Shown here one piece after another: positions 1-64,000 of a DNA stretch of 64,000 nt. The notes beneath the pieces were generated by a model that was not told the DNA's origin, made no database searches, and worked only from the letters and a program-made list of their open reading frames with translations. The translations under genes and the position numbers were made by a program. Numbering within the stretch: the first letter of the stretch is position 1; every line of letters starts with the position of its first letter. Source of the DNA: Actinocorallia populi (GTDB lineage Bacteria; Actinomycetota; Actinomycetes; Streptosporangiales; Streptosporangiaceae); contig NZ_PVZV01000009.1 in NCBI RefSeq assembly GCF_002995495.1, positions 42,888 to 106,887 on the forward strand. Direction: 5' to 3'.

Positions 1-242
1 ACGTGCTGCGCGGGGCGGGGCCGGGGGTGAGGTTCCTGCATCTGGACGTCGACCAGGGGGCGGTCGCCGCGCGGGTCGCGGCGCGTGCCGGCCATTTCAT
101 GCCTGTTTCGCTTGTCGGGTCGCAATTCGAGGCGCTGGAGCCGCTGCATTCCGATGAGCAAGGAGCGGTGGTCGACGCGGGGCAGCCGCCGGAGGAGACA
201 GTGGAGGACGCGGTCGAACGGCTGGAACTCGACAAGGGCTGA
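1..242 (+). CDS. gntK: Gluconokinase, C-terminal part (5' truncated by window edge)
   Basis: The reading frame is open from the window edge to a TGA at 240-242 and encodes the last ~80 residues of a gluconokinase, the small P-loop kinase that phosphorylates D-gluconate to 6-phosphogluconate for the pentose phosphate or Entner-Doudoroff route. The family's characteristic C-terminal block is visible: a HLD strand, then GHFMP, SQFEALE and a DEQGAVVD stretch ending in a PEETV helix. The ATP-binding P-loop lies outside the window. A GTG at position 3 is unlikely to be the true start because the conserved fold begins well upstream. Assignment is by motif recognition and is fairly secure for the family. 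Confidence 0.85.
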   Translation, partial: VLRGAGPGVRFLHLDVDQGAVAARVAARAGHFMPVSLVGSQFEALEPLHSDEQGAVVDAGQPPEETVEDAVERLELDKG

Positions 243-360
243 ACCGGCGGCATGAGGCGCCTCCCGCCCTCCGGAGAATGCTCTCTTTAAACGAGCATGC
301 TGCTGAGATCACGGCATATGATCAGCTTTGCGATATTCCATGATGCCGGGGGAGGCGTCC

Positions 361-1206
361 GTGAGCGATTCTGGATCAGAGTGGGACTTCACGTCCATCA
401 GCAGCGACCGGGCGCCGGTGAACATCGACACCACGGTCGCGCATCCGGCGCGGATGTACGACTACTACCTCGGCGGAAAGGACAATTTCGCCGCGGACCG
501 TGCCGCCGCCGACGCGGCGATGGCGGCCGCGCCGGGGATGGAACTGACGGCTCGGATGAACCGCGCATTTCTCGGTCGCGCTGTGCGTTTTCTGGCCGAA
601 AGCGGCATCAAGCAGATCATTGACATCGGTACCGGCATTCCCACCGCGGGCAACACCCACCAGGTCGCCCAGGAAGTGGACCCGCAGATCCGCGTCGTCT
701 ACATCGACAACGACCCGATGGTGCTCATCCACGCGCGGGCGCTGATGGAGACGCAGAGCCAGGGCACGACCACCGTCATCCAGGCCGACCTGCGCGAACC
801 CGAGGCGATCCTGGCGCACCCGCAGGTGCGTTCGCTCATCGACTTCACCCGGCCGATCGCCGTCAACCTCGTCGCGATCCTGCACTTCATCAAGGACGAG
901 GAGAACCCCCGGGAGATCCTGAAGACGCTGCGGGAGGCCCTCCCGAAGGGCAGCTACCTCGTCGTCTCGCACTGCACCCTCGACTTCACCCCGCCCGAGA
1001 TCGGCGCCGCCCTGCGCGAGATCTACAACAAGGCCACCGCGCCCCTGGTGCCGCGCACCCACGCCGAGATCCTCGAGTACTTCGAGGGGTTCGAGCTGGT
1101 CGAGCCGGGGCTGGTGCTGCCTCCCCTGTGGCATCCCGACCGCATCGTCTCCCAGGAGGAGGCCGAGAACGCGCACTTCTACGCGGGGGTCGGCCGCCTC
1201 CTCTGA
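361..1206 (+). CDS. DUF574/Methyltransf_19 SAM-dependent methyltransferase, copy 1
   Basis: This encodes a 281-residue class I S-adenosylmethionine-dependent methyltransferase of the actinobacterial DUF574 (Methyltransf_19) family, whose substrates are unknown. The family signature RMYDYYLGGKDNF sits near the N-terminus, followed by the glycine-rich SAM motif DIGTGIPT, the acidic VYIDNDP strand end that should hold the SAM ribose, and the VAILHFI motif IV region. GTG 361 is preferred over ATG 328 or 343 because GGGGGAGG lies five bases upstream. The upstream gap (243-360) contains a small inverted repeat (ATGCTC/GAGCAT, 278-298) of unknown meaning. It is one of four paralogues in this window and stands alone, convergent with the kinase operon. 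Confidence 0.88.
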   Translation: MSDSGSEWDFTSISSDRAPVNIDTTVAHPARMYDYYLGGKDNFAADRAAADAAMAAAPGMELTARMNRAFLGRAVRFLAESGIKQIIDIGTGIPTAGNTHQVAQEVDPQIRVVYIDNDPMVLIHARALMETQSQGTTTVIQADLREPEAILAHPQVRSLIDFTRPIAVNLVAILHFIKDEENPREILKTLREALPKGSYLVVSHCTLDFTPPEIGAALREIYNKATAPLVPRTHAEILEYFEGFELVEPGLVLPPLWHPDRIVSQEEAENAHFYAGVGRLL

Positions 1207-1215
1207 ACCGGGACG

Positions 1216-3240
1216 TCAGGGAGACCAGGCGAAGAGCGAGACCTTCGGCACCCTGGTCGTCCTCCCGTCGCGGGAGACGGTGAGCGTCGCGGGCACGGAC
1301 AGGCCGGTGAGCCTGGCCTCGCTGCCGTCCTTGGCGAACCGGGCCGCGGAGGTGCCGCGCCCGGCGGGCGTCCAGGCTCCCGACGCCAGCCGGAACAGGG
1401 CGGGGCCGCGCGGGATGCCCGCGTCGGCGTTCGGGCACTCCTTCTCCTGCGGCAGGAAGGTGCCGTTCAGAACACCGGAGGCGTCATACCAGGTGGACTT
1501 GACGGTGACGTAGCCCGCGGGCATCTCCGGCTCGGTGACCTGCCCGGTTGCCAGGTCGCTGAGCCGGACGCTCTCGTAGTGTTCGCAGTGGCCGCCGCGC
1601 CTGGCGCCGATGTAGACGAGGGTCCGCTCGTCCGGCGAGACGGAGAACGAGTGCGGCCCGACGTTGCCCCTGCCGTCGTCGTCGAAGAGCAGGGCGGCCT
1701 GCCCGTTCTCGGAGACGCGGTAGTACGCGACCGGCCCGCCGTAGGCGCTGGTCCCCACGCCGTAGTAGACGATCAACGTGTCCCTGGTCGCGGCCTCCAG
1801 GGAGGGCCCGTTGGGTGGGAAGTCGGGGAACGGGTTCTCGGCCAGGCCGGTGATGGGGACCTTGCGGGGCGGGCCGTCCCCATGCGGGTAGAGGACCAGC
1901 TGCCGGGACGTACGTTCCGCGGTGACCAGCTGCTCGCCCCGGAAGACCGCGGTGCCGCAGGAGCCGTCCGCGCAGTCCCAGGAGTACGCCTTGCGGCCGT
2001 CGGCGGACGCGAGGTGGACCTTGTCCCCTCCTGCGTTCTTGCTCTTGGCGGTCGTCCAGGCGAGCCAGGATCCGCTCGCGGACCAGACGAGAGAGTCCCC
2101 GGGAGCCCTTCCGGACAGCGAAGCGACCTTCCTGGGCCGTCCGTCCGGACCGCTCACGATGACGGCGCTGTTCGTCATGTAGGCGAGGGACGGTTTCGTT
2201 GGAGTGGAGGCGGCCACCGCGGGCGGTGACGGCTGGTCTCCGGTGAACTTCTGCACCGCGAAGACGCTCACGCTGGCCGTGACGAGCACGCTGAGGACGG
2301 CGCTGGCGACCGTCAGGGAAGTACTGCCGAGGATGGTCGCGCTCAAGCCGGTCTTGGCGGTGGTGGCGGCGGTGGTCGCCGCGGTGCCCCCCACCATTGT
2401 GGACAGCATCGCCCCACCGAGCATTCCGGCCGCTATACCGCCGAGCACGGCACGTCCCCGGGCTTCCCAGTCCCGCCCGTACGCGGCGGTCGCGGCGGCT
2501 TCCAGTTCGATGACGAAGCTCTGCGCGGACGGGGGCCGTGCGGATGCGTCCTTGGCCATACCGCGCATGATGAGCCCGCGCAGCGGCTCGGGGACCTCTT
2601 CCACTGGGACAGGGGCGAGCCGGTGCAGGTCGGAGAGCAGCCCGTCACGGAAGGGGAGGCGTCCCGTGACGCACTCGAAGAACACGCATGTGGCGGCGTA
2701 CACGTCCGTCGCGGGCGTGGCGGCTTCTCGCGTCCACTGTTCGGGCGCCATGTATGAGGGTGTCCCGGAGCCGCCGCGGCTGCCCGCGAACACCGCGACA
2801 CCGAAGTCGATCAGTTTGCTCTGCCCCTCACCCGTCACGATGACGTTGGCGGGCTTGTAGTCGCGATGCACGATTCCGAGCCGGTGGGCGGCCTCCAGGC
2901 CGAGCAGCGAGCCCTTGAGCACGAGCAGCGCCGCTTCGGGAGTGAGCGCCCCGTGTTCGTCCAGGAGGGCCCGCAACGATGTTCCGTCGACCGCCTCCAT
3001 GACGATCGCGGCTCCGTCGGCGAGTTCGCGGAACTCGTACAGAGCGGCCACATGCGGGCTCTCGACGCGCTGGAGCAGCACCGCCTCGTCCCGGAAGCGT
3101 GCCACGGCCGCGGCTTTTGCGCGGTGCAGGAACTTGACCGCGACGATACGCCCGGACGGGCCGTGCTGCGCCAGCACGACCCGTCCCTGGGCGCCCGAGC
3201 CCAGCTCCCGCAGTTCCCTGTATTCGGGAAGATCCCTCAT
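1216..3240 (-). CDS. Membrane Ser/Thr protein kinase with extracytoplasmic beta-propeller-like domain
   Basis: A 674-residue Hanks-type kinase. Residues ~5-255 form the kinase domain: glycine-rich loop GSGAQGRV, ATP-anchoring K36, E52, catalytic loop HRDYKPAN with D127, DFG at 145-147 and an APEQW activation segment. A Gly/Ala/Thr-rich linker leads to a probable membrane helix near residues 306-325. The remaining ~340 residues should lie outside the cell and resemble WD40/TolB-like propeller repeats (several W-A-S-A-S and D-G-R turns) rather than PASTA repeats. The ATG overlaps the stop of the upstream MFS gene (ATGA), so kinase, exporter and MarR are probably one transcript; the kinase may sense or modulate the same stress. 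The kinase call is secure, the propeller is inference. Confidence 0.88.
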   Translation of the reverse strand: MRDLPEYRELRELGSGAQGRVVLAQHGPSGRIVAVKFLHRAKAAAVARFRDEAVLLQRVESPHVAALYEFRELADGAAIVMEAVDGTSLRALLDEHGALTPEAALLVLKGSLLGLEAAHRLGIVHRDYKPANVIVTGEGQSKLIDFGVAVFAGSRGGSGTPSYMAPEQWTREAATPATDVYAATCVFFECVTGRLPFRDGLLSDLHRLAPVPVEEVPEPLRGLIMRGMAKDASARPPSAQSFVIELEAAATAAYGRDWEARGRAVLGGIAAGMLGGAMLSTMVGGTAATTAATTAKTGLSATILGSTSLTVASAVLSVLVTASVSVFAVQKFTGDQPSPPAVAASTPTKPSLAYMTNSAVIVSGPDGRPRKVASLSGRAPGDSLVWSASGSWLAWTTAKSKNAGGDKVHLASADGRKAYSWDCADGSCGTAVFRGEQLVTAERTSRQLVLYPHGDGPPRKVPITGLAENPFPDFPPNGPSLEAATRDTLIVYYGVGTSAYGGPVAYYRVSENGQAALLFDDDGRGNVGPHSFSVSPDERTLVYIGARRGGHCEHYESVRLSDLATGQVTEPEMPAGYVTVKSTWYDASGVLNGTFLPQEKECPNADAGIPRGPALFRLASGAWTPAGRGTSAARFAKDGSEARLTGLSVPATLTVSRDGRTTRVPKVSLFAWSP

Positions 3241-4661
3241 GCGGGCAATTTAGCGATATCTGATCGGGTGCGGAGGATCCACACGGTCAACACGATCGCG
3301 GCCGCGGTGAGGCCCGCGCCGATGCCGAAGGCGAGCCGGAAGCCGTCGGTCAGCGCGAAGGCCTCGGACTCCCCCCGCCCGGTGAGGCTCTCGGTGCGGG
3401 AGGCCGCCAGGGTCGTCAGCACCGCGACGCCCAGGGCCGAGCCGATCTGCTGGGTGGTGTTGAACAGCCCCGAGGCCACCCCGCTGTCCTCCGGCCGTTC
3501 GACGGACATGCCCAGGCCGGTGAGGGCGGGCATGGCGAGCCCGAAACCGCCGGCCAGCAGCAGGGCCGGCAGGACGTCCACCAGGTAGGAGCCGTCGGAG
3601 GGGAGGCGGGTGAGCAGGAGGAACAGCGCGAACAGCAGGCCGAGCCCGGTCAGCAGCATCGGGCGCTGCCCGAAGCGGGTGATGAGGCGGGCGGAGAACC
3701 CGAGGGAGACGACGCTGATCGCGAGCGCGGCGGGCAGCATCGCCAGCCCGGTCTCGTAGGCCCCGTAACCCAGGACGTTCTGGAGGTACAGGGCGAGGAC
3801 GACCTGGAAGCCGTACGTCGCGGCCAGCGCCAGCATCTGGACGAGGTTGGCGCCCCAGACGTTGCGGGCGCGCAGCATCCCGAGCCGCAGCAGCGGGCTG
3901 GCCGCGGTGGCCTGGCGGGCGAGGAAACCGGCGAGCAGGACGAGCGACAGGGCGGCGAGCCCCGCCGTGCGGCCGGTGGCCCAGCCGTGCTCGTCGGCCT
4001 GGACGATCGTGTACACGCCCAGCATCACGCCGCCGGTCACCAGGGCGGCGCCCAGCGCGTCGGCGCCGCCGCTCAGACCGGGGCCCCGGTCGTCCTGGAG
4101 GATCCGCAACGCGAAGAAGACGGCGGCCGCGCCGATCGGCAGGTTGATGAGGAAGACCCAGCCCCAGCCGAGCGTGTCGGTGATCACCCCGCCGAGCACC
4201 TGCCCGATCGAGGCGCCCGCCGATCCGGTGAAGGCGTAGGCGCCCAGCGCCTTGCCGCGTTCGACGGGCTCGGTGAACAGCGTCACCACCATGCCGAGGC
4301 CGACCGCCGAGACCAGCGCGCCGCCGGCGCCCTGCAGGAAGCGGGCGGCGATCAGCGCCTCGGGGCTGCCCGCGATCCCGCACAGCAGTGAGGCGAGGGT
4401 GAAGACGACCAGGCCCGCGACGAACACGCGCCGGCGTCCGAGCAGGTCGCCGAGCCGTCCGGCCAGCAGCAGGAGGCCGCCGAACGCGATCAGGTAGGCG
4501 TTGACCGTCCAGGTCAGCCCGGAGGCGGAGAAGCCCAGCTCGCGCTGGACGGCCGGCAGCGCCACGGTCACGATGCTGCCGTCCAGGATGATCATCAGCG
4601 TTCCCGCGCACAGGACGGCGAGCGCCGACCAGCGCGAGGGGGCGGTACGGGTGCGCGTCAT
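3237..4661 (-). CDS. DHA2-family MFS drug exporter (14 TM, EmrB/QacA-like)
   Basis: A 474-residue integral membrane transporter with about 14 hydrophobic segments, the count typical of proton-coupled DHA2 multidrug exporters. Motif A is clear after TM2 (GRLGDLLGRRRV), and the motif C region in TM5 (GSAGASIGQVLGG) supports export. ATG 4661 is chosen because a purine-rich GGAAGAG lies just upstream; an in-frame GTG at 4685 is the alternative. The gene is preceded by marR on the same strand and by a palindrome at 4696-4715, so it is probably repressed by that MarR and induced by its substrate. Its stop overlaps the kinase start. Substrate unknown. Confidence 0.9.
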   Translation of the reverse strand: MTRTRTAPSRWSALAVLCAGTLMIILDGSIVTVALPAVQRELGFSASGLTWTVNAYLIAFGGLLLLAGRLGDLLGRRRVFVAGLVVFTLASLLCGIAGSPEALIAARFLQGAGGALVSAVGLGMVVTLFTEPVERGKALGAYAFTGSAGASIGQVLGGVITDTLGWGWVFLINLPIGAAAVFFALRILQDDRGPGLSGGADALGAALVTGGVMLGVYTIVQADEHGWATGRTAGLAALSLVLLAGFLARQATAASPLLRLGMLRARNVWGANLVQMLALAATYGFQVVLALYLQNVLGYGAYETGLAMLPAALAISVVSLGFSARLITRFGQRPMLLTGLGLLFALFLLLTRLPSDGSYLVDVLPALLLAGGFGLAMPALTGLGMSVERPEDSGVASGLFNTTQQIGSALGVAVLTTLAASRTESLTGRGESEAFALTDGFRLAFGIGAGLTAAAIVLTVWILRTRSDIAKLPA

Positions 4662-4695
4662 GGTCTCTTCCGGTTCGTTGAACACGGAAGAGACT

Positions 4696-4715
4696 GTAAC
4701 AGATAGTTCTGTTAC
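4696..4715. promoter_or_regulatory. Probable MarR operator (8-bp perfect inverted repeat)
   Basis: GTAACAGA and TCTGTTAC flank a 4-bp centre (TAGT). The site lies in the 72-bp gap between marR and the MFS gene, immediately upstream of both candidate MFS starts, and is AT-rich relative to its surroundings. Length and symmetry fit a MarR dimer. The inference is that the adjacent MarR represses the exporter from here. Confidence 0.65.
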
Positions 4716-4733
4716 GGACGATCCTTGATGGAT

Positions 4734-5222
4734 CTACTTTTGGCGCTCGCGCGGCCGCCGGCTCGTGCCCGCCCCTTCCACGGGCGCGGCCAGGTGTCCC
4801 GTGGCCAGCCGTTCCAGGGCGCGCAGCAGTACCTCCCGCTCCTCCTCCGGCAGTGAGCCGAGCGCGGCCCCGTGCACGCCGTCGACGATCTCCTGGCTCC
4901 GCCGCGCCGTCTCGGCGCCCTTCTCGGTCACCGCGATGATCCGCGCCCGCCGGTCGGTGCTGGACGGCCGCCGCTCGGCCAGCCCGGCCTTCTCCAGCGC
5001 GTCGACCGTGACCACCATGGTCGTCTTGTCCATGTCCCCGAGCTCGGCGAGCTGGATCTGCGTCCGCTCCTCCTGCAGCGCGTGCACCAGCACGCAGTGC
5101 ATCCGGGCCGTCAGGCCGATCTCCGCGAGCGCCGCGGCCATCCGCGTCCGGAGCACGTGGCTCGTGTGGTCCAGCAGGTAGGACAGGTCGGGCGCGGTGC
5201 GGGAGGGAACCAAGGCAGTCAT
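4734..5222 (-). CDS. MarR-family transcriptional regulator
   Basis: A 162-residue winged-helix regulator. Conserved MarR features are seen: an N-terminal dimerisation helix, the recognition region (LAELGDMDKTTMVVTVDALE) and the beta-wing DRRARIIAVTEKG. MarR dimers bind palindromes and release them on binding a small aromatic or other ligand. The gene begins at ATG 5222 and is followed on the same strand by the MFS exporter with a matching palindrome between them, an arrangement in which the regulator controls downstream efflux. The C-terminus is Pro/Arg-rich and not conserved in the family. Confidence 0.9.
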   Translation of the reverse strand: MTALVPSRTAPDLSYLLDHTSHVLRTRMAAALAEIGLTARMHCVLVHALQEERTQIQLAELGDMDKTTMVVTVDALEKAGLAERRPSSTDRRARIIAVTEKGAETARRSQEIVDGVHGAALGSLPEEEREVLLRALERLATGHLAAPVEGAGTSRRPRERQK

Positions 5223-5270
5223 GCCACCACCCTAAGTGATTCATCCAGTGCGGGATAATCCGCTAGTCAT

Positions 5271-5810
5271 CTACCCGGCGGCGACCGGGCGCGAGCCGCG
5301 CAGGGCGGCCCACCCGCAGCCGCCGAGCAGGACGATCCCGGTGCCGACCCCGGCGGTCAGCGCGATGCCGTCGTCGGAGACCCCGGCCACGGCCATGCCC
5401 AGGCCGACCGCGCCCAGGAGCGCGACCCCGCCGCCGACCCAGCCGACCGACCGCTCGCCCCACACCCTGGCCAGCGCGACGAAGTGCACGCCGACCACGA
5501 CCGCGATCCAGGCCACGACGCCCTCCGGCAGGCCGAGGGGTCCGTTGAGCAGCAGGTTGCCGCCGAAGAAGGCGATCGCCTCCACGGCCACGACCAGCCA
5601 GAAGCCCCGGCCGAAGCCGGGCCGCTGCGCCCCGCCGGCCGGCCGCGGCCCCCTGGCCCGCCACAGGGCGGCGAGTATCCCGGCGAAGACGAGGGCCCCG
5701 AGCACCCGGAGCACCAGGTCGACCGGCGACGGCGCCGCGCCCGCGTTGACCTCCACCCACACCAGCCCGAAGGTCGCGCCGATCACCAGTCCCAGACGGT
5801 CCGGGCTCAT
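5271..5810 (-). CDS. Small integral membrane protein, unknown function
   Basis: A 179-residue protein with about six hydrophobic segments separated by short Arg/Gly loops (for example GLVIGATFGLVWVEV, WLVVAVEAIAFFGGNLLL, VAWIAVVVGVHFVALARV, GIVLLGGCGWAAL). ATG 5810 is selected because GGAGGAGAG precedes it directly; a longer frame upstream lacks such a site and reads into non-hydrophobic sequence. No catalytic motif is recognised. It lies upstream of marR on the same strand with a 48-bp gap and could be cotranscribed with it. Similar small multi-pass proteins in actinomycetes remain uncharacterised. Confidence 0.7.
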   Translation of the reverse strand: MSPDRLGLVIGATFGLVWVEVNAGAAPSPVDLVLRVLGALVFAGILAALWRARGPRPAGGAQRPGFGRGFWLVVAVEAIAFFGGNLLLNGPLGLPEGVVAWIAVVVGVHFVALARVWGERSVGWVGGGVALLGAVGLGMAVAGVSDDGIALTAGVGTGIVLLGGCGWAALRGSRPVAAG

Positions 5811-6063
5811 CTCTCCTCCGCTCCCCGCGGAGCGGGCCGGATCCGGTGACCCGCGCTCCCCCTGCCCGCGTGAAGTACAGCAGTATCTCCCAGCGGGGAT
5901 GATCGGAAGAAATCGGGATAGGTCGCCATTTGTGCGGCCGAAGTGCACACCCTGCCCAGCCGGGGCGTGTCTTATCCCTACTTCGTGGTCTTTGTGAGCT
6001 TTTCTTGGTGTTTCATGTGGCTTGCGTGGTTAATCATTTACTTGCATATTAAAGATGTAGTGC

Positions 6064-6082
6064 GACTAATGACCGATTAGTC
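6064..6082. promoter_or_regulatory. Candidate TetR autoregulatory operator
   Basis: A perfect 7-bp inverted repeat GACTAAT/ATTAGTC with a 5-bp spacer (GACCG) lies 14 bp upstream of the tetR ATG at 6097 within an unusually AT-rich stretch (5985-6080). The position over the promoter fits autorepression. This is inferred from symmetry and location only. Confidence 0.5.
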
Positions 6083-6096
6083 CGTATGGTGAGGGC

Positions 6097-6702
6097 ATGG
6101 ACCAGGGGCTTAGTGAACAGAGGGTCGTCGAGGTCGCCACGCGGCTGTTCGCCGGCCTCGGCTACGACATGACCTCCCTCGAACTCATCGCCGACGCCCT
6201 GGGCGTGCCGGCCGCCGAGGTGCGGGAGGTGGCCGGGAGCAAGCGCGAGCTCTACATGCTCGTGATGGAGCGCGTCTTCGAGGCCAAGCGCGTCAAGGTG
6301 CAGGAGATCGTGGACACGGTCGAGGACGGGCGGGAGGCGGCCTACCGGATCGCCGAGGCGTATCTCGACTTCTACGTCGAGCGGCCCCAGCTCCTGGCGT
6401 TGTGGACGCACCGCTGGGTGTCGGACGCGGCCGAGATCACCGATGTCGAGGACCGCTACCTGCGCCCGCTCATGCGGCTGGCGGCCCACCGGATCGACGA
6501 GGTGGTGCCGGACGACCTCGGGCCCTACGGGTTCCTCGGCGTGGTGCTGTGGTGCATCAACGGCTTCCTGGGCACGGGGCTCCTGGCCCCGGGCCGGGGC
6601 ATGATGCGGGTCGACGACCCGGAGGCGGTGAAGTACTTCCGCGCCATCCTGCACACCGTCATCGAGCGGATGCTGGTCCCGCCGCCGAGCCGGGCGGCCT
6701 GA
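6097..6702 (+). CDS. TetR-family transcriptional regulator
   Basis: A 201-residue TetR protein. Residues ~8-55 carry the helix-turn-helix (VVEVATRLFAGLGYDMTS, then LIADALGVPAAEV and the YMLVMERVF helix), although the tyrosine-phenylalanine signature of the recognition helix is atypical (EVAGSKRELY). The C-terminal all-helical ligand domain contains several aromatic residues (FYVERPQLLALWTHRW). The upstream 285 bp hold no gene but are AT-rich and include a palindrome near the start. It converges with an amidohydrolase gene seven bases away, so its targets are not evident from context. Confidence 0.82.
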   Translation: MDQGLSEQRVVEVATRLFAGLGYDMTSLELIADALGVPAAEVREVAGSKRELYMLVMERVFEAKRVKVQEIVDTVEDGREAAYRIAEAYLDFYVERPQLLALWTHRWVSDAAEITDVEDRYLRPLMRLAAHRIDEVVPDDLGPYGFLGVVLWCINGFLGTGLLAPGRGMMRVDDPEAVKYFRAILHTVIERMLVPPPSRAA

Positions 6703-6708
6703 CCCCGC

Positions 6709-8355
6709 TCAGGCGTCGGGGGCGGCGTGCACGCGCCGCCCGTCCACGTAGGTGAGCGCCACGCGGGTGCTCGCGACGGCATCGGCGGGGCCGTCGAAGG
6801 GGTCGCGGTCCAGGACGACGAGATCGGCGCGGTTCCCCGGCCGCAGGCTCCCGGTGTCGTCCAGGTGGTTCACGTAGGCGCTGCCCGCGGTGTAGGCGGC
6901 CAGCGCGGTGGCCAGGTCCAGGGACTGCCCGGGGAGGAAGGGCGGCGCGTCGTGGCCCGCCACGACCCGGTTGACCGCCACGTGGACGCCCTGCAGGGGG
7001 TCGGCGCTGCTGATGGGCCAGTCGCTGCCCGCGGCCAGGGTCGCCCCGGCGCGCAGGAGATCGCCGAAGGGGTACTGCCAGGAGGCGCGCTCGGGGTCGA
7101 GGAACGGGATCGTCAGCTCGTCCATCTGCGGCTCGTGCGCGGCCCACAGCGGCTGGATGTTGGCGGTGGCGCCCAGCTCGCGGAACCTCGGCACGTCCTC
7201 GGGGTGGACGACCTGCAGGTGCGCCAGGTGATGGCGGGTGTCGCGCCATCCGTTGGCGGCGCGGGCGGCCTGCACGGCGTCCAGCGCCTCCCGGACGGCC
7301 CGGTCGCCGAGCGCGTGGAAGTGCACCTGGAAGCCGAGCGCGTCCAGCGCGGGCACGTACTCCTTCAGCGCCTCCGGGTCGACGAAGCTGAGCCCGCTGT
7401 TGGCGGTGGCGCAACCGCAGCCGTCCAGGTACGGGCCGGTCATCGCGGCGGTGAAGTTCTCCGCGATGCCGTCCTGCATGATCTTGACGGTGTGGCAGCG
7501 CAGCCTGCCGAAGGTGAGCTGCTCGCGCAGTTTCAGCAGCTCGGGGATCTGCTCCATGCCGCGGTGGCGGGACCACCACAGCGCGCCTTCCACGCTCGCG
7601 GTGAGCAGCCCCTCGCGTGCGGCGGTCAGGTACGCGTCGGAGAAGTCGGGGTAGCCGTCCCTGCCGCCGAGCAGGGCGTCCTGCCAGGCGGTGATGCCGA
7701 GTCCGTGCAGCAGTTCCTGGGCGCGCAGCAGCCCGTCGAGCCGCTCCTGCGGCGTGGCGTCGGGGATGTGCGCGTCCACCAGGACCATGGCGCCCTCCTG
7801 GAGCGCGCCCGCGGGCTTCCCGGCGGCGTCCCGCTCGATCCGGCCGTCGGGCGGGTCGGGGGTGGCGGCGGTGATCCCGGCGATCTCCAGCGCGCGGCTG
7901 TTGACCCACGCCCCGTGGTGGTCGCGGTTGGCGAGGTAGACGGGCCGGTCGGGCACCACCGCGTCGAGCAGGTCGCGGGTGGGCACGCCGCCCTCGAAGC
8001 TCTCCATCGACCAGCCGCCCCCGGTGATCCACTCCTTCTCGGGGTGGGCGTCGGCGTAGGCGCGGATCCGGCGCAGGTACTCCCGCCGGTCGACGGTGCC
8101 GGCCAGGTTGCACTGGTTCAGCTCCATCCCGCCCATGACGGCGTGGACGTGGGCGTCCTGGAAGCCCGGCATCAGCACCCGCCCCCGCAGGCCGACGCGC
8201 TCGGTGCGCGGTCCGGCGAGCTCGGCGACCTCGCCGTGCCCCACGGCGATGATCCGCCCGCCGCGCACGGCCAGGGCGGTGGCCCGCGTGCGCGCGGAGT
8301 CCATGGTCAGGACGGGGCCACCGGTGAACAGCAGGTCGGCGGGGTGGTGCGTCAT
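6709..8355 (-). CDS. YtcJ-like metal-dependent amidohydrolase
   Basis: A 548-residue member of the amidohydrolase superfamily (amidohydrolase 3/YtcJ group). The N-terminal beta-sandwich half contains a TGGPVLTMD start and the metal-binding HxH motif appears as FQDAHVHAV near residue 67. Further metal ligands are probable in HFHALGDRAV and HHLAHLQVV, and the conserved SDWPIS motif near residue 430 supplies the catalytic aspartate. Enzymes of this group hydrolyse amide, carbamate or lactam bonds; the substrate cannot be inferred here. It is flanked by a convergent tetR and, upstream on the same strand, a DUF574 methyltransferase 13 bp away, with which it may be cotranscribed. Confidence 0.85.
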   Translation of the reverse strand: MTHHPADLLFTGGPVLTMDSARTRATALAVRGGRIIAVGHGEVAELAGPRTERVGLRGRVLMPGFQDAHVHAVMGGMELNQCNLAGTVDRREYLRRIRAYADAHPEKEWITGGGWSMESFEGGVPTRDLLDAVVPDRPVYLANRDHHGAWVNSRALEIAGITAATPDPPDGRIERDAAGKPAGALQEGAMVLVDAHIPDATPQERLDGLLRAQELLHGLGITAWQDALLGGRDGYPDFSDAYLTAAREGLLTASVEGALWWSRHRGMEQIPELLKLREQLTFGRLRCHTVKIMQDGIAENFTAAMTGPYLDGCGCATANSGLSFVDPEALKEYVPALDALGFQVHFHALGDRAVREALDAVQAARAANGWRDTRHHLAHLQVVHPEDVPRFRELGATANIQPLWAAHEPQMDELTIPFLDPERASWQYPFGDLLRAGATLAAGSDWPISSADPLQGVHVAVNRVVAGHDAPPFLPGQSLDLATALAAYTAGSAYVNHLDDTGSLRPGNRADLVVLDRDPFDGPADAVASTRVALTYVDGRRVHAAPDA

Positions 8356-8368
8356 GCGTCCAAGCCTC

Positions 8369-9169
8369 TCAGACGAGGCGGCCGATCCCGGCGTAGACGG
8401 GCGCCTCCTCCACCGGGCGCGGCTCGGTGCCGGGCTCCGGCCGCCAGTGGACGGCGTGGACGATGCCGGGTTCGACCGGTTCGAGGCCGTCGAAGAAGGC
8501 GGCCACCTGGGCGTGGTCGCGCAGGAAGAGGCTGCTGCTCACCCGCTGGGAGTAGGCGTCGGTGAAGGTCTTGGAGTCGTCGCTGCCGATGTCGCCGGTG
8601 CCGTGGGAGAGGGCGATGTGGCCGCCGGGGGAGAGGGCGTCGCGCAGGCGGCCGACGAGCGGGTACGGGTCCTGGTCGTCGGTGAAGAAGTGCAGGACGG
8701 CGCTGAGCAGCACGGCCACCGGGCGGGTGAAGTCCAGGGTCTCGCGGGCCCGCTCCAGGACGGCGTCGACGTCCGCGAGGTCGCCCTCGAAGACGGCGAC
8801 GTTCTGCGACCCGGCCAGCAGCGCCTGCCCGTGCGCCAGGACGACGGGGTCGTTGTCGACGTACACGACGCGGCAGGACGGGTCGACGGCCTGCGCGACC
8901 TGGTGCACGTTCTCCTGGGTGGGAAGCCCCGCGCCGATGTCGAGGAACTGCCGGACGCCGGCCTCCCCGGCCAGGTACCGCACGGCCCGTCCCAGCCAGG
9001 CGCGGTTCTCCCGTGCGGTGGTCGCGGCGTGCGGGTAGAGGTCGCTCAGGAGGCCCAGGACCCGGCGGTCGGACTCGTAGTTGTCCTTGCCGCCGAGCAT
9101 GGCGTCGTAGATCCGGGCGGGAGAGGGAACGGTGGGGTCGACGCCCTTGGGCGCGGTTGCTTCCGTCAC
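8369..9169 (-). CDS. DUF574/Methyltransf_19 SAM-dependent methyltransferase, copy 2
   Basis: A 266-residue DUF574 methyltransferase. The signature is slightly varied (RIYDAMLGGKDNY), followed by SAM motif DIGAGLPT, acidic VYVDNDP and the SAVLHFF motif IV segment. The GTG start at 9169 sits seven bases after a TAAGAT hexamer on this strand with no Shine-Dalgarno sequence, so the mRNA is probably leaderless. The downstream amidohydrolase follows after 13 bp. The divergent neighbour is an NmrA-like oxidoreductase. Function of the family is unknown; SAM binding is inferred from motifs. Confidence 0.87.
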   Translation of the reverse strand: MTEATAPKGVDPTVPSPARIYDAMLGGKDNYESDRRVLGLLSDLYPHAATTARENRAWLGRAVRYLAGEAGVRQFLDIGAGLPTQENVHQVAQAVDPSCRVVYVDNDPVVLAHGQALLAGSQNVAVFEGDLADVDAVLERARETLDFTRPVAVLLSAVLHFFTDDQDPYPLVGRLRDALSPGGHIALSHGTGDIGSDDSKTFTDAYSQRVSSSLFLRDHAQVAAFFDGLEPVEPGIVHAVHWRPEPGTEPRPVEEAPVYAGIGRLV

Positions 9170-9176
9170 AGAGGTG

Positions 9177-9182
9177 ATCTTA
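9177..9182 (-). promoter_or_regulatory. -10 element of methyltransferase copy 2 (leaderless)
   Basis: TAAGAT on the minus strand ends seven bases before the GTG at 9169, so transcription should begin at the start codon. The surrounding ten bases CCTAAGATCA recur exactly in front of methyltransferase copy 3 (12811-12820). Confidence 0.5.
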
Positions 9183-9296
9183 GGTGCGAGGCAGGCAGAT
9201 CACTAGAAAATAGTGATTCTCCATTCGCGGCGCCCCGGGGCCTCCCGCCGGGCCGGTGGTAGGACGGAAGAACGAGAACGACTCTGGGGGACGAGA

Positions 9297-10037
9297 ATGA
9301 AGATCGTGGTCATCGGCGGTACCGGGCTCATCGGCTCGAAGGTGGTGCGGGAGCTGGAGGCGCGGGGGCACGAGGCGGTGGCGGCGTCGCCGAGCTCGGG
9401 GGTGGACGTGCTCACCGGGGAGGGGCTGGCCGAGGTGCTGGAGGGGGCGTCGGCGGTCGTCGACGTGACGAACTCGCCGTCGTTCGAGCCGGACGCGGTG
9501 CTGGAGTTCTTCCGGACCTCGACCCGCAACCTGATCGCCGCGGAGAGGGCGGCCGGGGTGGGGCACCACGTGGCGCTCTCGATCGTGGGGACCAGGCGGC
9601 TGCCCGAGAACGGCTACTTCCGGGCGAAGGCCGTGCAGGAGGACATGATCCAGGAGTCGGGGATCCCCTACTCGATCGTCCACGCGACGCAGTTCTTCGA
9701 GTTCCTCCCCGGGATCGTGCAGGCGGCGGCCGACGGCGACGTCGTCCGGGTGCCGCCGGTGCTGTTCCAGCCCATCGCGGCGCAGGACGTCGCCAGGACG
9801 GTCGCCGAGGTGGCCGTCGAGGAGCCGCTGAACGGCGGGATCGAGGTGGCGGGGCCGGAGCAGTTCCGGTTCGACGAGATCATCCGGGACTTCCTGGCGG
9901 CGAACGGCGACCCGCGCGAGGTCGTCGCCGACCCGCACGCCCGCTACTTCGGCGCCGTGCCCGCCGAGCGCTCGCTCATCCCCGAGGTCGGCGCGCCGCT
10001 GGCGCAGACCCGTTACGAGGACTGGCGCAAGGCGTGA
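9297..10037 (+). CDS. NmrA-like/atypical SDR NAD(P)-binding oxidoreductase
   Basis: A 246-residue Rossmann-fold protein beginning with the dinucleotide-binding motif GGTGLIGS right after the start codon. The catalytic Tyr-x-x-x-Lys of classical short-chain dehydrogenases is replaced by a YFRAK segment, as in atypical SDRs of the NmrA/HSCARG type that bind NAD(P) and may act as redox sensors or quinone/epimerase-like enzymes. ATG 9297 is preferred because GGGGGACGAG precedes it and the fold begins immediately. A strong hairpin (10045-10072) closes the transcript. It is divergent from methyltransferase copy 2 across 127 bp. Confidence 0.83.
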   Translation: MKIVVIGGTGLIGSKVVRELEARGHEAVAASPSSGVDVLTGEGLAEVLEGASAVVDVTNSPSFEPDAVLEFFRTSTRNLIAAERAAGVGHHVALSIVGTRRLPENGYFRAKAVQEDMIQESGIPYSIVHATQFFEFLPGIVQAAADGDVVRVPPVLFQPIAAQDVARTVAEVAVEEPLNGGIEVAGPEQFRFDEIIRDFLAANGDPREVVADPHARYFGAVPAERSLIPEVGAPLAQTRYEDWRKA

Positions 10038-10044
10038 CCCGACC

Positions 10045-10072
10045 GCGGCGGCCCCGCCTCCGGGGCCGCCGC
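10045..10072 (+). terminator. Terminator-like hairpin after the SDR gene
   Basis: Twelve-base perfect arms (GCGGCGGCCCCG and its complement) enclose a 4-base loop eight bases after the stop codon. There is no T-tract, as is common in high-GC actinomycetes. Confidence 0.6.
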
Positions 10073-10123
10073 CGGGGAAAGAGGGCTGATCAGGGAGGCC
10101 GCCGGCTGTCCTAGAGTGAACGG

Positions 10124-10765
10124 ATGTCGACGCCACGCCGGTTGCCGAGGGGACGGAACGCGCTGCCCCCGCAGGAGGTGGCCCGCGTGCAGCGGGAGCG
10201 GCTCTGCCGGGCGATGGCCGAGGCCATGGTCGAGGAGGGCTACGTCGGCACCTCGGTGGAGGACGTCCTGAAGCGCGCCGGGGTGTCGCGGTTGAGCTTC
10301 TACCGGCTGTTCGACTCCAAGCTCGACTGCTTCATGGCCGCCCTGGAGTCCTCGACCCGGCTGCTCCTCGGACGGGTCGCGCAGGCGCTCGAGACGTCCG
10401 GCGGGGGAGGCCCGGTGGAGCGGTACGAGCGGGCCGTGACCGGCTACCTCGAGGCGCTCAAGGAGGAGTGGCCCGCCGCCCGGCTGTGCCTGGTCGAGGT
10501 CTACGCGGCCGGGCCCGAGGCCGTCGTCCGCCGCCGCGAACTCCAGGAGGCCATGACCTCCGTGCACGCCGACATCCTGGGCGCCTCAGGTGAGCGGGGC
10601 CTGCTGGCGTGCCAGATGCTCTCCGCGGCCACCGGCGCCCTCATCGCGAACCCGGTCGCGCAGAACGACCGCGACGGACTGGACGCTGTGCGGCTCCAGC
10701 TGGTCGCCCACGTCCGGGCCCTGTGGGAGTCGGGCGTCTTCGGCGCGGACACCGGCTCCGCCTGA
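10124..10765 (+). CDS. TetR-family transcriptional regulator
   Basis: A 213-residue TetR regulator with an Arg-rich N-terminal tail and the typical DNA-binding domain: GYVGTSVEDVLKRAGVS followed by LSFYRLFDSKLDCF. The effector domain is helical without recognisable ligand motif. A TAGAGT hexamer at 10112-10117 lies six bases before the ATG and no ribosome-binding site is present, so the mRNA is likely leaderless. It converges with the cytochrome P450 gene (14-bp gap); regulation of that gene is possible but no operator was recognised. Confidence 0.87.
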   Translation: MSTPRRLPRGRNALPPQEVARVQRERLCRAMAEAMVEEGYVGTSVEDVLKRAGVSRLSFYRLFDSKLDCFMAALESSTRLLLGRVAQALETSGGGGPVERYERAVTGYLEALKEEWPAARLCLVEVYAAGPEAVVRRRELQEAMTSVHADILGASGERGLLACQMLSAATGALIANPVAQNDRDGLDAVRLQLVAHVRALWESGVFGADTGSA

Positions 10766-10778
10766 CCACCCGGGACCG

Positions 10779-11963
10779 TCAGAAGCGGACGGGAAGGGAC
10801 TCGAGGCCGCGGACGATGGAGCCGTCGCGGTGCCACCGGAGGTCTTCGGGCGGCACGGCCAGGGCAGGAGACGGGAGGCGGGCCAGGAGGGCGCCGAGGG
10901 CGACCTGGCCTTCCAGCCGGGCCAGCGGAGCGCCGAGGCAGAAGTGCAGGCCGTGGCCGAAGGCCACATGGCGGGCGGTGGGGCGGGTGACGTCCAGGGT
11001 GTCGGGGTCGGGGAAGGCGGCGGGGTCGCGGTCGGCCGCGGCGAGGGAGACGTGCACCCAGGAGCCCCTGGGGACGGGAGTTCCGGCGATCTCCAGGTCC
11101 TCCAGGGCGACGCGCTGGCTCGCGCGCTCCAGGGGGCCGTCGTAGCGCAGAAGTTCCTCGACCGCGCCGGGGAGGAGCGAAGGGTCGCCGCGCAGCAGTT
11201 CGAGCTGGGCGGGGGAGCGCAGGAGGGCCAGGGCGCCGTTGCCGATGAGGTTCACGGTGGTGTCGTGACCGGCGATGATCAGCAGGGCGATGGTGTTGAG
11301 CAGCTCGGTCTCGGTGAGGGCGGCGTCGCCGTCGCGGGCGCGCAGGAGCGCGGTGATCAGGTCGTCGCGCGGTTCGGCGCGGCGGTCGGCGAAGACCTCG
11401 CGCAGGTAGCCGTTGAAGGCGCGGGCGGTCTCACGGCGGCGTCCGGCGGCCTCGCGGTCCAGGACGGGTGCGGTGAGGACGGACGTCCACGCGCGGAAGT
11501 CGTCGCGGTCCGCGGCGGGAACGCCCAGGAGCTCGCAGATGACCTGGACGGGCAGCGGGACGGCGAAGTCCGCGATGAGGTCGGCCTCGCCGCGCGGCGC
11601 GATCGCGTCGAGCAGCCCGTCCGCGAGTTCCCGGACGCGGGGCCGCAACGCCTCCACACGCCGTGCGGTGAACGCCTTGGCGACGAGACCGCGCAGGCGG
11701 GTGTGGTCGGGCGGGTCCACGCCCAGCATGGTGCCGCCGAAGAACAGCTCTCCCGAGACGGGCAGGGAGCTGTGCGCGGTGTCCTTGGACAGCCGGGGGT
11801 CGTTCAGCGCGGCCCGGCCGTGCTCGTGGTCGACGACGAGGAAGGCCTCGGCACCGGGCGGGAAGTCGATCCGGTGCACGGGCCCCTGTTCGCGCAGCTT
11901 CGCGTAGGCGGCGTACGGGTCGCTGCTGAACTCGCGGCTGAGCAGGAACTCCCACGACAGCAT
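10779..11963 (-). CDS. Cytochrome P450
   Basis: A 394-residue soluble bacterial P450 (monooxygenase needing ferredoxin and ferredoxin reductase, neither encoded nearby). All hallmarks are seen: the I-helix oxygen-activation motif AGHDTT, the K-helix ExxR as ELLR, and the heme-binding loop FGHGLHFCLG with the proximal cysteine. The ATG shares one base with the stop codon of methyltransferase copy 3 (TGATG), and GGAAGGA lies upstream within that gene, so the two are translationally coupled. Substrate unknown; sequence style is that of CYP105/107-like actinomycete enzymes, an impression only. Confidence 0.93.
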   Translation of the reverse strand: MLSWEFLLSREFSSDPYAAYAKLREQGPVHRIDFPPGAEAFLVVDHEHGRAALNDPRLSKDTAHSSLPVSGELFFGGTMLGVDPPDHTRLRGLVAKAFTARRVEALRPRVRELADGLLDAIAPRGEADLIADFAVPLPVQVICELLGVPAADRDDFRAWTSVLTAPVLDREAAGRRRETARAFNGYLREVFADRRAEPRDDLITALLRARDGDAALTETELLNTIALLIIAGHDTTVNLIGNGALALLRSPAQLELLRGDPSLLPGAVEELLRYDGPLERASQRVALEDLEIAGTPVPRGSWVHVSLAAADRDPAAFPDPDTLDVTRPTARHVAFGHGLHFCLGAPLARLEGQVALGALLARLPSPALAVPPEDLRWHRDGSIVRGLESLPVRF

Positions 11964-12775
11964 CAGGGAATCCTTCCCACGGCGGCGAGGAAGCCCGCCT
12001 TGGCCAGGTCGGGAGTGAACGGCTCGGTGTCCGGAGTCCACGCCTCCACCGGGACCAGGCCGGGCCCGAGCAGTTCGGTGCCGTCGAGGAACGCCATGAT
12101 CTGCTCGGGGGTGCGGGGCACGATGTCCCCGGCGGCCGTCCCTCCGTAGGCGGAGCGGACCTGCGACTCGGCCTCCGGGGAGATCCGTCCCGCGTGGCCG
12201 TGCGAGAGGGCCACGAAGCTGCCGGACGCGAGCCGCTTCCGCAGCTGCTCGACGATCCGCGCGGGCCCGTCCTCGTCGTGGACGAAATGCAGGATGGCCA
12301 GCATCAGGAGGCCGACGGGCCGGTCGAAGTCGATCTGCGCGGCGACCTCGCGGTGGTCGAGGACGGCCTGCGGCTCGCGCAGGTCGCCCTGGACGACCGT
12401 GGTGAACGGGTCGCCGGCCAGCAGGGCCCTGCCGTGGACGAGCACGATCGGGTCGTTGTCGACGTAGACGACCCTGGCGTCGGGGACGACGCGCTGCGCC
12501 ACCTGGTGCACGTTCTCCTGGGTGGGGAGCCCGGAGCCGATGTCGATGAACTGACGGACGCCCCGCCGCGCCATCAGCGTCACCGCGTGGGAGAGGAACC
12601 TCCGGTTGGCCCGGACGAACTCCGCCACGTACGGCACGGCCTCCACCGCCCGGTCCCCGGCCCTGCGGTCGGCGGCGAAGTTGTCCTTGCCGCCCAGGTA
12701 GTAGTCGTACATCCTGGCCACGCTGGGGATCTCCGGGTTGATCACCCAGGAAGGCGGCCGTTCCTCGGTGCTCAT
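11963..12775 (-). CDS. DUF574/Methyltransf_19 SAM-dependent methyltransferase, copy 3 (coupled to P450)
   Basis: A 270-residue DUF574 enzyme with the canonical RMYDYYLGGKDNF signature, SAM motif DIGSGLPT, VYVDNDP and LAILHFV. ATG 12775 is preceded by GGGGGGAG, and a TAAGAT hexamer stands about 37 bases upstream of the start. Its stop overlaps the start of the P450 gene, the only case in this window where a DUF574 gene is physically coupled to a catabolic or biosynthetic enzyme. The pair may act on the same small molecule, which is an inference from coupling alone. Confidence 0.88.
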   Translation of the reverse strand: MSTEERPPSWVINPEIPSVARMYDYYLGGKDNFAADRRAGDRAVEAVPYVAEFVRANRRFLSHAVTLMARRGVRQFIDIGSGLPTQENVHQVAQRVVPDARVVYVDNDPIVLVHGRALLAGDPFTTVVQGDLREPQAVLDHREVAAQIDFDRPVGLLMLAILHFVHDEDGPARIVEQLRKRLASGSFVALSHGHAGRISPEAESQVRSAYGGTAAGDIVPRTPEQIMAFLDGTELLGPGLVPVEAWTPDTEPFTPDLAKAGFLAAVGRIP

Positions 12776-12812
12776 GTGCGTGGTCTCCCCCCACTCGGGT
12801 CCCGGCAACTTG

Positions 12813-12818
12813 ATCTTA
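12813..12818 (-). promoter_or_regulatory. -10 element for the methyltransferase-P450 operon
   Basis: TAAGAT within CCTAAGATCA (12811-12820), identical over ten bases to the element before methyltransferase copy 2. The rest of the 300-bp divergent gap 12776-13075 shows no gene; only a ribosome-binding site (GAGGAG) for the rightward gene is evident. Confidence 0.4.
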
Positions 12819-13075
12819 GGGACGTTCGGGTGTGCTCCGGCGGCCGCCGGCGGACCGGATGGCCGGATCCGGCCAGGCGCCGGGGAGAATTCCGCGGGAA
12901 GCCATTCGGTCTCGCTTTTCGGCTCCCTTTCACCGCACTGCCGGGGTGGCCGTAACTCGCCGGTCACCCGTCTTTCGGCAACTGTCAGAAAGGGGAGTGG
13001 ATCAGTGGGGCGCCGGGGGTTAGGGTGAGAATTCATCAGGCGGTGGTTCCGGGGGCGGAGCCGAGGAGCTGAGGT

Positions 13076-15472
13076 GTGATCCGGGCGGAGGTGGGCTGGG
13101 CGCTGCGCGCCTGCCATGAGGAGTACACGGTCCTCGCCTCCGGCGGGCGCGTGCCCGGTCTGGCCGGGGTCTTCGCGCGTTTTCCCGCGGCGGCCCCCTC
13201 GGCCGGCCCGCGGGTGACGTTCGGCGGGGTCGTCGAGGACCGGTTCGAGGTGATGATCCAGGAGTGGTCGCGCGATATCGACGCCATAGGCCGCCCCCTT
13301 CCGCTCAGCAGATATTTCTCCGTTCCCTACGCGATTCTCTCCGAAGGGCGGATCGGTTATGGCGATCTGTATGCGGCGCTGAAGGGGAGAGAGCCTCCGC
13401 CGGACGGCAAGGAGTTGCACGTCGAACTGCCCGCGACATCGGCGCAGGAGCGGACCGCTCTGGTGGAGCGGTTCGGGCACGACCGGGCGGCCGCCGCCGC
13501 GGCGCTGCTCCTGGCCGGTCCGGTGACCGTCACCCGGGCAGGGGAGCTCTCCCTGGAGGAGCGGCTGGCGTTCTGCGACGCGGTGGGCGCGCTGCTGCCC
13601 TACGGGCTGCGGGCGGGACTCGTCGTGAGCACTGGAGAGGGCGGGGACGGCTTGTCCTTCGCCTCCCGGTGCGCCCCGGGTTCGGCGGAGCTGGACTGGC
13701 AGGAGCCCTCCCCGCCCGCCGGGAACGTGTACCTGGCACGGTTGGCCGGGCTGCCGCCGGCGAAGGTCGTGGGCCACCTCGCGGAGCAGGTGGAGCCGCT
13801 CGCCGGGCCGGGCACCGCAGCGGCACTCCAGATGCTGGACGAGCTGGACCTGCCCGGCGTGGTGTTGCGGGCGGCCAGGGAGGGGCGCCTCTCCTACGAC
13901 GGGCTGCACCGGCTGTTCGCGTCCGGGCGCTTCCGGGAACTGCCCTCCGCCGAGGACCGCCGGTACCTGTTCAACGAGCTGGTGGCCCGGGGGAACGTCG
14001 AGGACCTCATGGTGGTCGAGCCGCTCTGGGCAGAGGCGGGAGGCGACTTCGAGGTGCTGGTCAAAGCAGCGCGGGCCAAGCTCTGGCAACTGGAGCCGGA
14101 GCTCGAGACGGTGCGCTACCTGTGGTCGGCCGAGCGGTTGGGTTTCGCGGACGCCTTCCTCGCCCGGCTCGTCAGATGTCCGGACCCGCAGAAGAGCCTG
14201 GAAGGAGCGCCCGGGGGAGAGAGCGCGGTGGCGCGGCTGGTGCGTACTCGCAGCAAAGGGGAGTACACGCTGACCTTCAGCGCTCTCGCGGACAACGGTC
14301 CGGTGCTGTACGAGCTGTTCCACCAGCTCGCGTGCGACCCGGAGAAGGATCTGGACGAGTGGTACGAGAGGTTGAAGCGCTTCGTACCGGCGGATCTCCT
14401 CGTGCCGTTCTCCCGCGTACTGCGTGGTGACGGGGCGTCCGTGGACACCAACGCGCTTTCCAGGATCGTGGTCCGCGGGCCCGGCTGCCTGAAGATGCTG
14501 CTGCGTACGGCGGCCGCTGCCGGGAGGCTGGAGAGCGTCCTACCCGCGTTCGCTGCGCTGCTGGCTCGCGGGACCGTGCCAGATCGTGGTTTCTGGTCCA
14601 TCGAGCTGGCCGAACTGGAACCGGTCCATGCGGGTGACCAAGGCGTCGCGGACGGCCTTCTTCTGCTGCTGGACCGCCCGCCTCGGCACCTGCAGAGCGC
14701 TGCGGTGGGCGACTGGACGAGGTATCAGGAGTCTTTCGAACGGCTCTGCGCGCTTCCCGGCGTCGCGGCACCTGTCATCACGCGGCTGACCGCTCACTTG
14801 AACACCTGGTCCTGGCAGACGGATCCGCGTTGCGTGGCCGCGGTGCTCGGACTCGTCTCCGCCCGTGAGGACGTTCTGGAGCTGGCACGAGTGGTGCTCG
14901 CGGGCCGTGCCGTGGAGCCGGCGCTGATCGAGGACGAGCAGTACGCGGCCTGGCGCCACCGCGCGCTCACCCGCCTGCCGCAGCTGGCGGCCGAGGAAGT
15001 GCCGCTCACGCTGACATGCCTGCGGCCGGAAGCCGAACCCGAGCTCGTGGCGAGGCTCTGCGCCGAGGCGATCGACCGTCACGTCCCGCTGGAAGTAGTG
15101 GTGGAGCACCTCACCCGGTCCCGCTGGCACCTCACCGGCGACCGCGCCGTCCGGCTGCTGAACGGCATCCGCCACGCCTTCACGCTGCTCGGCTGGAGCA
15201 GGCGGGAGGCCGAGGAGTTCGCCCTGGCCCTCGGCCGCGCGGTCGTGCGGACGCTGCACCCCGCCCTGGTGGCGGAGATCCGCGAGCACACCGCCCGCGA
15301 GACCCTCCTGGAGATCGAGTACCAGTACCAGCTCCTGCAGAACGTCATGATGGACCCGCTGGACGACGAGGTCCTCTACCTGTCCGACCGCACCCGCGGG
15401 GAACTGGAGGAACTCGCCGCCTGGGTGCTGTCCCTCGCCCGCTCCGGCAGGTCCCGCTCCTGGTTCGGCTGA
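13076..15472 (+). CDS. Large protein of unknown function (798 aa)
   Basis: A 798-residue, apparently cytoplasmic protein rich in Leu, Ala, Glu and Arg, with no signal peptide, membrane segment, P-loop or obvious catalytic motif. The N-terminal ~120 residues are distinct (a RYFSVPYAILSEGR segment and several aromatic strands), while the remainder looks like stacked helices of 30-45 residues. GTG 13076 follows GAGGAG at a suitable distance. The general style recalls the large helical proteins of actinobacterial NTPase/GTPase-associated conflict systems (for example GAP1-type proteins), but I could not match a specific domain. It is monocistronic, divergent from methyltransferase copy 3 and convergent with mltG (7-bp gap). 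Confidence 0.75.
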   Translation: MIRAEVGWALRACHEEYTVLASGGRVPGLAGVFARFPAAAPSAGPRVTFGGVVEDRFEVMIQEWSRDIDAIGRPLPLSRYFSVPYAILSEGRIGYGDLYAALKGREPPPDGKELHVELPATSAQERTALVERFGHDRAAAAAALLLAGPVTVTRAGELSLEERLAFCDAVGALLPYGLRAGLVVSTGEGGDGLSFASRCAPGSAELDWQEPSPPAGNVYLARLAGLPPAKVVGHLAEQVEPLAGPGTAAALQMLDELDLPGVVLRAAREGRLSYDGLHRLFASGRFRELPSAEDRRYLFNELVARGNVEDLMVVEPLWAEAGGDFEVLVKAARAKLWQLEPELETVRYLWSAERLGFADAFLARLVRCPDPQKSLEGAPGGESAVARLVRTRSKGEYTLTFSALADNGPVLYELFHQLACDPEKDLDEWYERLKRFVPADLLVPFSRVLRGDGASVDTNALSRIVVRGPGCLKMLLRTAAAAGRLESVLPAFAALLARGTVPDRGFWSIELAELEPVHAGDQGVADGLLLLLDRPPRHLQSAAVGDWTRYQESFERLCALPGVAAPVITRLTAHLNTWSWQTDPRCVAAVLGLVSAREDVLELARVVLAGRAVEPALIEDEQYAAWRHRALTRLPQLAAEEVPLTLTCLRPEAEPELVARLCAEAIDRHVPLEVVVEHLTRSRWHLTGDRAVRLLNGIRHAFTLLGWSRREAEEFALALGRAVVRTLHPALVAEIREHTARETLLEIEYQYQLLQNVMMDPLDDEVLYLSDRTRGELEELAAWVLSLARSGRSRSWFG

Positions 15473-15479
15473 GCGCCGG

Positions 15480-16901
15480 TCAGTCCTTCGGTTGGGGGTT
15501 GTCCTCCAGCCACTGGTTGAACTCCGCCTTGAACTTGTCGAACTCTTCGGGGTCGTCGGTGAACTTGGTGATGCGCTTGGTCGGGTTCGTCGCCACGAAG
15601 AAGATCCACGGGCCCGGGGCGGGATTCAGGACCGCCTTGAGGGCGGTGACGCCCGGACTGCCGATCGGACCCGGCGGCAGACCCTTGTTCTGGTAGAGGT
15701 TGTAGGGCGAGTCGATCTCCAGATGCCTGTTCCGCACGTCGAGGGTGCGCTTCTGCCACGCGTAGAGGATCGCGGTGTCGAACTGGATCGGCATGTCGAT
15801 CTCGAGCCGGTTGTACAGGACCCGCGAGATCTTGCGGTAGTCCCCGGGGCGCCCGGCCTCCGCCTGGATGAGGCTGGCCATGGTGACGACCTCGGAGGGG
15901 GTGAGCCCGAGCTTCGCGCCCTTGTCGAAATCGATGTCCTCGGTCTCCTCCTTGAACCGGGTGACCATCATCTTGAGCAGCTGCTGGGCGGTCGCGTCCG
16001 GCGGCAGGTCGTAGCGGCCGGGGAACAGGTAGCCCTCGACGTTGCCCTTGGCGGCGGCAGGGAGCCCGAGGGTGCGGGCATCGACCCGCTCGAACTTCCC
16101 GACGGGGATGCCGGTGGCCTTCGACAACTGCGCGTACACCTCGGCCGCCCATTTACCGGGAGGGACGTCCACGATCCCGGTACGGGACTTCGGGTCGAGC
16201 AGCAAGGCGACCGCGGCGGCCGCCGACATCTGCTTCCGCATGTCGTAGAAGCCGGGCTGGAGGCCCTTCAGCTGGTCTCCGGCGGCCTGCACGAAGGCCT
16301 TGACGGACTTGACGACGTCGGCTTCCACCAGCGTCTCGCCCACGTGGGAGGTGTACTCGCCGACCGCCACCTCGATGGTGACGCTCCCCGTGCCCTGGCC
16401 CGAGTAGTCCGGGGCGCCGAAACGGTCCCTCACCTCGAGGTAGCCGAAGTAGCCGCCTCCGCCGAGCGACGCCACGAGGATGAGCACCGCGAGCGCGGTC
16501 ACCAGCCCGCTGCTCCGCCGTTTTCTTCCGGATCGCCGGGAGGCGGGCTTGGCCTGGACCGGCAGGTCGACGGTGGTCGCCTGGCTGCTGCGCCGGTCGG
16601 CACCGGGTCGTGCGGTGTCGGGCCGGTCGGCGTCGGGTCGTGTGGGGCCGGGCCGCACGGGGCCGGGCCGTGCGGGCAGGGGCCGTGCCGGGGCGGGCCG
16701 TGCGGCGGGCCGGGCGGCCGCGGATCGGGCGGCGGGCCGGGCGGGGGCGACACGTGCCGCTCCCGTCCGGGCGGGAGCGGCGGGCGGATGGGGGCTGCGG
16801 CCGGTCGCGGGCGGCGCGCCGTGGCCCCGCCGGCCGGGCCGCCTCGCTTCCTCCCCCCAGAAGCCGCCTTCCTCGTCACTCCAGAAATCCGCGTTGACCA
16901 T
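15480..16901 (-). CDS. mltG: Endolytic murein transglycosylase MltG (YceG-like)
   Basis: A 473-residue membrane-anchored lytic transglycosylase that cleaves nascent glycan strands and so ends their polymerisation. A long cytoplasmic N-terminal tail (~residues 1-125) is extremely rich in Pro, Ala and Arg. A membrane helix follows at ~130-150 (VTALAVLILVASLGGGGYF), then a LysM-like YceG subdomain and the catalytic core with the conserved glutamate in ASLIQAEAG, plus the SRVLYNRL, QFDTAILYA and SPYNLYQNKGLPPGPI motifs typical of the family. In many actinomycetes mltG lies with aroE and ruvX; here it stands apart, so it may be a second copy. Start ATG 16901. Confidence 0.93.
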   Translation of the reverse strand: MVNADFWSDEEGGFWGEEARRPGRRGHGAPPATGRSPHPPAAPARTGAARVAPARPAARSAAARPAARPAPARPLPARPGPVRPGPTRPDADRPDTARPGADRRSSQATTVDLPVQAKPASRRSGRKRRSSGLVTALAVLILVASLGGGGYFGYLEVRDRFGAPDYSGQGTGSVTIEVAVGEYTSHVGETLVEADVVKSVKAFVQAAGDQLKGLQPGFYDMRKQMSAAAAVALLLDPKSRTGIVDVPPGKWAAEVYAQLSKATGIPVGKFERVDARTLGLPAAAKGNVEGYLFPGRYDLPPDATAQQLLKMMVTRFKEETEDIDFDKGAKLGLTPSEVVTMASLIQAEAGRPGDYRKISRVLYNRLEIDMPIQFDTAILYAWQKRTLDVRNRHLEIDSPYNLYQNKGLPPGPIGSPGVTALKAVLNPAPGPWIFFVATNPTKRITKFTDDPEEFDKFKAEFNQWLEDNPQPKD

Positions 16902-17138
16902 TGCTTCCCTCGATCGGCCCTCCGGGCGGTCCCCGGTACGGCGCTCTCTCCGGTCCGCCGGCCACCGGCCCGGGACCTGGTCCCGACCGGCGACATGACC
17001 GCAGCGGCGGCTTTCTTAGCAAAAACCCCTATTGGGCCGGGAAGTATACGGCTTGTCGCGCGATCCGTCCTCTCCTCCTGCGTGACATATCAGTCGCAAA
17101 TTGTTATCTGCGCCCGTCCGGCGAAAGGGGCGGCGGTG

Positions 17139-17167
17139 TTGACGTTCTCCGCGGCGCTGTCTAGTGT
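17139..17167 (+). promoter_or_regulatory. Promoter of the glutathione peroxidase gene
   Basis: TTGACG (17139-17144), a 17-base spacer and TAGTGT (17162-17167) match the housekeeping actinomycete consensus. Transcription would start near 17174, just upstream of a palindrome. The remainder of the 327-bp gap 16902-17228 shows no gene. Confidence 0.6.
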
Positions 17168-17185
17168 CTTCTTCGTCCGTATCGT

Positions 17186-17199
17186 ACAGACCGGTCTGT
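17186..17199. promoter_or_regulatory. Perfect 14-bp palindrome in the gpx leader (operator candidate)
   Basis: ACAGACCGGTCTGT is self-complementary over all 14 bases. It lies about 12 bases downstream of the predicted transcription start and 30 bases before the ATG, a roadblock position. Its form resembles TetR-family operators; the cognate regulator is not identified. Confidence 0.55.
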
Positions 17200-17228
17200 C
17201 TGGCCGGTGAACGAACAGGAGCCCCTCC

Positions 17229-17768
17229 ATGACCGTCCACGACTTCCAGGTGACCGCCGCCGACAACACCGTCCGCGACCTCGGGGACTTCTCCGGCAAG
17301 GTGCTGCTCATCGTGAACGTCGCGAGCAAGTGCGGCCTGACGCCCCAATATGAGGGCCTGCAGGCCCTCTACCGCGACTTCCAGGGCCGCGGCCTGGAAG
17401 TCCTCGGCTTCCCCTGCAACCAGTTCGGCGGCCAGGAGCCGGGCACCGACGCGGAAATCCAGGACTTCTGCTCCACCAATTTCGACGTCTCCTTCCCCGT
17501 CTTCGCCAAGCTCGACGTCAACGGTCCGGACGCGGCTCCGCTCTTCGCCCACCTCCGCGCCGAGGCGCCCGGTGACTTCGGCCCCGACCACGGGTTCCTC
17601 TACGAGCACGTCAAGAACACCCGTCCCGAGGCCATCGGCACCGACGAGGTCAAGTGGAACTTCACCAAGTTCCTCGTGGACGGCGCAGGCAAGGTCATCC
17701 GCCGCTACGAGCCCACCACCGCGCCCGAGGAGATCCGCGCCGACCTCGACGCCCTCCTCCCCGCCTGA
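17229..17768 (+). CDS. Glutathione peroxidase-family thiol peroxidase
   Basis: A 179-residue thioredoxin-fold peroxidase of the BtuE/GPx family that reduces hydroperoxides, in bacteria usually with thioredoxin as donor. The catalytic cysteine is C35 in NVASKCGLTPQY, the FPCNQFGGQEPG loop supplies the glutamine and a second cysteine, and the Trp/Asn pair lies in KWNFTKFLV, completing the tetrad. It has its own promoter and a palindrome in the leader, suggesting stress-responsive control. The DinB-family gene follows 43 bp downstream and may be cotranscribed. Confidence 0.93.
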   Translation: MTVHDFQVTAADNTVRDLGDFSGKVLLIVNVASKCGLTPQYEGLQALYRDFQGRGLEVLGFPCNQFGGQEPGTDAEIQDFCSTNFDVSFPVFAKLDVNGPDAAPLFAHLRAEAPGDFGPDHGFLYEHVKNTRPEAIGTDEVKWNFTKFLVDGAGKVIRRYEPTTAPEEIRADLDALLPA

Positions 17769-17811
17769 AAACCCGTTTCCCGGCCGGTCGGCCGCGTGCC
17801 AGGGTCGGGCG

Positions 17812-18360
17812 ATGAACACATCGCGACGTGACCTGATGCGCTGGCAGTTCGACCTGACCTGGTCGTTGTCCGAGTACCACCTGGAGCGGCTGGTCCCGGA
17901 GGACTTCCTGTGGGAGCCGTCCCCCCTCAGCTGGACGGTGCGCCCCGCTCCCGACGGAACGTGGGTGACAGACTGGGCCGAGACCGAACCCGACCCGGTC
18001 CCCACCCCCACCATCGCCTGGCTCACCTGGCACATCGACTGGTGGTGGTCCGTGGCCCTCGACCACGTCCGGTCCCGTGCCCCGCGCGACCGCGCCGAGA
18101 TCACCTGGCCGGGCGACGGCGAAGCCGCCGTCGCCCGGCTGCGCGCCCTCCGCGAGGAGTGGCTGACGGTCCTGGAGCACCTCGACGAGCCCGCGCTGGA
18201 CGCCCCCGCGACCTTCCCGTGGCAGGACGACCCCCAGTACACCGTCGCCCACACGATCGCCTGGGTGAACGCCGAACTCATGAAGAACGTCACCGAGATC
18301 GGCCAGCTCCGCCTCCTTCGCGCCGCCTCCCGCCCCGCCAGCAGTGACCGTATTGCCTAG
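17812..18360 (+). CDS. DinB-family protein
   Basis: A 182-residue four-helix-bundle protein of the DinB/YfiT-like superfamily, members of which bind metal through three histidines and include thiol (mycothiol or bacillithiol) transferases. Visible family features are the N-terminal LMRWQFDLTWSL helix, TIAWLTWHIDWWWS with the first putative histidine, and YTVAHTIAWVNAELMKN with a second. The N-terminal histidine usually seen is not obvious, so metal binding is uncertain. ATG 17812 starts the conserved fold. It follows the peroxidase gene closely, which suits a role in thiol or stress metabolism but does not prove it. Confidence 0.78.
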   Translation: MNTSRRDLMRWQFDLTWSLSEYHLERLVPEDFLWEPSPLSWTVRPAPDGTWVTDWAETEPDPVPTPTIAWLTWHIDWWWSVALDHVRSRAPRDRAEITWPGDGEAAVARLRALREEWLTVLEHLDEPALDAPATFPWQDDPQYTVAHTIAWVNAELMKNVTEIGQLRLLRAASRPASSDRIA

Positions 18361-18388
18361 ATCGGTCAAATAGGCCTACGGTGGGGGC

Positions 18389-18988
18389 ATGCCGAGAGCC
18401 TTCACCACCGAAGAGTCCGCACGGATACGAGAACGGCTGCTGAACGCCGGGCGGGAGGCCTTCGCGCGAAGCGGGGTCCGGGGAACGACCGTCGAGGAGC
18501 TCGCGAAGGCGGCGGCGATCTCGAAAGGCGCGTTCTACCGTTTCTTCGACGGCAAGGAGGCGCTGCTGGTGGCCCTGCTCGGCGAGCACGAGCGGGCCGA
18601 GCACGCCCGGATCGAGCAGGCGGTGCGGGCGGATCCCGCCCACGTGGTCGACGTGCTCGTCGACAGCGCCGTCTGCGCGCTCGAACGGGACCCCTTCCTC
18701 GCGGTCCTGATGAGCGAGGAAGGGCTGCGAGCGGTGCACTCCCGCCCGCTGGAGGAGCAGGAAGCGCTTCTGGAACGCGACAGCCGCCTGGTCAAACGGG
18801 TCTTCGCCGTGCTGCAGGAGGCGGGGATGGTGCTGGACGTCTCCGAGCAGGTCCTCCTCGGGTTGCTGCGCTCGCTGATCTTCACCGGATGGCACCGCAC
18901 CGACATCGGGGACGAGCACGTCGAGGAACTGACGGCGTGGCTGAAAACGTCGTTGCGGCGCGACGTGCACGTAGAGGTGCGGGAATGA
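18389..18988 (+). CDS. TetR-family regulator of an ABC exporter operon
   Basis: A 199-residue TetR regulator with DNA-binding motif GVRGTTVEELAKAAAISKG followed by AFYRFFDGKEALL. It is the first gene of a three-gene unit: its TGA overlaps the ATG of the ABC ATPase gene, so regulator and transporter are made from one message and the regulator probably autoregulates the whole unit. A TACGGT hexamer (18375-18380) eight bases before the ATG, with no good ribosome-binding site, suggests a leaderless start. The upstream 28 bp contain the AT-richer segment where an operator would be expected. Confidence 0.88.
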   Translation: MPRAFTTEESARIRERLLNAGREAFARSGVRGTTVEELAKAAAISKGAFYRFFDGKEALLVALLGEHERAEHARIEQAVRADPAHVVDVLVDSAVCALERDPFLAVLMSEEGLRAVHSRPLEEQEALLERDSRLVKRVFAVLQEAGMVLDVSEQVLLGLLRSLIFTGWHRTDIGDEHVEELTAWLKTSLRRDVHVEVRE

Positions 18989-19896
18989 GCACCGCGATCC
19001 GGACACGTGGCCTGACGCACCGCTTCGGCCGGACGACGGCCGTCGACGGCGTGGACCTCACGATCGCCCCCGGTGAGATCTACGGCTTCCTCGGCCGCAA
19101 CGGCGCGGGGAAGACCACCCTGATCCGCGTCCTGCTCGGCCTCATCACGCCCACCTCCGGCGAGGTCAGCCTGCTCGGCACACCCGTCCGGGGCGGCCGC
19201 ACCCCCTCCGCGCTGTGGGCGCGCGTCGGATACCTCGTGGAGGGCCCCGGCCTGTACCCGGGACTCACCGTCCTGGAGCACCTGCGCATCGCGGCACGCT
19301 ACCGGGGCCTGGCGGCCGCCGCGGTCGACGACGCCGTCGACCGCCTGGGCCTCCACCGGTACGCCGGTGTCCGCGCCCGCGCGCTCTCCCTGGGCAACCG
19401 GCAGCGCCTCGGCCTTGCGCTCGCCCTCCTGCACCGCCCCGACCTGCTGATCCTCGACGAACCCGTCAACGGCCTCGACCCGGCGGGCGTCGTCGACGTC
19501 CGGACGCTCCTGCACGACCTCGCCGGCGACGGCGTCACCGTCTTCATGTCCTCCCACCTCATCGACGAGGTGGCCCGCCTGGCCGACCGCATCGGCATCA
19601 TCCACGACGGCGGCCTCGTCGAGGAGCTGTCGGGCGAGGACCTGGGCGCCGTCCGGCTCGTCCTGAACTTCCGCACCCCCGAACTGGCGCGCCGCGCCGC
19701 CGCCGCGCTCCGCCACCACGGCATCGACACCCGCGACGAACCGGCCGGCCTGACGGCCACCGACCCCGAGGCCGTCCGGCGCCCCGACCTCGTCGCCACC
19801 CGCCTCGTGTCCGCGGGGACCCCGCCGACCCGCCTCGCCGTCGAGGCCGAGGACCTCGAAGAACACTTCCTGCGCCTCACCGGAGGACCCCGATGA
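18985..19896 (+). CDS. ABC transporter ATP-binding protein (drug-exporter type)
   Basis: A 303-residue ATPase of the CcmA/DrrA-like ABC-2 export group. Walker A is GRNGAGKTT, the signature is LSLGNRQRLGLA, Walker B is LLILDEP followed by VNGLDP, and the H-loop appears as SSHLIDE. The C-terminal ~80 residues form the extra domain usual in antibiotic and lantibiotic exporters. Both ends overlap neighbours by ATGA, showing tight coupling with the TetR upstream and the permease downstream. Expected to energise export from the cytoplasm; substrate unknown. Confidence 0.94.
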   Translation: MSTAIRTRGLTHRFGRTTAVDGVDLTIAPGEIYGFLGRNGAGKTTLIRVLLGLITPTSGEVSLLGTPVRGGRTPSALWARVGYLVEGPGLYPGLTVLEHLRIAARYRGLAAAAVDDAVDRLGLHRYAGVRARALSLGNRQRLGLALALLHRPDLLILDEPVNGLDPAGVVDVRTLLHDLAGDGVTVFMSSHLIDEVARLADRIGIIHDGGLVEELSGEDLGAVRLVLNFRTPELARRAAAALRHHGIDTRDEPAGLTATDPEAVRRPDLVATRLVSAGTPPTRLAVEAEDLEEHFLRLTGGPR

Positions 19897-20675
19897 CCGG
19901 CTACCGGGCCGCGCTCGCCGCCGAACTGCTGAAGGCCCGCCGTTCCAAGGCCCCGCTGCTGACGCTTCTGGCGATGACGGGGGCGGGCGCGATGGCGGCG
20001 CTGTTCATGTTCGTCCTGGCCGATCCCGTGCGGGCCCGCCGCCTCGGCATCCTCCACCAGAAAGCGCAGCTCTCCGGCCTCACCGCCGACTGGTCCGGCC
20101 TGCTGGGCCTCCTCGCCCAGATCATCGCCGTGGGCGGCCTGTTCGTCTTCGCGTTCATCACCGTCTGGATCTTCGGCCAGGAGTTCGCCACCGGCACCCT
20201 GCGCTACCTCCTGGCCCTCCCCGTCCCCCGCTCCGCCGTCGTCCTCGCCAAGTTCACCGTCGCTGCCCTGTGGTCGGCGCTCCTCACCGGCTGGCTCACC
20301 GGCGTGGTCATGATCGCCGGCCTGGCCCTGGACCTCCCCGGAGCCACCCCGGCCCTCCTGCAGGACGGCCTGGCCCGGACCGCGGCGGCCGCCGCCCTCA
20401 TGCTGGCGGCCACCACCCCGGCGGCCCTGGTCACCTGCGCCACCCGCAGCCACCTGGCGGCCCTGTCCGCCGTCGTCGCGGCCCTCGTCCTGGCCCAGAT
20501 CGCCGCGGCCCTCGGCCGGGGCGACCTCCTGCCGTGGTCCGTTCCGGCGGTGGCGGCGGGCCTGACCCCCGACACCCGTCTGGGCCCGGCCTCCTTCGCG
20601 ATCACCCTGCTCACCGCCGCCGGCGGCGTCCTGGCCACCCTCGCCTGGTGGCGGAGCCCCCGGGCCGGCCGCTGA
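19893..20675 (+). CDS. ABC-2 type transporter permease
   Basis: A 260-residue membrane protein with about six transmembrane segments in ABC-2 permease arrangement: an amphipathic N-terminal helix ELLKARRSK, TM1 near residue 30, and a cytoplasmic FGQEFATGTLRYLLA element before TM3, a conserved coupling region in this family. Its ATG overlaps the ATPase stop. Together they form one exporter under the upstream TetR. The end of the transcript is not marked by a convincing hairpin. Confidence 0.9.
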   Translation: MTGYRAALAAELLKARRSKAPLLTLLAMTGAGAMAALFMFVLADPVRARRLGILHQKAQLSGLTADWSGLLGLLAQIIAVGGLFVFAFITVWIFGQEFATGTLRYLLALPVPRSAVVLAKFTVAALWSALLTGWLTGVVMIAGLALDLPGATPALLQDGLARTAAAAALMLAATTPAALVTCATRSHLAALSAVVAALVLAQIAAALGRGDLLPWSVPAVAAGLTPDTRLGPASFAITLLTAAGGVLATLAWWRSPRAGR

Positions 20676-20771
20676 CCGCCGCCGCCCGCGCACCGCGCCG
20701 GGAAAGGCCCGCAGGGGGAGGGGCAGGCCTATAGTGCTCGCGGGTCTCGGCTCCGATAAGGGCAGGTACGT

Positions 20772-22253
20772 GTGAGATATGAGGAGTACCGGCGGTTCGA
20801 CGCCGTCGGACTGGCTGAGCTCGTCGCGAAGAACGAAGTGCAGCCGGACGAGGTGCTGGAAGCGGCGATCGGGCGGGCCGAGGAGGTCAACGGCCGGCTG
20901 AACGCGATCGTGTACCCGATGTACGACCTCGCCCGCGAACGGGCCCGCGCCGGGCTGTCGGGGCCGCTCGCCGGGGTGCCGTTCCTCCTCAAGGACCTGA
21001 TGCAGGACTACGAGGGCTTTCCCACGGGCGGGGGCTCGCGGGCGCTGCGCGGCCACATGGCGATGGAGCACAGCGTCGTCGTGCGGCGCTGGCTGGAGGC
21101 GGGACTGGTCGTCTTCGGCAAGACGAACACACCGGAGTTCGGCACCAAGTCCGTCACCGAGCCCGAGGCGTACGGGCCGACCCGCAACCCGTGGAACCTC
21201 GACCACACGCCCGGCGGCTCGTCGGGCGGGTCGGCGGCGGCCGTCGCCGCCGGGATCGTGCCGGCCGCGGGCGCCAGCGACGGGGGAGGGTCCATCCGGA
21301 TCCCCGCCGCGTGCTGCGGGCTGTTCGGCCTCAAACCCGGGCGCGGCGTGCTCTCCAGCGGCCCGCACCACGCCGAGTACTTCCACGGTGCCGCCACCGA
21401 GGGCGTCGTCACGCGGACGGTGCGGGACAGCGCGATGATGCTCGACGTGATGACGGCCGCCGACGACCTCGGCGGCCCCTACCTGCCGGCGCGCCCCGCC
21501 ATGCCCTACGCGGAGCTGGCCCGGCGCGAACCGAGCAGGCTGCGCATCGGCTTCACCGCCCGCTCGCCCCTGGGCACGCCCGTCGACCCGGAGGCGGTCG
21601 CCGCCGTGGAGGGCGCGGCGAAGCTGCTCGAGGGCCTCGGCCACGCCGTCGAGCCCGCCGAACCCGACCTCGACGGCGAACAGCTCGCCCGCGACTTCCT
21701 CATGATGTGGTCCTGCGAGGCCGCCGCGACCGTCGCGCAGATCCGGCGCGACACCGGCGCGCGCCGCCGCGATTTCGAACTCGACACCCGCCTGCTCGCC
21801 GGCTCCGCCCGCTCCGTCAGGGCCGCCGACTACCTGGCCGCCCTCACCCGCTGGAACACCTACACCCGCGCCCTGGCCGCCTTCCACGAACGCTACGACC
21901 TGCTGCTCACCCCCTCCCTGGCGGGCCCTCCGGTCCGGATCGGCGCCCTGGACACCCCGCGCCCGCTCCGCGTGTTCGGCGAGCTCATGCTCCTGCTGCG
22001 CTTGGCCGGCCCCGCCGCCAGGACCCCCGTCTGGCAGGACCAGCTGATCGCCAACCTCGCCCCGGTCCCCTTCACCCAGCTCGCCAACATCACCGGCCGC
22101 CCCGCCATGTCCGTCCCCCTCCACCGCACCGCGACCGGCCTGCCCCTGGGCGTCCAGTTCGTCGCCGGCCTGGGCGGCGAACCCGCCCTCCTCTCCCTGG
22201 CCGCCCAGCTGGAGGCCGAACACCCCTGGCCCGTCCAGGACCCGCCTCTGTGA
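20772..22253 (+). CDS. Amidase-signature hydrolase
   Basis: A 493-residue amidase (AS family). The Ser-cisSer-Lys triad is visible: K74 in FLLKDL, the cis-serine near residue 150 in the glycine-serine-rich PGGSSGGSAA, and nucleophile S174 in SDGGGSIRIPA. These enzymes hydrolyse amides to acids and ammonia; the GatA subunit also belongs here but is ruled out by lack of gatB/gatC neighbours. GTG 20772 is used, with a TATAGT hexamer at 20730-20735 upstream as a probable -10 element. The gene stands between the exporter operon and a convergent YdcF-like gene. Confidence 0.91.
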   Translation: MRYEEYRRFDAVGLAELVAKNEVQPDEVLEAAIGRAEEVNGRLNAIVYPMYDLARERARAGLSGPLAGVPFLLKDLMQDYEGFPTGGGSRALRGHMAMEHSVVVRRWLEAGLVVFGKTNTPEFGTKSVTEPEAYGPTRNPWNLDHTPGGSSGGSAAAVAAGIVPAAGASDGGGSIRIPAACCGLFGLKPGRGVLSSGPHHAEYFHGAATEGVVTRTVRDSAMMLDVMTAADDLGGPYLPARPAMPYAELARREPSRLRIGFTARSPLGTPVDPEAVAAVEGAAKLLEGLGHAVEPAEPDLDGEQLARDFLMMWSCEAAATVAQIRRDTGARRRDFELDTRLLAGSARSVRAADYLAALTRWNTYTRALAAFHERYDLLLTPSLAGPPVRIGALDTPRPLRVFGELMLLLRLAGPAARTPVWQDQLIANLAPVPFTQLANITGRPAMSVPLHRTATGLPLGVQFVAGLGGEPALLSLAAQLEAEHPWPVQDPPL

Positions 22254-22267
22254 CGTGCGCGCCCCGG

Positions 22268-22915
22268 TCACAGGAGGCGGGAGGTGTAGCCGGCGGCGAC
22301 GAGCCGTTCGAAGGCGGCCTGGACCGCGGGCGGCACGACCTGGGGGACGGCGTAGCCGAGCGCGGGGTACTCGGCGATGCGCTGGGTGTCGCCCACGAGC
22401 ATGTCGATGACGCGGGTGGCGTCCCCGATGTCCTGGACGTACTCGTCCAGGGGGAGGGGGCGGGAGGTGCAGACGACGTCGAGTCCGGGCCAGAGCTTCC
22501 TGGCGGTCGCGTAGGCGCGGCGCTGCTGGTAGGGGCGCGAGATCAGGACGGCGGAGCGGGCCTCGACGCCTTCGGAGGCCAGGAGGCGGCGGGTGAACTC
22601 GATGTTCTGGCCGGTGTTGGCGGCCTCGGTCTCGACGAGGACGGCCTCCGGGGGGACGCCCAGCCGCAGGGCGTGCTCCCGGTAGTGGACGGCCTCACCC
22701 CGGGGGAAGCGGGCGATCGTGGTGGGGGCGTTGGCGCCGGTGAAGACGACCAGGGGGAAGAGGCCCCGGTGGAAGAGCTCAGCGGCGCGGACGGCCACGC
22801 CCGGGTCGTGGCTGCCCAGCCCGATGCCGACGTCCACGGGGCGGAGGGGGTGGTTCAGCTGGTGGTAGTCCCACAGGGTCTCCACATCGGATCGGTAGAC
22901 ATCGGGCAGAGGCAT
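22268..22915 (-). CDS. YdcF/SanA-like DUF218 protein
   Basis: A 215-residue DUF218 protein. The fold's marker segments are present: VGIGLGSHDPGVAVRAAEL, VVFTGAN, the acidic ETEAANTGQN with conserved ET.A.NT, and the LISRPYQQRRA stretch. Members include E. coli YdcF and the envelope protein SanA; biochemical function is unresolved, and this one lacks a membrane anchor. ATG 22915 is chosen for the fold start; in-frame ATGs at 22948 and 22966 would add 11-17 residues and none has a clear ribosome-binding site. It converges with the amidase gene. Confidence 0.82.
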   Translation of the reverse strand: MPLPDVYRSDVETLWDYHQLNHPLRPVDVGIGLGSHDPGVAVRAAELFHRGLFPLVVFTGANAPTTIARFPRGEAVHYREHALRLGVPPEAVLVETEAANTGQNIEFTRRLLASEGVEARSAVLISRPYQQRRAYATARKLWPGLDVVCTSRPLPLDEYVQDIGDATRVIDMLVGDTQRIAEYPALGYAVPQVVPPAVQAAFERLVAAGYTSRLL

Positions 22916-23138
22916 GTGAATTCGGCTTCTGTGTAGAGAACGGGGCATAACGATCTTGCATCTCACGGGTGACGGTCCAGAAGAGATAGGTCCCGGACGC
23001 CGGTCGGGAAGGTAGCGTCTGCGATGCCGCCTTCCGATACCGGATGTCCCGTGCTGTTTCGGTAGGTAGTACCCCCCCCGCCCCTACCCTGACCGTGGAG
23101 AACCGTGATCCGGCGCCGCTCGTTCCCGCTTGTCGACC

Positions 23139-24638
23139 ATGGGTGAGGGATTCTCGAGCCGCCGCCGTTTCCTGCTCGGCCTGGGGGCGCTCACCGCCGC
23201 CGCTTCGCTCCCCGGGGCCGCCCCGGTCAACGCGGACAACGCCGCCGGCCCCGGCGAGGGTCCGGGCAGGCGGACGGCACGCGCCCGCCGGGCGCCCGGC
23301 CGGCCGAACTTCGTGGTGATCGTCGCCGACGACTTCGGATACGGGCAGATCGGCGTCCAGGGGCAGAAGAAGATCAAGACCCCGCGCATCGACCGCATGG
23401 CCCGCGAGGGGCTGCGGTTCACCGACGCCTACGCGGCCGCTCCCGTCTGCGCTCCGGCGCGGGCGTCGCTGCTGACCGGGCTGCACGTGGGGCACTCCCC
23501 GGTCCGCCGCAACCCGCCCAAGGACGGCGACCTGCCGCTGCCGCCCGGCATCCCGACGATCGCGACCGTGCTCCAGGAGGCCGGCTACCGCACCGGCGTG
23601 TTCGGCAAATGGGGCTTCGGCGGGCGGATGCCCAACCCGTCCCATCCCTACCAGCACGGGTTCACCGACTTCTACGGCTACCTCACCCACTACGCGGCCA
23701 AGACCTACTACCCCGAACAGCTGTGGGACGGGGTGGAACCGGCCCGCCTGCCGGGCAACAAGGGCGACCGCGGCCCCCACTACGGCCCTGATCTCATCAT
23801 GGACCGGGCCCTGGAATTCGTGCGCGACAGCGGGGACGACCCGTTCCTGCTGCTGCTCACCCTGCCGCTCCCGCACGCCCGCACCACCCCGCCGCCGAGC
23901 CTCGGCTCCTACGCGAAGAAGGACTGGCGTCGCGCCGACAAGATCCACGCCGCGCAGGTCACCCGGCTGGACACCTACGTCGGCCGCCTCCTGGACTCCC
24001 TGCGCCGGCGCGGCCTGGACGACGACACCATCGTCATCTTCACCGCCGACAACGGCCCGCACGAAGAAGGCAACGTCCGCCCCGACTTCTTCAACGCCAA
24101 CGGCCCCTACCGCGGCTACAAGCGCAACCTCTACGAGGGCGGCATCCGCGTCCCCTTCGTCGTCTGGTCGCCCAAGATCATGTCCAGGACCAGGGGGAAG
24201 CGCACCGCCCACCCCACCGTCCACTACGACCTGCTCGCCACCCTCGCCGACTTCGCGGGCGTCGACACGCCCCCCGGCACCGACGGCCTGTCCCTGCGCG
24301 CGACGCTCACCGGCCGCGGAACCCAGCCCCGCCACGAGTACCTCTACTGGGCCCGCCTGCACGCAGGCGCCACCCCCTCGCACCGCGCGGAGGACGACGG
24401 CCGCGGCCGCAACGCCGCCGCCGCCGTACGGTTCGGCCACTGGAAGGCGGTCGGCTTCGCCCCCGGCCCCGCCTACACCGAGCCCGGCCCCGACTGGGAC
24501 ATCGAGCTCTACGACCTCAGCAAGGACCCCGGCGAAAAGCGCAACCTCGCCAAGAAGCGCCCCGACATCGCCCGCGAGGCCCAGCGCCACCTCAAGGATG
24601 CCTGGCAACCCCCGCTGGCCTGGCGCCTCATCAGCTGA
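23139..24638 (+). CDS. Tat-exported sulfatase (formylglycine type)
   Basis: A 499-residue sulfatase with a twin-arginine signal (SSRRRFLLGLGA, then a hydrophobic stretch and AAP near residue 28). The catalytic motif CAPAR in PVCAPARASLLTG places the cysteine that must be oxidised to formylglycine near residue 104, and metal-binding segments IVADDFGYGQ and FTADNGPHEEGN are typical of arylsulfatase-like enzymes (sulfate ester hydrolysis). No formylglycine-generating enzyme gene lies in the window, so maturation must be in trans. ATG 23139 is used; a TTG three codons upstream is possible and no strong ribosome-binding site was seen. Confidence 0.91.
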   Translation: MGEGFSSRRRFLLGLGALTAAASLPGAAPVNADNAAGPGEGPGRRTARARRAPGRPNFVVIVADDFGYGQIGVQGQKKIKTPRIDRMAREGLRFTDAYAAAPVCAPARASLLTGLHVGHSPVRRNPPKDGDLPLPPGIPTIATVLQEAGYRTGVFGKWGFGGRMPNPSHPYQHGFTDFYGYLTHYAAKTYYPEQLWDGVEPARLPGNKGDRGPHYGPDLIMDRALEFVRDSGDDPFLLLLTLPLPHARTTPPPSLGSYAKKDWRRADKIHAAQVTRLDTYVGRLLDSLRRRGLDDDTIVIFTADNGPHEEGNVRPDFFNANGPYRGYKRNLYEGGIRVPFVVWSPKIMSRTRGKRTAHPTVHYDLLATLADFAGVDTPPGTDGLSLRATLTGRGTQPRHEYLYWARLHAGATPSHRAEDDGRGRNAAAAVRFGHWKAVGFAPGPAYTEPGPDWDIELYDLSKDPGEKRNLAKKRPDIAREAQRHLKDAWQPPLAWRLIS

Positions 24639-24673
24639 ATCAGTCCGTCCCTCCGGGCGAAGGTGAAGGACCC

Positions 24674-24703
24674 GAGCCCCGGCGGAGCCGACCACCGGGG
24701 CTC
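24674..24703 (+). terminator. Terminator-like hairpin after the sulfatase gene
   Basis: GAGCCCCGG and CCGGGGCTC form 9-bp arms around a 12-base loop, 35 bases after the stop codon. The following ~230 bases to the next start contain no recognisable gene, only GAAGGAGGAAT as ribosome-binding site. Confidence 0.5.
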
Positions 24704-24930
24704 TGAACACATCACGGAAAACCTCGCCGAAGCCGTGTCCGGTGTCGGATTTTTGCGGCTCAGGGGTGCTGGGCCGCCCGGAACGGGGAGATGACGCAGG
24801 GTGGCGTGGTCGCACGCCTGCTGCGGAGGGCTTTCTTGGACACGGTCTCCGAGGCGTTTCTCGACGGCGCTGAACGTCGCCGCCCGGCCGCCGCCGAGCG
24901 CCCCGCCGTCCGCCCGCCGAAGGAGGAATC

Positions 24931-25899
24931 GTGGTGTCCCAGAGGCTCGACGAGCTCGACCTGAAGCTCCTGCAAGCGCTGGAACTCGACGGGCGGGCGT
25001 CGTTCAGCCGGATCGCACGCGTGCTGGGAGTCTCCGACCAGACCATCGCGCGCCGGTTCAGGCGGCTGCGCTCCACGTCCCGGCTCCGCGTGACCGGGAT
25101 GACCGACGACAGCCGCCTGGGCCGCGACAACTGGATCATCCGGCTCGGCTGCATCCCCGACGTGGCCGAGCGGCTGGCCTCCACCCTCGCCGAACGCCCC
25201 GACACCCGGTACGTGGGCCTGGTCTCCGGCGGCACCGAGGTGATGTGCGCGATGGAGCCGCGCAGCCGCCGGGAACGCGACGAACCGCTCCTCGAACGCC
25301 TTCGGAGCACCCCGCGCCTCACCTCGGTCAGCGCCCACGGCATCCTGCACTCCTTCTACGGCGGCCCGTTCGGCCTGCTCCGCAAGACCGACGCCCTCGA
25401 CCCGGACGAGGAAGCCGCCCTCCGCCCCCCGCCCCTCCCGCCCACCACACCCCCCACCACCCTGGACACCGTCGACGGCGCTCTCCTGTCCGCCCTGCAC
25501 CACGACGGCCGCGCCACCCTCACCGAACTCCAGACCGCCACAGGCCAGTCCGAAGCCACCGTCAAACGCCGCCTGGATCGCCTACGCGCCACGGGAGTGC
25601 TCTACTTCGCCGTCGAATACGACCGCGAACACCTGGACCAGGACGTCGAAGCCATGTGCTGGCTGACCGTCGCCCCCCACGCCCTGGCCGAAGCGGGCCG
25701 AGCCCTGGCGACCCACCGCGAAGTCCGCTTCGCCGCCGCCACCACCGGCCGGACCAACCTCGTGGCCTCCGTGCTCTGCCCCACCCCCACCGACCTGTAC
25801 ACCTACCTGAACGAAAAGATCGGCCCCCTGCCCGGCGTCCAGACCGCAGAGACCACCCTCGTCCTCCGCCGAACCAAACCCCTCACCTACGACCGCTGA
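24931..25899 (+). CDS. Tandem-domain Lrp/AsnC-family regulator
   Basis: A 322-residue regulator made of two Lrp/AsnC units in one chain. The first helix-turn-helix is near residues 8-60 (LDELDLKLLQALELDGRAS and VSDQTIARRFRRL), followed by a RAM-like ligand region; the second begins near residue 180 (LDTVDGALLSALHHDGRAT and SEATVKRRLDRLRATG) with its own RAM domain. Such double proteins are common in actinomycetes and act as pseudo-dimers on DNA. GTG 24931 has an excellent AAGGAGGAAT ribosome-binding site. A hypothetical gene follows 47 bp downstream in the same direction. Confidence 0.88.
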   Translation: MVSQRLDELDLKLLQALELDGRASFSRIARVLGVSDQTIARRFRRLRSTSRLRVTGMTDDSRLGRDNWIIRLGCIPDVAERLASTLAERPDTRYVGLVSGGTEVMCAMEPRSRRERDEPLLERLRSTPRLTSVSAHGILHSFYGGPFGLLRKTDALDPDEEAALRPPPLPPTTPPTTLDTVDGALLSALHHDGRATLTELQTATGQSEATVKRRLDRLRATGVLYFAVEYDREHLDQDVEAMCWLTVAPHALAEAGRALATHREVRFAAATTGRTNLVASVLCPTPTDLYTYLNEKIGPLPGVQTAETTLVLRRTKPLTYDR

Positions 25900-25946
25900 C
25901 CTACGCTCGACAAGAACACCGCACAAGCCCGGACGGGAGGGAACGC

Positions 25947-26492
25947 ATGGACGTCACGGCGGCCGACTACCAGCTTTTCGTCCTGGGAGCGATGACCAGA
26001 GCACCCGAACCAAAGGTCCGTGACGCACTCACGCGACTCGGCGCCGACCGGGCGGCCATGGTCCGGGCCGGTGAACGGATCATGGCGAAGAGATACGGGA
26101 TGCGCCCGGCGTTCGAGGAACTCGACAGGCTCCTCGGTCCCGCCCGGAGCGAGGAGCCACGCGAGGCGGACGGAGAGACGTACCTGTGCCGGACCTATGC
26201 GCTTCCTCTGTGGCAGGACCTCCTTTTCGAGATCTACGGCAACGCCCAGGGAATCGTCTGGGACCGGCGTTTTGTCCGCGCCCCGGGAAGCCGACCCCCC
26301 GCGGCACCGGACGACCCTCTGGAACTGGAGCCGTGGAGCATGACGAAGACCGAGGTGGAAGCGGCCTACGGACCGCTGGCCGACGGAGAGGAATGGTCAC
26401 CGTACGCGGCGTACGAACTGCGTATCGGTGCTGCCGAGTACGATGTGACCTTTTCCTGGGACCTGTTCCAGCGCATCGTCCGGCAGAGGTAA
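25947..26492 (+). CDS. Hypothetical protein, 181 aa
   Basis: Not assigned to a family. The protein is soluble and acidic-aromatic in its C-terminal half: LWQDLLFEIYGNAQGIVWDRRFV, then a Pro-rich linker and ELEPWSMTKTEVEAAYGPL, ending YDVTFSWDLFQRIV. This alternation of short aromatic strands resembles small immunity or stress proteins but no motif is diagnostic. ATG 25947 follows GGGAGG. Codon-position GC is as high as in neighbouring genes, supporting real coding. It is downstream of the double Lrp regulator. Confidence 0.65.
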   Translation: MDVTAADYQLFVLGAMTRAPEPKVRDALTRLGADRAAMVRAGERIMAKRYGMRPAFEELDRLLGPARSEEPREADGETYLCRTYALPLWQDLLFEIYGNAQGIVWDRRFVRAPGSRPPAAPDDPLELEPWSMTKTEVEAAYGPLADGEEWSPYAAYELRIGAAEYDVTFSWDLFQRIVRQR

Positions 26493-26510
26493 CCCGAGTC
26501 CCCTCCTCAG

Positions 26511-26621
26511 AGATTCACCGGACATGAGGTCGAGTTGTTCGGTACTCGTGAAGCGAATGCCGATGCCCAGCGGCAGGGCTGGGAGCAGGTGCTGGTGATG
26601 CTCGCCGGGTTCGGGCGGTAG
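26511..26621 (+). pseudogene. Possible SRPBCC/AHSA1-domain remnant (C-terminus only)
   Basis: One reading frame ends at TAG 26619 and reads VELFGTREANADAQRQ followed by GWEQVLVMLAGFGR. This looks like the last strand and C-terminal helix of an SRPBCC (START-like, AHSA1) protein, where a GW..VL..LA helix normally closes the fold. No start codon or upstream domain exists in this frame, since the preceding gene is read in another frame and ends at 26492. Interpreted as a decayed fragment; the short length makes this tentative. Confidence 0.3.
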
Positions 26622-26632
26622 GAGCGGGGGTC

Positions 26633-28189
26633 TCATGATGTCTGGCGGTCGCGGACCACGAGGACCGCGGTGATGAGGGCGGTGGCCAGGGCGACGAGGA
26701 GGGCGCCTGCTCCGGCGTAGGTCTGCAGGCCCTGGGTGATGGCGTCTCGTACGGCGTTGAGGAGGGCCGGGTCGTGGGGCGCGGTCTCCTGGGCGACGGC
26801 GATGCCCTCGTGGATGCTGGTGCGTGCGGTGCGGGCGGTGGCCTCGGGGGTCTCGGGCGGCATGGTCTCGGCTAGCGACGTGCGGTAGACGAACATGCTG
26901 ACCGCGCCGCCGGCCGCGATGCCGAGGGCGGTCCCCAGTTCTCCGCCGACCTCCTGCACGGCGGCCGCCGAACCCGTCTGCTCGGCCGGGGCGCTGGAGA
27001 TGATCAGGTCGCTGACCAGGGCCATCGCCCCGCCGTGGCCGAGGCCGGTGACCGACGCGGCGGCCACGACGAGGGGGAGGGACGCGTCCGCGCCGGCCGC
27101 TACGACCAGCAGCACGCCGCCGAGCGCGGCGACGGCCAGGCCCGCCGCCACGACCACCGCCGGGCGGAGGCGTGCGGCGAGGGCGGGGGCGAGCATCGCC
27201 CCGGCGATGTTCACCACGATGTACGGCAGCGTCCAGAGCCCGGCCTGCAGTGCCGACAGGCCCGCGACCCACTGGAGGTACTGGGTGAACAGGTAGAACG
27301 TGCCGACGACCCCGACGCCGACGAGCAGCAGCGTCGCCAGCGAGGCGGACATGCGGCGGGCGGCCAGGAGGGAGAGGTCGAACAAGGGGTCGGGGAGCCG
27401 CAGCTGCCTGCGGACGAAGACGGCCAGGAGGACCAGTCCCCCTGCGGTGGCGGCGAGGGCGGGCCAGGCTGAGCCCGTGCCGGTCTCCTGCCCGGCGGCG
27501 AGCTCCTGCAGCCCGTAGACCGTGCCGAGCATTCCCGCCACGGAGAGCACGACGCTCGCGGGGTCGAGCCTGACGGTGGTCCGCTCGCGGCGCTCCGGGA
27601 GGAGGGCGGGCCCCGCCAGCAGGAGCAGGAACATGGGCGGCACGTTGATGAGGAAGACCGAACCCCACCAGAAGGACTCCAGCAGCGCCCCGCCCAGGAG
27701 CGGGCCGATCGCCCCGCCGACGGAGAAGGCGCTGAACATGACGGCGATGGCGAGCCGGCGCTGCCCGTCGTCGGGGAACATCGTGCGCAGCAGGGAGAAG
27801 AGCGAGGGCATCAGGGTGGCGCCGGCGATCCCCAGCAGGGCGCGGGCGATGATCAGCATCTGCGCGTCGGCGGAGAACGCCGCGACGGCGGACAGGACGG
27901 CGAACGCCGCGGAGCCGGTCAGCAGGAGCCGCCGCGGGCCGACGCGGTCGCCGAGCCGTCCCATGGTGACGAGGAAGCCGGCGATGAGGAATCCGTAGAC
28001 GTGCACGATCCACAACGCCTGGGTCGCGGTGGCGTCGAGGTCCGTGCTGAGCGCGGGCAGCGCGAAGAACAGCACGGTCAGGTCGGTCGACAACATCAGC
28101 ATGGGCAGCACCAGGAGGGCGAGCCCCGCCCATTCCCGCCGGGTGGCGCGTCCCGTGCCGGGCCGCGCCGTCTCGGTGTCCTCACTCAT
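26633..28189 (-). CDS. DHA2-family MFS exporter
   Basis: A 518-residue transporter with about 14 transmembrane segments. Motif A is GRLGDRVGPRRLLL after TM2, the TM5 motif C region is SVGGAIGPLLGG, and an acidic residue in TM1 (LSTDLTVLFF) resembles QacA/SmvA proteins that export cationic antiseptics. It is divergent from a TetR gene with a 65-bp shared region containing a 28-bp imperfect palindrome, the classic arrangement for substrate-induced efflux. Substrate prediction (quaternary or lipophilic cations) is inference from family resemblance. Confidence 0.92.
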   Translation of the reverse strand: MSEDTETARPGTGRATRREWAGLALLVLPMLMLSTDLTVLFFALPALSTDLDATATQALWIVHVYGFLIAGFLVTMGRLGDRVGPRRLLLTGSAAFAVLSAVAAFSADAQMLIIARALLGIAGATLMPSLFSLLRTMFPDDGQRRLAIAVMFSAFSVGGAIGPLLGGALLESFWWGSVFLINVPPMFLLLLAGPALLPERRERTTVRLDPASVVLSVAGMLGTVYGLQELAAGQETGTGSAWPALAATAGGLVLLAVFVRRQLRLPDPLFDLSLLAARRMSASLATLLLVGVGVVGTFYLFTQYLQWVAGLSALQAGLWTLPYIVVNIAGAMLAPALAARLRPAVVVAAGLAVAALGGVLLVVAAGADASLPLVVAAASVTGLGHGGAMALVSDLIISSAPAEQTGSAAAVQEVGGELGTALGIAAGGAVSMFVYRTSLAETMPPETPEATARTARTSIHEGIAVAQETAPHDPALLNAVRDAITQGLQTYAGAGALLVALATALITAVLVVRDRQTS

Positions 28190-28210
28190 GGTGTCGCCTC
28201 CTCGGCTCGA

Positions 28211-28238
28211 TTATGTTCCGTGCCGCAACGTAACATAA
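28211..28238. promoter_or_regulatory. TetR operator between divergent MFS and tetR genes
   Basis: Imperfect dyad with arms TTATGTT.CGT and ACG.AACATAA around a 6-bp centre, in the only AT-rich part of the 65-bp gap. It abuts the TAGGCT -10 hexamer (28242-28247) of tetR and covers the leftward promoter region, so one bound dimer pair could repress both genes. Confidence 0.7.
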
Positions 28239-28254
28239 CTGTAGGCTGAAGACC

Positions 28255-28941
28255 ATGGCGAGCCGGCGCAGTTCCACCACCCGCGGGGCCGGGGGCCGCC
28301 CCCGCGACCCCCATATCGACGAAGCCGTCATAGCGGCGACGCTGGAGGTGCTCGCCGAGACGGGCTACCCCGGCCTGACGCTGGAGGAGGTCGCCCGCAG
28401 GGCCGGCACCTCGCGTCCGGCGATCTACCGCCGGTGGGCGGGCCGCGCGCGGCTCGCCCTCGCCGCGATCGCGTCACGGCTGGACGTGCCCGCGCCGCCG
28501 GACACCGGATGCACGCTGTGCGACCTGGCGGAGGGCTTCAACGTCTTCCTCGCCGCCTACCGGACGATCCGCCCGGACGTGCTCAGCTCCCTGTACGCCG
28601 AGTGCGCACCCGACCCGGAACTCCAGGCGCGCTACCTGGAGACCGTCATCGAACCGTCCCGTCGCGCGGTCGGCGAGACGCTCGACCGCGCCGTCGCCCG
28701 CGGCGACCTGCGCCCCGACACCGACCGGGAGCAGCTGCTCGACGTCTTCGGATCGCTGGTCCACTACCGAGCCCTGTTCGGCCGCCGCCACATGAGCGAC
28801 ACCGAGGCCGAAAAGGTCGTCGAGACCCTCCTCCACGGAGTGGCCGTGGACTACCCCGCACTCCTGGCCCGCAGCGAGGCCCTGGAGCAAGCGCATCCGG
28901 AGGCCTCGACGGCCCACCACGCCCACCCGTCGGCTTCCTGA
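28255..28941 (+). CDS. TetR-family regulator of the divergent MFS exporter
   Basis: A 228-residue TetR/AcrR regulator with an RGAGGRPRDPHID tail typical of this subgroup and DNA-binding segment GYPGLTLEEVARRAGTSRPAIYRRW (the recognition helix ends in YRRW). The effector domain carries C-terminal residues resembling the TetR_C_16-like group. ATG 28255 lies seven bases after the TAGGCT hexamer without a ribosome-binding site, so the message is likely leaderless. Divergent orientation and the shared palindrome point to control of the MFS gene and itself. Confidence 0.9.
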   Translation: MASRRSSTTRGAGGRPRDPHIDEAVIAATLEVLAETGYPGLTLEEVARRAGTSRPAIYRRWAGRARLALAAIASRLDVPAPPDTGCTLCDLAEGFNVFLAAYRTIRPDVLSSLYAECAPDPELQARYLETVIEPSRRAVGETLDRAVARGDLRPDTDREQLLDVFGSLVHYRALFGRRHMSDTEAEKVVETLLHGVAVDYPALLARSEALEQAHPEASTAHHAHPSAS

Positions 28942-29154
28942 CCGCCGAAGGCCGCCCGAAGGCGCCGCCTCCTCAGCGGAGAGAGGCGAACGCGGGATGG
29001 TTCTGCAGGCCGGAGCCCGCAGACGAACCAGGCGTTCGTACTCCGCGGGTCGCGGGCGGCGGGGGTGTCGTACCGCCGTGGTCGACAGGCCGGGGAGCGG
29101 AGACAGGCCGTGCGGGGGACGCCGGGCGGGCCGGGGGTTCGTAGGCTGGCGTTC

Positions 29155-30300
29155 ATGGTGAGCGGAGGTCTTCGGTTGCGGGGCCGGTCCTGGGGGCGGG
29201 GAGCGGATGGCGTGGTCGCGGCTCTGGTGTTCGTCCTGGTGGGGGTGGGCAGCCTGCGGTCGCTGATCGGGCCGAGGCACGAGGCCTGGGTGGTCACGAT
29301 CCTGTGCTGGGTGCTGCTCGCGGCGGTGTGCGGGGCGTTGTACTTCAGCCGCCGCAGGCCCGTCGCCGTCGCCTTCTTCGTGCTGGCGGCCACGATCTGC
29401 CACTACCTCGTGAGCGCCTATGACGGGCCGCTGCTGGTCGCGTTCATCGTGGCGCTGTACTGGGTCGCGGCCGAAGGGCATCTGTGGGCGGCCATCGGGC
29501 TGGCCTCCCTGGCCGTGATCCTGACGGGCGCGGGGACGTTGTCGGGGAACGAGGACGTCAACGGCGTCGCCCTGTTCATGCTGGTCGGCTGGCTGGTGGC
29601 GGTGGTCGCGGTCGGCTGGGTGCGGTACGGCCACCAGGCGTACGCGCTGGAACGGGAGCAGCGGGCGGCCACCGAGGAGCGGCTGCGCATCGCCCGCGAG
29701 CTGCACGACGTCGTCGGCCACCACCTGTCGCTGATCAACGTCCAGTCGGCGGCGGCGCTGCGCCGGCTCACGCGGTACCCGGAACGCGGCACCGCGCAGG
29801 CCGAGGAGGCGCTGGGAGCGGTCAAGGAGGCCAGCGGGGAGGCGCTGCGCGAGCTGCGGTCCACCCTCGGCCTGCTCCGGAGGGACGGCGAGGAGGCGCC
29901 TACCGCGCCCGCCGCGGGCCTGGACAGGATCGGCGACCTGGTGGCGTCGGCACGCGTCGCGGGGCTCGAGGTGCGGACGCGCGTCACCGGCGAGCCCGTC
30001 CCGCTGCCCACCGAGGTCGACCTGGCGGCCTACCGCATCGTGCAGGAGTCCCTCACCAACGTCACCCGCCACGCCCGGGCCCGCGAGGTCGTCATCAGCG
30101 TCGAACACGCGCCCGGCCTGGTGGCGGTGGAGGTCTCCGACGACGGGCGGGGCCCTGCGGAGAACACGACCGGAACCGGCATCATGGGCATGCGTGAACG
30201 CGCCCGCGCCCTGGGCGGAGACCTGACCGCGGGCCCCCGCGAGGGCGGTGGTTTCACGGTGCGGGCCCGCTTCCCCCACGAGAACGGAGCACGTCGATGA
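29155..30300 (+). CDS. NarL-type two-component histidine kinase
   Basis: A 381-residue sensor kinase. Five or six transmembrane segments occupy residues ~20-150, followed by the HisKA_3 dimerisation domain with the phospho-acceptor in IARELHDVVGHHLS and the HATPase domain with N-box QESLTNVTRHA and G-box SDDGRG. There is no distinct extracellular domain, so the membrane segments probably sense the stimulus. ATG 29155 is seven bases after TAGGCT, suggesting a leaderless start. Its stop overlaps the regulator start by ATGA. The 213-bp upstream gap contains nothing else recognisable. Confidence 0.9.
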   Translation: MVSGGLRLRGRSWGRGADGVVAALVFVLVGVGSLRSLIGPRHEAWVVTILCWVLLAAVCGALYFSRRRPVAVAFFVLAATICHYLVSAYDGPLLVAFIVALYWVAAEGHLWAAIGLASLAVILTGAGTLSGNEDVNGVALFMLVGWLVAVVAVGWVRYGHQAYALEREQRAATEERLRIARELHDVVGHHLSLINVQSAAALRRLTRYPERGTAQAEEALGAVKEASGEALRELRSTLGLLRRDGEEAPTAPAAGLDRIGDLVASARVAGLEVRTRVTGEPVPLPTEVDLAAYRIVQESLTNVTRHARAREVVISVEHAPGLVAVEVSDDGRGPAENTTGTGIMGMRERARALGGDLTAGPREGGGFTVRARFPHENGARR

Positions 30301-30965
30301 TCAGGGTGGTGCTGGCCGACGACCAGCGTCTGGTGCGTGCCGGATTCCGGTCGATCCTCGAGGACGAGGACGACGTCGAGGTGGTCGGCGAGGCCGGGGA
30401 CGGCGACCAGGCGGTGGCGGCCTGCCGGGAAACGCGCCCGGACGTGGTCCTCATGGACGTGCGCATGCCCGGCACCGACGGCCTGGAGGCGACGCGGCGC
30501 ATCACCGCCGACCCGCGGCTGGACGGCGTCAGGGTCGTCATCCTGACCACCTTCGACCTGGACGACTACGTCTACAGCGCGCTGCGGGCGGGCGCCAGCG
30601 GCTTCCTGCTCAAGGACACCGACCCCGACGAGCTGCTCCACGCCGTGCGGGCGGCGCACCGGGGCGACGCCCTGATCACCCCGTCGGTCACGCGCCGGCT
30701 CATCGCCGAGTTCGCCGGTCGGGTCAAGCCGCCGGCGCCCGCCCCGGCCCTCAACGCCCTCACCGCGCGGGAGCGCGAGGTCATGGAGCTCGTCGCCGCG
30801 GGGCTGACCAACGACGAGATCGCCGCCCGCCTGGTCCTCAGCCCGGCGACCGCCAAGACCCACGTCAGCCGGATCCTCACCAAGCTGGCCGTCCGCGACC
30901 GCTCCCAGCTCGTCGTCCTGGCCTACGAGTCGGGCATGGTGCGGCCCGGCTGGTTCGGCGGCTGA
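30297..30965 (+). CDS. NarL/FixJ-family response regulator
   Basis: A 222-residue response regulator: receiver domain with the phospho-acceptor aspartate in DVVLMDVRMPGTDG, acidic pocket LADDQ, conserved T and K (LTTFD, FLLKD), and a LuxR-type helix-turn-helix (LTAREREVMELVAAGLTN, then SPATAKTHVSRILTKL). It is the cognate partner of the overlapping kinase. The small membrane protein and MMPL transporter that follow in the same direction about 100 bp later are plausible targets, which is inference from order. Confidence 0.94.
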   Translation: MIRVVLADDQRLVRAGFRSILEDEDDVEVVGEAGDGDQAVAACRETRPDVVLMDVRMPGTDGLEATRRITADPRLDGVRVVILTTFDLDDYVYSALRAGASGFLLKDTDPDELLHAVRAAHRGDALITPSVTRRLIAEFAGRVKPPAPAPALNALTAREREVMELVAAGLTNDEIAARLVLSPATAKTHVSRILTKLAVRDRSQLVVLAYESGMVRPGWFGG

Positions 30966-31068
30966 CTCCCGGAGTACCCGCGGCCCGCGCCGTACGACCG
31001 GGGGAGTAGCGCGGGTGTCGGCTCCAGGCCGATGCCGCGGCGGGAGCCCTGCGCCGACGCTGGGCGGC

Positions 31069-31302
31069 ATGCAGACACCACCTCATGTCCAAGTCAGGGC
31101 CGGGCTCGTCGGCCTGCTGGCCGGCGGGGCCGCCGGCTTCCTCCTGCTCGACGCGGCCGCGGCCCTCCTCGCGGTCGCCCTCGGGCGGACTCCGGCGCGG
31201 GACGGCGAACCGGTCGCCCTGATCGTCGCGGTGCCGGCGGTCTGCGCGGTGCTGGGCTGCCTGGTGTCCTTCCGCTTCGCACGGCGGAAGGGCGGCCGGT
31301 AG
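31069..31302 (+). CDS. Small two-helix membrane protein
   Basis: A 77-residue protein with two clear hydrophobic helices (GLVGLLAGGAAGFLLLDAAAALLAV and ALIVAVPAVCAVLGCLVSF) and a basic C-terminal tail RFARRKGGR, so both ends are probably cytoplasmic. ATG 31069 is the first start that leads straight into the hydrophobic region. It lies two bases upstream of the MMPL transporter gene and is likely translated together with it; an accessory role for that transporter is possible. No family assignment. Confidence 0.65.
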   Translation: MQTPPHVQVRAGLVGLLAGGAAGFLLLDAAAALLAVALGRTPARDGEPVALIVAVPAVCAVLGCLVSFRFARRKGGR

Positions 31303-31304
31303 CC

Positions 31305-33476
31305 ATGGCGACACGTGCGACGACGGGACTGCCGGGACGGATGGCTTCCTGGGCGCAGCGGCACCGCTGGAGCGCTCTGCTCCTGTGGGTGCTCACGGTG
31401 GCGGCGCTCACCGCCGGATCCCAGGCGGTCGGCGGCGCCTACCAGAACGACTTCTCGCTCCCGGGCACGGATTCGCAGGCGGCCCTGGAGCTGATGGAGC
31501 GGCACGGCGCGGAGCAGGCGGGCGCGAGCATCCAGATCGTCCTCCAGAACGACCGCGGGCTCGAAGGCGACCGGCCGCACGTCGAGCGGATGCTCACGGC
31601 GGTGCGCGGCCTGCCCTTCGTCACCGACGTCCGCAGCCCGTACGACGGGGCGCTGTCCGGGGACGGCACCATCGGGTACGCCTCGGTCGCCCTCGACGCC
31701 CCGTCCGAGGACGTGCCCGCGGCGGACGTCAGGGAGCTCATCGACACCGCGAGCTCGGCCGCCGGGGACGGGACGCGCGTCGAGTTCGGCGGGGGGCCCG
31801 TGCAGAACGCGGCCGAGTCGGGCGGCGGGGCGGCCGAGGGGGCGGGCATGCTCGCCGCGCTGGTCATCCTCGTCCTGCTCTTCGGTTCGCTGCTGTCGGC
31901 GGCGGTGCCGCTGATCACCGCGATCTTCGCGGTGGGCGGCGCGCTCGGCCTGATCACCCTGGCCTCGCACGTCTTCACGATCGCCGACTTCACCCCGCCG
32001 ATCATGATGCTGGTGGGCCTGGGCGTCGGCGTGGACTACGCGCTGCTCATCTTCTACCGCTACCGGCACCAGCTCCTGGACGGCGACGACCCGCGGACCG
32101 CCGCCCGTACCGCCCTGGACGCCGCGGGCCGGACGGTCTTCTTCGCCGGGTGCACCGTCATCATCGCGCTGCTCGGCCTGGTCGTCCTCGGCCTCGGTTC
32201 GCTGCAGGGCGTCGCGCTGGCCGTGGCCCTGACCGTCCTGGTCACCATGGCCGCCTCGCTGACCCTGCTCCCCGCCCTGCTGGCGTTCTTCGGCGGGCGC
32301 ATCGAACGCCACGTCCGCAGGAGCGCGGCCAAGGCCGAGGCCAGGGGCCGCCGGGAGGGGCGCCGCTGGCACGCGCTCGCCGGAGCCGTGCAGCGCCGCC
32401 CGCTGAGCGCACTGCTGGTCGCGGTGTCCGCGCTGCTGGCGCTGGCCGCGCCTGCGCTCGGCCTGCGCCTGGGGTTCGGGGACGCCGGCAACAACGCGCC
32501 CGAGAGCACCACGAGGCAGGCCTACGACCTGCTCGCCGAAGGCTTCGGGCCCGGCTTCAACGGCCCGCTCGTCCTGGTCGTCCAGGGCGGCGAGCCCGCG
32601 GCTCTGCGGTTGCGGACCGTGCTGGAGCGGACCGACGGCATCGCCGCGACCGTCCCGCCGTGGCCCACCGAGGACGGGAGGCTGCACACGCTGATCGCCT
32701 TCCCCGACACCGCTCCGCAGGACGAGGCCACCGCGGACCTCGTCCACCGCCTCCGCGACGACGTCCTGCCCCCGCTCGCCCGGGAGAACGGCGCCCGCTA
32801 CCTCGTCGGGGGCCCGACCGCGGCCACCCAGGACTTCGCGGACGCCGTCGCGTCGCGCATGCCGCTGTTCGTGGCGGTCGTCGTCGGGCTGTCCTCGCTG
32901 CTCCTGCTGGTGGTCTTCCGGTCGCTGCTGATCCCCGTCAAGGCGGCCCTCCTCAACCTGCTCTCGGTGGCGGCCGCCCTGGGCACCATCGTCCTGGTCT
33001 TCCAGCACGGCTGGTTCGGCGTTCCCGAAGGACCCATCGAGGCCTTCCTCCCCGTCATGATCTTCGCGATCGTGTTCGGCCTCTCGATGGACTACGAGGT
33101 CTTCCTCATCTCCCGCATCCACGAGGAGTGGGAGCGCACCCGGGACCCGTCCCTGGCCGTCCGCGCCGGCCTCGCCGCCACCGGCAAGGTCATCACCGCC
33201 GCCGCGGCCATCATGATCGTGGTCTTCGCCGCCTTCGTCCTCAGCCCCGACCGCATGCTCCAGCAGTTCGGCCTGGGCCTGGCCTCCGCCGTCCTCCTGG
33301 ACGCCGTGGTCATCCGCTGCCTGATCGTCCCGGCCGCGATGCAGCTCATGGGGACCCGGGCCTGGTGGCTGCCCTCCCCGCTGGCGCGCCTCCTGCCGAA
33401 GGTCGAGCTGGAGCGCCAGGAACCCGCCCCCGCCGTACGGGAGCCGGCCGCGGCCGAACCGGAGCCGAGGGCCTGA
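31305..33476 (+). CDS. MMPL-family RND transporter
   Basis: A 723-residue MMPL protein of the RND superfamily, which moves lipids, siderophores or drugs across the membrane using proton motive force. Two repeats of one helix, a large extracytoplasmic porter domain and five helices are apparent. The key GVGVDYALLIFYRYR and GLSMDYEVFLISRI motifs (with the proton-relay Asp-Tyr pairs in TM4 and TM10) are intact. ATG 31305 follows the upstream small membrane protein by two bases. A perfect 40-bp palindrome ends the transcript at 33491-33530. Substrate unknown; actinomycete MMPLs often export lipids or polyketides. Confidence 0.93.
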   Translation: MATRATTGLPGRMASWAQRHRWSALLLWVLTVAALTAGSQAVGGAYQNDFSLPGTDSQAALELMERHGAEQAGASIQIVLQNDRGLEGDRPHVERMLTAVRGLPFVTDVRSPYDGALSGDGTIGYASVALDAPSEDVPAADVRELIDTASSAAGDGTRVEFGGGPVQNAAESGGGAAEGAGMLAALVILVLLFGSLLSAAVPLITAIFAVGGALGLITLASHVFTIADFTPPIMMLVGLGVGVDYALLIFYRYRHQLLDGDDPRTAARTALDAAGRTVFFAGCTVIIALLGLVVLGLGSLQGVALAVALTVLVTMAASLTLLPALLAFFGGRIERHVRRSAAKAEARGRREGRRWHALAGAVQRRPLSALLVAVSALLALAAPALGLRLGFGDAGNNAPESTTRQAYDLLAEGFGPGFNGPLVLVVQGGEPAALRLRTVLERTDGIAATVPPWPTEDGRLHTLIAFPDTAPQDEATADLVHRLRDDVLPPLARENGARYLVGGPTAATQDFADAVASRMPLFVAVVVGLSSLLLLVVFRSLLIPVKAALLNLLSVAAALGTIVLVFQHGWFGVPEGPIEAFLPVMIFAIVFGLSMDYEVFLISRIHEEWERTRDPSLAVRAGLAATGKVITAAAAIMIVVFAAFVLSPDRMLQQFGLGLASAVLLDAVVIRCLIVPAAMQLMGTRAWWLPSPLARLLPKVELERQEPAPAVREPAAAEPEPRA

Positions 33477-33490
33477 GCCCGTCGAGGCGT

Positions 33491-33530
33491 CCCGGCGGCG
33501 CCCGTCTCCGCGGAGACGGGCGCCGCCGGG
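33491..33530. terminator. 40-bp perfect palindrome, bidirectional terminator
   Basis: The two 20-base halves, beginning CCCGGCGGCG and meeting at CTCCG/CGGAG, are perfectly complementary. It lies between convergent MMPL and marR genes, 14 bp after one stop and 4 bp before the other, so it can end both transcripts. No T-tract. Confidence 0.8.
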
Positions 33531-33534
33531 CGGG

Positions 33535-33984
33535 TCAGGGCTGCTGCCAGGAGCGCTGGGCGCGGGCGACGCGCTCCAGTGCCGTCTTGAAGGTCCGGTA
33601 GGCGTCGTCGCCCAGCTCCAGGCGGTGGCGCTGCTCGATCAGGGCCAGGATGGCGCGGGCCTTGTCGATCTCGTCGAGTCCGGACTCGGTGGGGACGACG
33701 AGTTTGGCCCGCCGGTCGCGCGGATCGGGTTCGCGGCGCACGTAGCCGAGTTCGACCAGCTCGTCGACGATCACCCCGACGATCTGCTTGTGCTGGCCGG
33801 AGCGCTGGGCCAGTTCGGTGGCACGGGCGCCGTCGGGGGGCAGGAACGCCAGCACGGTGCCGTGCCGCGGCCGTACGTGGCGGTGGCCCTGCTCGGCCAG
33901 CCGCGCGAACAGCTCCTCCTGCACAGAGCGCCCGAGTTGCCCGACCAGCATGCCCAGATCCGCCTCTCGCGCGGTGTCGGCCAT
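33535..33984 (-). CDS. MarR-family transcriptional regulator
   Basis: A 149-residue MarR protein with N-terminal dimer helix (VGQLGRSVQEELFARLAEQG), helix-turn-helix region ATELAQRSGQHKQIVGVIVDELV and wing DRRAKLVVPTESG. ATG 33984 follows GGAGG closely; an in-frame GTG at 34005 would overlap the palindrome just upstream. It is divergent from the DUF1801-like gene across about 100 AT-rich bases with an inverted repeat, so it probably controls itself and perhaps that neighbour. Confidence 0.88.
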   Translation of the reverse strand: MADTAREADLGMLVGQLGRSVQEELFARLAEQGHRHVRPRHGTVLAFLPPDGARATELAQRSGQHKQIVGVIVDELVELGYVRREPDPRDRRAKLVVPTESGLDEIDKARAILALIEQRHRLELGDDAYRTFKTALERVARAQRSWQQP

Positions 33985-33998
33985 GGCGGCCTCCAATC

Positions 33999-34017
33999 TA
34001 GTCACGAAGCTTGACTA
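33999..34017. promoter_or_regulatory. Candidate MarR operator
   Basis: TAGTCA and TGACTA flank a 7-bp spacer immediately upstream of the marR start at 33984, in AT-rich sequence. A second short dyad (AATC/GATT near 34024-34033) lies next to it. Location supports autoregulation. Confidence 0.5.
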
Positions 34018-34085
34018 TCAACAATCGTGATTATACATTGTTCTCAGTCGAACTCCCCGGACATCCCCGCCCCGAAGGAGCACCC

Positions 34086-34436
34086 GTGACCAGCGAAGCC
34101 GTCGACCAGTACGTCCAGGCCAAGGTCCTGCCGCAGCACCGCCCGACCGTCGAGGCGCTGCGGGCCCTGATGGCCGAATGCGCCCCGGACGCCGCGGAGG
34201 GGATCAGCTACGGATCCCCCGCCTGGCGCGGGGAGAAGATCCTGGCCATCATCAGCGCCAGCAAGACCCACATCACCTTCGCCTTCGAGCGCGGCGCCGA
34301 GTTCGCCGACGACCACGGCCACCTCCAGGGCGTGGGAAAGAAGACGCGCCACGTGAAGATCAAGACCCCCGACGCCCTCGACGCCCCCGCCCTGCGCGAC
34401 TACATCGCCCAGGCCGTCGCCCTCGACCGGGCCTAG
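34086..34436 (+). CDS. DUF1801/YdhG-like small protein
   Basis: A 116-residue protein of the YdhG/DUF1801 type. Family features are the N-terminal VDQYVQAKVLPQHRPTVEALRALMAE helices, the ISYGSPAWRGEKILAII core and the ITFAFERGAEF strand followed by TRHVKIKT. Bacillus members are called iron (frataxin-like) chaperones, but for most the role is not proven. GTG 34086 is preceded by GAAGGAG. It is divergent from marR with operator-like sequence between them, so it may respond to the same signal. Confidence 0.8.
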   Translation: MTSEAVDQYVQAKVLPQHRPTVEALRALMAECAPDAAEGISYGSPAWRGEKILAIISASKTHITFAFERGAEFADDHGHLQGVGKKTRHVKIKTPDALDAPALRDYIAQAVALDRA

Positions 34437-34494
34437 GCGCGGGCGGCGACGCCCAAGGCGTGCAGAAAGGGCCGACGGCCCTGACACGACGACA

Positions 34495-34517
34495 GGCCCG
34501 GCGGTCTCCGCCGGGCC
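34495..34517 (+). terminator. Terminator-like hairpin after the DUF1801-like gene
   Basis: Ten-base perfect arms GGCCCGGCGG/CCGCCGGGCC around a 3-base loop. The rest of the gap to 34863 (about 345 bp) shows no credible gene in any frame; it holds only a strong AAGGAGG ribosome-binding site at its right end. Confidence 0.6.
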
Positions 34518-34863
34518 CGCCGCCTGTGTCCCCCTGAAGCGCGGAGCCGCGTCACGGACCGGACCGGCGGCGCTGGTAGGAGAGCGTCCGGCCGCCCAGC
34601 AGGGGGACCCGGGACGGCACCCTCGCCGCGTTCGCCTGCGCCGCCCTCCGGCAGGACGCCCGGCCACCGGCCTGAACGGCCCGCCGCGAGCGCCCTGCGG
34701 CCCATGCGCGGCGGTGCAGGCGCTGCCGGCCCCGCGCCCGTTGTGGGGGAGGCCTCCGGGGAGCGATGTGTCCTGTGCCCGGTTCCGGGGAAGGGACAAG
34801 GCCTACAGGGGGAGAGGCACGCCGTGCCCACCGCGTTTCCTCCTGTTCCCGCGAAGGAGGAAA

Positions 34864-35538
34864 ATGCCAGAACTGCGACAGGAAGATCGTGTTTTCGTGC
34901 TCGACCTGGGCGACGGCGAGAACCGGCTCTCCCCGGACCTGGTGAAGCACGTCAACGTCCTGCTGGACGAGGTCACCGCGCAACCGGGCCCGGTCGCGCT
35001 CGTCACCACCGCGACCGGCGAGTTCTTCTCCCAGGGGATCGACCTGGAGTGGCTCGGCGAGCACAGCGGGGAGCAGGCCTCCTACATCACCGAGATCCAC
35101 GAGCTGCTGGCCCGCTTCCTCGCCCTGCCCGTCCCCACGATGGCCGCCGTCAACGGCCACGCCTTCGGTGTCGGCGCGATGCTGGCGATGGCCCACGACT
35201 TCCGGTTGATGCGGGCCGACCACGGGCACTTCTGCTTCCCCGAGGCCGACGTCAACACCCCCTTCACCCCCGGCATGGCCGCGCTCATCCAGGCCAAGAT
35301 CACCCCTGCCGCGGCGATCGCCTCGATGACGACCGCACGCCGTTTCGACGGGCTCCAGGCCCGGGAGCTCGGCCTGGTCGACGGCGTCGCCGACGCGGCC
35401 GGCCTGCTCGAGACCGCCGCCGCATGGGTGCGCCCCCTGGCGGACAAGGACCGCCCCACGCTGGGCGCGATCAAGTCGACGATGTTCGCCCCCGCCCTCA
35501 ACGCGCTCCGCGACCTCGGCGACATGAACCAGGCGTAG
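34864..35538 (+). CDS. Enoyl-CoA hydratase/isomerase-family protein
   Basis: A 224-residue crotonase-fold protein, shorter than typical 260-residue hydratases. The oxyanion-hole segments are visible (TGEFFSQGIDLEW and VNGHAFGVGAMLAMAHDFR). The two catalytic glutamates of enoyl-CoA hydratase are not both evident; the second position lies in FPEADVNTPFTPGMAAL, resembling the delta3,delta2-enoyl-CoA isomerase (PECI-like) group. Isomerase activity is therefore more probable than hydratase. ATG 34864 has an AAGGAGG site nine bases upstream. Two strong hairpins follow the stop. Confidence 0.85.
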   Translation: MPELRQEDRVFVLDLGDGENRLSPDLVKHVNVLLDEVTAQPGPVALVTTATGEFFSQGIDLEWLGEHSGEQASYITEIHELLARFLALPVPTMAAVNGHAFGVGAMLAMAHDFRLMRADHGHFCFPEADVNTPFTPGMAALIQAKITPAAAIASMTTARRFDGLQARELGLVDGVADAAGLLETAAAWVRPLADKDRPTLGAIKSTMFAPALNALRDLGDMNQA

Positions 35539-35546
35539 CCTCCGGA

Positions 35547-35568
35547 ACGCGGCCCTGCGGGGCCGCGT
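35547..35568 (+). terminator. First hairpin after the crotonase gene
   Basis: ACGCGGCCC and GGGCCGCGT form 9-bp arms with a 4-base loop, eight bases after the stop codon. Factor-independent termination is likely together with the second hairpin just downstream. Confidence 0.6.
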
Positions 35569-35570
35569 CC

Positions 35571-35604
35571 GGGGCCGCCCGGGGAGGAACTCCGGGGCGG
35601 CCCC
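35571..35604 (+). terminator. Second hairpin after the crotonase gene
   Basis: GGGGCCGCC and GGCGGCCCC enclose a partly self-paired 16-base centre and are followed by a short C-run rather than a T-run. It forms a tandem terminator with the preceding hairpin. Confidence 0.5.
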
Positions 35605-35696
35605 CCGTCCGGCGTGCTCGATATTTCGTTCATGCTTGCTTATGCCTGGGTTTGCAGGACTTTGGGTGCTGTTCCCACCTTGCCGAAAACTTCCTA

Positions 35697-35722
35697 TTTC
35701 CCACGATTTCATAGGTGGGAAA
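35697..35722. promoter_or_regulatory. Inverted repeat upstream of methyltransferase copy 4
   Basis: TTTCCCAC and GTGGGAAA with a 10-base AT-rich spacer lie about 180 bp before the start of methyltransferase copy 4, in the only AT-rich part of the 364-bp gap 35539-35902. A further half-site TTCCCACC occurs at 35672-35679. A regulatory role is possible but unproven. Confidence 0.35.
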
Positions 35723-35902
35723 GCGTCACCCCGGGGATCGGCCGAAGTGGGGAATTCGACCGTGGGGTAATTCCGGGATCCGGTATTGTGCGACAGGCGC
35801 GAAACGTCTATGGCGGCAGTTTCAGCGCCATTGTTCACCCGTGTCTCCCGCCCCCCGCCCGATTCCGCTGCTCACCCCGCTGGCGAACGCAAGGAACCCC
35901 CC

Positions 35903-36733
35903 GTGTCAGGCAAGAGCGTCATCCCGGACATCGACACCACGACAGCGCACTCGGCGCGCATGTACGACTACTACCTCGGCGGCAAGGACAACTACGCGGT
36001 CGACCGCAAGGCCGCCGACGGCGTCATCGCCCTGTTCCCCGACACCCCCCGGATTGCCGCGGAGAACCGGGCCTTCATGCGCAGGGCCACCGCGGCGATG
36101 GTGCGGGAGGGGGGCGTCCGCCAGTTCGTCGACCTGGGGTCCGGGCTGCCCACGGTCGACAACCTGCACGAGGTCGCCCAGCGGACGGCCCCCGGCAGCC
36201 GCGTGGTGTACGTCGACAACGACCCCATCGTGCTCGCGCACGGGCGGGCCCTGCTGGAGGGCAACGGCCTCACCCGGGTGATCACCGCGGACCTCCGCGA
36301 TCCCGACGGGCTGCTCGCCGACTCCGCGCTCACCGGGCTGATCGACTTCGACCGGCCGGTCGGGCTGATGATGATCTCGGTCCTGCACTTCATCGAGGGC
36401 GACCTGGCGCCGCTCCTCGCCGGCTACCTGGACCGGCTCGCGCCGGGCTCCTACCTGGCCCTCTCCCACGTCAACGCCGAGAACGCCGACACCGGCCGCG
36501 CGGACCTCGTCAGGAACACCTACCGGAACTCGGCCTCGTCGCTGACCTACCGGACCAGAGACGAGATCGCGGGCCTGCTCGCCGGCTGCGACCTGCTGGA
36601 CCCGGGGATCGTCCCCGCCTGGCGATGGCGGCCCGATTCCGCCGGCACGGCGGAGCCCGCACCGGCCGCGGGCGACGTCCGGCCGGCCAGGTCGGCGATC
36701 CTCGCCGGAGTCGGCCGCCTCGCCGGCCGGTGA
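35903..36733 (+). CDS. DUF574/Methyltransf_19 SAM-dependent methyltransferase, copy 4
   Basis: A 276-residue DUF574 methyltransferase with RMYDYYLGGKDNY signature, SAM motif DLGSGLPT, VYVDNDP and ISVLHFI. GTG 35903 is chosen because an AAGGA lies seven bases upstream and the protein then begins, like its paralogues, about 20 residues before the signature. It is monocistronic and convergent with the alcohol dehydrogenase gene, with a strong hairpin between. The C-terminus is longer and Ala/Pro-rich compared with copies 1-3. Confidence 0.87.
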   Translation: MSGKSVIPDIDTTTAHSARMYDYYLGGKDNYAVDRKAADGVIALFPDTPRIAAENRAFMRRATAAMVREGGVRQFVDLGSGLPTVDNLHEVAQRTAPGSRVVYVDNDPIVLAHGRALLEGNGLTRVITADLRDPDGLLADSALTGLIDFDRPVGLMMISVLHFIEGDLAPLLAGYLDRLAPGSYLALSHVNAENADTGRADLVRNTYRNSASSLTYRTRDEIAGLLAGCDLLDPGIVPAWRWRPDSAGTAEPAPAAGDVRPARSAILAGVGRLAGR

Positions 36734-36771
36734 GGCGGCCGCCGATCGCGGTTGCGCACGGCCCGCCTCGG

Positions 36772-36795
36772 CCGTGCGGCGGGTCCGCCGCACGG
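36772..36795. terminator. Bidirectional terminator hairpin
   Basis: Eleven-base perfect arms (CCGTGCGGCGG and its complement) with a 2-base centre lie between the convergent methyltransferase and alcohol dehydrogenase genes. An alternative pairing with GCACGGCC just upstream is possible. Confidence 0.6.
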
Positions 36796-36825
36796 CCGTC
36801 GAGGCGTGCCGGTGTCCGCGGGGCC

Positions 36826-37932
36826 TCAGAAGCGGATGATCCCGCGGAGGATCTCGCCGTTGCGCATGTCCTCGTAGCCCTGGTTGACCTCCTCCAGGGT
36901 GTACTCCCTGGTGATCATCTCGTCGAGCTTGAGCTGGCCCGTCTTGTAGAGCTCCAGCAGGCGGGGGATCTCGTGGTGGCCGCTGGAGGAGCCGTACAGC
37001 GAGCCGCGGATCTGCTTCTCCAGCATGGTGAGCATGAAGAGGTTGCCGCTCATCTCGGCGTTGGCGAAGTTGGCGACGGCGGTGACGACGACCTTGCCGC
37101 GCTTGGTGACCAGGTCCAGGGCCGGGCCGATGTAGGCGCTCTCGGCGCGGTCGGTGGTGATGATGAACGAGTCGGCCATGTTGCCGCGGGTCAGCTCGAC
37201 GACCAGGGGACCGGCCTCCTCGACGCTGGCCACGGCGTGGGTGGCGCCCAGCTCCAGGGCCTTGGTGCGCTTGAACTCCACCGGGTCGACGGCGATGATG
37301 TGGCGCGCTCCGGCGATGCGGGCGCCCTGGACGGCGCTGGCGCCGATGCCGCCGATGCCCTGCACCACGACGGTCTCGCCCGCCCGCACCTCGGCGGTCC
37401 GCACGGCGCTCCCGTAACCGGTGGGCACGCCGCAGCCGATCAGGGCCGCCTTGTCCAGCGGGGTGCCGTTGTCGACCTTGACGACCGAGGCGATCGGGAC
37501 GACCGTGTACTCGGCGAAGGCGCCCAGCAGGGACATCTGCCCGATGCCCTGGCCGCGGGCGTGGAAGCGGTAGGTGCCGTCCAGCTGCGGGCCGTTGATG
37601 AGGTGCGCGCCCAGGTCGCACAGGTTCTGCATGCCCCGCGCGCAGTACGAGCAGTGGCCGCAGGACGGGATGAAGCTGAAGACGATCGAGTCGCCCTCGG
37701 CGACCTGGGTCACCCCGGGTCCGGTCTGGACGACGACGCCGGCGCCCTCGTGGCCGCCGACGACCGGGAGCGGCATCGGGATGTCACCGGTGACCAGGTG
37801 GTCGTCGGAGTGGCACAGCCCGGTGGCGACGAGCTTGACCAGGACCTCGCCCTCCTTGGGCGGGTCGAGCTCGACCTCCTCGACCTGCCACTTCTCGTTC
37901 TGTCCCCACAGGATCGCGGCCTTGGTCTTCAT
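36826..37932 (-). CDS. NDMA-dependent (Rxyl_3153-type) zinc alcohol dehydrogenase
   Basis: A 368-residue medium-chain zinc dehydrogenase. Catalytic-zinc ligands appear in GLCHSDDH and GHEGAGVV, the structural-zinc lobe in PSCGHCSYCARGMQNLCD has four spaced cysteines, and the nucleotide-binding motif is GIGGIGASA. The overall sequence matches the actinobacterial group that keeps a tightly bound NAD and uses an artificial acceptor such as NDMA in vitro, with a mycofactocin-type partner in vivo in some members; that assignment is from recognition and not proof. Own promoter at 37972-38001. Confidence 0.88.
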   Translation of the reverse strand: MKTKAAILWGQNEKWQVEEVELDPPKEGEVLVKLVATGLCHSDDHLVTGDIPMPLPVVGGHEGAGVVVQTGPGVTQVAEGDSIVFSFIPSCGHCSYCARGMQNLCDLGAHLINGPQLDGTYRFHARGQGIGQMSLLGAFAEYTVVPIASVVKVDNGTPLDKAALIGCGVPTGYGSAVRTAEVRAGETVVVQGIGGIGASAVQGARIAGARHIIAVDPVEFKRTKALELGATHAVASVEEAGPLVVELTRGNMADSFIITTDRAESAYIGPALDLVTKRGKVVVTAVANFANAEMSGNLFMLTMLEKQIRGSLYGSSSGHHEIPRLLELYKTGQLKLDEMITREYTLEEVNQGYEDMRNGEILRGIIRF

Positions 37933-37971
37933 CGTGTTCGTCCTCTCGGGGGTGGGTCACAGCTGTCACAC

Positions 37972-38001
37972 ACCATACGAATCATGGATGATGTATGACA
38001 A
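37972..38001 (-). promoter_or_regulatory. Promoter of the alcohol dehydrogenase gene
   Basis: On the minus strand TTGTCA (38001-37996), an 18-base spacer and TATGGT (37977-37972). It lies about 40 bases before the start codon; GTGTGACAGCTGTGAC downstream has partial dyad symmetry and could be an operator. Confidence 0.5.
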
Positions 38002-38069
38002 GACTCGAGTCTCATTCATCCCCCGCGGACCGCGTGCGACCGCCTGCGCGGCACGCCGGAGAACGCGGC

Positions 38070-38105
38070 GGGCCCCGGGGAGCTACCCAGCCCCGGGGCC
38101 CTTTT
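38070..38105. terminator. Strong hairpin with T-tract downstream of the tRNA-like RNAs
   Basis: Eleven-base arms GGGCCCCGGGG/CCCCGGGGCCC with a 10-base loop, followed on the plus strand by TTTT. On the minus strand it follows the two tRNA-like RNAs and could stop their transcript before the alcohol dehydrogenase promoter. Confidence 0.55.
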
Positions 38106-38137
38106 GTCCGCTCTTCTGGCACGCCGGCGGCGTTTAA

Positions 38138-38245
38138 GGACGGGGATCATCCGTGATGACGGCGCGCTCTACGGTTGAGCTACCGCGCCATGTGGAGGCG
38201 CGGGCCGGATTTGAACCGGCAACCCGCCGTGCTCCGTCCCCGTCC
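38138..38245 (-). ncRNA. Circularly permuted tRNA-like RNA, unit 2 (YrlA/Y-RNA-like)
   Basis: Reading the minus strand: GGACGGGG (38245-38238), ACGGCG (38230-38225), a T arm with GCCGG stem and TTCAAAT loop (38220-38204), acceptor 3' strand CCGCGCC (38203-38197), a 7-base loop TCCACAT that includes a CCA, acceptor 5' strand GGCGCGG (38189-38183), D arm GCTC/GAGC (38180-38166), CGCCGT (38164-38159) and CCCCGTCC (38145-38138). The acceptor strands pair over 7 bp, ACGGCG pairs with CGCCGT where the anticodon stem belongs, and GGACGGGG pairs with CCCCGTCC over 8 bp to close the RNA. Order T arm - acceptor - D arm is permuted relative to tRNA and equals the tRNA-like module of YrlA Y RNAs. The D loop lacks the second conserved G. 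Confidence 0.7.
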
Positions 38246-38271
38246 GGTCGATCCGGCGATGAGCGGTGCTT

Positions 38272-38401
38272 GCTGAGATTGGAGCGAGAGCCTGAGATTG
38301 ACCGGGCTGCCTCTACCGATTGGGCCACCCCGGCAGGAGTGCCGGGGGCAGGACTCGAACCTGCACTGTCACCACCGTTCAGACTGAGCCTCATCCTCAG
38401 C
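38272..38401 (-). ncRNA. Circularly permuted tRNA-like RNA, unit 1 (YrlA/Y-RNA-like)
   Basis: On the minus strand: leader GCTGAGGATG (38401-38392), T arm with GCAGG stem and TTCGAGT loop (38364-38348), acceptor 3' strand CCCCGGC (38347-38341), 6-base loop ACTCCT, acceptor 5' strand GCCGGGG (38334-38328), D arm GCC/GGC with an AATCGGTAG-type loop (38325-38309) and trailer ending CAATCTCAGC (38281-38272). The acceptor pairs over 7 bp; CGG in the leader pairs with CCG after the D arm, and TGA with TCA beyond it, giving an interrupted extension of the anticodon-stem position. Leader and trailer ends pair in GCTGAG/CTCAGC. CAATCTCAG occurs twice in the trailer, so two alternative closures exist. 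Same permuted order as unit 2, with different arm sequences. Confidence 0.65.
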
Positions 38402-38403
38402 TT

Positions 38404-38443
38404 TCCGGGCCCTTCGGCCCGGACCCCCGCGCTCCAGCGGGGG
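38404..38443 (-). terminator. Two hairpins between the 243-aa gene and the tRNA-like RNAs
   Basis: TCCGGGCC/GGCCCGGA (38404-38423, 8-bp arms, 4-base loop) and CCCCCGC/GCGGGGG (38424-38443, 7-bp arms, 6-base loop) lie between the stop at 38453 and RNA unit 1. No T-tract on the minus strand. They could end the mRNA or act as a processing or partial read-through element. Confidence 0.4.
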
Positions 38444-38452
38444 AGTCCTCGA

Positions 38453-39184
38453 TCAGGCGAAGAGGTAGCGGAACACCGCGTCCCCGACCTGCCGGTCGGC
38501 GACCTCGATCCCGTTCGCCTCCTCGCGGGCGTACTTCACCGCCGCCATGAGCTTCTCGACGCGCTCGCGCAGCTCGTTGACGCGCCTGGCCGGCATGGCG
38601 CCGGAGAAGCCGACCTTGGTCCAGGTGCCGACGACGATGTCCTCGGTGTAGGTCTCGACCTGGGCGGGGTGCTTGTCCGTCGCCTCGTACAGGACGTGGG
38701 CCCGCGGGACCTTCTTCGTCCGGGTCGTGCGGACCGGTTCCGTGCGCCACACGTCCGCGGACTCGTCGAAGGTCCAGGTCTCGGCGGCGTCCAGGACCGG
38801 CAGTTTCCCGATGAGGGTCTGCAGATCGGTGAGCTGCTTCTCGAGGAACAGCAGGTAGGTGACCGGAACGTCGGACAGGAGGGTCCGGCCGTCCACGGTG
38901 ACGTCCGCGCGCGCCTCGCAGTTCGCCCAGTCCTTGGTGGCGACCACGTCGAACAGCCGCGACAGGGCGACACCGGCCTCCCGCAGGACGTCCTCCGCCC
39001 GGACCTGGACCCTGGCCGACTCCGGGGGCAGGGTCTCGCCCTCGTCGTCGTTGGGCTGGTAAGTCCGCGAGATTCCGGACAGGAGGGCGGGTTTCTGGAG
39101 CCGGTGGTAGGCGTCGGTCAGGTCACGCTGAGTTCGGGACTTGGTCCCCTTTTCTACCGCGATGATCTGGTTCAACTTGGACAC
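38453..39184 (-). CDS. Conserved protein of unknown function next to the tRNA-like RNAs
   Basis: A 243-residue, soluble, charged protein without a catalytic motif that I can name; it resembles an uncharacterised actinobacterial family (DUF7873-like, from memory). Segments likely to be conserved are the N-terminal KLNQIIAVEKGTKSRT, then FDVVATKDWANCEARADV, DVPVTYLLFLEKQLTDL, ETWTFD, a KHPAQVETYTEDIVVGTWTK strand region, and a C-terminal helix PARRVNELRERVEKL followed by KYAREEAN. GTG 39184 opens the conserved region. Ten bases after its stop begin hairpins and then two permuted tRNA-like RNAs on the same strand, so protein and RNAs may share a transcript and act together; an RNA-binding or RNA-maturation role is speculation. 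Confidence 0.75.
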   Translation of the reverse strand: MSKLNQIIAVEKGTKSRTQRDLTDAYHRLQKPALLSGISRTYQPNDDEGETLPPESARVQVRAEDVLREAGVALSRLFDVVATKDWANCEARADVTVDGRTLLSDVPVTYLLFLEKQLTDLQTLIGKLPVLDAAETWTFDESADVWRTEPVRTTRTKKVPRAHVLYEATDKHPAQVETYTEDIVVGTWTKVGFSGAMPARRVNELRERVEKLMAAVKYAREEANGIEVADRQVGDAVFRYLFA

Positions 39185-39414
39185 CCGGCGAGCATACTGC
39201 CCGGCATCCGGGATTTCCTTTGAATAAAAAGACGGAAGGCGCAGGCTCCCGGAATTCAGTACAGAACGCCGAGGAAGTCCAGACCGCCCATCGTGACTCC
39301 AGGCGACCCCGGCGTGACGCCGAGGGCGCCGCGGGGTCAGAGTCGCGCTTCGGGAACGGGGGGCGCTGGGGGCATGGCGAGCCCCTCCCCGGTGCGGTGT
39401 CCCGTGGCGGATTT

Positions 39415-39448
39415 GCGACATCACCCCGTGCCGCGAGGGTGATGTCGC
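39415..39448. promoter_or_regulatory. 12-bp inverted repeat upstream of MFS gene, half-site shared with alkA
   Basis: GCGACATCACCC and GGGTGATGTCGC flank a 10-base centre about 76 bp before the MFS start. The sequence GGGTGATGTCGCGG recurs exactly in front of the Ada-AlkA gene (minus strand, 42252-42239), followed at the same spacing by GCCAGC in both places. The other parts of the 339-bp gap 39185-39523 show no gene. Confidence 0.45.
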
Positions 39449-39523
39449 GGATCGGCCAGCTTCGGCTGTGCGGAGCCTGTTGAACTGATCGCGCAACGGC
39501 AGGCTCCCCACAGGACGGAATCC

Positions 39524-40753
39524 ATGACCTCGACGAACACCGCCACCGCGCACCCGCCGGACGGAGCCGGCCCGCCCGCCCGAACCCCGCGCTCCGGCCG
39601 GCTCGCCGTGGTCGCGGTGATGCTGGGCATCTTCTCGATCGTCACCACCGAGATCCTGCCGATCGGCCTGCTCACCCGGATCGGTGCCGACTTCACCGTC
39701 TCCGACGGGATGGCGGGGCTGATGATGACGATGCCCGGACTCCTGGCGGCGGTCTCCGCACCGGTGGTCACCGTGGCGACCGCGCGCGCGGACCGCCGGC
39801 TGATGCTGTGCGTGTTCATGTTCCTGCTCGCGTCGGCGAACCTCCTGGCCGCGGTGGCGCAGGACTACTGGCTCGTCCTGGTCTCCCGCGTCGTCGTCGG
39901 CGTCGTCATCGGCGGCTTCTGGTCGATCGGCGCCGGGCTGGCCGAACGCCTGGTGCCCGCGGAGTCGGCGGGCCGCGCCACAGCGGTGATCTTCTCCGCG
40001 GTGCCGCTGGGCTCCGTGCTCGGCGTGCCGGCCGGCACCCTCATCGGCGACCTGGCCGGCTGGCGTGCGGCGTTCGCCGTCATGGGCGTCCTGGCGTTCG
40101 GGGTGCTGGCCATGCTGCTCCTGGTCATGCCGCCGCTGCCGCCGGTCCGTGCCACCCGCCTGAGCGTGCTGCGCGGCATGCTCCGCGGCACCGGCACGCG
40201 CTTCGCGCTGCTGCTGACCTTCCTGATCGTGCTGGCGCACTTCGGGGCCTACACCTACGTGGCCCCGTTCCTGGAGCAGGTCACCGGCGCCGGTCCCGGG
40301 TCGATCACCGTCTTCCTGCTGGTCTACGGTGCCGCGGGGATCGCCGGAAACTTCCTGGGCGGGGCGGCGGTGGCCCGCCGCCCGCGGGCCGTCTTCGGCC
40401 TCGCCGCCGGTCTGATCGCGTCCGCCGCCCTGCTGCTGCCGGTCCTGGGACGCTGGGAGGTCGGGGCCGCCGTCCTGCTGGTCGTCTGGGGCGTCGCCTA
40501 CGGCGCCGTCCCCGTCTCCTCCCAGACCTGGTTCGCCAAGGCGGCCCCGGGCTCACCCGAAGCGGCCTCGGTGCTGTTCACCGCCTCCTTCCAAGCGACG
40601 ATCTCGCTCGGCGCGCTGGCCGGAGGCCTGGCCGTGGACCGCGCCTCCCCGTCGGCGGTCATGGTCCTGGGCGGTGCCACCGCCGCGCTCACGGTCCTGG
40701 CCGTGTGGCTCACCGGGGCGCCGCTACGACGTCACGGGTGGGCATCTCGTTGA
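39524..40753 (+). CDS. DHA1-family MFS transporter
   Basis: A 409-residue transporter with about 12 transmembrane segments of the AraJ/sugar-efflux-like DHA1 group. Seen are TM1 with FSIVTTEILPIGLL, motif A-like ATARADRRLMLC after TM2, and the GGFWSIGAGLAERLVP stretch of TM4-5, all typical of this subfamily that exports sugars, nucleosides or drugs. A 12-bp inverted repeat lies upstream. The 3' end overlaps the convergent Ada-AlkA gene by 44 bp. Substrate unknown. Confidence 0.9.
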   Translation: MTSTNTATAHPPDGAGPPARTPRSGRLAVVAVMLGIFSIVTTEILPIGLLTRIGADFTVSDGMAGLMMTMPGLLAAVSAPVVTVATARADRRLMLCVFMFLLASANLLAAVAQDYWLVLVSRVVVGVVIGGFWSIGAGLAERLVPAESAGRATAVIFSAVPLGSVLGVPAGTLIGDLAGWRAAFAVMGVLAFGVLAMLLLVMPPLPPVRATRLSVLRGMLRGTGTRFALLLTFLIVLAHFGAYTYVAPFLEQVTGAGPGSITVFLLVYGAAGIAGNFLGGAAVARRPRAVFGLAAGLIASAALLLPVLGRWEVGAAVLLVVWGVAYGAVPVSSQTWFAKAAPGSPEAASVLFTASFQATISLGALAGGLAVDRASPSAVMVLGGATAALTVLAVWLTGAPLRRHGWASR

Positions 40754-42197
40754 TCGGGTGGCCGCCCGCGGCCCAGAGGTGCTGCGCCGCGTAGCCGCGC
40801 CACGGCCGCCAGGCGGCGGCGCGGTGGACCAGGGCCGCGGGGGTGGCCGGCAGGGCCAGCTCGCCGGCCGCCCGCCTGATGCCGAGGTCGGTGGCGGGAA
40901 AGGCGTCCGGATCGCCCAGCGCGCGCATCGCGATGGTCTCCACCGTCCACGGCCCCACGCCGGGCAGGTCCTCCAGTCTGGCGCGGGCTTCCCGCCAGTC
41001 GCCGCCCGCGCCCAGGTCGATGTCGTCCGAAGCCAGGGAGGCGATCAACGCGACGAGGGTGCTCCTGCGCTTTTGCGGCAGCGCCAGAGCGGCCGGATCG
41101 AGGTCGGCCAGGTCGGACGGAGCGGGGAACACGCGGGTGAGCCCGCCACCGGCGTCCGTGACGGGAACGCCGTGCGCGGCCGCCAGGCGTGCGGCGTGCG
41201 TACGAGCGGCCGCCGTGGAGACCTGCTGCCCGAGCACGGCCCGGATGGCGAACTCCGCACCGTCGACGGTCTGCGGGATGCGGCGGCCGGGGTTCTCGCG
41301 GACCAGCGGGCCGAGGACCGGGTCGCGTCCCAGCAGCTCGTCGATGGCCACCGGGTCGGCGTCCAGGTCCAGCAGGCGGCGGCAGCGGTTGATGGCGGTG
41401 GTCAGGTCGCGCAGGTCGGACAGGGCCAGCGAGCACTGGACGTACGGGGCGCCGGTGGGCCGGAGCTCGGCGATGCCGTGTCCGTGCGGCAGGCGCAGGG
41501 TGCGCCGGTAGGTCCCCGAACGCCACTCCTCCACGCCCGGCACCGAGGTGGCCACCAGGTGCCCGAACAGGTTGTCCGGGCACAGGGGGGCACGAAACGG
41601 CAACCGCAGGGAGACCGTGCCGGTGACGTCCGCCGGGCGGCCGCGGTGACGCAGCCCGGTGGGGGACAGGCCGAACACCGCGCGCACGGTGTCGTTGAAG
41701 GTGCGGACGGAGGAGAATCCCGCCATGAAGGCCACGTCGGCCATGGGCAGCGCGGTGGTCTCGATGAGCAGCCGCGCCGCCTGGGCGCGTTGCGCCCGTG
41801 CCAGCGCGGCGGGCCCGGCGCCGACCTCGTCCTGCAGCCGGCGTTCGACCTGGCGCAGGGAGTAACCCAGCCGGGCCGCCAGGCCGGTCACGCCCTCCCG
41901 GTCGACGATCCCGTCCTTGATCAGGCGCATCGCGCGGCCCGCCAGGTCCGCCCGCTCGTTCCACTGCGGCGAACCGGGAACCGCGTCGGGCCGGCACCGC
42001 TTGCAGGCCCGGAATCCGGCCCGCTGGGCGGCCGCCGCACTGGGGTAGAAGCTCATGTTCTCCGGCTTGGGCGGCATCACGGGGCAACTGGGCCGGCAGT
42101 AGATGCCGGTCGTCAGCACCGCGGTGAAGAACCATCCGTCGAACCGCGTGTCCCTGGACCGCACCGCTCGGACGCACCGCTCCACGTCTTCATGCAT
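40710..42197 (-). CDS. alkA: Ada-AlkA composite: methyl-responsive regulator fused to 3-methyladenine DNA glycosylase II
   Basis: A 495-residue multidomain protein. Residues ~1-75 form the Ada zinc-binding domain with YCRPSCPVMPP and RACKRCRPDA providing four cysteines, the first of which accepts methyl groups from phosphotriesters in Ada. Residues ~85-185 are an AraC-type helix-turn-helix region. The C-terminal ~300 residues are AlkA: an N-terminal sheet, then the helix-hairpin-helix LPGVGPWTVETIAMRAL and a catalytic aspartate in FPATDLGIRR. It excises alkylated bases and may activate its own gene. The Ada methyltransferase domain itself is absent. ATG 42197; 3' end overlaps the convergent MFS gene. 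Confidence 0.93.
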   Translation of the reverse strand: MHEDVERCVRAVRSRDTRFDGWFFTAVLTTGIYCRPSCPVMPPKPENMSFYPSAAAAQRAGFRACKRCRPDAVPGSPQWNERADLAGRAMRLIKDGIVDREGVTGLAARLGYSLRQVERRLQDEVGAGPAALARAQRAQAARLLIETTALPMADVAFMAGFSSVRTFNDTVRAVFGLSPTGLRHRGRPADVTGTVSLRLPFRAPLCPDNLFGHLVATSVPGVEEWRSGTYRRTLRLPHGHGIAELRPTGAPYVQCSLALSDLRDLTTAINRCRRLLDLDADPVAIDELLGRDPVLGPLVRENPGRRIPQTVDGAEFAIRAVLGQQVSTAAARTHAARLAAAHGVPVTDAGGGLTRVFPAPSDLADLDPAALALPQKRRSTLVALIASLASDDIDLGAGGDWREARARLEDLPGVGPWTVETIAMRALGDPDAFPATDLGIRRAAGELALPATPAALVHRAAAWRPWRGYAAQHLWAAGGHPINEMPTRDVVAAPR

Positions 42198-42297
42198 GCG
42201 CCCAGCATGCCCCGGCCCCCCGGCCCGGGCTGGCGGTCCCGCGACATCACCCTCACACCCCCGGGGCCCCGCACGCGATCGGCCCGCACCGCCGGCG

Positions 42298-42960
42298 TCA
42301 GCGGTCGCGCGGGGCGACCAGGCCGGATTCGTAGGCGAAGACCACGAGCTGGGCGCGGTCACGGGCGTGGAGCTTGGCCATGGCCCGGTTGACGTGTGTC
42401 TTCGCGGTCAGCGGGCTGATCACCATGCGTTCGGCGATCTGGTCGTTGGACAGGCCCCGGGCGACCAGGGCGACGGCCTCGCGTTCACGGTTGGTCAGCT
42501 CCTGCAGCCCGGTGCCGATGCCGGCGCAGGGCGGCTGGGAGACGTACCTGTTGATGAGCTTGCGGGTGATCGAGGGCGAGAGCAGGGCGTCCCCGCGCGC
42601 GGCGACGCGGACGGCGTGCAGGAAGTCCTCCGGCAGGACGTCCTTGACGAGGAATCCGGCGGCGCCGGCGCGCAGCGCGTCGAAGACGTACTCGTCCATG
42701 CCGTAGTTGGTCAGGATGACGACGTGCACCCGGGCCAGCGCCGGGTCCGCGGCGATGCGCCGTGTCGCCTCGATGCCGTCCATGACCGGCATCCGGATGT
42801 CGATGAGCACGATGTCGGGCAGGTGCTCCCGGACGAGGGCCAGCGCCTCCTGCCCGTCGGCGCCCTCGGCCACCACCTCGATGTCGTCCTCGAGGTCCAG
42901 GAGCGCGCGGAAGCCGCTGCGCAGGAGAGGCTGGTCGTCGACCAGCAGGACACGGATCAC
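42298..42960 (-). CDS. NarL/FixJ-family response regulator
   Basis: A 220-residue regulator with receiver domain (acidic VDDQ, phospho-acceptor in DIVLIDIRMPVMDG, LTNYG and FLVKD) and LuxR helix-turn-helix (LTNREREAVALVARGLSN, SPLTAKTHVNRAMAKL). Its start overlaps the stop of the histidine kinase gene by ATGA, which defines the pair. Target genes are not evident; the divergent DUF6223-type gene upstream of the kinase is one candidate. Confidence 0.93.
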   Translation of the reverse strand: MIRVLLVDDQPLLRSGFRALLDLEDDIEVVAEGADGQEALALVREHLPDIVLIDIRMPVMDGIEATRRIAADPALARVHVVILTNYGMDEYVFDALRAGAAGFLVKDVLPEDFLHAVRVAARGDALLSPSITRKLINRYVSQPPCAGIGTGLQELTNREREAVALVARGLSNDQIAERMVISPLTAKTHVNRAMAKLHARDRAQLVVFAYESGLVAPRDR

Positions 42961-44072
42961 GACGTCCGGTCCACGGGGAGCTCGGCCTGGACGGTGAAGC
43001 CGCCCTCGCCGCGCGGTTCGGCGCGCAGCCTGCCGCCGAGGGCGGTGACCCGCTCACGCATCCCGAGCAGCCCGACGCCGGGCGCGGGGGCGGCGCCCGG
43101 CACGGCCCTGCCGTCGTCGTCGACGCGTATCGCCAGGACGTCCGGACGCCAGTCGATGCGGACCGAAGCCGTCGCCGCGTCCGCGTGGCGGGCGACGTTG
43201 GTGAGCGACTCCTGAACGATCCGGTAGGCGGTCCGGCCCACCGCGGCCGGCACGTCGTGCCGCCGCCCTTCGATCGTCAGCGTCGCGTCCAGGCCGATGG
43301 CACGGGCCTGCTCCACCAGCTCAGGGACATGATCGAGCCCGCGCGGCGCGGCGGTGTCGTCGTCGCGCAGCGCCTCCAGGGTCGCACGCAGCTCCCGGGT
43401 CGCCTCGCGTCCGGCCGCCTGGATCGCCAGCAGGGCCTCCGGCACCTGTTCGCCGCGCTTGCGGGCCACGTGGACGGCGACCTCGGCCTGCACCTTGATG
43501 ATCGAGATCTGGTGGGTGAGCGAATCGTGCAGCTCCCGCGCGATGCGCAGCCGCTCCTCGGCGGCGCGGTGCCGCGCGGTCTCCTCCCGGGTGCGCTCGG
43601 CCTCGTCGGCCCGCTGCTCGGCCTGCCGCAGCGCCTCACCTGCGGCGCCGGCGGCGATCAGCCAGGCGATTTCGAGGGCGCTCCGTGCCTGCGCGAACGC
43701 CTCGCCCGTGTCGTGCAGGCCCGATGCCAGGGCCGCGAGGGGGAGGGCGGCCAGCACGGCCACGCTCACCGCCACCGTGATGGTGCGGTGCCCCGCCCGT
43801 ACGGCCGCGTACACCGCGAACAGGTACGCGACGGCGGGCACGTCGAACCCGACGGCCTGGTAACCCACCGCGCACAGCCCCGCGACGGCCAGAACGAGGA
43901 CCGGGGCACGGCGGCGCGCGGCCAACGCCAGCCCGCCCACCGCCAGCAGAGCAGGGCCGAGCAGGTCGAGACCCGCGACGGCGCGCTGCCCGGACAGTCC
44001 GGTGACCAGCAGGACCACCGCCACGCCGACGGCGACCGACCAGTCCCCGGCGCTGACCCGTCCCCTGTCCAT
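42957..44072 (-). CDS. NarL-type two-component histidine kinase
   Basis: A 371-residue sensor with four or five membrane helices in residues ~10-150, a HisKA_3 domain (IARELHDSLTHQISI, where HD marks the phospho-acceptor) and a HATPase domain with QESLTNVARHA and DDDGR. No separate sensory domain is present. The kinase and regulator share a 4-bp ATGA overlap. A 220-bp gap separates it from the divergent small membrane protein gene; no operator was recognised in it. Confidence 0.91.
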   Translation of the reverse strand: MDRGRVSAGDWSVAVGVAVVLLVTGLSGQRAVAGLDLLGPALLAVGGLALAARRRAPVLVLAVAGLCAVGYQAVGFDVPAVAYLFAVYAAVRAGHRTITVAVSVAVLAALPLAALASGLHDTGEAFAQARSALEIAWLIAAGAAGEALRQAEQRADEAERTREETARHRAAEERLRIARELHDSLTHQISIIKVQAEVAVHVARKRGEQVPEALLAIQAAGREATRELRATLEALRDDDTAAPRGLDHVPELVEQARAIGLDATLTIEGRRHDVPAAVGRTAYRIVQESLTNVARHADAATASVRIDWRPDVLAIRVDDDGRAVPGAAPAPGVGLLGMRERVTALGGRLRAEPRGEGGFTVQAELPVDRTS

Positions 44073-44292
44073 GCGTGCACCCTAACCGGGCCGCCCGCCC
44101 GGGCGGCTCCTGCGCGCAGACGATCATCCGACTACCGCACACGCCGTACTTCCGCGGACCGTGCGGCACCCGCGGTAGCCCGATGCGGTACCGGCGGCAG
44201 CACGAAATGTCTGCGCTCGCCGGACGACCGGAGGGGGGCCGGGCGGGCACGATCGGGCGACGTCCAGCCGCAAGAGGAAAAGGAGCACCTCC

Positions 44293-44664
44293 ATGCCAGT
44301 CCGATCCGCGCTCGCCGCGCACGTCCTGGCCCGACCGGCCGCCGCCGACGCCTTCGCCATGAGCGCCGGACGCCTCGGGTCCATCGTGGCCGGGCTGCTG
44401 GGGCTGGCCGGCGTGGCCGTCGCCGGACTGGCCCTGGCCCGCGCCACCGGCCGTATCGGCACCGGCCCCGGCCGGGGAGGAGCCCGCGCGGCCCTGGTGG
44501 CGGGACCCGTCGGCGCGGCCATCGGCGTGCTGGTCGTGGCCACCGCCGAAGGCGGCCTCGGCACCGGCAACGGCCTGGGCGGGGGCATCGTGGCCGCGAT
44601 GCTGGGACTGGCCGGCACGCTCCTCGGCGCCCTGGCCCTGGCCCGTTTCCGCCGGACCGGCTGA
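44293..44664 (+). CDS. Small membrane protein, DUF6223-like
   Basis: A 123-residue protein with three hydrophobic helices (GSIVAGLLGLAGVAVAGLALAR, AALVAGPVGAAIGVLVVAT, GIVAAMLGLAGTLLGALALARF) connected by glycine-rich loops and starting FAMSAGRLGS. It resembles the actinobacterial DUF6223 family, of unknown function. ATG 44293 has AAAGGAGCACC upstream. It is divergent from the kinase-regulator pair and may be its target. Confidence 0.72.
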   Translation: MPVRSALAAHVLARPAAADAFAMSAGRLGSIVAGLLGLAGVAVAGLALARATGRIGTGPGRGGARAALVAGPVGAAIGVLVVATAEGGLGTGNGLGGGIVAAMLGLAGTLLGALALARFRRTG

Positions 44665-44699
44665 CCGCGGCGGCGATCCGGCAGGGGCTCACCTTCGGG

Positions 44700-45887
44700 T
44701 CATGAGCGGCGCTTGGACCTGGTGACCTGGAAGCGGTCGAGGTCGTTGCCCAGGGTGATGCGCCCGCGGTAGCGCGCCTTCCTGGCGCTGCGGTCGGCGG
44801 CGGCCTGCCAGGCGGCGTCGGACAGGACCGACGGGTCGGCCGGCGAGATGTGGCTGATCACGATGCGCCGGGCCCCGGACTCGGCGCCGATCGCGCCCAG
44901 CTCTCCCACCTCGGTGTGCACCGCGCCGATGTGCTCGACGACCGCGGGCGGGTAGCCGGTCGCGGCGACCGCGTCGCGGTGGTAGGCCTCGTGGACGAGG
45001 AGGTCGGCGTCGGCGGCCAGGCGCGGGATGTTGGGGGTGCGGGCGGTGTCCCCGGAGAAGGCGATCACGCCGTCCTCGGTCTCGATCCGGTAGGCGAGCG
45101 CGGGGAAGACCGGGCCGTGCGGGACGAGGACCGCGGTGACCTTGACGTCGTCGTTCTCCATCACCGGGAACGGCTCCATGTCCGGTGCGGTGTGCTGGGC
45201 GTCGGCCCCCGCGGACGCGGGCGGCTGGAGCTCGTGGACCCGGGTGTGGTCGGCCGGGTCGCTGCCCATGTGCTCGGCGATGAACCCGTTCGTGGAGTAG
45301 GCGAACGCCTGGTTCGACAGGCGCAGCAGGCCCGCCACGCCGGGCACGGGGTCGTCGGCGTCGACCCAGTGCGAACCGGGGGGCGGGCCCGGCGGCAGCT
45401 GCCCGGCCGAGCCGGGTCCGTACACGTCGATCGGCTGCGTGAAGCCCTGCTTGCCCGGCACCCCGCCGCTGAGCAGCGGGAAGGAGAACAGGTCGACGGT
45501 GTGGTCGGCGTGCAGGTGGGTGACGAAGATCGCGGCCAGGGACGGCATGGCGAGTCCGGCCCGCATGAACTGCGTGACGGCGCCGCGTCCGGCGTCGATC
45601 ACATACGTGCGGCCGTTGACGACCACGGCGGAGGAGATTCCGGTGCGCGCCGCCAGGGGCGGGGGACCGCCGGCGGTGCCGAGCAGGAAGAGCTCGGTGC
45701 CCCGGTGGCCGGGCCGCCGCCCGCCGGGTGCCGCCTGCGCGGCGGCGGCCGGGGCGAGCCCGGCCAGGGCCGCCGTGCCGCCGCCGAGAACGGCGGCCTT
45801 GAGAAGTGTGCGGCGGGCCGCCCCGGATCCGGAGGCGGGGGTTTCGGAGCGGTGCGGTTCAGCGGGGTGGGAAACGCAGGTGCACAC
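44700..45887 (-). CDS. Tat-exported metallo-beta-lactamase-fold hydrolase
   Basis: A 395-residue protein with a twin-arginine signal (ARRTLLKAAVLGGG, residues 24-37) and an AAAA/AQA cleavage region near residue 50. The metallo-beta-lactamase motif THLHADH at 123-129 supplies zinc ligands, with further ligands likely in AFSGDTART and in ISHISP. Such enzymes resemble RNase Z-like or arylsulfatase/lactonase-like MBL hydrolases; export argues against tRNA processing and for an extracellular ester or lactone substrate. GTG 45887 follows GAAGGA at seven bases. It is divergent from the OYE gene across a long regulatory gap (45888-46156). Confidence 0.88.
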   Translation of the reverse strand: MCTCVSHPAEPHRSETPASGSGAARRTLLKAAVLGGGTAALAGLAPAAAAQAAPGGRRPGHRGTELFLLGTAGGPPPLAARTGISSAVVVNGRTYVIDAGRGAVTQFMRAGLAMPSLAAIFVTHLHADHTVDLFSFPLLSGGVPGKQGFTQPIDVYGPGSAGQLPPGPPPGSHWVDADDPVPGVAGLLRLSNQAFAYSTNGFIAEHMGSDPADHTRVHELQPPASAGADAQHTAPDMEPFPVMENDDVKVTAVLVPHGPVFPALAYRIETEDGVIAFSGDTARTPNIPRLAADADLLVHEAYHRDAVAATGYPPAVVEHIGAVHTEVGELGAIGAESGARRIVISHISPADPSVLSDAAWQAAADRSARKARYRGRITLGNDLDRFQVTRSKRRS

Positions 45888-46092
45888 GGAACAATCCTTC
45901 GATCGCTTGATTCCTGGAATTCACTCGGACCAGGTGGCACGTCCAAGGAATCAGAACCGCCTCCGCCGGAACAGGCGTTCCGTCATCGGTATTTCGCATA
46001 TCTGCCATCAATGGAATGGATCGGAGGTCGGCTTCCGCGCCCGGCCGGCACCGCGGACCGCCGCGGCGGACGGCTCGGTGACCCCCACTTGT

Positions 46093-46138
46093 GTGGCTAG
46101 CCACCTACCTGTAGGGTCCTTCATGTGGCTAGCCACAT
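46093..46138. promoter_or_regulatory. Duplicated palindromic operator GTGGCTAGCCAC
   Basis: Site 1 is GTGGCTAGCCAC (46093-46104); site 2 is the extended perfect palindrome ATGTGGCTAGCCACAT (46123-46138). Centres are 32 bp apart, about three helical turns, so two dimers would sit on the same face. Site 2 ends 18 bp before the OYE start. The MarR gene downstream of OYE is the probable regulator. Confidence 0.75.
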
Positions 46139-46156
46139 AATCGGATCGGAGTTCCC

Positions 46157-47233
46157 ATGACCCTCCTCTGGAGTCCCGTCGAGCTCGGCGGCATCCCGCT
46201 CGCGCACCGTCTCGCGATGGCGCCCATGACACGCGACCGCTCCACGCCCGAAGGCGTGCCGACGGCGATGAACGCCGAGTACTACGCCCAGCGCGCGTCG
46301 ATGGCGCTGATCATCACGGAGGGCGCACAGCCCTCCGAGGACGGGCAGGGCTACCTGCTGACGCCCGGCGTCCACACCGCCGAGCACGTCGAGGGCTGGC
46401 GCCGGGTCACCGACGCCGTCCACGCGGAGGGCGGGCGCATCGTCATCCAGCTGATGCACGTCGGCCGCGTCTCGCACCCCTCCAACACCCCGCACGGCCG
46501 CCGGCCGGTCGCGCCGTCGCCGGTGCGCCCCGCGGCGAGCATGTTCACCGCCACCGGCATGGAGCCGATGCCCGAGCCGCGCGAGCTGTCACCGGCGGAG
46601 ATCGCGGAGACGGTCGAGGACTTCCGCCGTGCGGCGGCCGCGGCGATGCGGGCGGGTGCCGACGGCGTGGAGATCCACGGTGCCAACGGCTACCTGCTGC
46701 ACCAGTTCCTGTCCGGCAACGCCAACCGGCGCACCGACCGGTACGGGGGCTCCATCGAGAACCGCATCCGCTTCGCGGTGGAGGTCGCCACCGCGGTCGC
46801 CGAGGAGATCGGGGCCGAGCGAACCGGGTTCCGCATCTCGCCCGGCAATCCCTTCAACGACATCGTCGAGGACGACGCGCCGCAGCTCTACAGAGCTCTG
46901 GTGACCGCCCTGGCGCCGCTCGGCCTCGCCTACCTCCATGTGGCACACGGCGGAGACGAGGCGCTGCTGAAGAGCATCCGCAGCGACTGGCCGGGCCCCC
47001 TGCTGCTCAACCGCGGCGGCTCCGACCTCCAGGCCCGGGTGAAGGACCTGGAGGAGGGCCTCGCCGATGTGATCACGGTGGGGACCATGGCCCTGGCCAA
47101 CCCCGACCTCGTGGCCCGCATCAAGGCCGGCGCGCCTCTGAACGAACCCGACCGTGCCACGTTCTACGGGGGAGGCGAACGCGGCTACACCGACTACCCG
47201 ACCCTCGCCGAGACCGCGCGAGCGCTGACCTGA
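46157..47233 (+). CDS. Old yellow enzyme-family alkene reductase (NemA-like)
   Basis: A 358-residue FMN-dependent TIM-barrel ene-reductase that reduces activated C=C bonds or nitro groups with NAD(P)H. Substrate-anion-binding H174 and N177 appear in EIHGANGYLLHQFL, FMN contacts in MAPMTR and in GGSIENR, and the RISPGNPFND segment is typical of NemA. The usual proton-donor tyrosine at the N+2 position is Y179. Two identical palindromes precede the gene and a MarR gene follows it, an arrangement seen for electrophile-induced OYE genes. Confidence 0.93.
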   Translation: MTLLWSPVELGGIPLAHRLAMAPMTRDRSTPEGVPTAMNAEYYAQRASMALIITEGAQPSEDGQGYLLTPGVHTAEHVEGWRRVTDAVHAEGGRIVIQLMHVGRVSHPSNTPHGRRPVAPSPVRPAASMFTATGMEPMPEPRELSPAEIAETVEDFRRAAAAAMRAGADGVEIHGANGYLLHQFLSGNANRRTDRYGGSIENRIRFAVEVATAVAEEIGAERTGFRISPGNPFNDIVEDDAPQLYRALVTALAPLGLAYLHVAHGGDEALLKSIRSDWPGPLLLNRGGSDLQARVKDLEEGLADVITVGTMALANPDLVARIKAGAPLNEPDRATFYGGGERGYTDYPTLAETARALT

Positions 47234-47311
47234 GACCGGACCGCCGCCATCACGGGCGCCGTGTCCCGCTCGTAGGGCCGCGTGGCGGCGCGGCCCTACG
47301 ATGAACCTGCC

Positions 47312-47791
47312 ATGACTTCTTCCACCAGCGGTTCGCCCGAGGTCGCGGGCGACGGTCCGCTCAGCTTCGCCATCTTCAACCTCGCCCGCGTCCACCGCGC
47401 TCATGCCGCCGGGCTGCTGCGCGAACTGGGCCTGCACCCCGGCCAGGAACTGCTGCTGATGCAGCTGCTGGACCGCGACGAACAAACCCAGTCCGAACTG
47501 CTGGAAGCCGTCGGCCTGGACCACTCCACCGTCTCCAAGTCGCTGCGCCGCATGCAGGAGGCCGGACTGCTCATCCGACGCCCGGCCGAACACGACCGCC
47601 GCGTCCAGCTCGTCACCCTCACCGACGCCGGCCGCGCCCTGCGCCAACCCCTCGAACGCATGTGGGCCGACCTCGAACGCATCTCCACCCAGGGCCTGTC
47701 CCCCCAGGAGATCACCGCCTTCATCCACACCGCCGAGACCATCCGCCACTCCATGCTGAACTCCTCTTCACCCAAGAAACCCACCACTTAG
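47312..47791 (+). CDS. MarR-family regulator, probable controller of the OYE gene
   Basis: A 159-residue MarR protein: dimer helices (SFAIFNLARVHRAHAAGLLRE), helix-turn-helix (QSELLEAVGLDHSTVSKSLRRM) and wing DRRVQLVTLTDAG. ATG 47312 follows a TACGAT hexamer (47298-47303) by eight bases with no ribosome-binding site, indicating a leaderless message of its own. No cysteine is visible near the dimer interface, so redox sensing of the OhrR kind is unlikely; ligand sensing is expected. The duplicated palindrome before the OYE gene is the likely target. Confidence 0.88.
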   Translation: MTSSTSGSPEVAGDGPLSFAIFNLARVHRAHAAGLLRELGLHPGQELLLMQLLDRDEQTQSELLEAVGLDHSTVSKSLRRMQEAGLLIRRPAEHDRRVQLVTLTDAGRALRQPLERMWADLERISTQGLSPQEITAFIHTAETIRHSMLNSSSPKKPTT

Positions 47792-47907
47792 CCCCCCGCA
47801 ACGGGGCGGACCTACGCCGTTCACCGGAGTTCCGGCGCCATGCCGCGTGAGTTGTCGGCCCGGCTCACCGCAGGTGGCGTGCTCCGGAGGGTCTCCTTGT
47901 TCGGTGG

Positions 47908-48957
47908 TCAGCGGCGGGTGGCGCGTAGGAGCAGCAGGCCCGAGGCGAGTACTGCTGCGGACGTGGTGCCGTGGATGCCGAATGCCGCGGCCTTCGAGCC
48001 GTGGTGGGCGAGGATCGTCAGCATGTCGCCGGCGGCGATCGTCGCGAACGCGAGCATCACCCAGCCGAGTGCTTCGCGCTTGCCTGCGGCCAGCAGGGCG
48101 AAGACGGCGAGGCCGGTGCCGAGGTCGCGGACGCCCTTGATGTTCAGCCATGCGGTCTCGTCGCCGGTCGGCCAGGCCGGAAGGCCGAAGCCCGACGCGG
48201 TGCCCACCGGGTCGAGGAGGTAGCTGAGCCCGACGTAGGTGATGCCGACTCCGGTGAGGGCGGCGATGGCGGTGCCGGTGCGGGAGGTGCGGACGTCCTC
48301 GCGGAGCCTCCTCATCCGTGCCGCGTGGTGGCGCTCCCCGTAGAGCCGCCAGAACACACGGGCCGGGGCGGGCAGCCCGGCGAGGAACTCGGTGCGCTCC
48401 TGCGGGGTCGCGTCCTCCAGGACGACGCCGAGGAGCGTCAGGATCTTGGACTTGGGGGTGTGCTGGACGAAGTGTTCGCCCTGGGCACCCCATTCGGCCT
48501 CGGTGAGGTGGCGTTCGGCGAGCGGCAGCAGGTGCGCCTCCTCGTCGTCCAGGTGCTCGATCAGGACGGCGCGGTGTTCGGCGAGGGCGGCGGCCAGGGC
48601 GTCGCGGACGGCGGCGTCGGCCGTCCGCGTCCACGGCCCGATGAGTTCGCGGAGCCGCTCGATGGTCGCGGCGACCTTGCCGTGCTGGGCTTCCATCCGC
48701 AGGACGACGTCGGCGTCCAGGTCCACCCGCGACAGCAGGAGCGGCCAGATCAGCTCGTCCTCGCCGTGGTGGTGGTTGTGCAGGCCGAGCAGGTAGTCCG
48801 AGAGGTGCGCGGCGAGCGCGCGGGCGCGGCGGCGGTCGCCGGGCCGGGTCGCGCCGACCAGCTCGGCCAGCAGGCGCGACTCGCGGCGGAGGCCGCGGTG
48901 GATGACGACCATGGAGTGGGTGAAGGGGCGGGCGGCGCGGATCTTGTCGGTGTTCAT
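47908..48957 (-). CDS. Hemerythrin domain fused to DUF4267-like membrane domain
   Basis: A 349-residue protein. Residues ~10-165 form a hemerythrin/HHE four-helix bundle with candidate iron ligands in THSMVVIHRGL, GLHNHHHGEDE, MEAQHGKV and EHLDDEEAHLL. Residues ~215-349 contain four hydrophobic helices, with motifs (GVRDLGTGLAVFALLAAGKREALGW begins one) typical of DUF4267 proteins. The fusion suggests an oxygen, NO or redox-binding domain tethered to the membrane on the cytoplasmic side. It is divergent from the large BTAD-ATPase regulator with only ~80 bp between starts. Confidence 0.85.
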   Translation of the reverse strand: MNTDKIRAARPFTHSMVVIHRGLRRESRLLAELVGATRPGDRRRARALAAHLSDYLLGLHNHHHGEDELIWPLLLSRVDLDADVVLRMEAQHGKVAATIERLRELIGPWTRTADAAVRDALAAALAEHRAVLIEHLDDEEAHLLPLAERHLTEAEWGAQGEHFVQHTPKSKILTLLGVVLEDATPQERTEFLAGLPAPARVFWRLYGERHHAARMRRLREDVRTSRTGTAIAALTGVGITYVGLSYLLDPVGTASGFGLPAWPTGDETAWLNIKGVRDLGTGLAVFALLAAGKREALGWVMLAFATIAAGDMLTILAHHGSKAAAFGIHGTTSAAVLASGLLLLRATRR

Positions 48958-49039
48958 GTCGCCAAGGTTGCTCGGGGCGTCCTGGAACCGACTTGGAGCG
49001 CGACTTGGAGACCGGGAAGGACATTACGATGAGTCCTCG

Positions 49040-52000
49040 ATGGTGCGAATTCGGGTGTTCGGGGCGTTCGAGGTCGAGGTTTCGGGCGCGCGGGTGGCGC
49101 TGGGCGGGCCGAGGCAGCGTGCCGTGCTGGCGCTGCTGGTCGCCGCGCACGGCCGGGTCGTCTCGGTGGACCGCATGATCGAGGACCTGTGGCACGGCGA
49201 GCCCCCCGCCCAGGCCGTCACCTCCCTGCAGGCCTACATCTCCAACCTGCGCAGGCTGCTGGAGCCCGAGCGCCCGCCGCGCGCCCCGGCGAAAGTGCTC
49301 GTCTCCGTCGCGCCCGGCTACGCGCTGCGCCTTCCCGACGACGCCGTGGATGTCTGGCATTTCGGCGCGCTCGTCCAGAATCCCGGACAGGTGGCGGAGG
49401 CGTTGGCGCTGTGGCGCGGTCCGGCGTTCGCGGAGTTCGCCGACGAGCCGTGGGCGCAGGCCGAGGTCGGCCGTCTCAACGAACTGCGCCTGGCCGCCCG
49501 CGAGCAGCACGTCGCAGCCCTGTTGCGTGCGGGCGAAGCCGCCGGGGCCGTGCTCGAGGCCGAACGCCTCACCGACGACGAGCCGCTCCGCGAGGAGGGC
49601 TGGCGCATGCTGGCACTGGCGTTGTGGAATTCGGGCCGCCAGGCCGACGCCCTCGCCGCTCTCCGCAAGGCCCGCGCCACGCTCGCCGACGAACTCGGCC
49701 TCGATCCAGGCCCCGCGCTGGCCGACCTGGAGACGGCGATCCTCCAGCAGCGCACCGACGTCTTCGGACCGCCCTCGCCCGTCCCCTTGCCGACCCCCGT
49801 GCCCGTTCCCGACCGTGAACTCTTCCTCGGCCGCGACGACGAACTGGCCGCGCTGACCGGGCTGGCGGGTGAAGGCGGCCTGCGCGTGGCACTCGTCACC
49901 GGTGAGGCCGGACTGGGCAAGACCGCGCTGCTGACCCGCCTGGCCGACGCCCTGGAACGGAACGGCCGGCTCGTCGCGACCGGCCGCTGCCCGGAGAGCG
50001 AGAGCGCACCCGCGGCATGGGCGTGGACGGAGGCCCTCACCGACCTCGCCCGGCACGTCCCGGCCCCCGAGGAGGTCGCGCCGTTGCTGCGGGCCGCGTC
50101 CGCCGCCGGACCCCGCGACACCACGGCCGGCCGGTTCCGCCTCCACCGGGCCGTCTGGACCTGGCTGAACGACGCGGCCCGGCAACGCCCTCTGGCCGTC
50201 ATGCTCGACGACCTGCACTGGGCCGATGCCGAGACCCTCGCGCTGCTGGCCGCCCTCTCCGGTGACGCGCCCCTGCTCCTGGTCGCCGCGTTCCGGGCCG
50301 ACGAGGTCGGCACGCGCCTCACCGACACGCTGGCCGTCCTGGCCCGCCGTTCCCCGCTGCGCCTGCCCCTGCGCGGGCTGCCCGAGCAGGCGGTCGCCCG
50401 GCTCATCGCCGTCGAATGCGCCACCGGTGTGGACGCCGCCACGGTCACCGCGCTCGCAGAACGCACCGGCGGCAACCCCTTCTATGTCCGGGAGAGCGCG
50501 AGGCTGCTCAGCAGCGAGGGCGCGCTCGTGGCGACGTCGGAGGTCCCCGAGGGCGTGCGCGACGTGCTGCGCCGCCGTCTCGCACGGCTGCCCGAGTCCG
50601 CCGTCGCCGTTCTGCGCCTGGCCGCGCTCGCGGGCCGCGAGGCCGACGCGGACACGCTCGTCATGGCGGCCGACACCGACGAGAACGGGGTGCTGGACGC
50701 ACTCGACGCCGGGCTCGTCGCCGGACTGCTCACCGAGCGGACGCCCGGCAGGGTCCGGTTCGCGCACGCGCTCGTCCAGGACACGATGATCGCCGATCTC
50801 AGCGCACTGCGCCGTACCCGCATGCACGCGAGGCTGGGCGCGGCCCTGGAACGCCTCACCCCCGACGACGCGCCCGCGCTGGCGTACCACTTCCACCGCG
50901 CCGCCTCCGCCGGGACCGCGGCCAAGGCGATCGAGTATGCCGTCCGGGCCGCCGACCTGGCCGAGAACCGCTATGCGCACGAAACGGCGGTCGAGCTGCT
51001 CGCCCAGGCCCTGGAGTCCTTCGAACGCCTCCCGAACCGGGACGACGCCGCCCGCATCGACCTGCTCGGCCGTCTGCTCCGTGCCCAGGCACGAGCGGGC
51101 GCCGTCCAGGACGCCCGCGCGACCCGCCAGAACGCCATCGATCTGGCGGAGAAGGCCGAGCGCGACGACCTGCTGCTGGCCGCCTTCACCGCGTGGACCG
51201 AACCCGCCCCCTGGCAACTTCGCCCCTACGGAGTCGTCGACCACCGCCTCGTCGGGCTGCTCTCCCGCCTCCTGGAGCACGACGATCTGGCTCCGGACGT
51301 CCGGTGCCGCCTCCTCGACGCCTACGCCGCCGAACTGTCGGGCACCGGAGCCGCACGTGCACGAGCCGCCGCCGAAGAGGCCGTGGAAATCGCACGGAGT
51401 CTGGGCGACCCGAAACTGCGCGTACTGACGCTCTTCACACTCTGCCGCGAACACGACCACCGCGAGACCGACCACCAGACGGAGTGCGCCCACGAGCTGC
51501 GCGCCCTGGGCGACGAACACGACATCCCCGCCGCTTCGTGGTCGGGCACGTTCAACCTCGCCGGGGTCGCCGCGCGAAGGGGGCACCCCGACCAGGCGCG
51601 CGCCATGGTCGCCGAGGCGGCGGAACTGGCCCGCCGCTACCGGATGCCCGAGGCGGCCGCCATCTGCGAGATCGCCCGAGCCGCCCTCGCCCACATCGAG
51701 GGACGCCCGGACGACGCGGAACGCCACTACGCCGTGGCGACCGGGGCGATGGCCGTGCAGGGTTCCCTGCACGCCGCCGGATTCGACCTGCTCGCGCGCG
51801 CCACGCTGGCGGTGTCACGTGGTGCGCTGGCCGCCTTCACCACCGAGATCGAGACCGTTCCGCCCGGACTGCTCCCCCTGGTCGCCGACGTCTTCGCCGC
51901 CGCGAACGCCGCCGCGGGCCGGATCGACGAGGCACGCCGTCTCCACGAGTCCGCCGCACCGATCCAGCCGGACTTCCTCTTCACGGTGTTCTGCACCTTC

Positions 52001-52228
52001 CGCGCCATGACCGTGATCGCGTTGGGCGACGAACGGGAGGCCGCGGAACTGTACGAGGCGCTGCTCCCGCACCGGGACGGCCCGCCCGCCGGGTTGGAGA
52101 GCCTTTCGCTCGCCCTGCAGCCGCCCGCCCGCACCCTGGGCGAACTCGCCCGCCTCCTCGGTGAGGACCCGGCCCCGCACTTCCGGCGAGCCGCCGAGAT
52201 CGACGCCCTGTGGGACGCGCCCCGCTGA
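49040..52228 (+). CDS. AfsR/SARP-like BTAD regulator with AAA ATPase and TPR domains
   Basis: A 1062-residue transcriptional regulator. Residues ~1-90 are an OmpR/SARP winged helix (VRIRVFGAFEVEV, PRQRAVLALL, VSVDRMIEDLW), ~95-240 a bacterial transcriptional activator domain, ~265-470 an AAA-type ATPase with Walker A GEAGLGKTALL near residue 290 and Walker B-like LAVMLDDLHWADAE, and the C-terminal half is helical TPR-like repeats. Such proteins often control secondary metabolism or stress. ATG 49040 follows TACGAT by nine bases with no ribosome-binding site (leaderless). Divergent from the hemerythrin gene, a possible target. Confidence 0.92.
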   Translation: MVRIRVFGAFEVEVSGARVALGGPRQRAVLALLVAAHGRVVSVDRMIEDLWHGEPPAQAVTSLQAYISNLRRLLEPERPPRAPAKVLVSVAPGYALRLPDDAVDVWHFGALVQNPGQVAEALALWRGPAFAEFADEPWAQAEVGRLNELRLAAREQHVAALLRAGEAAGAVLEAERLTDDEPLREEGWRMLALALWNSGRQADALAALRKARATLADELGLDPGPALADLETAILQQRTDVFGPPSPVPLPTPVPVPDRELFLGRDDELAALTGLAGEGGLRVALVTGEAGLGKTALLTRLADALERNGRLVATGRCPESESAPAAWAWTEALTDLARHVPAPEEVAPLLRAASAAGPRDTTAGRFRLHRAVWTWLNDAARQRPLAVMLDDLHWADAETLALLAALSGDAPLLLVAAFRADEVGTRLTDTLAVLARRSPLRLPLRGLPEQAVARLIAVECATGVDAATVTALAERTGGNPFYVRESARLLSSEGALVATSEVPEGVRDVLRRRLARLPESAVAVLRLAALAGREADADTLVMAADTDENGVLDALDAGLVAGLLTERTPGRVRFAHALVQDTMIADLSALRRTRMHARLGAALERLTPDDAPALAYHFHRAASAGTAAKAIEYAVRAADLAENRYAHETAVELLAQALESFERLPNRDDAARIDLLGRLLRAQARAGAVQDARATRQNAIDLAEKAERDDLLLAAFTAWTEPAPWQLRPYGVVDHRLVGLLSRLLEHDDLAPDVRCRLLDAYAAELSGTGAARARAAAEEAVEIARSLGDPKLRVLTLFTLCREHDHRETDHQTECAHELRALGDEHDIPAASWSGTFNLAGVAARRGHPDQARAMVAEAAELARRYRMPEAAAICEIARAALAHIEGRPDDAERHYAVATGAMAVQGSLHAAGFDLLARATLAVSRGALAAFTTEIETVPPGLLPLVADVFAAANAAAGRIDEARRLHESAAPIQPDFLFTVFCTFRAMTVIALGDEREAAELYEALLPHRDGPPAGLESLSLALQPPARTLGELARLLGEDPAPHFRRAAEIDALWDAPR

Positions 52229-52270
52229 ACGCGCGTCGCCTTGTCCTCCGCCTCGGGGCCGGGAGGGACC

Positions 52271-52930
52271 TCAGGTCGCCAGGCCGTTGCGGTAGGCGTA
52301 GACCACCGCCTGCACGCGGTCGCGCAGGTCGAGCTTGGTGAGGATGCGCGACACGTACGTCTTGACGGTCTCCTGGCTGATCACCAAGGTCGCGGCGATC
52401 TCGCTGTTGGACTGCCCGTCGGCGATGAGGCGCAGCACCTCCAGTTCGCGCGGGGACAGGGCGGTGCCGTCCGGCATGCCCTCGGTGGGACGGATCCGCG
52501 CCGCGTACCTGCCGACGAGCTGCCGCGTCACCTCGGGGGCCAGGAGCGCGGCGCCCGTCGCGACGGTGCGGATGCCGTGCAGCAGCTGCGCCGGCGGGGC
52601 GTCCTTGAGCAGGAACCCGCTCGCCCCCGCCCGCAGCGCCTCGTACACGTACTCGTCCAGGTTGAACGTCGTCACCACGAGCACCTTGACGGGACGCTCC
52701 ACCCCGGCGCCGGCCAGCAGGCGGGTCGCCTCGATGCCGTCGAGCACCGGCATGCGCACGTCCATCACCACGATGTCCGGTTCGAGCCGGCGGGCGAGGT
52801 CGACCGCGGCGCGGCCGTCCCCGCACTCGCCCACCACCTCCAGGTCGGGCTGCGCGCCGATGATCGTGGCGAAACCGGTGCGGATCAGCGCCTGGTCGTC
52901 GCAGATCAGGACCCGGACCGGAGCGTTCAC
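52271..52930 (-). CDS. NarL/FixJ-family response regulator
   Basis: A 219-residue regulator: receiver domain (ICDDQ, phospho-acceptor in DIVVMDVRMPVLDG, TTFN and FLLKD) plus LuxR helix-turn-helix (LSPRELEVLRLIADGQSN, SQETVKTYVSRILTKL). It is the last gene of a three-gene leftward unit with an intramembrane protease and a histidine kinase, joined by 4-bp overlaps. It is convergent with the BTAD regulator gene, 42 bp apart. Confidence 0.94.
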   Translation of the reverse strand: MNAPVRVLICDDQALIRTGFATIIGAQPDLEVVGECGDGRAAVDLARRLEPDIVVMDVRMPVLDGIEATRLLAGAGVERPVKVLVVTTFNLDEYVYEALRAGASGFLLKDAPPAQLLHGIRTVATGAALLAPEVTRQLVGRYAARIRPTEGMPDGTALSPRELEVLRLIADGQSNSEIAATLVISQETVKTYVSRILTKLDLRDRVQAVVYAYRNGLAT

Positions 52931-54081
52931 GACGGGCTCCCAGCGGGGACGCGCGCCCGCACGGCGAAGCCGCCGTCCGCCTGCCGTCCGGCGCTGAACT
53001 CGCCGCCCAGGGTCTCGACCCGTTCGCGGAGCCCGGCGAGGCCCCGCCCGCTCCCGCCGGGCGAGCCGGCCCGCGAACCGGAGCCGTCGTTGTCGACCTC
53101 CACGAGGATCTCCTTCTCGCCGTAGCGCACGCGGACCGCGGTACGGCTGCCATAGGCGTACTTGAGGGTGTTCGTCAGGGATTCCTGCACGACCCTATAG
53201 GCCACGAATTCGGCGCTGCCCGCTGATTCCGCGGGGCTTCCCTCTTCGGTGAACTCCACCGGCTGCCCGGCCTGGCGCGTCTGCTCCACGAGCGTGTGGA
53301 GGTCGCCGATGGACGGTGTCCTGACGTCGGCGTCATGGCCGGGGTTGAGCAGGTCGAGCAGGTGCCGCAGGTCGGCGATGGCCCTCCTGCCGGTGTCGGT
53401 GACGGCGCTCAGGGTCTCGTCGAGGCGGTCGGGCGCGGCGGTCAGGTAGCGTGCCGCCTCGGCCTGGACGACCATCGCCGTCACGTGGTGGGTCACGACG
53501 TCGTGGAGCTCGCGGGCGATGCGGGTGCGTTCCGCGGTGCGGGTGGCCTCGGCGATGTGGCGGCGGCGTTCGGCCTCGACGGCCCGGGAGGAGCGCAGCC
53601 AGGCTCCGACGCTCCAGGAGAGGACCAGCGCCAGGTAGAACAGCACATACCCCTCCAGCGCCTCGGTCGCGCCGAGCCGCTCCAGCGCGACCACCAGCGG
53701 CAGGTACGCCGCGGAGAGGAGGGCGGCGGTGAGGCGGCGGTGGCGTTCCAGGTGGGCGCCGGCGCTGATGAGCGCGATGGGCAGCGCGGTGCCCGCCACA
53801 GCGTGGTAGGCCTGCAGCTGGTCGAGGACGAAACCCAGTGACACCAGGACGAGGCAGACGGCCGGCCACCGCCGTCGCACGGCGAGCGGGAGGCACTGGA
53901 GGGCGACCGCCACGACGGCGAACTCGTCGAAGGGACGAGGCGGCAGGCCGCCGATCTCGGTCCCGGTGCCCTGGAGGGAGGGCAGGAACGACACGGCGGC
54001 CAGCAGCAGTGCGAACGGGGCGTCCCGGACCGTGACATCGCACCGCTGCCACAGGTCCGGGACCCGACGGAGGTCGATCAC
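52927..54081 (-). CDS. NarL-type two-component histidine kinase
   Basis: A 384-residue sensor with about five membrane helices (residues ~20-165), HisKA_3 domain with RIARELHDVVTHHVTAMV as phospho-acceptor helix, and HATPase domain with QESLTNTLKYA and DNDGSG. The N-box reads N..KYA, a common variant. The gene overlaps the upstream CPBP protease and downstream regulator by ATGA on both sides, so the three proteins are made together. No extracellular sensory domain is visible; the protease could contribute sensing, which is inference. Confidence 0.92.
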   Translation of the reverse strand: MIDLRRVPDLWQRCDVTVRDAPFALLLAAVSFLPSLQGTGTEIGGLPPRPFDEFAVVAVALQCLPLAVRRRWPAVCLVLVSLGFVLDQLQAYHAVAGTALPIALISAGAHLERHRRLTAALLSAAYLPLVVALERLGATEALEGYVLFYLALVLSWSVGAWLRSSRAVEAERRRHIAEATRTAERTRIARELHDVVTHHVTAMVVQAEAARYLTAAPDRLDETLSAVTDTGRRAIADLRHLLDLLNPGHDADVRTPSIGDLHTLVEQTRQAGQPVEFTEEGSPAESAGSAEFVAYRVVQESLTNTLKYAYGSRTAVRVRYGEKEILVEVDNDGSGSRAGSPGGSGRGLAGLRERVETLGGEFSAGRQADGGFAVRARVPAGSPS

Positions 54082-54911
54082 CGGGCGAGCCTGGCGACCG
54101 CTTCGACGCGGGCGGCGCGCCGGAACGGGACCAGGTTGCCGCGGCGGCGGGCCATCCGCATGAACACGACCGTCAGCAGCAGGCCGAACCCGACCGCGTA
54201 CAAGCTTCCCTCCGGTCCGAAGTCGCCGCCGGTGAGCAGGGCCGAACCCGAGGTCGTCCCGGACAGCAGCCCCTGCGAGTCACCGTTGCCGGAGACCACG
54301 GTACTGAAGATGCCGGCCGCGGCGAAGTTCCAGCCGAAGTGCAGGCCGATCGGCACCCACAGGGTGCGGGTGGCGGCGTAGGCGGCGGCGAGCATGCCGC
54401 CGGCCTCGATCGCGATCGCGATCGCGCCCCACAGGCTGGCGTCCGGGTTGGCCAGGTGAATCAGGCCGAACAGCAGGCTGGTCAGCACCAGCGACACCCA
54501 CGTGCCGATGCGCTCCTCGATGATCCGGAACAGGATGCCGCGGAAGAGCAGCTCCTCCGTCACCGCGGCGGCGGCCATGAAGCCGAGCAACGCGATCGCG
54601 CCCGTCATGGAGCCCAGGCCGTCGACCTGGTAGCCGCCCATGAGCATGATGTTCACGATGACGGCCGTGAACATCCCGACGCCGATCAGCGTTCCCAGGC
54701 CGATGGAGGCGGCGGAGCCCTTCGCGGCCACCTCCACCGGCTCCCGGCGCTCGGACCACCGCACGGCCCACGCGTACACGAACACCGCGAGAACGGCCGC
54801 CCCGGTCCCGAGCACCAGGGTGAAGAACGAATTCCCCCCCACCGCGTTCACAGCCGCGTTGCCGACGAAGGCGACCGCCGAGACGGCCAAGAGTTGCTTC
54901 AACAGTCGCAC
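54078..54911 (-). CDS. CPBP-family intramembrane glutamic protease
   Basis: A 277-residue multi-pass membrane protein of the CPBP (Rce1/Abi) family. Motif 1 EELLFRG at 119-125 gives the catalytic glutamates and arginine; motif 2 is FGLIHL and the third motif lies in GLHFGWNF, with histidine ligands for water activation. Members process prenylated or bacteriocin peptides, or confer self-immunity. It is the first gene of an operon with a histidine kinase and response regulator, with ATGA coupling. Start ATG 54911; upstream gap 54912-55109 contains no gene. Confidence 0.9.
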   Translation of the reverse strand: MRLLKQLLAVSAVAFVGNAAVNAVGGNSFFTLVLGTGAAVLAVFVYAWAVRWSERREPVEVAAKGSAASIGLGTLIGVGMFTAVIVNIMLMGGYQVDGLGSMTGAIALLGFMAAAAVTEELLFRGILFRIIEERIGTWVSLVLTSLLFGLIHLANPDASLWGAIAIAIEAGGMLAAAYAATRTLWVPIGLHFGWNFAAAGIFSTVVSGNGDSQGLLSGTTSGSALLTGGDFGPEGSLYAVGFGLLLTVVFMRMARRRGNLVPFRRAARVEAVARLAR

Positions 54912-55109
54912 GACGACTCCCTTGTGAAACCCCGCGGCCAGAGCGCCGCGGCTACAACAAGAACGCTATGGAAGCGGCACTCCGGAAACATCACCGCACA
55001 GTGGACACTCGCGTGTAGCTCGCCCGGGGGACGGGCCCTGGAGGAAATCTCGCGGGAGCGCGTAAGCGAGGGGCGCCGGACGACTCCTTGAAGGCGAGAG
55101 GAGTGCCAG

Positions 55110-56780
55110 ATGAGAGTTGTCGTGCTGGTGGCCGCCGTCATGGCGCTGGTCGCCGGGGGTGTCGTCGGCTGGGCGTCGTGGGATGGGGGAGCGGGTGTGC
55201 GGCCGGTCGCGGCCGCCACCTCCGTGCCGTCGAGTCCGGCGCGGTTCGCCTGCGACCGGAAGGACACCGCCAAGAAGGGATGGGTGCTGCCCGTCCATGT
55301 TCATCTGCCGGGGAAGAAGGCCTCGGCGGCGGACGTGCGGGAGATCCGCAGGGTGCTGTGGGAGACGGACCAGACGTTCGACGCGAGCGCGCGCCGGTTC
55401 GGGACGTCGCGGCGGATCCGGTTCATCCCGGGTTCCGGGTGCCGTCCGATGGTGGCGTCGATGGCGTTCCCCCAGGGAAGGAACCGGGCGGAGATCGGCG
55501 GAGAGTTCATCCGTGACCACTCCGGCAAGCTGCCTGCTCCGGTGCGGAAGGCGATCGCCCAGAACCGGGTGAAGCTGTTGCTGTTCGTCGCCGACGACGA
55601 GATCACCACGTCGTGCACGGGCGGCGGCGCCGACGCGGGACTCAGCAACGGCGGCGCCATCCTGCCGCGCTGGTGCTGGAGCGAGGCCGGGCTGACGCAC
55701 GAGTTCGGGCATTCGTTCGGCCTGTCGCACTGCGGCCAGAACGGCAAGGGGCGGAACGGCAACGACCCGCTGTGCCGGAACCTGGGCACGCGGCCCGAGT
55801 GCGTCCGGGACGCGGCGTCGAACTACCTGCTGGACTCCTGCCGGACCGACGAGTTCCGGTACTTCGAGCCCGAGCCGCTGAAGGGCAGGAAGAAGCTGCC
55901 CCGCAACCGAAACGTCGCGTTCAGCCCGTACCTGATCTCCGGGAAGCCCACCGCCACGGTCCACACGCGGTTGAGGGTGGCGAAGACGAAGCAGTGCCTT
56001 GACGGCGGGAGGACCGCCCTGATCCTGCTTCCCTGCCGGTCGGTGGCCGTCCAGACGTGGCAGCGGCGCATCGACGGGGCCGGTTACGTGACGCTGCGCA
56101 ACCTCGGCACCGGAAGGTGCCTGCAGATGGCCACCAAGCCGGACGCGCGCGTCGCGCCGGTCGTGTCCGCCGCGTGCGTCCCGGGGAAGCGGGCCCAGCA
56201 GTGGGTGCCGAGCAACGGTACGAACTTCGCCAACCGAACGGGCGGGATGAAGGGTGCGACTCTCGCCGTCCAGAACGGCGAGACGCGCGCCGGAACCCTG
56301 GTCGTGCGCGGCGGCGGCACCGAACTCGTCCAGGACTTCGCGGTTCGGAAGGGGTCGGCGGTCCGGCCCGCGCTGCGCCGGACGGCGCTGCGGAGCGTCC
56401 CGTATGACAAGTGCCTCACCGTGAAGGGCGGCAAGGTCACGCTCGGGGCGTGCTCGGCGCGCTGGCGGCGGGTGCCGACGGCGCGGCTCGGCACCGGGCT
56501 GCTGCTCGACGGGAGGTGCCTCGCGCTCGGCGCGGTCCGCAACGGGGTCAGGGCCCTGGAGATGCGGACGTGCGACGGCGGGAACCGGGACCAGCTGTGG
56601 ATGTTCCGGACGGCCTCCGACGGGAGCGTGACGATCGAGAACGCGAGCCTCACGGCGGTGCGCGGCGAGGCGTCGCAGAGCGAGCAGGTCGTCGTCTACG
56701 CCGGGAATCCCGCGAAGAAGATCGCCGTCCACGCGGGGGTGCCCTATCCGGAAGAGACCCGGCAATTCCGGTTGGCCTGA
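55110..56780 (+). CDS. Secreted metzincin-like protease with ricin-type lectin repeats
   Basis: A 556-residue exported protein. An N-terminal hydrophobic segment (VVVLVAAVMALVAGGVVG, residues 3-20) with an AAA site near 35 suggests a Sec signal. HEFGHSFGLSH at 197-207 is the extended zinc motif HExxHxxGxxH of metzincin proteases; several paired cysteines surround it. The C-terminal ~270 residues contain beta-trefoil lectin features, including QTWQ, QQWV and DQLWMF (QxW-like) and repeated NLGTGRCL/GRCLAL turns. Probably a secreted protease targeted to glycans. The ATG has GAGAGGAGTG before it. The sigma-factor-like gene follows after 12 bases. Confidence 0.82.
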   Translation: MRVVVLVAAVMALVAGGVVGWASWDGGAGVRPVAAATSVPSSPARFACDRKDTAKKGWVLPVHVHLPGKKASAADVREIRRVLWETDQTFDASARRFGTSRRIRFIPGSGCRPMVASMAFPQGRNRAEIGGEFIRDHSGKLPAPVRKAIAQNRVKLLLFVADDEITTSCTGGGADAGLSNGGAILPRWCWSEAGLTHEFGHSFGLSHCGQNGKGRNGNDPLCRNLGTRPECVRDAASNYLLDSCRTDEFRYFEPEPLKGRKKLPRNRNVAFSPYLISGKPTATVHTRLRVAKTKQCLDGGRTALILLPCRSVAVQTWQRRIDGAGYVTLRNLGTGRCLQMATKPDARVAPVVSAACVPGKRAQQWVPSNGTNFANRTGGMKGATLAVQNGETRAGTLVVRGGGTELVQDFAVRKGSAVRPALRRTALRSVPYDKCLTVKGGKVTLGACSARWRRVPTARLGTGLLLDGRCLALGAVRNGVRALEMRTCDGGNRDQLWMFRTASDGSVTIENASLTAVRGEASQSEQVVVYAGNPAKKIAVHAGVPYPEETRQFRLA

Positions 56781-56792
56781 TAGGAAGGCGAG

Positions 56793-58148
56793 GTGATCGA
56801 GGACGCTGAGCTCACCGGCAGGGTCCGCGACGGTGACGAGCGGGCGGTCGAGGAGCTGTACCGGCGGCACCACGCGGCCGTCCTCGCCTTCGCCGGAAGG
56901 CTGTGCCGCCAGCCGCAGACCGCCGAGGACCTCGCCAGCGAGGCGTTCGCGCGCACCCTCCGGACGGTCCGCTCGGGAACGGGCGGACCGACCGGGGGAT
57001 GGCGCCCCTACCTGTACGCGGTCGCGCGGAACACGGCGATGGCCTGGTCGCAGGCCGACGGCCGGGCGGTGCTGACCGCCGAGTTCGAGGACCTGCCCGG
57101 AGGGGACGAACTCGAGCCCGCGTCGGAAGAGGCGGCACTGGTCGTCGAAGCCTACGAATCGCTGCCCGAGCGGTGGAAGACCGTCCTGTGGCACACGCTC
57201 ATCGAGAACGAAAGCCCCGACCGGGTCGCCGGCCTGCTCGGCACGACCGCCAACAACGTCAACGTGCTCGCGTTCCGCGCCCGTGAGGGGCTGCGCCGGG
57301 CCTTCCTGACCGCGCACGCCGCACGCGCGTCCGCCCCCGAGTGCCGTACGTACGCCGACCACCTCGCCAAGGCCGTCCGCAAGCCCGGCGCCCGCCGCCC
57401 CCGAGCCCTCCAGCAGCACCTGGACGTGTGCCCCTCCTGCGCCCGTACCCACGCCGGCCTGCTCGACCTCAACACGACGCTGCGGGCGTCCCTCCCGATG
57501 GCGTTGTTCCTTCCCCAGAGCTCCGCCGCACCCGTCGTCGCCGTCAAGACCACGGCGGCGATGGGGCTGACGGCGAAGCTGACGTTGGCGGGAGGCGCCC
57601 TGGCCGCCACGGGGGCCGTGACCGCCGGGCTGATCATCGGTGCGGGGGAGCCGACGAAGGCACCCCCGCCCGCGGCGTCCACCGTTCGTCCCGCGGCCAC
57701 GCAGTCCCTGCCCGTACCGGAACTCCAGCCCAAGCAGGCGCTGGACGGGATCCGCATCCGGAAATCAGGCGCCGCGTGCGTCGGCGTGACCGGCCGAGCG
57801 GCCGTCCCCCTCCCGTGCGCCGACCCTCGAACGGCCTGGCGCCGCGACGGCGGAGAGCACTTCCGCCTCGTCCACGCGGCGAGTGACCGCTGCCTCGTCG
57901 TGGCCGAGCACTACAACCGCACGTCGTTCAACGGCGGCGGCATCCACGCCCTGCGCACCGGCCCGTGCTCCACCGCCGGGACCTGGTCCACCCCCCGCTT
58001 CAGCGACGGCGTCCCCCGCCTGATCGACGACGCCACCCGCGCCGCCCTCTCCATCGGCAAGTCCTTCGGCGGCACCCCCAATCCCACCGCCTACATCCTC
58101 TACGGCCCCTACACGGACTCCGAAGACCAGCACTTCACCCTCAGCTGA
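56793..58148 (+). CDS. ECF sigma factor fused to zinc-finger anti-sigma, membrane helix and lectin-like domain
   Basis: A 451-residue composite. Residues ~1-90 match sigma region 2 (ELYRRHHAAVLAFAGRLC, AEDLASEAFARTL, RPYLYAVARN), ~118-172 region 4 (LPERWKTVLWHTLIE, LLGTTANNVNVLAFRAREGLRRAF). A zinc-binding anti-sigma motif follows at H209, C213, C216 (HLDVCPSC). A membrane helix occupies ~254-284 and the C-terminal ~165 residues, after a Pro-rich linker, are outside the cell and lectin-like (CVGVTGRAAVPLPC, DRCLVV). So the sigma factor and its inhibitor are one membrane-tethered chain with an external sensor. GTG 56793 follows GGAAGGCGAG, 12 bases after the protease-lectin gene. Confidence 0.85.
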   Translation: MIEDAELTGRVRDGDERAVEELYRRHHAAVLAFAGRLCRQPQTAEDLASEAFARTLRTVRSGTGGPTGGWRPYLYAVARNTAMAWSQADGRAVLTAEFEDLPGGDELEPASEEAALVVEAYESLPERWKTVLWHTLIENESPDRVAGLLGTTANNVNVLAFRAREGLRRAFLTAHAARASAPECRTYADHLAKAVRKPGARRPRALQQHLDVCPSCARTHAGLLDLNTTLRASLPMALFLPQSSAAPVVAVKTTAAMGLTAKLTLAGGALAATGAVTAGLIIGAGEPTKAPPPAASTVRPAATQSLPVPELQPKQALDGIRIRKSGAACVGVTGRAAVPLPCADPRTAWRRDGGEHFRLVHAASDRCLVVAEHYNRTSFNGGGIHALRTGPCSTAGTWSTPRFSDGVPRLIDDATRAALSIGKSFGGTPNPTAYILYGPYTDSEDQHFTLS

Positions 58149-58209
58149 TCCCGCCCTCCTCCGCCGAGGCCCGGGCGGGTCCACGGACCGGACCGGCCGC
58201 GTCGGACGC

Positions 58210-58935
58210 TCAGGCGGCGGGCCGGCCGGTGTAGTCCAGGTCGAGGGCGCTGGCCAGGTCGCGCAGGCATTCCTCGAAGACGGGTTCCAGGTCGGTGTAG
58301 GCGAAGTCCAGTTGGTGGAGGACCTCCATGCACAGCAGGCCGTACAGGCGGATCCAGCAGGACAGGAAGACGTGTGCGGCCGCGGGCGGCAGCAGGCCGT
58401 CGATGGTGGCGGAGTAGGCGGTCAGCTGCTCGAGCATGGACGCGGGCAGGTCGGCCGGGTCGGGGACGGGGAACGGGCGGGTCCGCCACAGTTCGGCGGT
58501 CAGGTCCAGCAGGACGTGTTCGAAGCGCTGTGCGGCCCGGTGGCGTGCCGAGTCCGGTCGCCGGTTCGACGGGTCGATCGGGCTGGCGAAGATCCAGCCG
58601 AACTCGGCGGGGTGGGCGACGGCCCAGGCGCGCATGGCGCGGCAGGACGCCAGGATGCGCTCGCCGACCGGCGCGCCCGCGCGGGCGTCGCGGGCCTGCT
58701 CCATCGCGGCGGCCAGCTCCTGGAAGAAGCCGGCGGTCACCGCGCCGACCAGCTCGTCGTGGCCCGAGTAGTAGTGGTACAGGGCGGGGCCGCTCATGCC
58801 GACCTGTCTGGCGACCGCGTTGATGGTCACCGCGGCCGTCCCCTGTTCGACCAGGAGCCTGCGCGCGGCCGCGTGGATCTCCTCCAGGGTGGCCTGGCGC
58901 AGTTTCTCCCGTCTGCTGGGCATACGTGCGGTCAT
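58210..58935 (-). CDS. TetR-family regulator (WHG-type C-terminal domain)
   Basis: A 241-residue TetR regulator. DNA-binding segment: IHAAARRLLVEQGTAAVTINAVARQVGMSGPALYHYY, where the recognition helix ends in YHYY. The C-terminal domain resembles the TetR_C_13/WHG group (AVAHPAEFGWIFASPI). It is divergent from the siderophore-interacting protein gene; a long dyad (58995-59030) between them is the probable operator and includes the neighbour's ribosome-binding site. Confidence 0.9.
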   Translation of the reverse strand: MTARMPSRREKLRQATLEEIHAAARRLLVEQGTAAVTINAVARQVGMSGPALYHYYSGHDELVGAVTAGFFQELAAAMEQARDARAGAPVGERILASCRAMRAWAVAHPAEFGWIFASPIDPSNRRPDSARHRAAQRFEHVLLDLTAELWRTRPFPVPDPADLPASMLEQLTAYSATIDGLLPPAAAHVFLSCWIRLYGLLCMEVLHQLDFAYTDLEPVFEECLRDLASALDLDYTGRPAA

Positions 58936-58994
58936 CCTCGCCCCTCTCCTTCGCGTCGCCTCGCCGCCGTTGACATCCTAGAGCATCTATGTTT

Positions 58995-59030
58995 CCTTAA
59001 TAGCTCTAAGCAAATTTAGAGGCATTAAGG
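58995..59030. promoter_or_regulatory. TetR operator overlapping the SIP ribosome-binding site
   Basis: A 36-bp dyad: arms CCTTAAT..CTCTAA and TTAGAG..ATTAAGG around a 6-bp centre, strongly AT-rich. Its right arm ends in AAGG of the AAGGAGG site nine bases before the SIP start at 59040, so binding would block both promoter clearance and, in RNA, could form a hairpin covering the ribosome site. Confidence 0.7.
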
Positions 59031-59039
59031 AGGTTCGGC

Positions 59040-59777
59040 ATGCCGCGCAACCCGCTCAACGCGGTCTTCGGCAAGTACACGATGGAGGCGGACGTCACCG
59101 TCGCCGAGCAGGTCACCCCCGCCATGCAAAGGATCCGGTTGGAGACCGACGAGCCCATCGCGTTCCCCTACACCCCCGGTCAGCACGTCAGGGTCCAGCT
59201 GAAGGACCCGCTGTCGGTGTCGGGCATCCTGCGTCCGGCCGAGACGCTGCGCACCTACACGATCTGGGACTTCGAGGAGCGGGCTCTGGAGTTGCGGATC
59301 CACCTCTACGAAGGCGATGGCATCGGCCTGAAGTGGGCGCGTACGGCCCGCCCCGGCGACCGGGTGACCTTCTGGTGGCCGCAGGGCGACTTCTTCACCC
59401 GTGAGGCGGACTTCCACGTGTTCGTCGGGGAGGAGACCGCCAGCGCCGCCTTCGGCCCGATGATCCGGGCGCTGGGTGCTTCGGCCGAGGTGTACGGGGT
59501 CCTGGAGAGCGAAGCACCCGAGCACGACCTGCCCGTCCCGGCGCCCCGCCCCCTGCTCCGCGTCCACCGCCACGGCGCCTCGGCCGCCACCTCGAAGGTG
59601 CTGCTCGAAGCCGTCGCCGGGCTCGACCTGCCGACCGGCTCCGGAGCCGCCTACGTCGCCGGTGAGGCCAGGACCTGCCAGAAGGTCCGCGACCTCCTGG
59701 TCCGCGAACGCGGCTGGCCCCGCACCTCCGTCAAGGTCAAGCCCTTCTGGACCCCCGGCAAACGCGGCCTGCACTGA
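59040..59777 (+). CDS. Siderophore-interacting protein (FAD-binding ferric-siderophore reductase)
   Basis: A 245-residue ViuB/SIP-family flavoprotein that reduces ferric siderophores with NAD(P)H or ferredoxin to release iron. Seen are the FAD-binding barrel (TPGQHVRVQL, LRTYTIWDF with the RxYT-type motif) and the SIP domain ending VAGEARTCQKVRDLLVRERGWPRTSVKVKPFW-like segments. The FAD motif is shortened and the PEHDLP stretch is typical. Divergent TetR and the dyad imply ligand-controlled expression; no iron-box (IdeR/DmdR) was recognised. Confidence 0.88.
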   Translation: MPRNPLNAVFGKYTMEADVTVAEQVTPAMQRIRLETDEPIAFPYTPGQHVRVQLKDPLSVSGILRPAETLRTYTIWDFEERALELRIHLYEGDGIGLKWARTARPGDRVTFWWPQGDFFTREADFHVFVGEETASAAFGPMIRALGASAEVYGVLESEAPEHDLPVPAPRPLLRVHRHGASAATSKVLLEAVAGLDLPTGSGAAYVAGEARTCQKVRDLLVRERGWPRTSVKVKPFWTPGKRGLH

Positions 59778-59818
59778 CGAGGCGATCCCCGGCCCCAGGT
59801 CCCCGGAAAGGCACACCC

Positions 59819-59988
59819 ATGCCCCTCGCGCGCATCTCGATCATCACCGTCGGAGTGATCACGACGATCGGATCCGGGGAGCCGCCCGCGCCCGCCGGGA
59901 GGGTGACGTTCCTCCCCGCACGCACAGGGTGTTCTACGACTGCGTGGAGGGGCAGGACCTCTTCGGTATGACCGGCCCGGGTCAGTAG
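59819..59988 (+). pseudogene. Possible decayed tautomerase-like remnant
   Basis: ATG 59819 with GGAAAGG upstream opens a frame reading MPLARISIITVGV, like the Pro-1 N-terminus of 4-oxalocrotonate tautomerase-family proteins, but it then loses similarity and stops at 59969. In another frame, sequence ending at 59988 reads VFYDCVEGQDLFGMTGPGQ, which looks like a genuine protein C-terminus. Start and end in different frames within 170 bp suggest a deleted, frameshifted gene. Tentative. Confidence 0.25.
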
Positions 59989-60326
59989 ACCCGGATGCCG
60001 CCGTGGTCGACGGCTCGGGCGCTGAGCTCTGCCAGGTCGCGGATGTTGCCGAGGAGGCCGTCGGAGACTCCGTCGACGAAGTTGCAGTACTCGGAGACGA
60101 CGTATTCACCCTCGCGGCCGCCGAGCAGGCGGGCGATCTCGCGGCACTCCTCGGGAGTGACGATCCAACTGTCGTTGGATTCGAACTTGTGCATCTGGAT
60201 GATGTCCTCGCTCTCCGCCAGGGAGACCGCCAAACGGAGAACCTCGCGCACGTCCACCATCTCGCCGCCCGTGATGGACAGGTTGTGCCCGCTGTCATCC
60301 GCGCACCTGAACGCGTACCCCATCAT
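59982..60326 (-). CDS. Hypothetical protein, 114 aa
   Basis: Not assigned. The protein is acidic and soluble with a helical N-terminal half (MVDVREVLRLAVSLAESEDIIQM), a central WIVTPEECREIARLLGG segment and a C-terminal FVDGVSDGLLGNIRDLAELSARA helix. ATG 60326 (or 60323) is preceded by AAGGGGGAC. Composition and codon-position GC are gene-like. Its stop overlaps the end of the tautomerase-like remnant on the other strand. Confidence 0.62.
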   Translation of the reverse strand: MMGYAFRCADDSGHNLSITGGEMVDVREVLRLAVSLAESEDIIQMHKFESNDSWIVTPEECREIARLLGGREGEYVVSEYCNFVDGVSDGLLGNIRDLAELSARAVDHGGIRVY

Positions 60327-60514
60327 GTCCCCCTTCGTCGGTGCGGAGATTCTCCCGGGGCGGGGACCCGGCCCCCAGGGACCGTGGTCCCGATCCGACC
60401 CGGGTCCTCGAACCGCCGTTTCTGCCGGTCATGCGATGATGCGCTTCTGGATGCCGCGCGCCGGTCGACGCCTCGAAGGCGAACCGTGATGGGGCAGGGC
60501 GCGTCTCATCAAGA

Positions 60515-60691
60515 GTGAGACTCTGGAAGCGTAAGCACCGCGCCAAGAAGCGCAAGAAGAGCCGCGGCGACCTGGGCGAGGCCGTCGCCGAAGGGATCGT
60601 CGAAGGCGGTGCCGAGCTGGCAGGGCAGGCTGCTGGCGGGTTCCTGCGGGGCCTGTTCCGCGGGATCGGAAGCCTGCTCGACGGGATTTAG
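60515..60691 (+). CDS. Small basic-amphipathic protein, 58 aa
   Basis: A short frame starting GTG 60515 encodes a Lys/Arg-rich head (VRLWKRKHRAKKRKKSRG) followed by an amphipathic glycine-rich tail (GEAVAEGIVEGGAEL, GGFLRGLFRGIGSLL). Third codon positions are almost all G or C, supporting coding. The GTG overlaps the TGA of a nine-codon frame beginning ATG 60489, so it may be translated by re-initiation; there is no strong ribosome-binding site. The composition resembles membrane-active or nucleic-acid-binding peptides, but no family is recognised. Confidence 0.45.
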   Translation: MRLWKRKHRAKKRKKSRGDLGEAVAEGIVEGGAELAGQAAGGFLRGLFRGIGSLLDGI

Positions 60692-60815
60692 CACTCCGTT
60701 CGGTTCTCGCCCGCCGATGGTGCTCCCGTCGGACGGCGGTCCATCGCCGACGGCAGGCGGTTCGGCCGTCGGGGCGGATCGCCTCACGAGGATCCCCGGC
60801 GGCAGATCAACGTGT

Positions 60816-61688
60816 CTAGCGGCCGATCTCGTCCAGTTCGGCGAGATCCTCGTCGGAGAGTGAGAGTCCTGCGCCGGTGACGTTCTCGCGCAGGTGCGCC
60901 ACCGACGAGGTGCCGGGAATGAGCAGGATGTTCGGTGACCGCCGCAGCAGCCAGGCCAGGGCGACCGACATCGGCGTCGCGTCCAGCCGGGAGGCCACGG
61001 CCGAGAGCGCCGAGGACTGCAGCGGGGTGAAGCCGCCGAGCGGGAAGAAGGGCACGTAGGCGATGCCCTGCCCGGCGAGTTCGTCGATCAGCTCGTCGTC
61101 CCGGCGGTGGGCGAGGTTGTACATGTTCTGCACGCACACGATCGGCGCGATCGCCTGCGCCTCGGCGACCTGCTCCGCCGTCGCGTTGCTCACGCCGAGG
61201 TGCCGGATCAGGCCCTGCCGCCGGAGCTCGACGAGGGCCTCGAAGGGCTCGGCGAGCGAGCCGGGCCGCGGCCCCTGGGCGTCGCCGAGCCGGAGGTTCA
61301 CCACGTCGAGCGTCTCGAGGCCGAGGTCCTGGAGGTTCTCGTGGACGGCGCGGCGCACGTCCTCGGGCCGCCGGGCGGGGGGCCAGCCGCCCTGCTGATC
61401 GCGGACCGCGCCGACCTTGGTCACGATGCGCAGCGTGCCGGGATAGGGGTGCAGCGCCTCGCGGATCAGCCGGTTGGTGACCCGCGGCCCGTAGGCGCCG
61501 GCGGTGTCGATGTGGGTGATCCCGAGCTCGGCGGCCTCGCGGAGGACGGCGAGCGCGCCGTCGTGGTCGGCGGGCGGCCCCATGACGCCGGGACCGGCGA
61601 GCTGCATGGCGCCGTAGCCGAAGCGGGTGACGGTCAGATCGCCCAGGGTCCAGGTGCCGCCGGGAAGGGAAACGGAGGGTGTGCTCAT
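60816..61688 (-). CDS. Aldo/keto reductase
   Basis: A 290-residue NADPH-dependent aldo/keto reductase TIM barrel. Catalytic residues are visible in HIDTAGAYG (Asp and Tyr) and VTKVG (Lys); the usual histidine position reads VVNLRLGD, the variant of the YajO/IolS-like AKR group. The cofactor-binding C-terminal segment is IPGTSSVAHLRENV. ATG 61688 is chosen, with AGAGG just upstream; an ATG five codons earlier is possible. It is divergent from an HxlR regulator across 131 bp with operator-like repeats, the common arrangement for HxlR-controlled reductases. Confidence 0.9.
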   Translation of the reverse strand: MSTPSVSLPGGTWTLGDLTVTRFGYGAMQLAGPGVMGPPADHDGALAVLREAAELGITHIDTAGAYGPRVTNRLIREALHPYPGTLRIVTKVGAVRDQQGGWPPARRPEDVRRAVHENLQDLGLETLDVVNLRLGDAQGPRPGSLAEPFEALVELRRQGLIRHLGVSNATAEQVAEAQAIAPIVCVQNMYNLAHRRDDELIDELAGQGIAYVPFFPLGGFTPLQSSALSAVASRLDATPMSVALAWLLRRSPNILLIPGTSSVAHLRENVTGAGLSLSDEDLAELDEIGR

Positions 61689-61756
61689 GCCTCTGTCTTT
61701 CATGAACGCGCTGGTGGTGGTGCTTTCCGGTGTTGTGTGCCAGCGTAGGCAGGGCG

Positions 61757-61788
61757 CTTCCCAACGGGAAGTAGGCACCTGAAAGTGC
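61757..61788. promoter_or_regulatory. HxlR operator region between AKR and hxlR genes
   Basis: CTTCCC/GGGAAG with a 3-base centre (61757-61771) is followed by GCAC(N6)GTGC (61775-61788). Both dyads lie in the shared upstream region, 30-60 bp before the hxlR start at 61820. Either could bind the HxlR dimer. Confidence 0.5.
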
Positions 61789-61819
61789 GTAAGGTACCCA
61801 TGGGAGAGGGGATCGATCG

Positions 61820-62257
61820 ATGACCACGACGGCGGCAGGGAAACGCGCCCGGGCCAAGGCGGAGTACGACGCTTTCCTGGCGGTCTGTCCAAGCCGCAGG
61901 CTGCTCGACCGCATCTCCGGCAAATGGGTCACGCTGATCCTGGCCGCCCTGGGCGGCGGCTCACCCCGGCCGGACGCCGACTGCGCCGGTGACCCCCGGC
62001 CGATGCGCTACTCGGAACTGTCGCGCCTGCTGGCCGGCGTCAGCCAGAAAATGCTCACGCAGACCCTGCGCTCCCTCGAACGCGACGGCCTGGTCACCCG
62101 CACCGTGACGCCCACCGTCCCCGTCACGGTCACCTACGAGCTGACCGAGCTCGGCCTCTCCCTGCACCACATGATGCGCGGCCTCAAAACCTGGGCCGAG
62201 ACGCACATGGACGACGTCCTCGCCCACCGCGCGACATACGACACCCCCACCGACTGA
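61820..62257 (+). CDS. HxlR-family winged-helix regulator
   Basis: A 145-residue HxlR regulator. The family's N-terminal cysteine is present (FLAVCPSRRLLDRISGKWVTLIL), followed by the recognition helices MRYSELSRLLAGVSQKMLTQTL and the wing with V-T-Y-E-L-T-E-L-G. An insertion with a second cysteine (DADCAGDP) separates helix 1 from the core, a slight oddity. HxlR proteins sense electrophiles or aldehydes through the conserved cysteine. It is divergent from the aldo/keto reductase, its likely target. ATG 61820. Confidence 0.9.
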   Translation: MTTTAAGKRARAKAEYDAFLAVCPSRRLLDRISGKWVTLILAALGGGSPRPDADCAGDPRPMRYSELSRLLAGVSQKMLTQTLRSLERDGLVTRTVTPTVPVTVTYELTELGLSLHHMMRGLKTWAETHMDDVLAHRATYDTPTD

Positions 62258-62472
62258 CCAGGGGAACCTCAAAAGGAACGATCTCGCCGCCTGATCTGGC
62301 AAGGCGCTGAATCGCTGCTTCCGGCATTCTGCCCGTGATTGATCACATGCGGCCTTTCGTTCGGGCATGCGACGGTCACGCGCAAGGGTGGGGCCGTCTG
62401 ACCGGGCCGGGCGGTTCGGTCCGGTCCGGTGATCAGAGAACTGCCGGCGGTCAGGGGGATAGATTGGTCGGC

Positions 62473-62772
62473 ATGGCTGTTCAGCCTTTGGTGTCCGTGG
62501 GGTCGCGTGATCCGGGTGAGGACCCGGCTTCGATCTTTGACGCGCTTCCGTCGTCGCATCGCGCCCGGTTCCGCGCGGAGTATGACGCGGCTTTGGATGC
62601 GGCTCATGATCGGGCGCGCTTGAAGCAGATGCAGGCGCTGTTGCGTCAGTGGCGTCTGCGGGCGATCGCCTACGCTCGTCCAGACTACGAAGAGGCTGTT
62701 CAGGACGCCGTCGAAGGCCGTACGGAAATGTTCACGCGCTACACCCCACCGGAGTGGGAAGGCCGGGTGTGA
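62473..62772 (+). CDS. DUF6247 protein, probable antitoxin-like partner
   Basis: A 99-residue protein with the actinobacterial DUF6247 pattern: DPASIFDALPSSHRARFRAEYDAALDAAHD, LLRQWRLRAIAYARPDYEEAV and a short Pro-rich tail. Such genes commonly lie directly upstream of a small RelE/ParE-like toxin gene in actinomycetes (from memory), and here GTGA overlaps with the next frame, which decodes a RelE-like protein after a frame change. ATG 62473; ATAGATT upstream may be a -10 element. Antitoxin role is inference. Confidence 0.72.
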   Translation: MAVQPLVSVGSRDPGEDPASIFDALPSSHRARFRAEYDAALDAAHDRARLKQMQALLRQWRLRAIAYARPDYEEAVQDAVEGRTEMFTRYTPPEWEGRV

Positions 62773-63010
62773 GCTACAAGTTCGACGGTTTCCCCGGACG
62801 GAACGGCCTGCCGGAGGACGTGGGGACGGTCCGTTGCTGGAGCGTCTGATCGAGCTCCTTCACGCTCCTTGGGACGCGGTGGCAGAGCGCCCTGGCCAAT
62901 CCATGGTGAGGCACGCCTTCTTCGGAGAGACCAGCCAGGGGATGATGACGTTCATCCTCAATGAGGGGATACACACCTTGTGCGTCATCGACATTCTCTG
63001 GGTCGACTGA
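62769..63010 (+). pseudogene. RelE-like toxin gene with frame interruption at a UUUCCCC heptamer
   Basis: GTG 62769 overlaps the DUF6247 stop (GTGA). The first frame reads VSYKFDGFP and then stops at 62847 after 26 codons. The -1 frame from about 62795 reads without stop to TGA 63008 and contains LLERLIELLHAPWDAVAE, MVRHAFFGE, GMMTFILNE and VIDILWVD, the conserved core of RelE/ParE-like toxins. Joined, the product would be about 79 residues, normal for the family. The switch point coincides with T_TTC_CCC (62789-62795), a possible slippery heptamer. Options are a pseudogene, a one-base error in the C-run, or -1 frameshifting. Confidence 0.6.
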
Positions 63011-63345
63011 TCTCGTTCGATCTGGAGGGATCGTCAGCCTGCTCCCATCCGGGCTCGCGGTCGGCGGCAGGGATGGACCGACCGCCACGCTCCCGCTCAT
63101 CACGTGACGGTGTGGGGACCGAAGACGAGGGCGACAGCCGGTTGTGGTGAACGTTTCAAGGTCTTGAAGGAATGACCTTGGACGTTTTTGGAGGTCGGGG
63201 GTGCAGGGGGCGGAGCCCCTTGCCGGGGTTCGGGGGCTCGGCCCCCGATGGGCACGGCCCCGAGCGGAGCGAGGGACCACGCCGTTGAGGGGGGCTGGCG
63301 CCTGCGAAGGCCTGGGCCCTGAGCGGAGTACAGAGAGAAACGCAA
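63011..63345. other. Non-coding region with GC-rich hairpin sequence
   Basis: No credible gene in any frame. The segment 63191-63300 is built of short dyads such as CGGGGGC(TCG)GCCCCCG (63231-63247) and AGGGG(N6)CCCCT around 63206-63220, preceded by a T-run (GTTTTTGG). It may be a dispersed hairpin repeat of this lineage, which cannot be judged from one copy. Confidence 0.4.
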
Positions 63346-63376
63346 AGAGCCGGGGCCTTTCGGCCTCGGCTCTTTT
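63346..63376. terminator. Bidirectional factor-independent terminator
   Basis: AGAGCCGGGGCC and GGCCTCGGCTCT pair over 12 positions (one wobble) with a TTTC loop, followed by TTTT on the plus strand and preceded by AAA, so it suits both the toxin-side transcript and the leftward NUDIX gene. The sequence from here to 63621 contains no recognisable gene. Confidence 0.7.
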
Positions 63377-63621
63377 GATCTGCGCTGTACCCCCAACGGG
63401 AAGCGCTCCACACGGCTGCACGATCGCGGTGTCGGTTGTGTTCCCATCCGCTGCGTGACGGCGTGGGAGCCCATGCCTGAGCGCGTTGCGCAACATCCCT
63501 CTGCTCCGAGTGCCGGCATGCGGCGTTCGTGTTCGTGCTCCAGGATCACCGACGCACCGGCGTCGGAGTCTGTGAGGATCCGGTAAGTGATCGGCCGTCT
63601 CTCCAGCCGATGATCTCGGGC

Positions 63622-64000
63622 TCAGTCTTCGAGGGTTCCGAGGAGCGCGCCCTGGCCGGACTGCAGGATGTGCGCGGCCCGTAGAGGGATCCAGAAGCAT
63701 TCGAAGCGGATCGGCTCCTGCTCTCCGTCGTGGTCTTCCTGGCCGGCCCAGCGCTCAGGGGTCTCCTCGGTGAGTTCCATGTGGAACACGTGGCGATTCT
63801 GGATCTCGTAGCGGTAGGGCGTGATGTCATAGGTCGCCTCGCCGAGCTTCCGCACGATCTTGAGGTCGGACCGGCCGGTCTCTTCGCGGGCCTCGCGGAG
63901 CGCCGCTTCTTCCGGTGTCTCATCAGGGCGGATGCTGCCGGCCGGGACCTGGATTCCGACTTCTTCGCAGGAGTGGTCGGTGTGTCGGAGGACGAGGAGC
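63622..64000 (-). CDS. NUDIX hydrolase (5' end outside window)
   Basis: The minus-strand frame is open to the window edge and encodes at least 126 residues. A complete Nudix box is present: a GSIRPDE segment, seven residues, then REAREETG, matching Gx5Ex7REUxEExGU that binds the divalent metal for hydrolysing nucleoside diphosphate derivatives. The following domain reads VRKLGEATYDITPYRYEIQNR and a long C-terminal half with WIPLRAAHILQSGQGALLG. Substrate unknown. Terminator-like sequence lies downstream at 63346-63376. Confidence 0.88.
   Translation of the reverse strand, partial: LLVLRHTDHSCEEVGIQVPAGSIRPDETPEEAALREAREETGRSDLKIVRKLGEATYDITPYRYEIQNRHVFHMELTEETPERWAGQEDHDGEQEPIRFECFWIPLRAAHILQSGQGALLGTLED

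Follow-up and report, generated by a model that had tools for sequence, protein, structure and literature searches.

The closest described counterparts of the locus analysed here are the YrlA-class Y RNAs of bacteria and their protein partner Rsr, the orthologue of Ro60. In these RNAs the parts of a tRNA follow one another in permuted order (T arm, acceptor strand, loop, acceptor strand, D arm) on a stalk, and the gene for the protein adjoins the RNA genes. According to PMC8394870, the stem of the Y RNA binds Rsr; its tRNA-like domain is a binding site for PNPase and a substrate of the modifying enzymes DusA and TruB. A protein and a Y-like RNA are also combined in the rsr-yrl-rtcBA RNA repair operons described in a portion of PMC7790460. 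Permuted order is found as well in the genes for two-piece tmRNA, which are probably matured by RNase P and tRNase Z, and in the permuted tRNA genes of primitive eukaryotes and archaea, where the 3' half precedes the 5' half (both according to a section of PMC3985003).

The locus compared with them lies in a 64,000-nucleotide stretch (the window) on contig 9 of the 8.25-Mb genome of Actinocorallia populi. On the minus strand, to which all features of the locus belong, an RNA element of 382 bases (window positions 38449-38068) is located directly 3' of the gene for a protein of the uncharacterised DUF7873 family. It opens with two short hairpins, continues with units 1 and 2, and ends in a GC-rich hairpin. 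YrlA already provides the topology of the units; what appears to be new is the protein that accompanies them, the arrangement in two units and the occurrence in phages. We consider it reasonably likely that this structured two-unit RNA works as the RNA component of a ribonucleoprotein with DUF7873; the protein would then sit on the conserved stalks, and the tRNA-like arms would dock a tRNA-binding enzyme. The gene-RNA pair recurs in many bacteria and phages and therefore likely represents one unrecognised tRNA-imitating particle. Judging from sequence comparisons, the units are most likely Y-RNA-like tRNA mimics of a Ro-independent ribonucleoprotein, the protein of which is probably DUF7873.

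The first 5' hairpin (38424-38443) starts ten bases past the DUF7873 stop codon and is indicated by the predicted fold and by a consensus helix, in which three of five pairs are changed on both sides in at least one of 22 aligned sequences. The second (38404-38423), recognised from the predicted fold and the alignment, varies in length between relatives and is absent from the consensus fold. Unit 1 (38270-38403), a stalk with a permuted tRNA-like domain, scores 143.6 bits with covariance model R1, and unit 2 (38106-38268), with a three-helix stalk, scores 157.7 bits with model R2; the window sequence belonged to the training set of each model. In both units the T arm comes first, followed by the 3' acceptor strand, a short loop, the 5' acceptor strand and the D arm. 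The earlier note had described two tandem minus-strand units with this order, which direct reading confirmed, and had given their acceptor strands as perfectly complementary, different between the units and separated by loops of 6-7 bases, which re-reading reproduced.

In unit 1 the T arm (38348-38364, read from the sequence, with three of five pairs changed on both sides) is followed by the acceptor hairpin (38328-38347, six of seven pairs changed on both sides), composed of CCCCGGC (38347-38341), the six-base loop ACTCCT (38340-38335) and GCCGGGG (38334-38328), and by a D arm of three invariant pairs (38309-38325). The stalk is closed by the helix GCTGA/TCAGC and an inner CTGA/TCAG helix. 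Its conserved 3' element (38271-38301) is, in the alignments, among the most conserved stretches of the RNA and is retained where the tRNA-like part of unit 1 is lost. By eye, GGAGCG in the 5' hairpin loop (38404-38443) could form a pseudoknot with CGCTCC in the tail of unit 1 (38281-38290); the sequences are nearly invariant.

In unit 2 the T arm (38204-38220), again read from the sequence, has three of five pairs changed on both sides, the acceptor hairpin (38183-38203) six of seven and the D arm (38166-38180) three of four. The acceptor consists of CCGCGCC (38203-38197), the seven-base loop TCCACAT (38196-38190), which opens with N-CCA, and GGCGCGG (38189-38183). The ends of this unit pair further, as had been claimed, through GGCG/CGCC (38228-38225 with 38164-38161) and GGACGGGGA/TCCCCGTCC (38245-38237 with 38146-38138), and an outer helix that had not been listed, CGCCGG/CCGGCG (38258-38253 with 38127-38122), is also present. 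The terminal GC-rich hairpin (38070-38101) is predicted by folding and recovered as a consensus helix with compensatory pairs; it is terminator-like, without a T run, and is not called by the terminator scan. The feature originally placed at 38138-38401 is indeed present there, but extends to about 38068-38449.

The alignment of 22 sequences comprised the window and 21 relatives, nine of them named. Its consensus fold contains 81 pairs, 48 of which have at least one sequence changed on both sides. Such compensatory changes, proposed as a check in the earlier note, were found in 9 of 24 pairs of unit 1 and 26 of 35 pairs of unit 2, with 98.7% and 97.1% of the cells paired, respectively. In 500 shuffled controls 91.0% (unit 1) and 79.6% (unit 2) of the cells were paired, none of the shuffles reached any of five pairing measures, and sliding the partners lowered pairing to 33-47%. 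In unit 1, the D arm and both stalk helices hardly vary, so that covariation tells little about them. Among 23 matches to the unit 2 model in the viral set described below, 34 of the 35 pairs were changed on both sides; these matches came from 20 of 52 loci, were picked for good match and aligned by fitting to the model, and three of them are unit 1 heads by position. Single-sequence folding energies of the units were moderately better than those of shuffles (z -1.75, -2.19 and -1.56), and for the whole 382 nt z was -3.47, with none of 100 shuffles as good. At the level of sequence, two permuted tRNA-like folds are established by covariation.

The DUF7873 gene (38453-39184) has a GTG start and encodes 243 amino acids matching Pfam PF25283 with 389.1 bits (E 1.2e-116, cut-off 27); the scan ran from residue 3, and the GTG start was chosen by eye from the N terminus and length of the family. 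The databases contain at least 6,996 relatives. Among the matches listed, the closest named ones belong to Actinomadura (83% identity) and another relative reaches 95%. The protein has no match in NCBIfam, PHROGs, PADLOC or PDB, no family or fold match marks it as a toxin, and DUF7873 is not mentioned in the papers searched. The AlphaFold2 model (pLDDT 92.9, pTM 0.76) consists of helices and strands, with two long elements at residues 149-164 and 173-192; the turn that joins these contains three invariant residues, H170, A172 and Q173. Our guess from the model is that this long hairpin is the natural candidate for RNA contact. A structural search with the model gave no clear match among solved or predicted viral structures, and the structure therefore provides no independent sign of RNA binding. 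The predicted pI of 5.6 and net charge of about -4 at pH 7 are not typical for an RNA binder.

RNA and gene are associated across bacteria and phages. DUF7873 is encoded by 15 of 100 genomes (the window's own and 99 relatives), being broken in two of them (two frames in G023, a remnant with stops in G049). The unit 2 model R2 scores at least 87.7 bits in exactly these 15 genomes, 13 of which had fed the model, and in none of the other 85. At E 0.001 it also matches 15 genomes lacking DUF7873, with no more than 47.7 bits, and ten of these 15 weak best matches are located within 3 kb of a TROVE match. The DUF7873 profile matches one of 14 control genomes, that of Deinobacterium chartae, where TROVE matches too. 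A larger locus set comprised the best 80 of at least 529 DUF7873 relatives in the genome collection, all actinobacterial by title. Unit 2 is present at all of these best 80 loci (lowest score 87.9 bits), 71 of them outside the training set. A simple motif scan found at least one unit within 600 bases at 78 of the 80 and no unit elsewhere in 989,146 bases on both strands; a looser scan, independent of the models, was positive for 77 of 78 actinobacterial downstream windows versus 10 of 1053 control windows. At the great majority of loci the units share the strand of the gene and follow directly after its 3' end.

Unit 1 is full-length at 61 of the same 80 loci (at least 107.8 bits) and shortened at the other 19 (50.7-67.4 bits), the stalk being kept and the tRNA-like part missing. 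In eight of the 19 that were inspected the stalk sequences are almost intact, and the head is replaced by an insert of roughly 25-60 bases in seven and by almost nothing in L082. As the stalk persists without it, the tRNA-like head of unit 1 is a module separable from the rest. A Pfam scan of neighbouring genes (20 of 22 chosen ORFs, 12 of the 80 loci) revealed two RNA-repair proteins, both at L102 of Streptomyces smaragdinus, where an RNA ligase (PF09414) and a HAD_SAK_2 RNA-repair domain (1796-2869 and 4107-4640) flank the DUF7873 pair; most of the others were unrelated. A related RNA ligase is encoded near L089 and L090, giving three of 80 loci in all. The combination of a protein with a Y-like RNA module and an occasional RNA ligase recalls the rsr-yrl-rtcBA operons, but RtcB was not among the 20 neighbours scanned.

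DUF7873 is further encoded in 73 phage records and in four records of a plasmid collection, at least one of which is, judging by its size, a chromosome. The viral set of 52 loci comprised 40 from IMG/VR (several of them near-duplicates, and some contigs possibly host DNA), ten of the 73 phage records and two of the four plasmid records. At least 600 bases follow the gene at 48 of the 52, and the looser motif scan detected a unit within 700 bases at 42 of these 48, versus 23 of 963 control windows; two hits look spurious by eye (that in L035 and, of the three in L066, the first), both loci having model matches. Covariance matches added units at L030, L031 and L050. At L029 the units are 1.2 kb away on the other strand, at L068 about 1.8 kb away behind another gene, L058 has by eye only half a unit, and the units of L055 and L056 correspond to weak matches. 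The pair reaches phages of actinobacteria, cyanobacteria and proteobacteria: units were identified by both motif scan and covariance in phages of Gordonia (three examined), Arthrobacter, Rhodococcus, Pseudanabaena and Klebsiella (one each). A Rhizobium and a Vibrio phage each carry a single unit whose acceptor loop contains an additional hairpin; it was seen by motif scan and eye and missed by the covariance models. In a Microcoleus record the units are displaced. In four of the ten annotated phages (Mimi, Phendrix, NiceHouse and RHph_TM21B) DUF7873 lies within a tRNA array or at its edge; ARAGORN found no tRNA near the gene in the Pseudanabaena and Klebsiella phages.

The permuted domain of T arm, acceptor and D arm that characterises Y RNAs is present in both units. 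The genetic linkage to rsr/TROVE that is also characteristic of Y RNAs is replaced here by linkage to DUF7873. With respect to the remark in the earlier note on an unknown protein without Ro nearby, TROVE is located on another contig, and the protein is DUF7873, the regular companion of the RNA. A TROVE (Ro) gene, which the same note had suggested seeking elsewhere in the genome, was found on contig 1, with its own permuted Y-RNA-like units just upstream. They form an array of at least two units, and more by eye, directly upstream of the gene (L004 60-700; L005 6290-6930; contig 1 of G000 at about 1402290-1402930), one stretch of which is called tRNA-Pro by ARAGORN, probably a false positive. 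Units in a row beside a protein gene are common to TROVE and DUF7873 loci; the window differs from YrlA/Rsr in its companion protein, in its stalks, in the fixed order of two distinct units behind the gene and in the absence of the 5' motif of the relatives' TROVE-linked units. No Rfam family reaches its gathering score in the window. The YrlA model (RF02553) matches the units with 38.4 bits (E 7.5e-7) and 22.1 bits (E 0.039) against a gathering score of 69; of the initial description as YrlA-like mimics, the permuted topology holds, but not the curated score. Since the TROVE-linked units of the same genome (51.8 and 39.2 bits) also miss it, this cut-off is strict for the group, and since 7 of 14 control genomes are likewise matched below it, such matches are weak evidence alone. 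At 15 further DUF7873 loci Rfam returned 82 matches (tRNA, tRNA-Sec and tmRNA), by position none at a unit, so that across the window and these loci no Rfam family at gathering score covers the DUF7873-linked RNA.

These similarities raise the question of whether the units are ordinary Y RNAs serving the genome's Ro/Rsr in trans, with DUF7873 a mere neighbour. The shared topology, the sub-threshold YrlA matches and the TROVE gene in the genome would fit, as would the distribution of the two genes among the 99 relatives (both in 10, only DUF7873 in 4, only TROVE in 17 and neither gene in 68), since TROVE occurs in 10 of 14 relatives with DUF7873 versus 17 of 85 without (p 2.5e-4, relatedness uncorrected). 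We nevertheless regard this reading as unlikely. Four of the 14 relatives with DUF7873 have no TROVE match, and strong unit 2 matches track DUF7873 (15 of 15 genomes with it, 0 of 85 without). A strict 5' motif (for example GCGCAGG or GGGTCGAA), the putative Ro-binding site, is carried by 24 of 30 TROVE-linked units versus 3 of 139 DUF7873-linked actinobacterial units; because it was read off the same 30 units, the result is the contrast and not the 24. The 30 units came from the 20 of 30 TROVE loci with a detectable unit, at least one being counted twice (L156 and L182 overlap). Linkage would also arise if the RNA regulated the DUF7873 gene, and the position of the RNA immediately 3' of the gene at most loci is what a cis-regulatory or antitoxin-like RNA would show; the displaced units of L029 and L068 and the lack of any toxin-like family or fold match make this improbable. 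A greater, though still low, probability attaches to a shield or decoy, in which the arms compete with tRNA-cleaving nucleases of phage-host conflict and DUF7873 stabilises the RNA. It agrees with the tRNA-array setting in phages and with the competitive-inhibitor role suggested for Salmonella YrlA in a portion of PMC7790460, but the units offer no anticodon loop to cleave, PADLOC gave no match, and the gene is also found at the best 80 bacterial loci, where the surroundings scanned are mostly ordinary genes.

The acceptor loop bears on a further possibility, that RNase P and tRNase Z open it and produce a nicked mimic whose 3' end is a real N-CCA, like two-piece tmRNA, with which the units share the permuted gene, the short loop between acceptor strands and, in some units, the N-CCA-like loop start. 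Among actinobacterial units the loop begins with N-C in 129 of 139 and with N-CCA in 25 of 139; the corresponding numbers are 60 and 31 of 68 for the viral set, which includes a few spurious hits, versus 13 and 2 of 30 for TROVE-linked units. CCA is, however, absent from 114 of the 139 actinobacterial loops, by eye it begins the second hairpin in several divergent phages, where it would be paired, and the window has no tmRNA match at gathering score (11.5 bits, cut-off 47); we consider such maturation doubtful. That the units are tRNA genes in circular permutation, or the decayed remains of tRNAs in tandem, is highly improbable. The order from T arm to D arm and the N-CCA remnants would suit a tandem tRNA origin, but ARAGORN reported no tRNA at the units in its scan of the window, neither unit was found to have an anticodon arm or loop, the outer ends instead forming a long stalk that covaries in unit 2, and pairing is held over wide divergence. 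Maturable permuted tRNAs, the other suggestion of the earlier note, are unsupported, because a stalk replaces the anticodon arm and the unit 1 head is missing at 19 of 80 loci.

In the preferred reading, a DUF7873 ribonucleoprotein, the RNA would be co-transcribed with the DUF7873 gene, giving either a single RNA of some 380 nt or two RNAs of some 130 and 160 nt. By analogy with YrlA, DUF7873 may bind the stalks and so occupy the position of Ro/Rsr in Y-RNA particles. The tRNA-like end could act as an adaptor or competitor for enzymes that read the tRNA elbow and acceptor stem. A purpose in tRNA maintenance, decay or protection would be likeliest, on thin support, because of the tRNA-array setting in some phages and the RNA ligase near three loci. 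More tentatively, and with less than even probability, DUF7873 could represent a second, Ro-independent lineage of tRNA-mimic ribonucleoproteins of bacteria and phages, gripping the stalks while two permuted heads, perhaps opened by RNase P into two-piece tRNAs that end in an authentic CCA, trap tRNA enzymes or nucleases that cleave tRNA in RNA damage and phage conflict. A large uncharacterised family appears to have its own RNA partner; if so, tRNA mimicry would extend past Ro and Y RNA, and it becomes testable what requires a tRNA shape minus the anticodon.

Several minor observations concern annotation. The sole ARAGORN call in the window, a tRNA-Leu (GAG) at 30800-30870, lies inside a response-regulator-like reading frame on the opposite strand and has no Rfam support at gathering score. 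In Gordonia phage Phendrix an Rfam tmRNA match of 89 bits (L064 1063-1591), missing from the annotation of the record, is located inside the tRNA array, and a permuted tmRNA match of 73 bits (L057 2585-2794) shares its viral contig with a divergent DUF7873 pair. In the Gordonia phages Keelan (L065 4259-4504) and Ziko (L074 3979-4188), annotated hypothetical ORFs overlap the RNA units and may not be genes.
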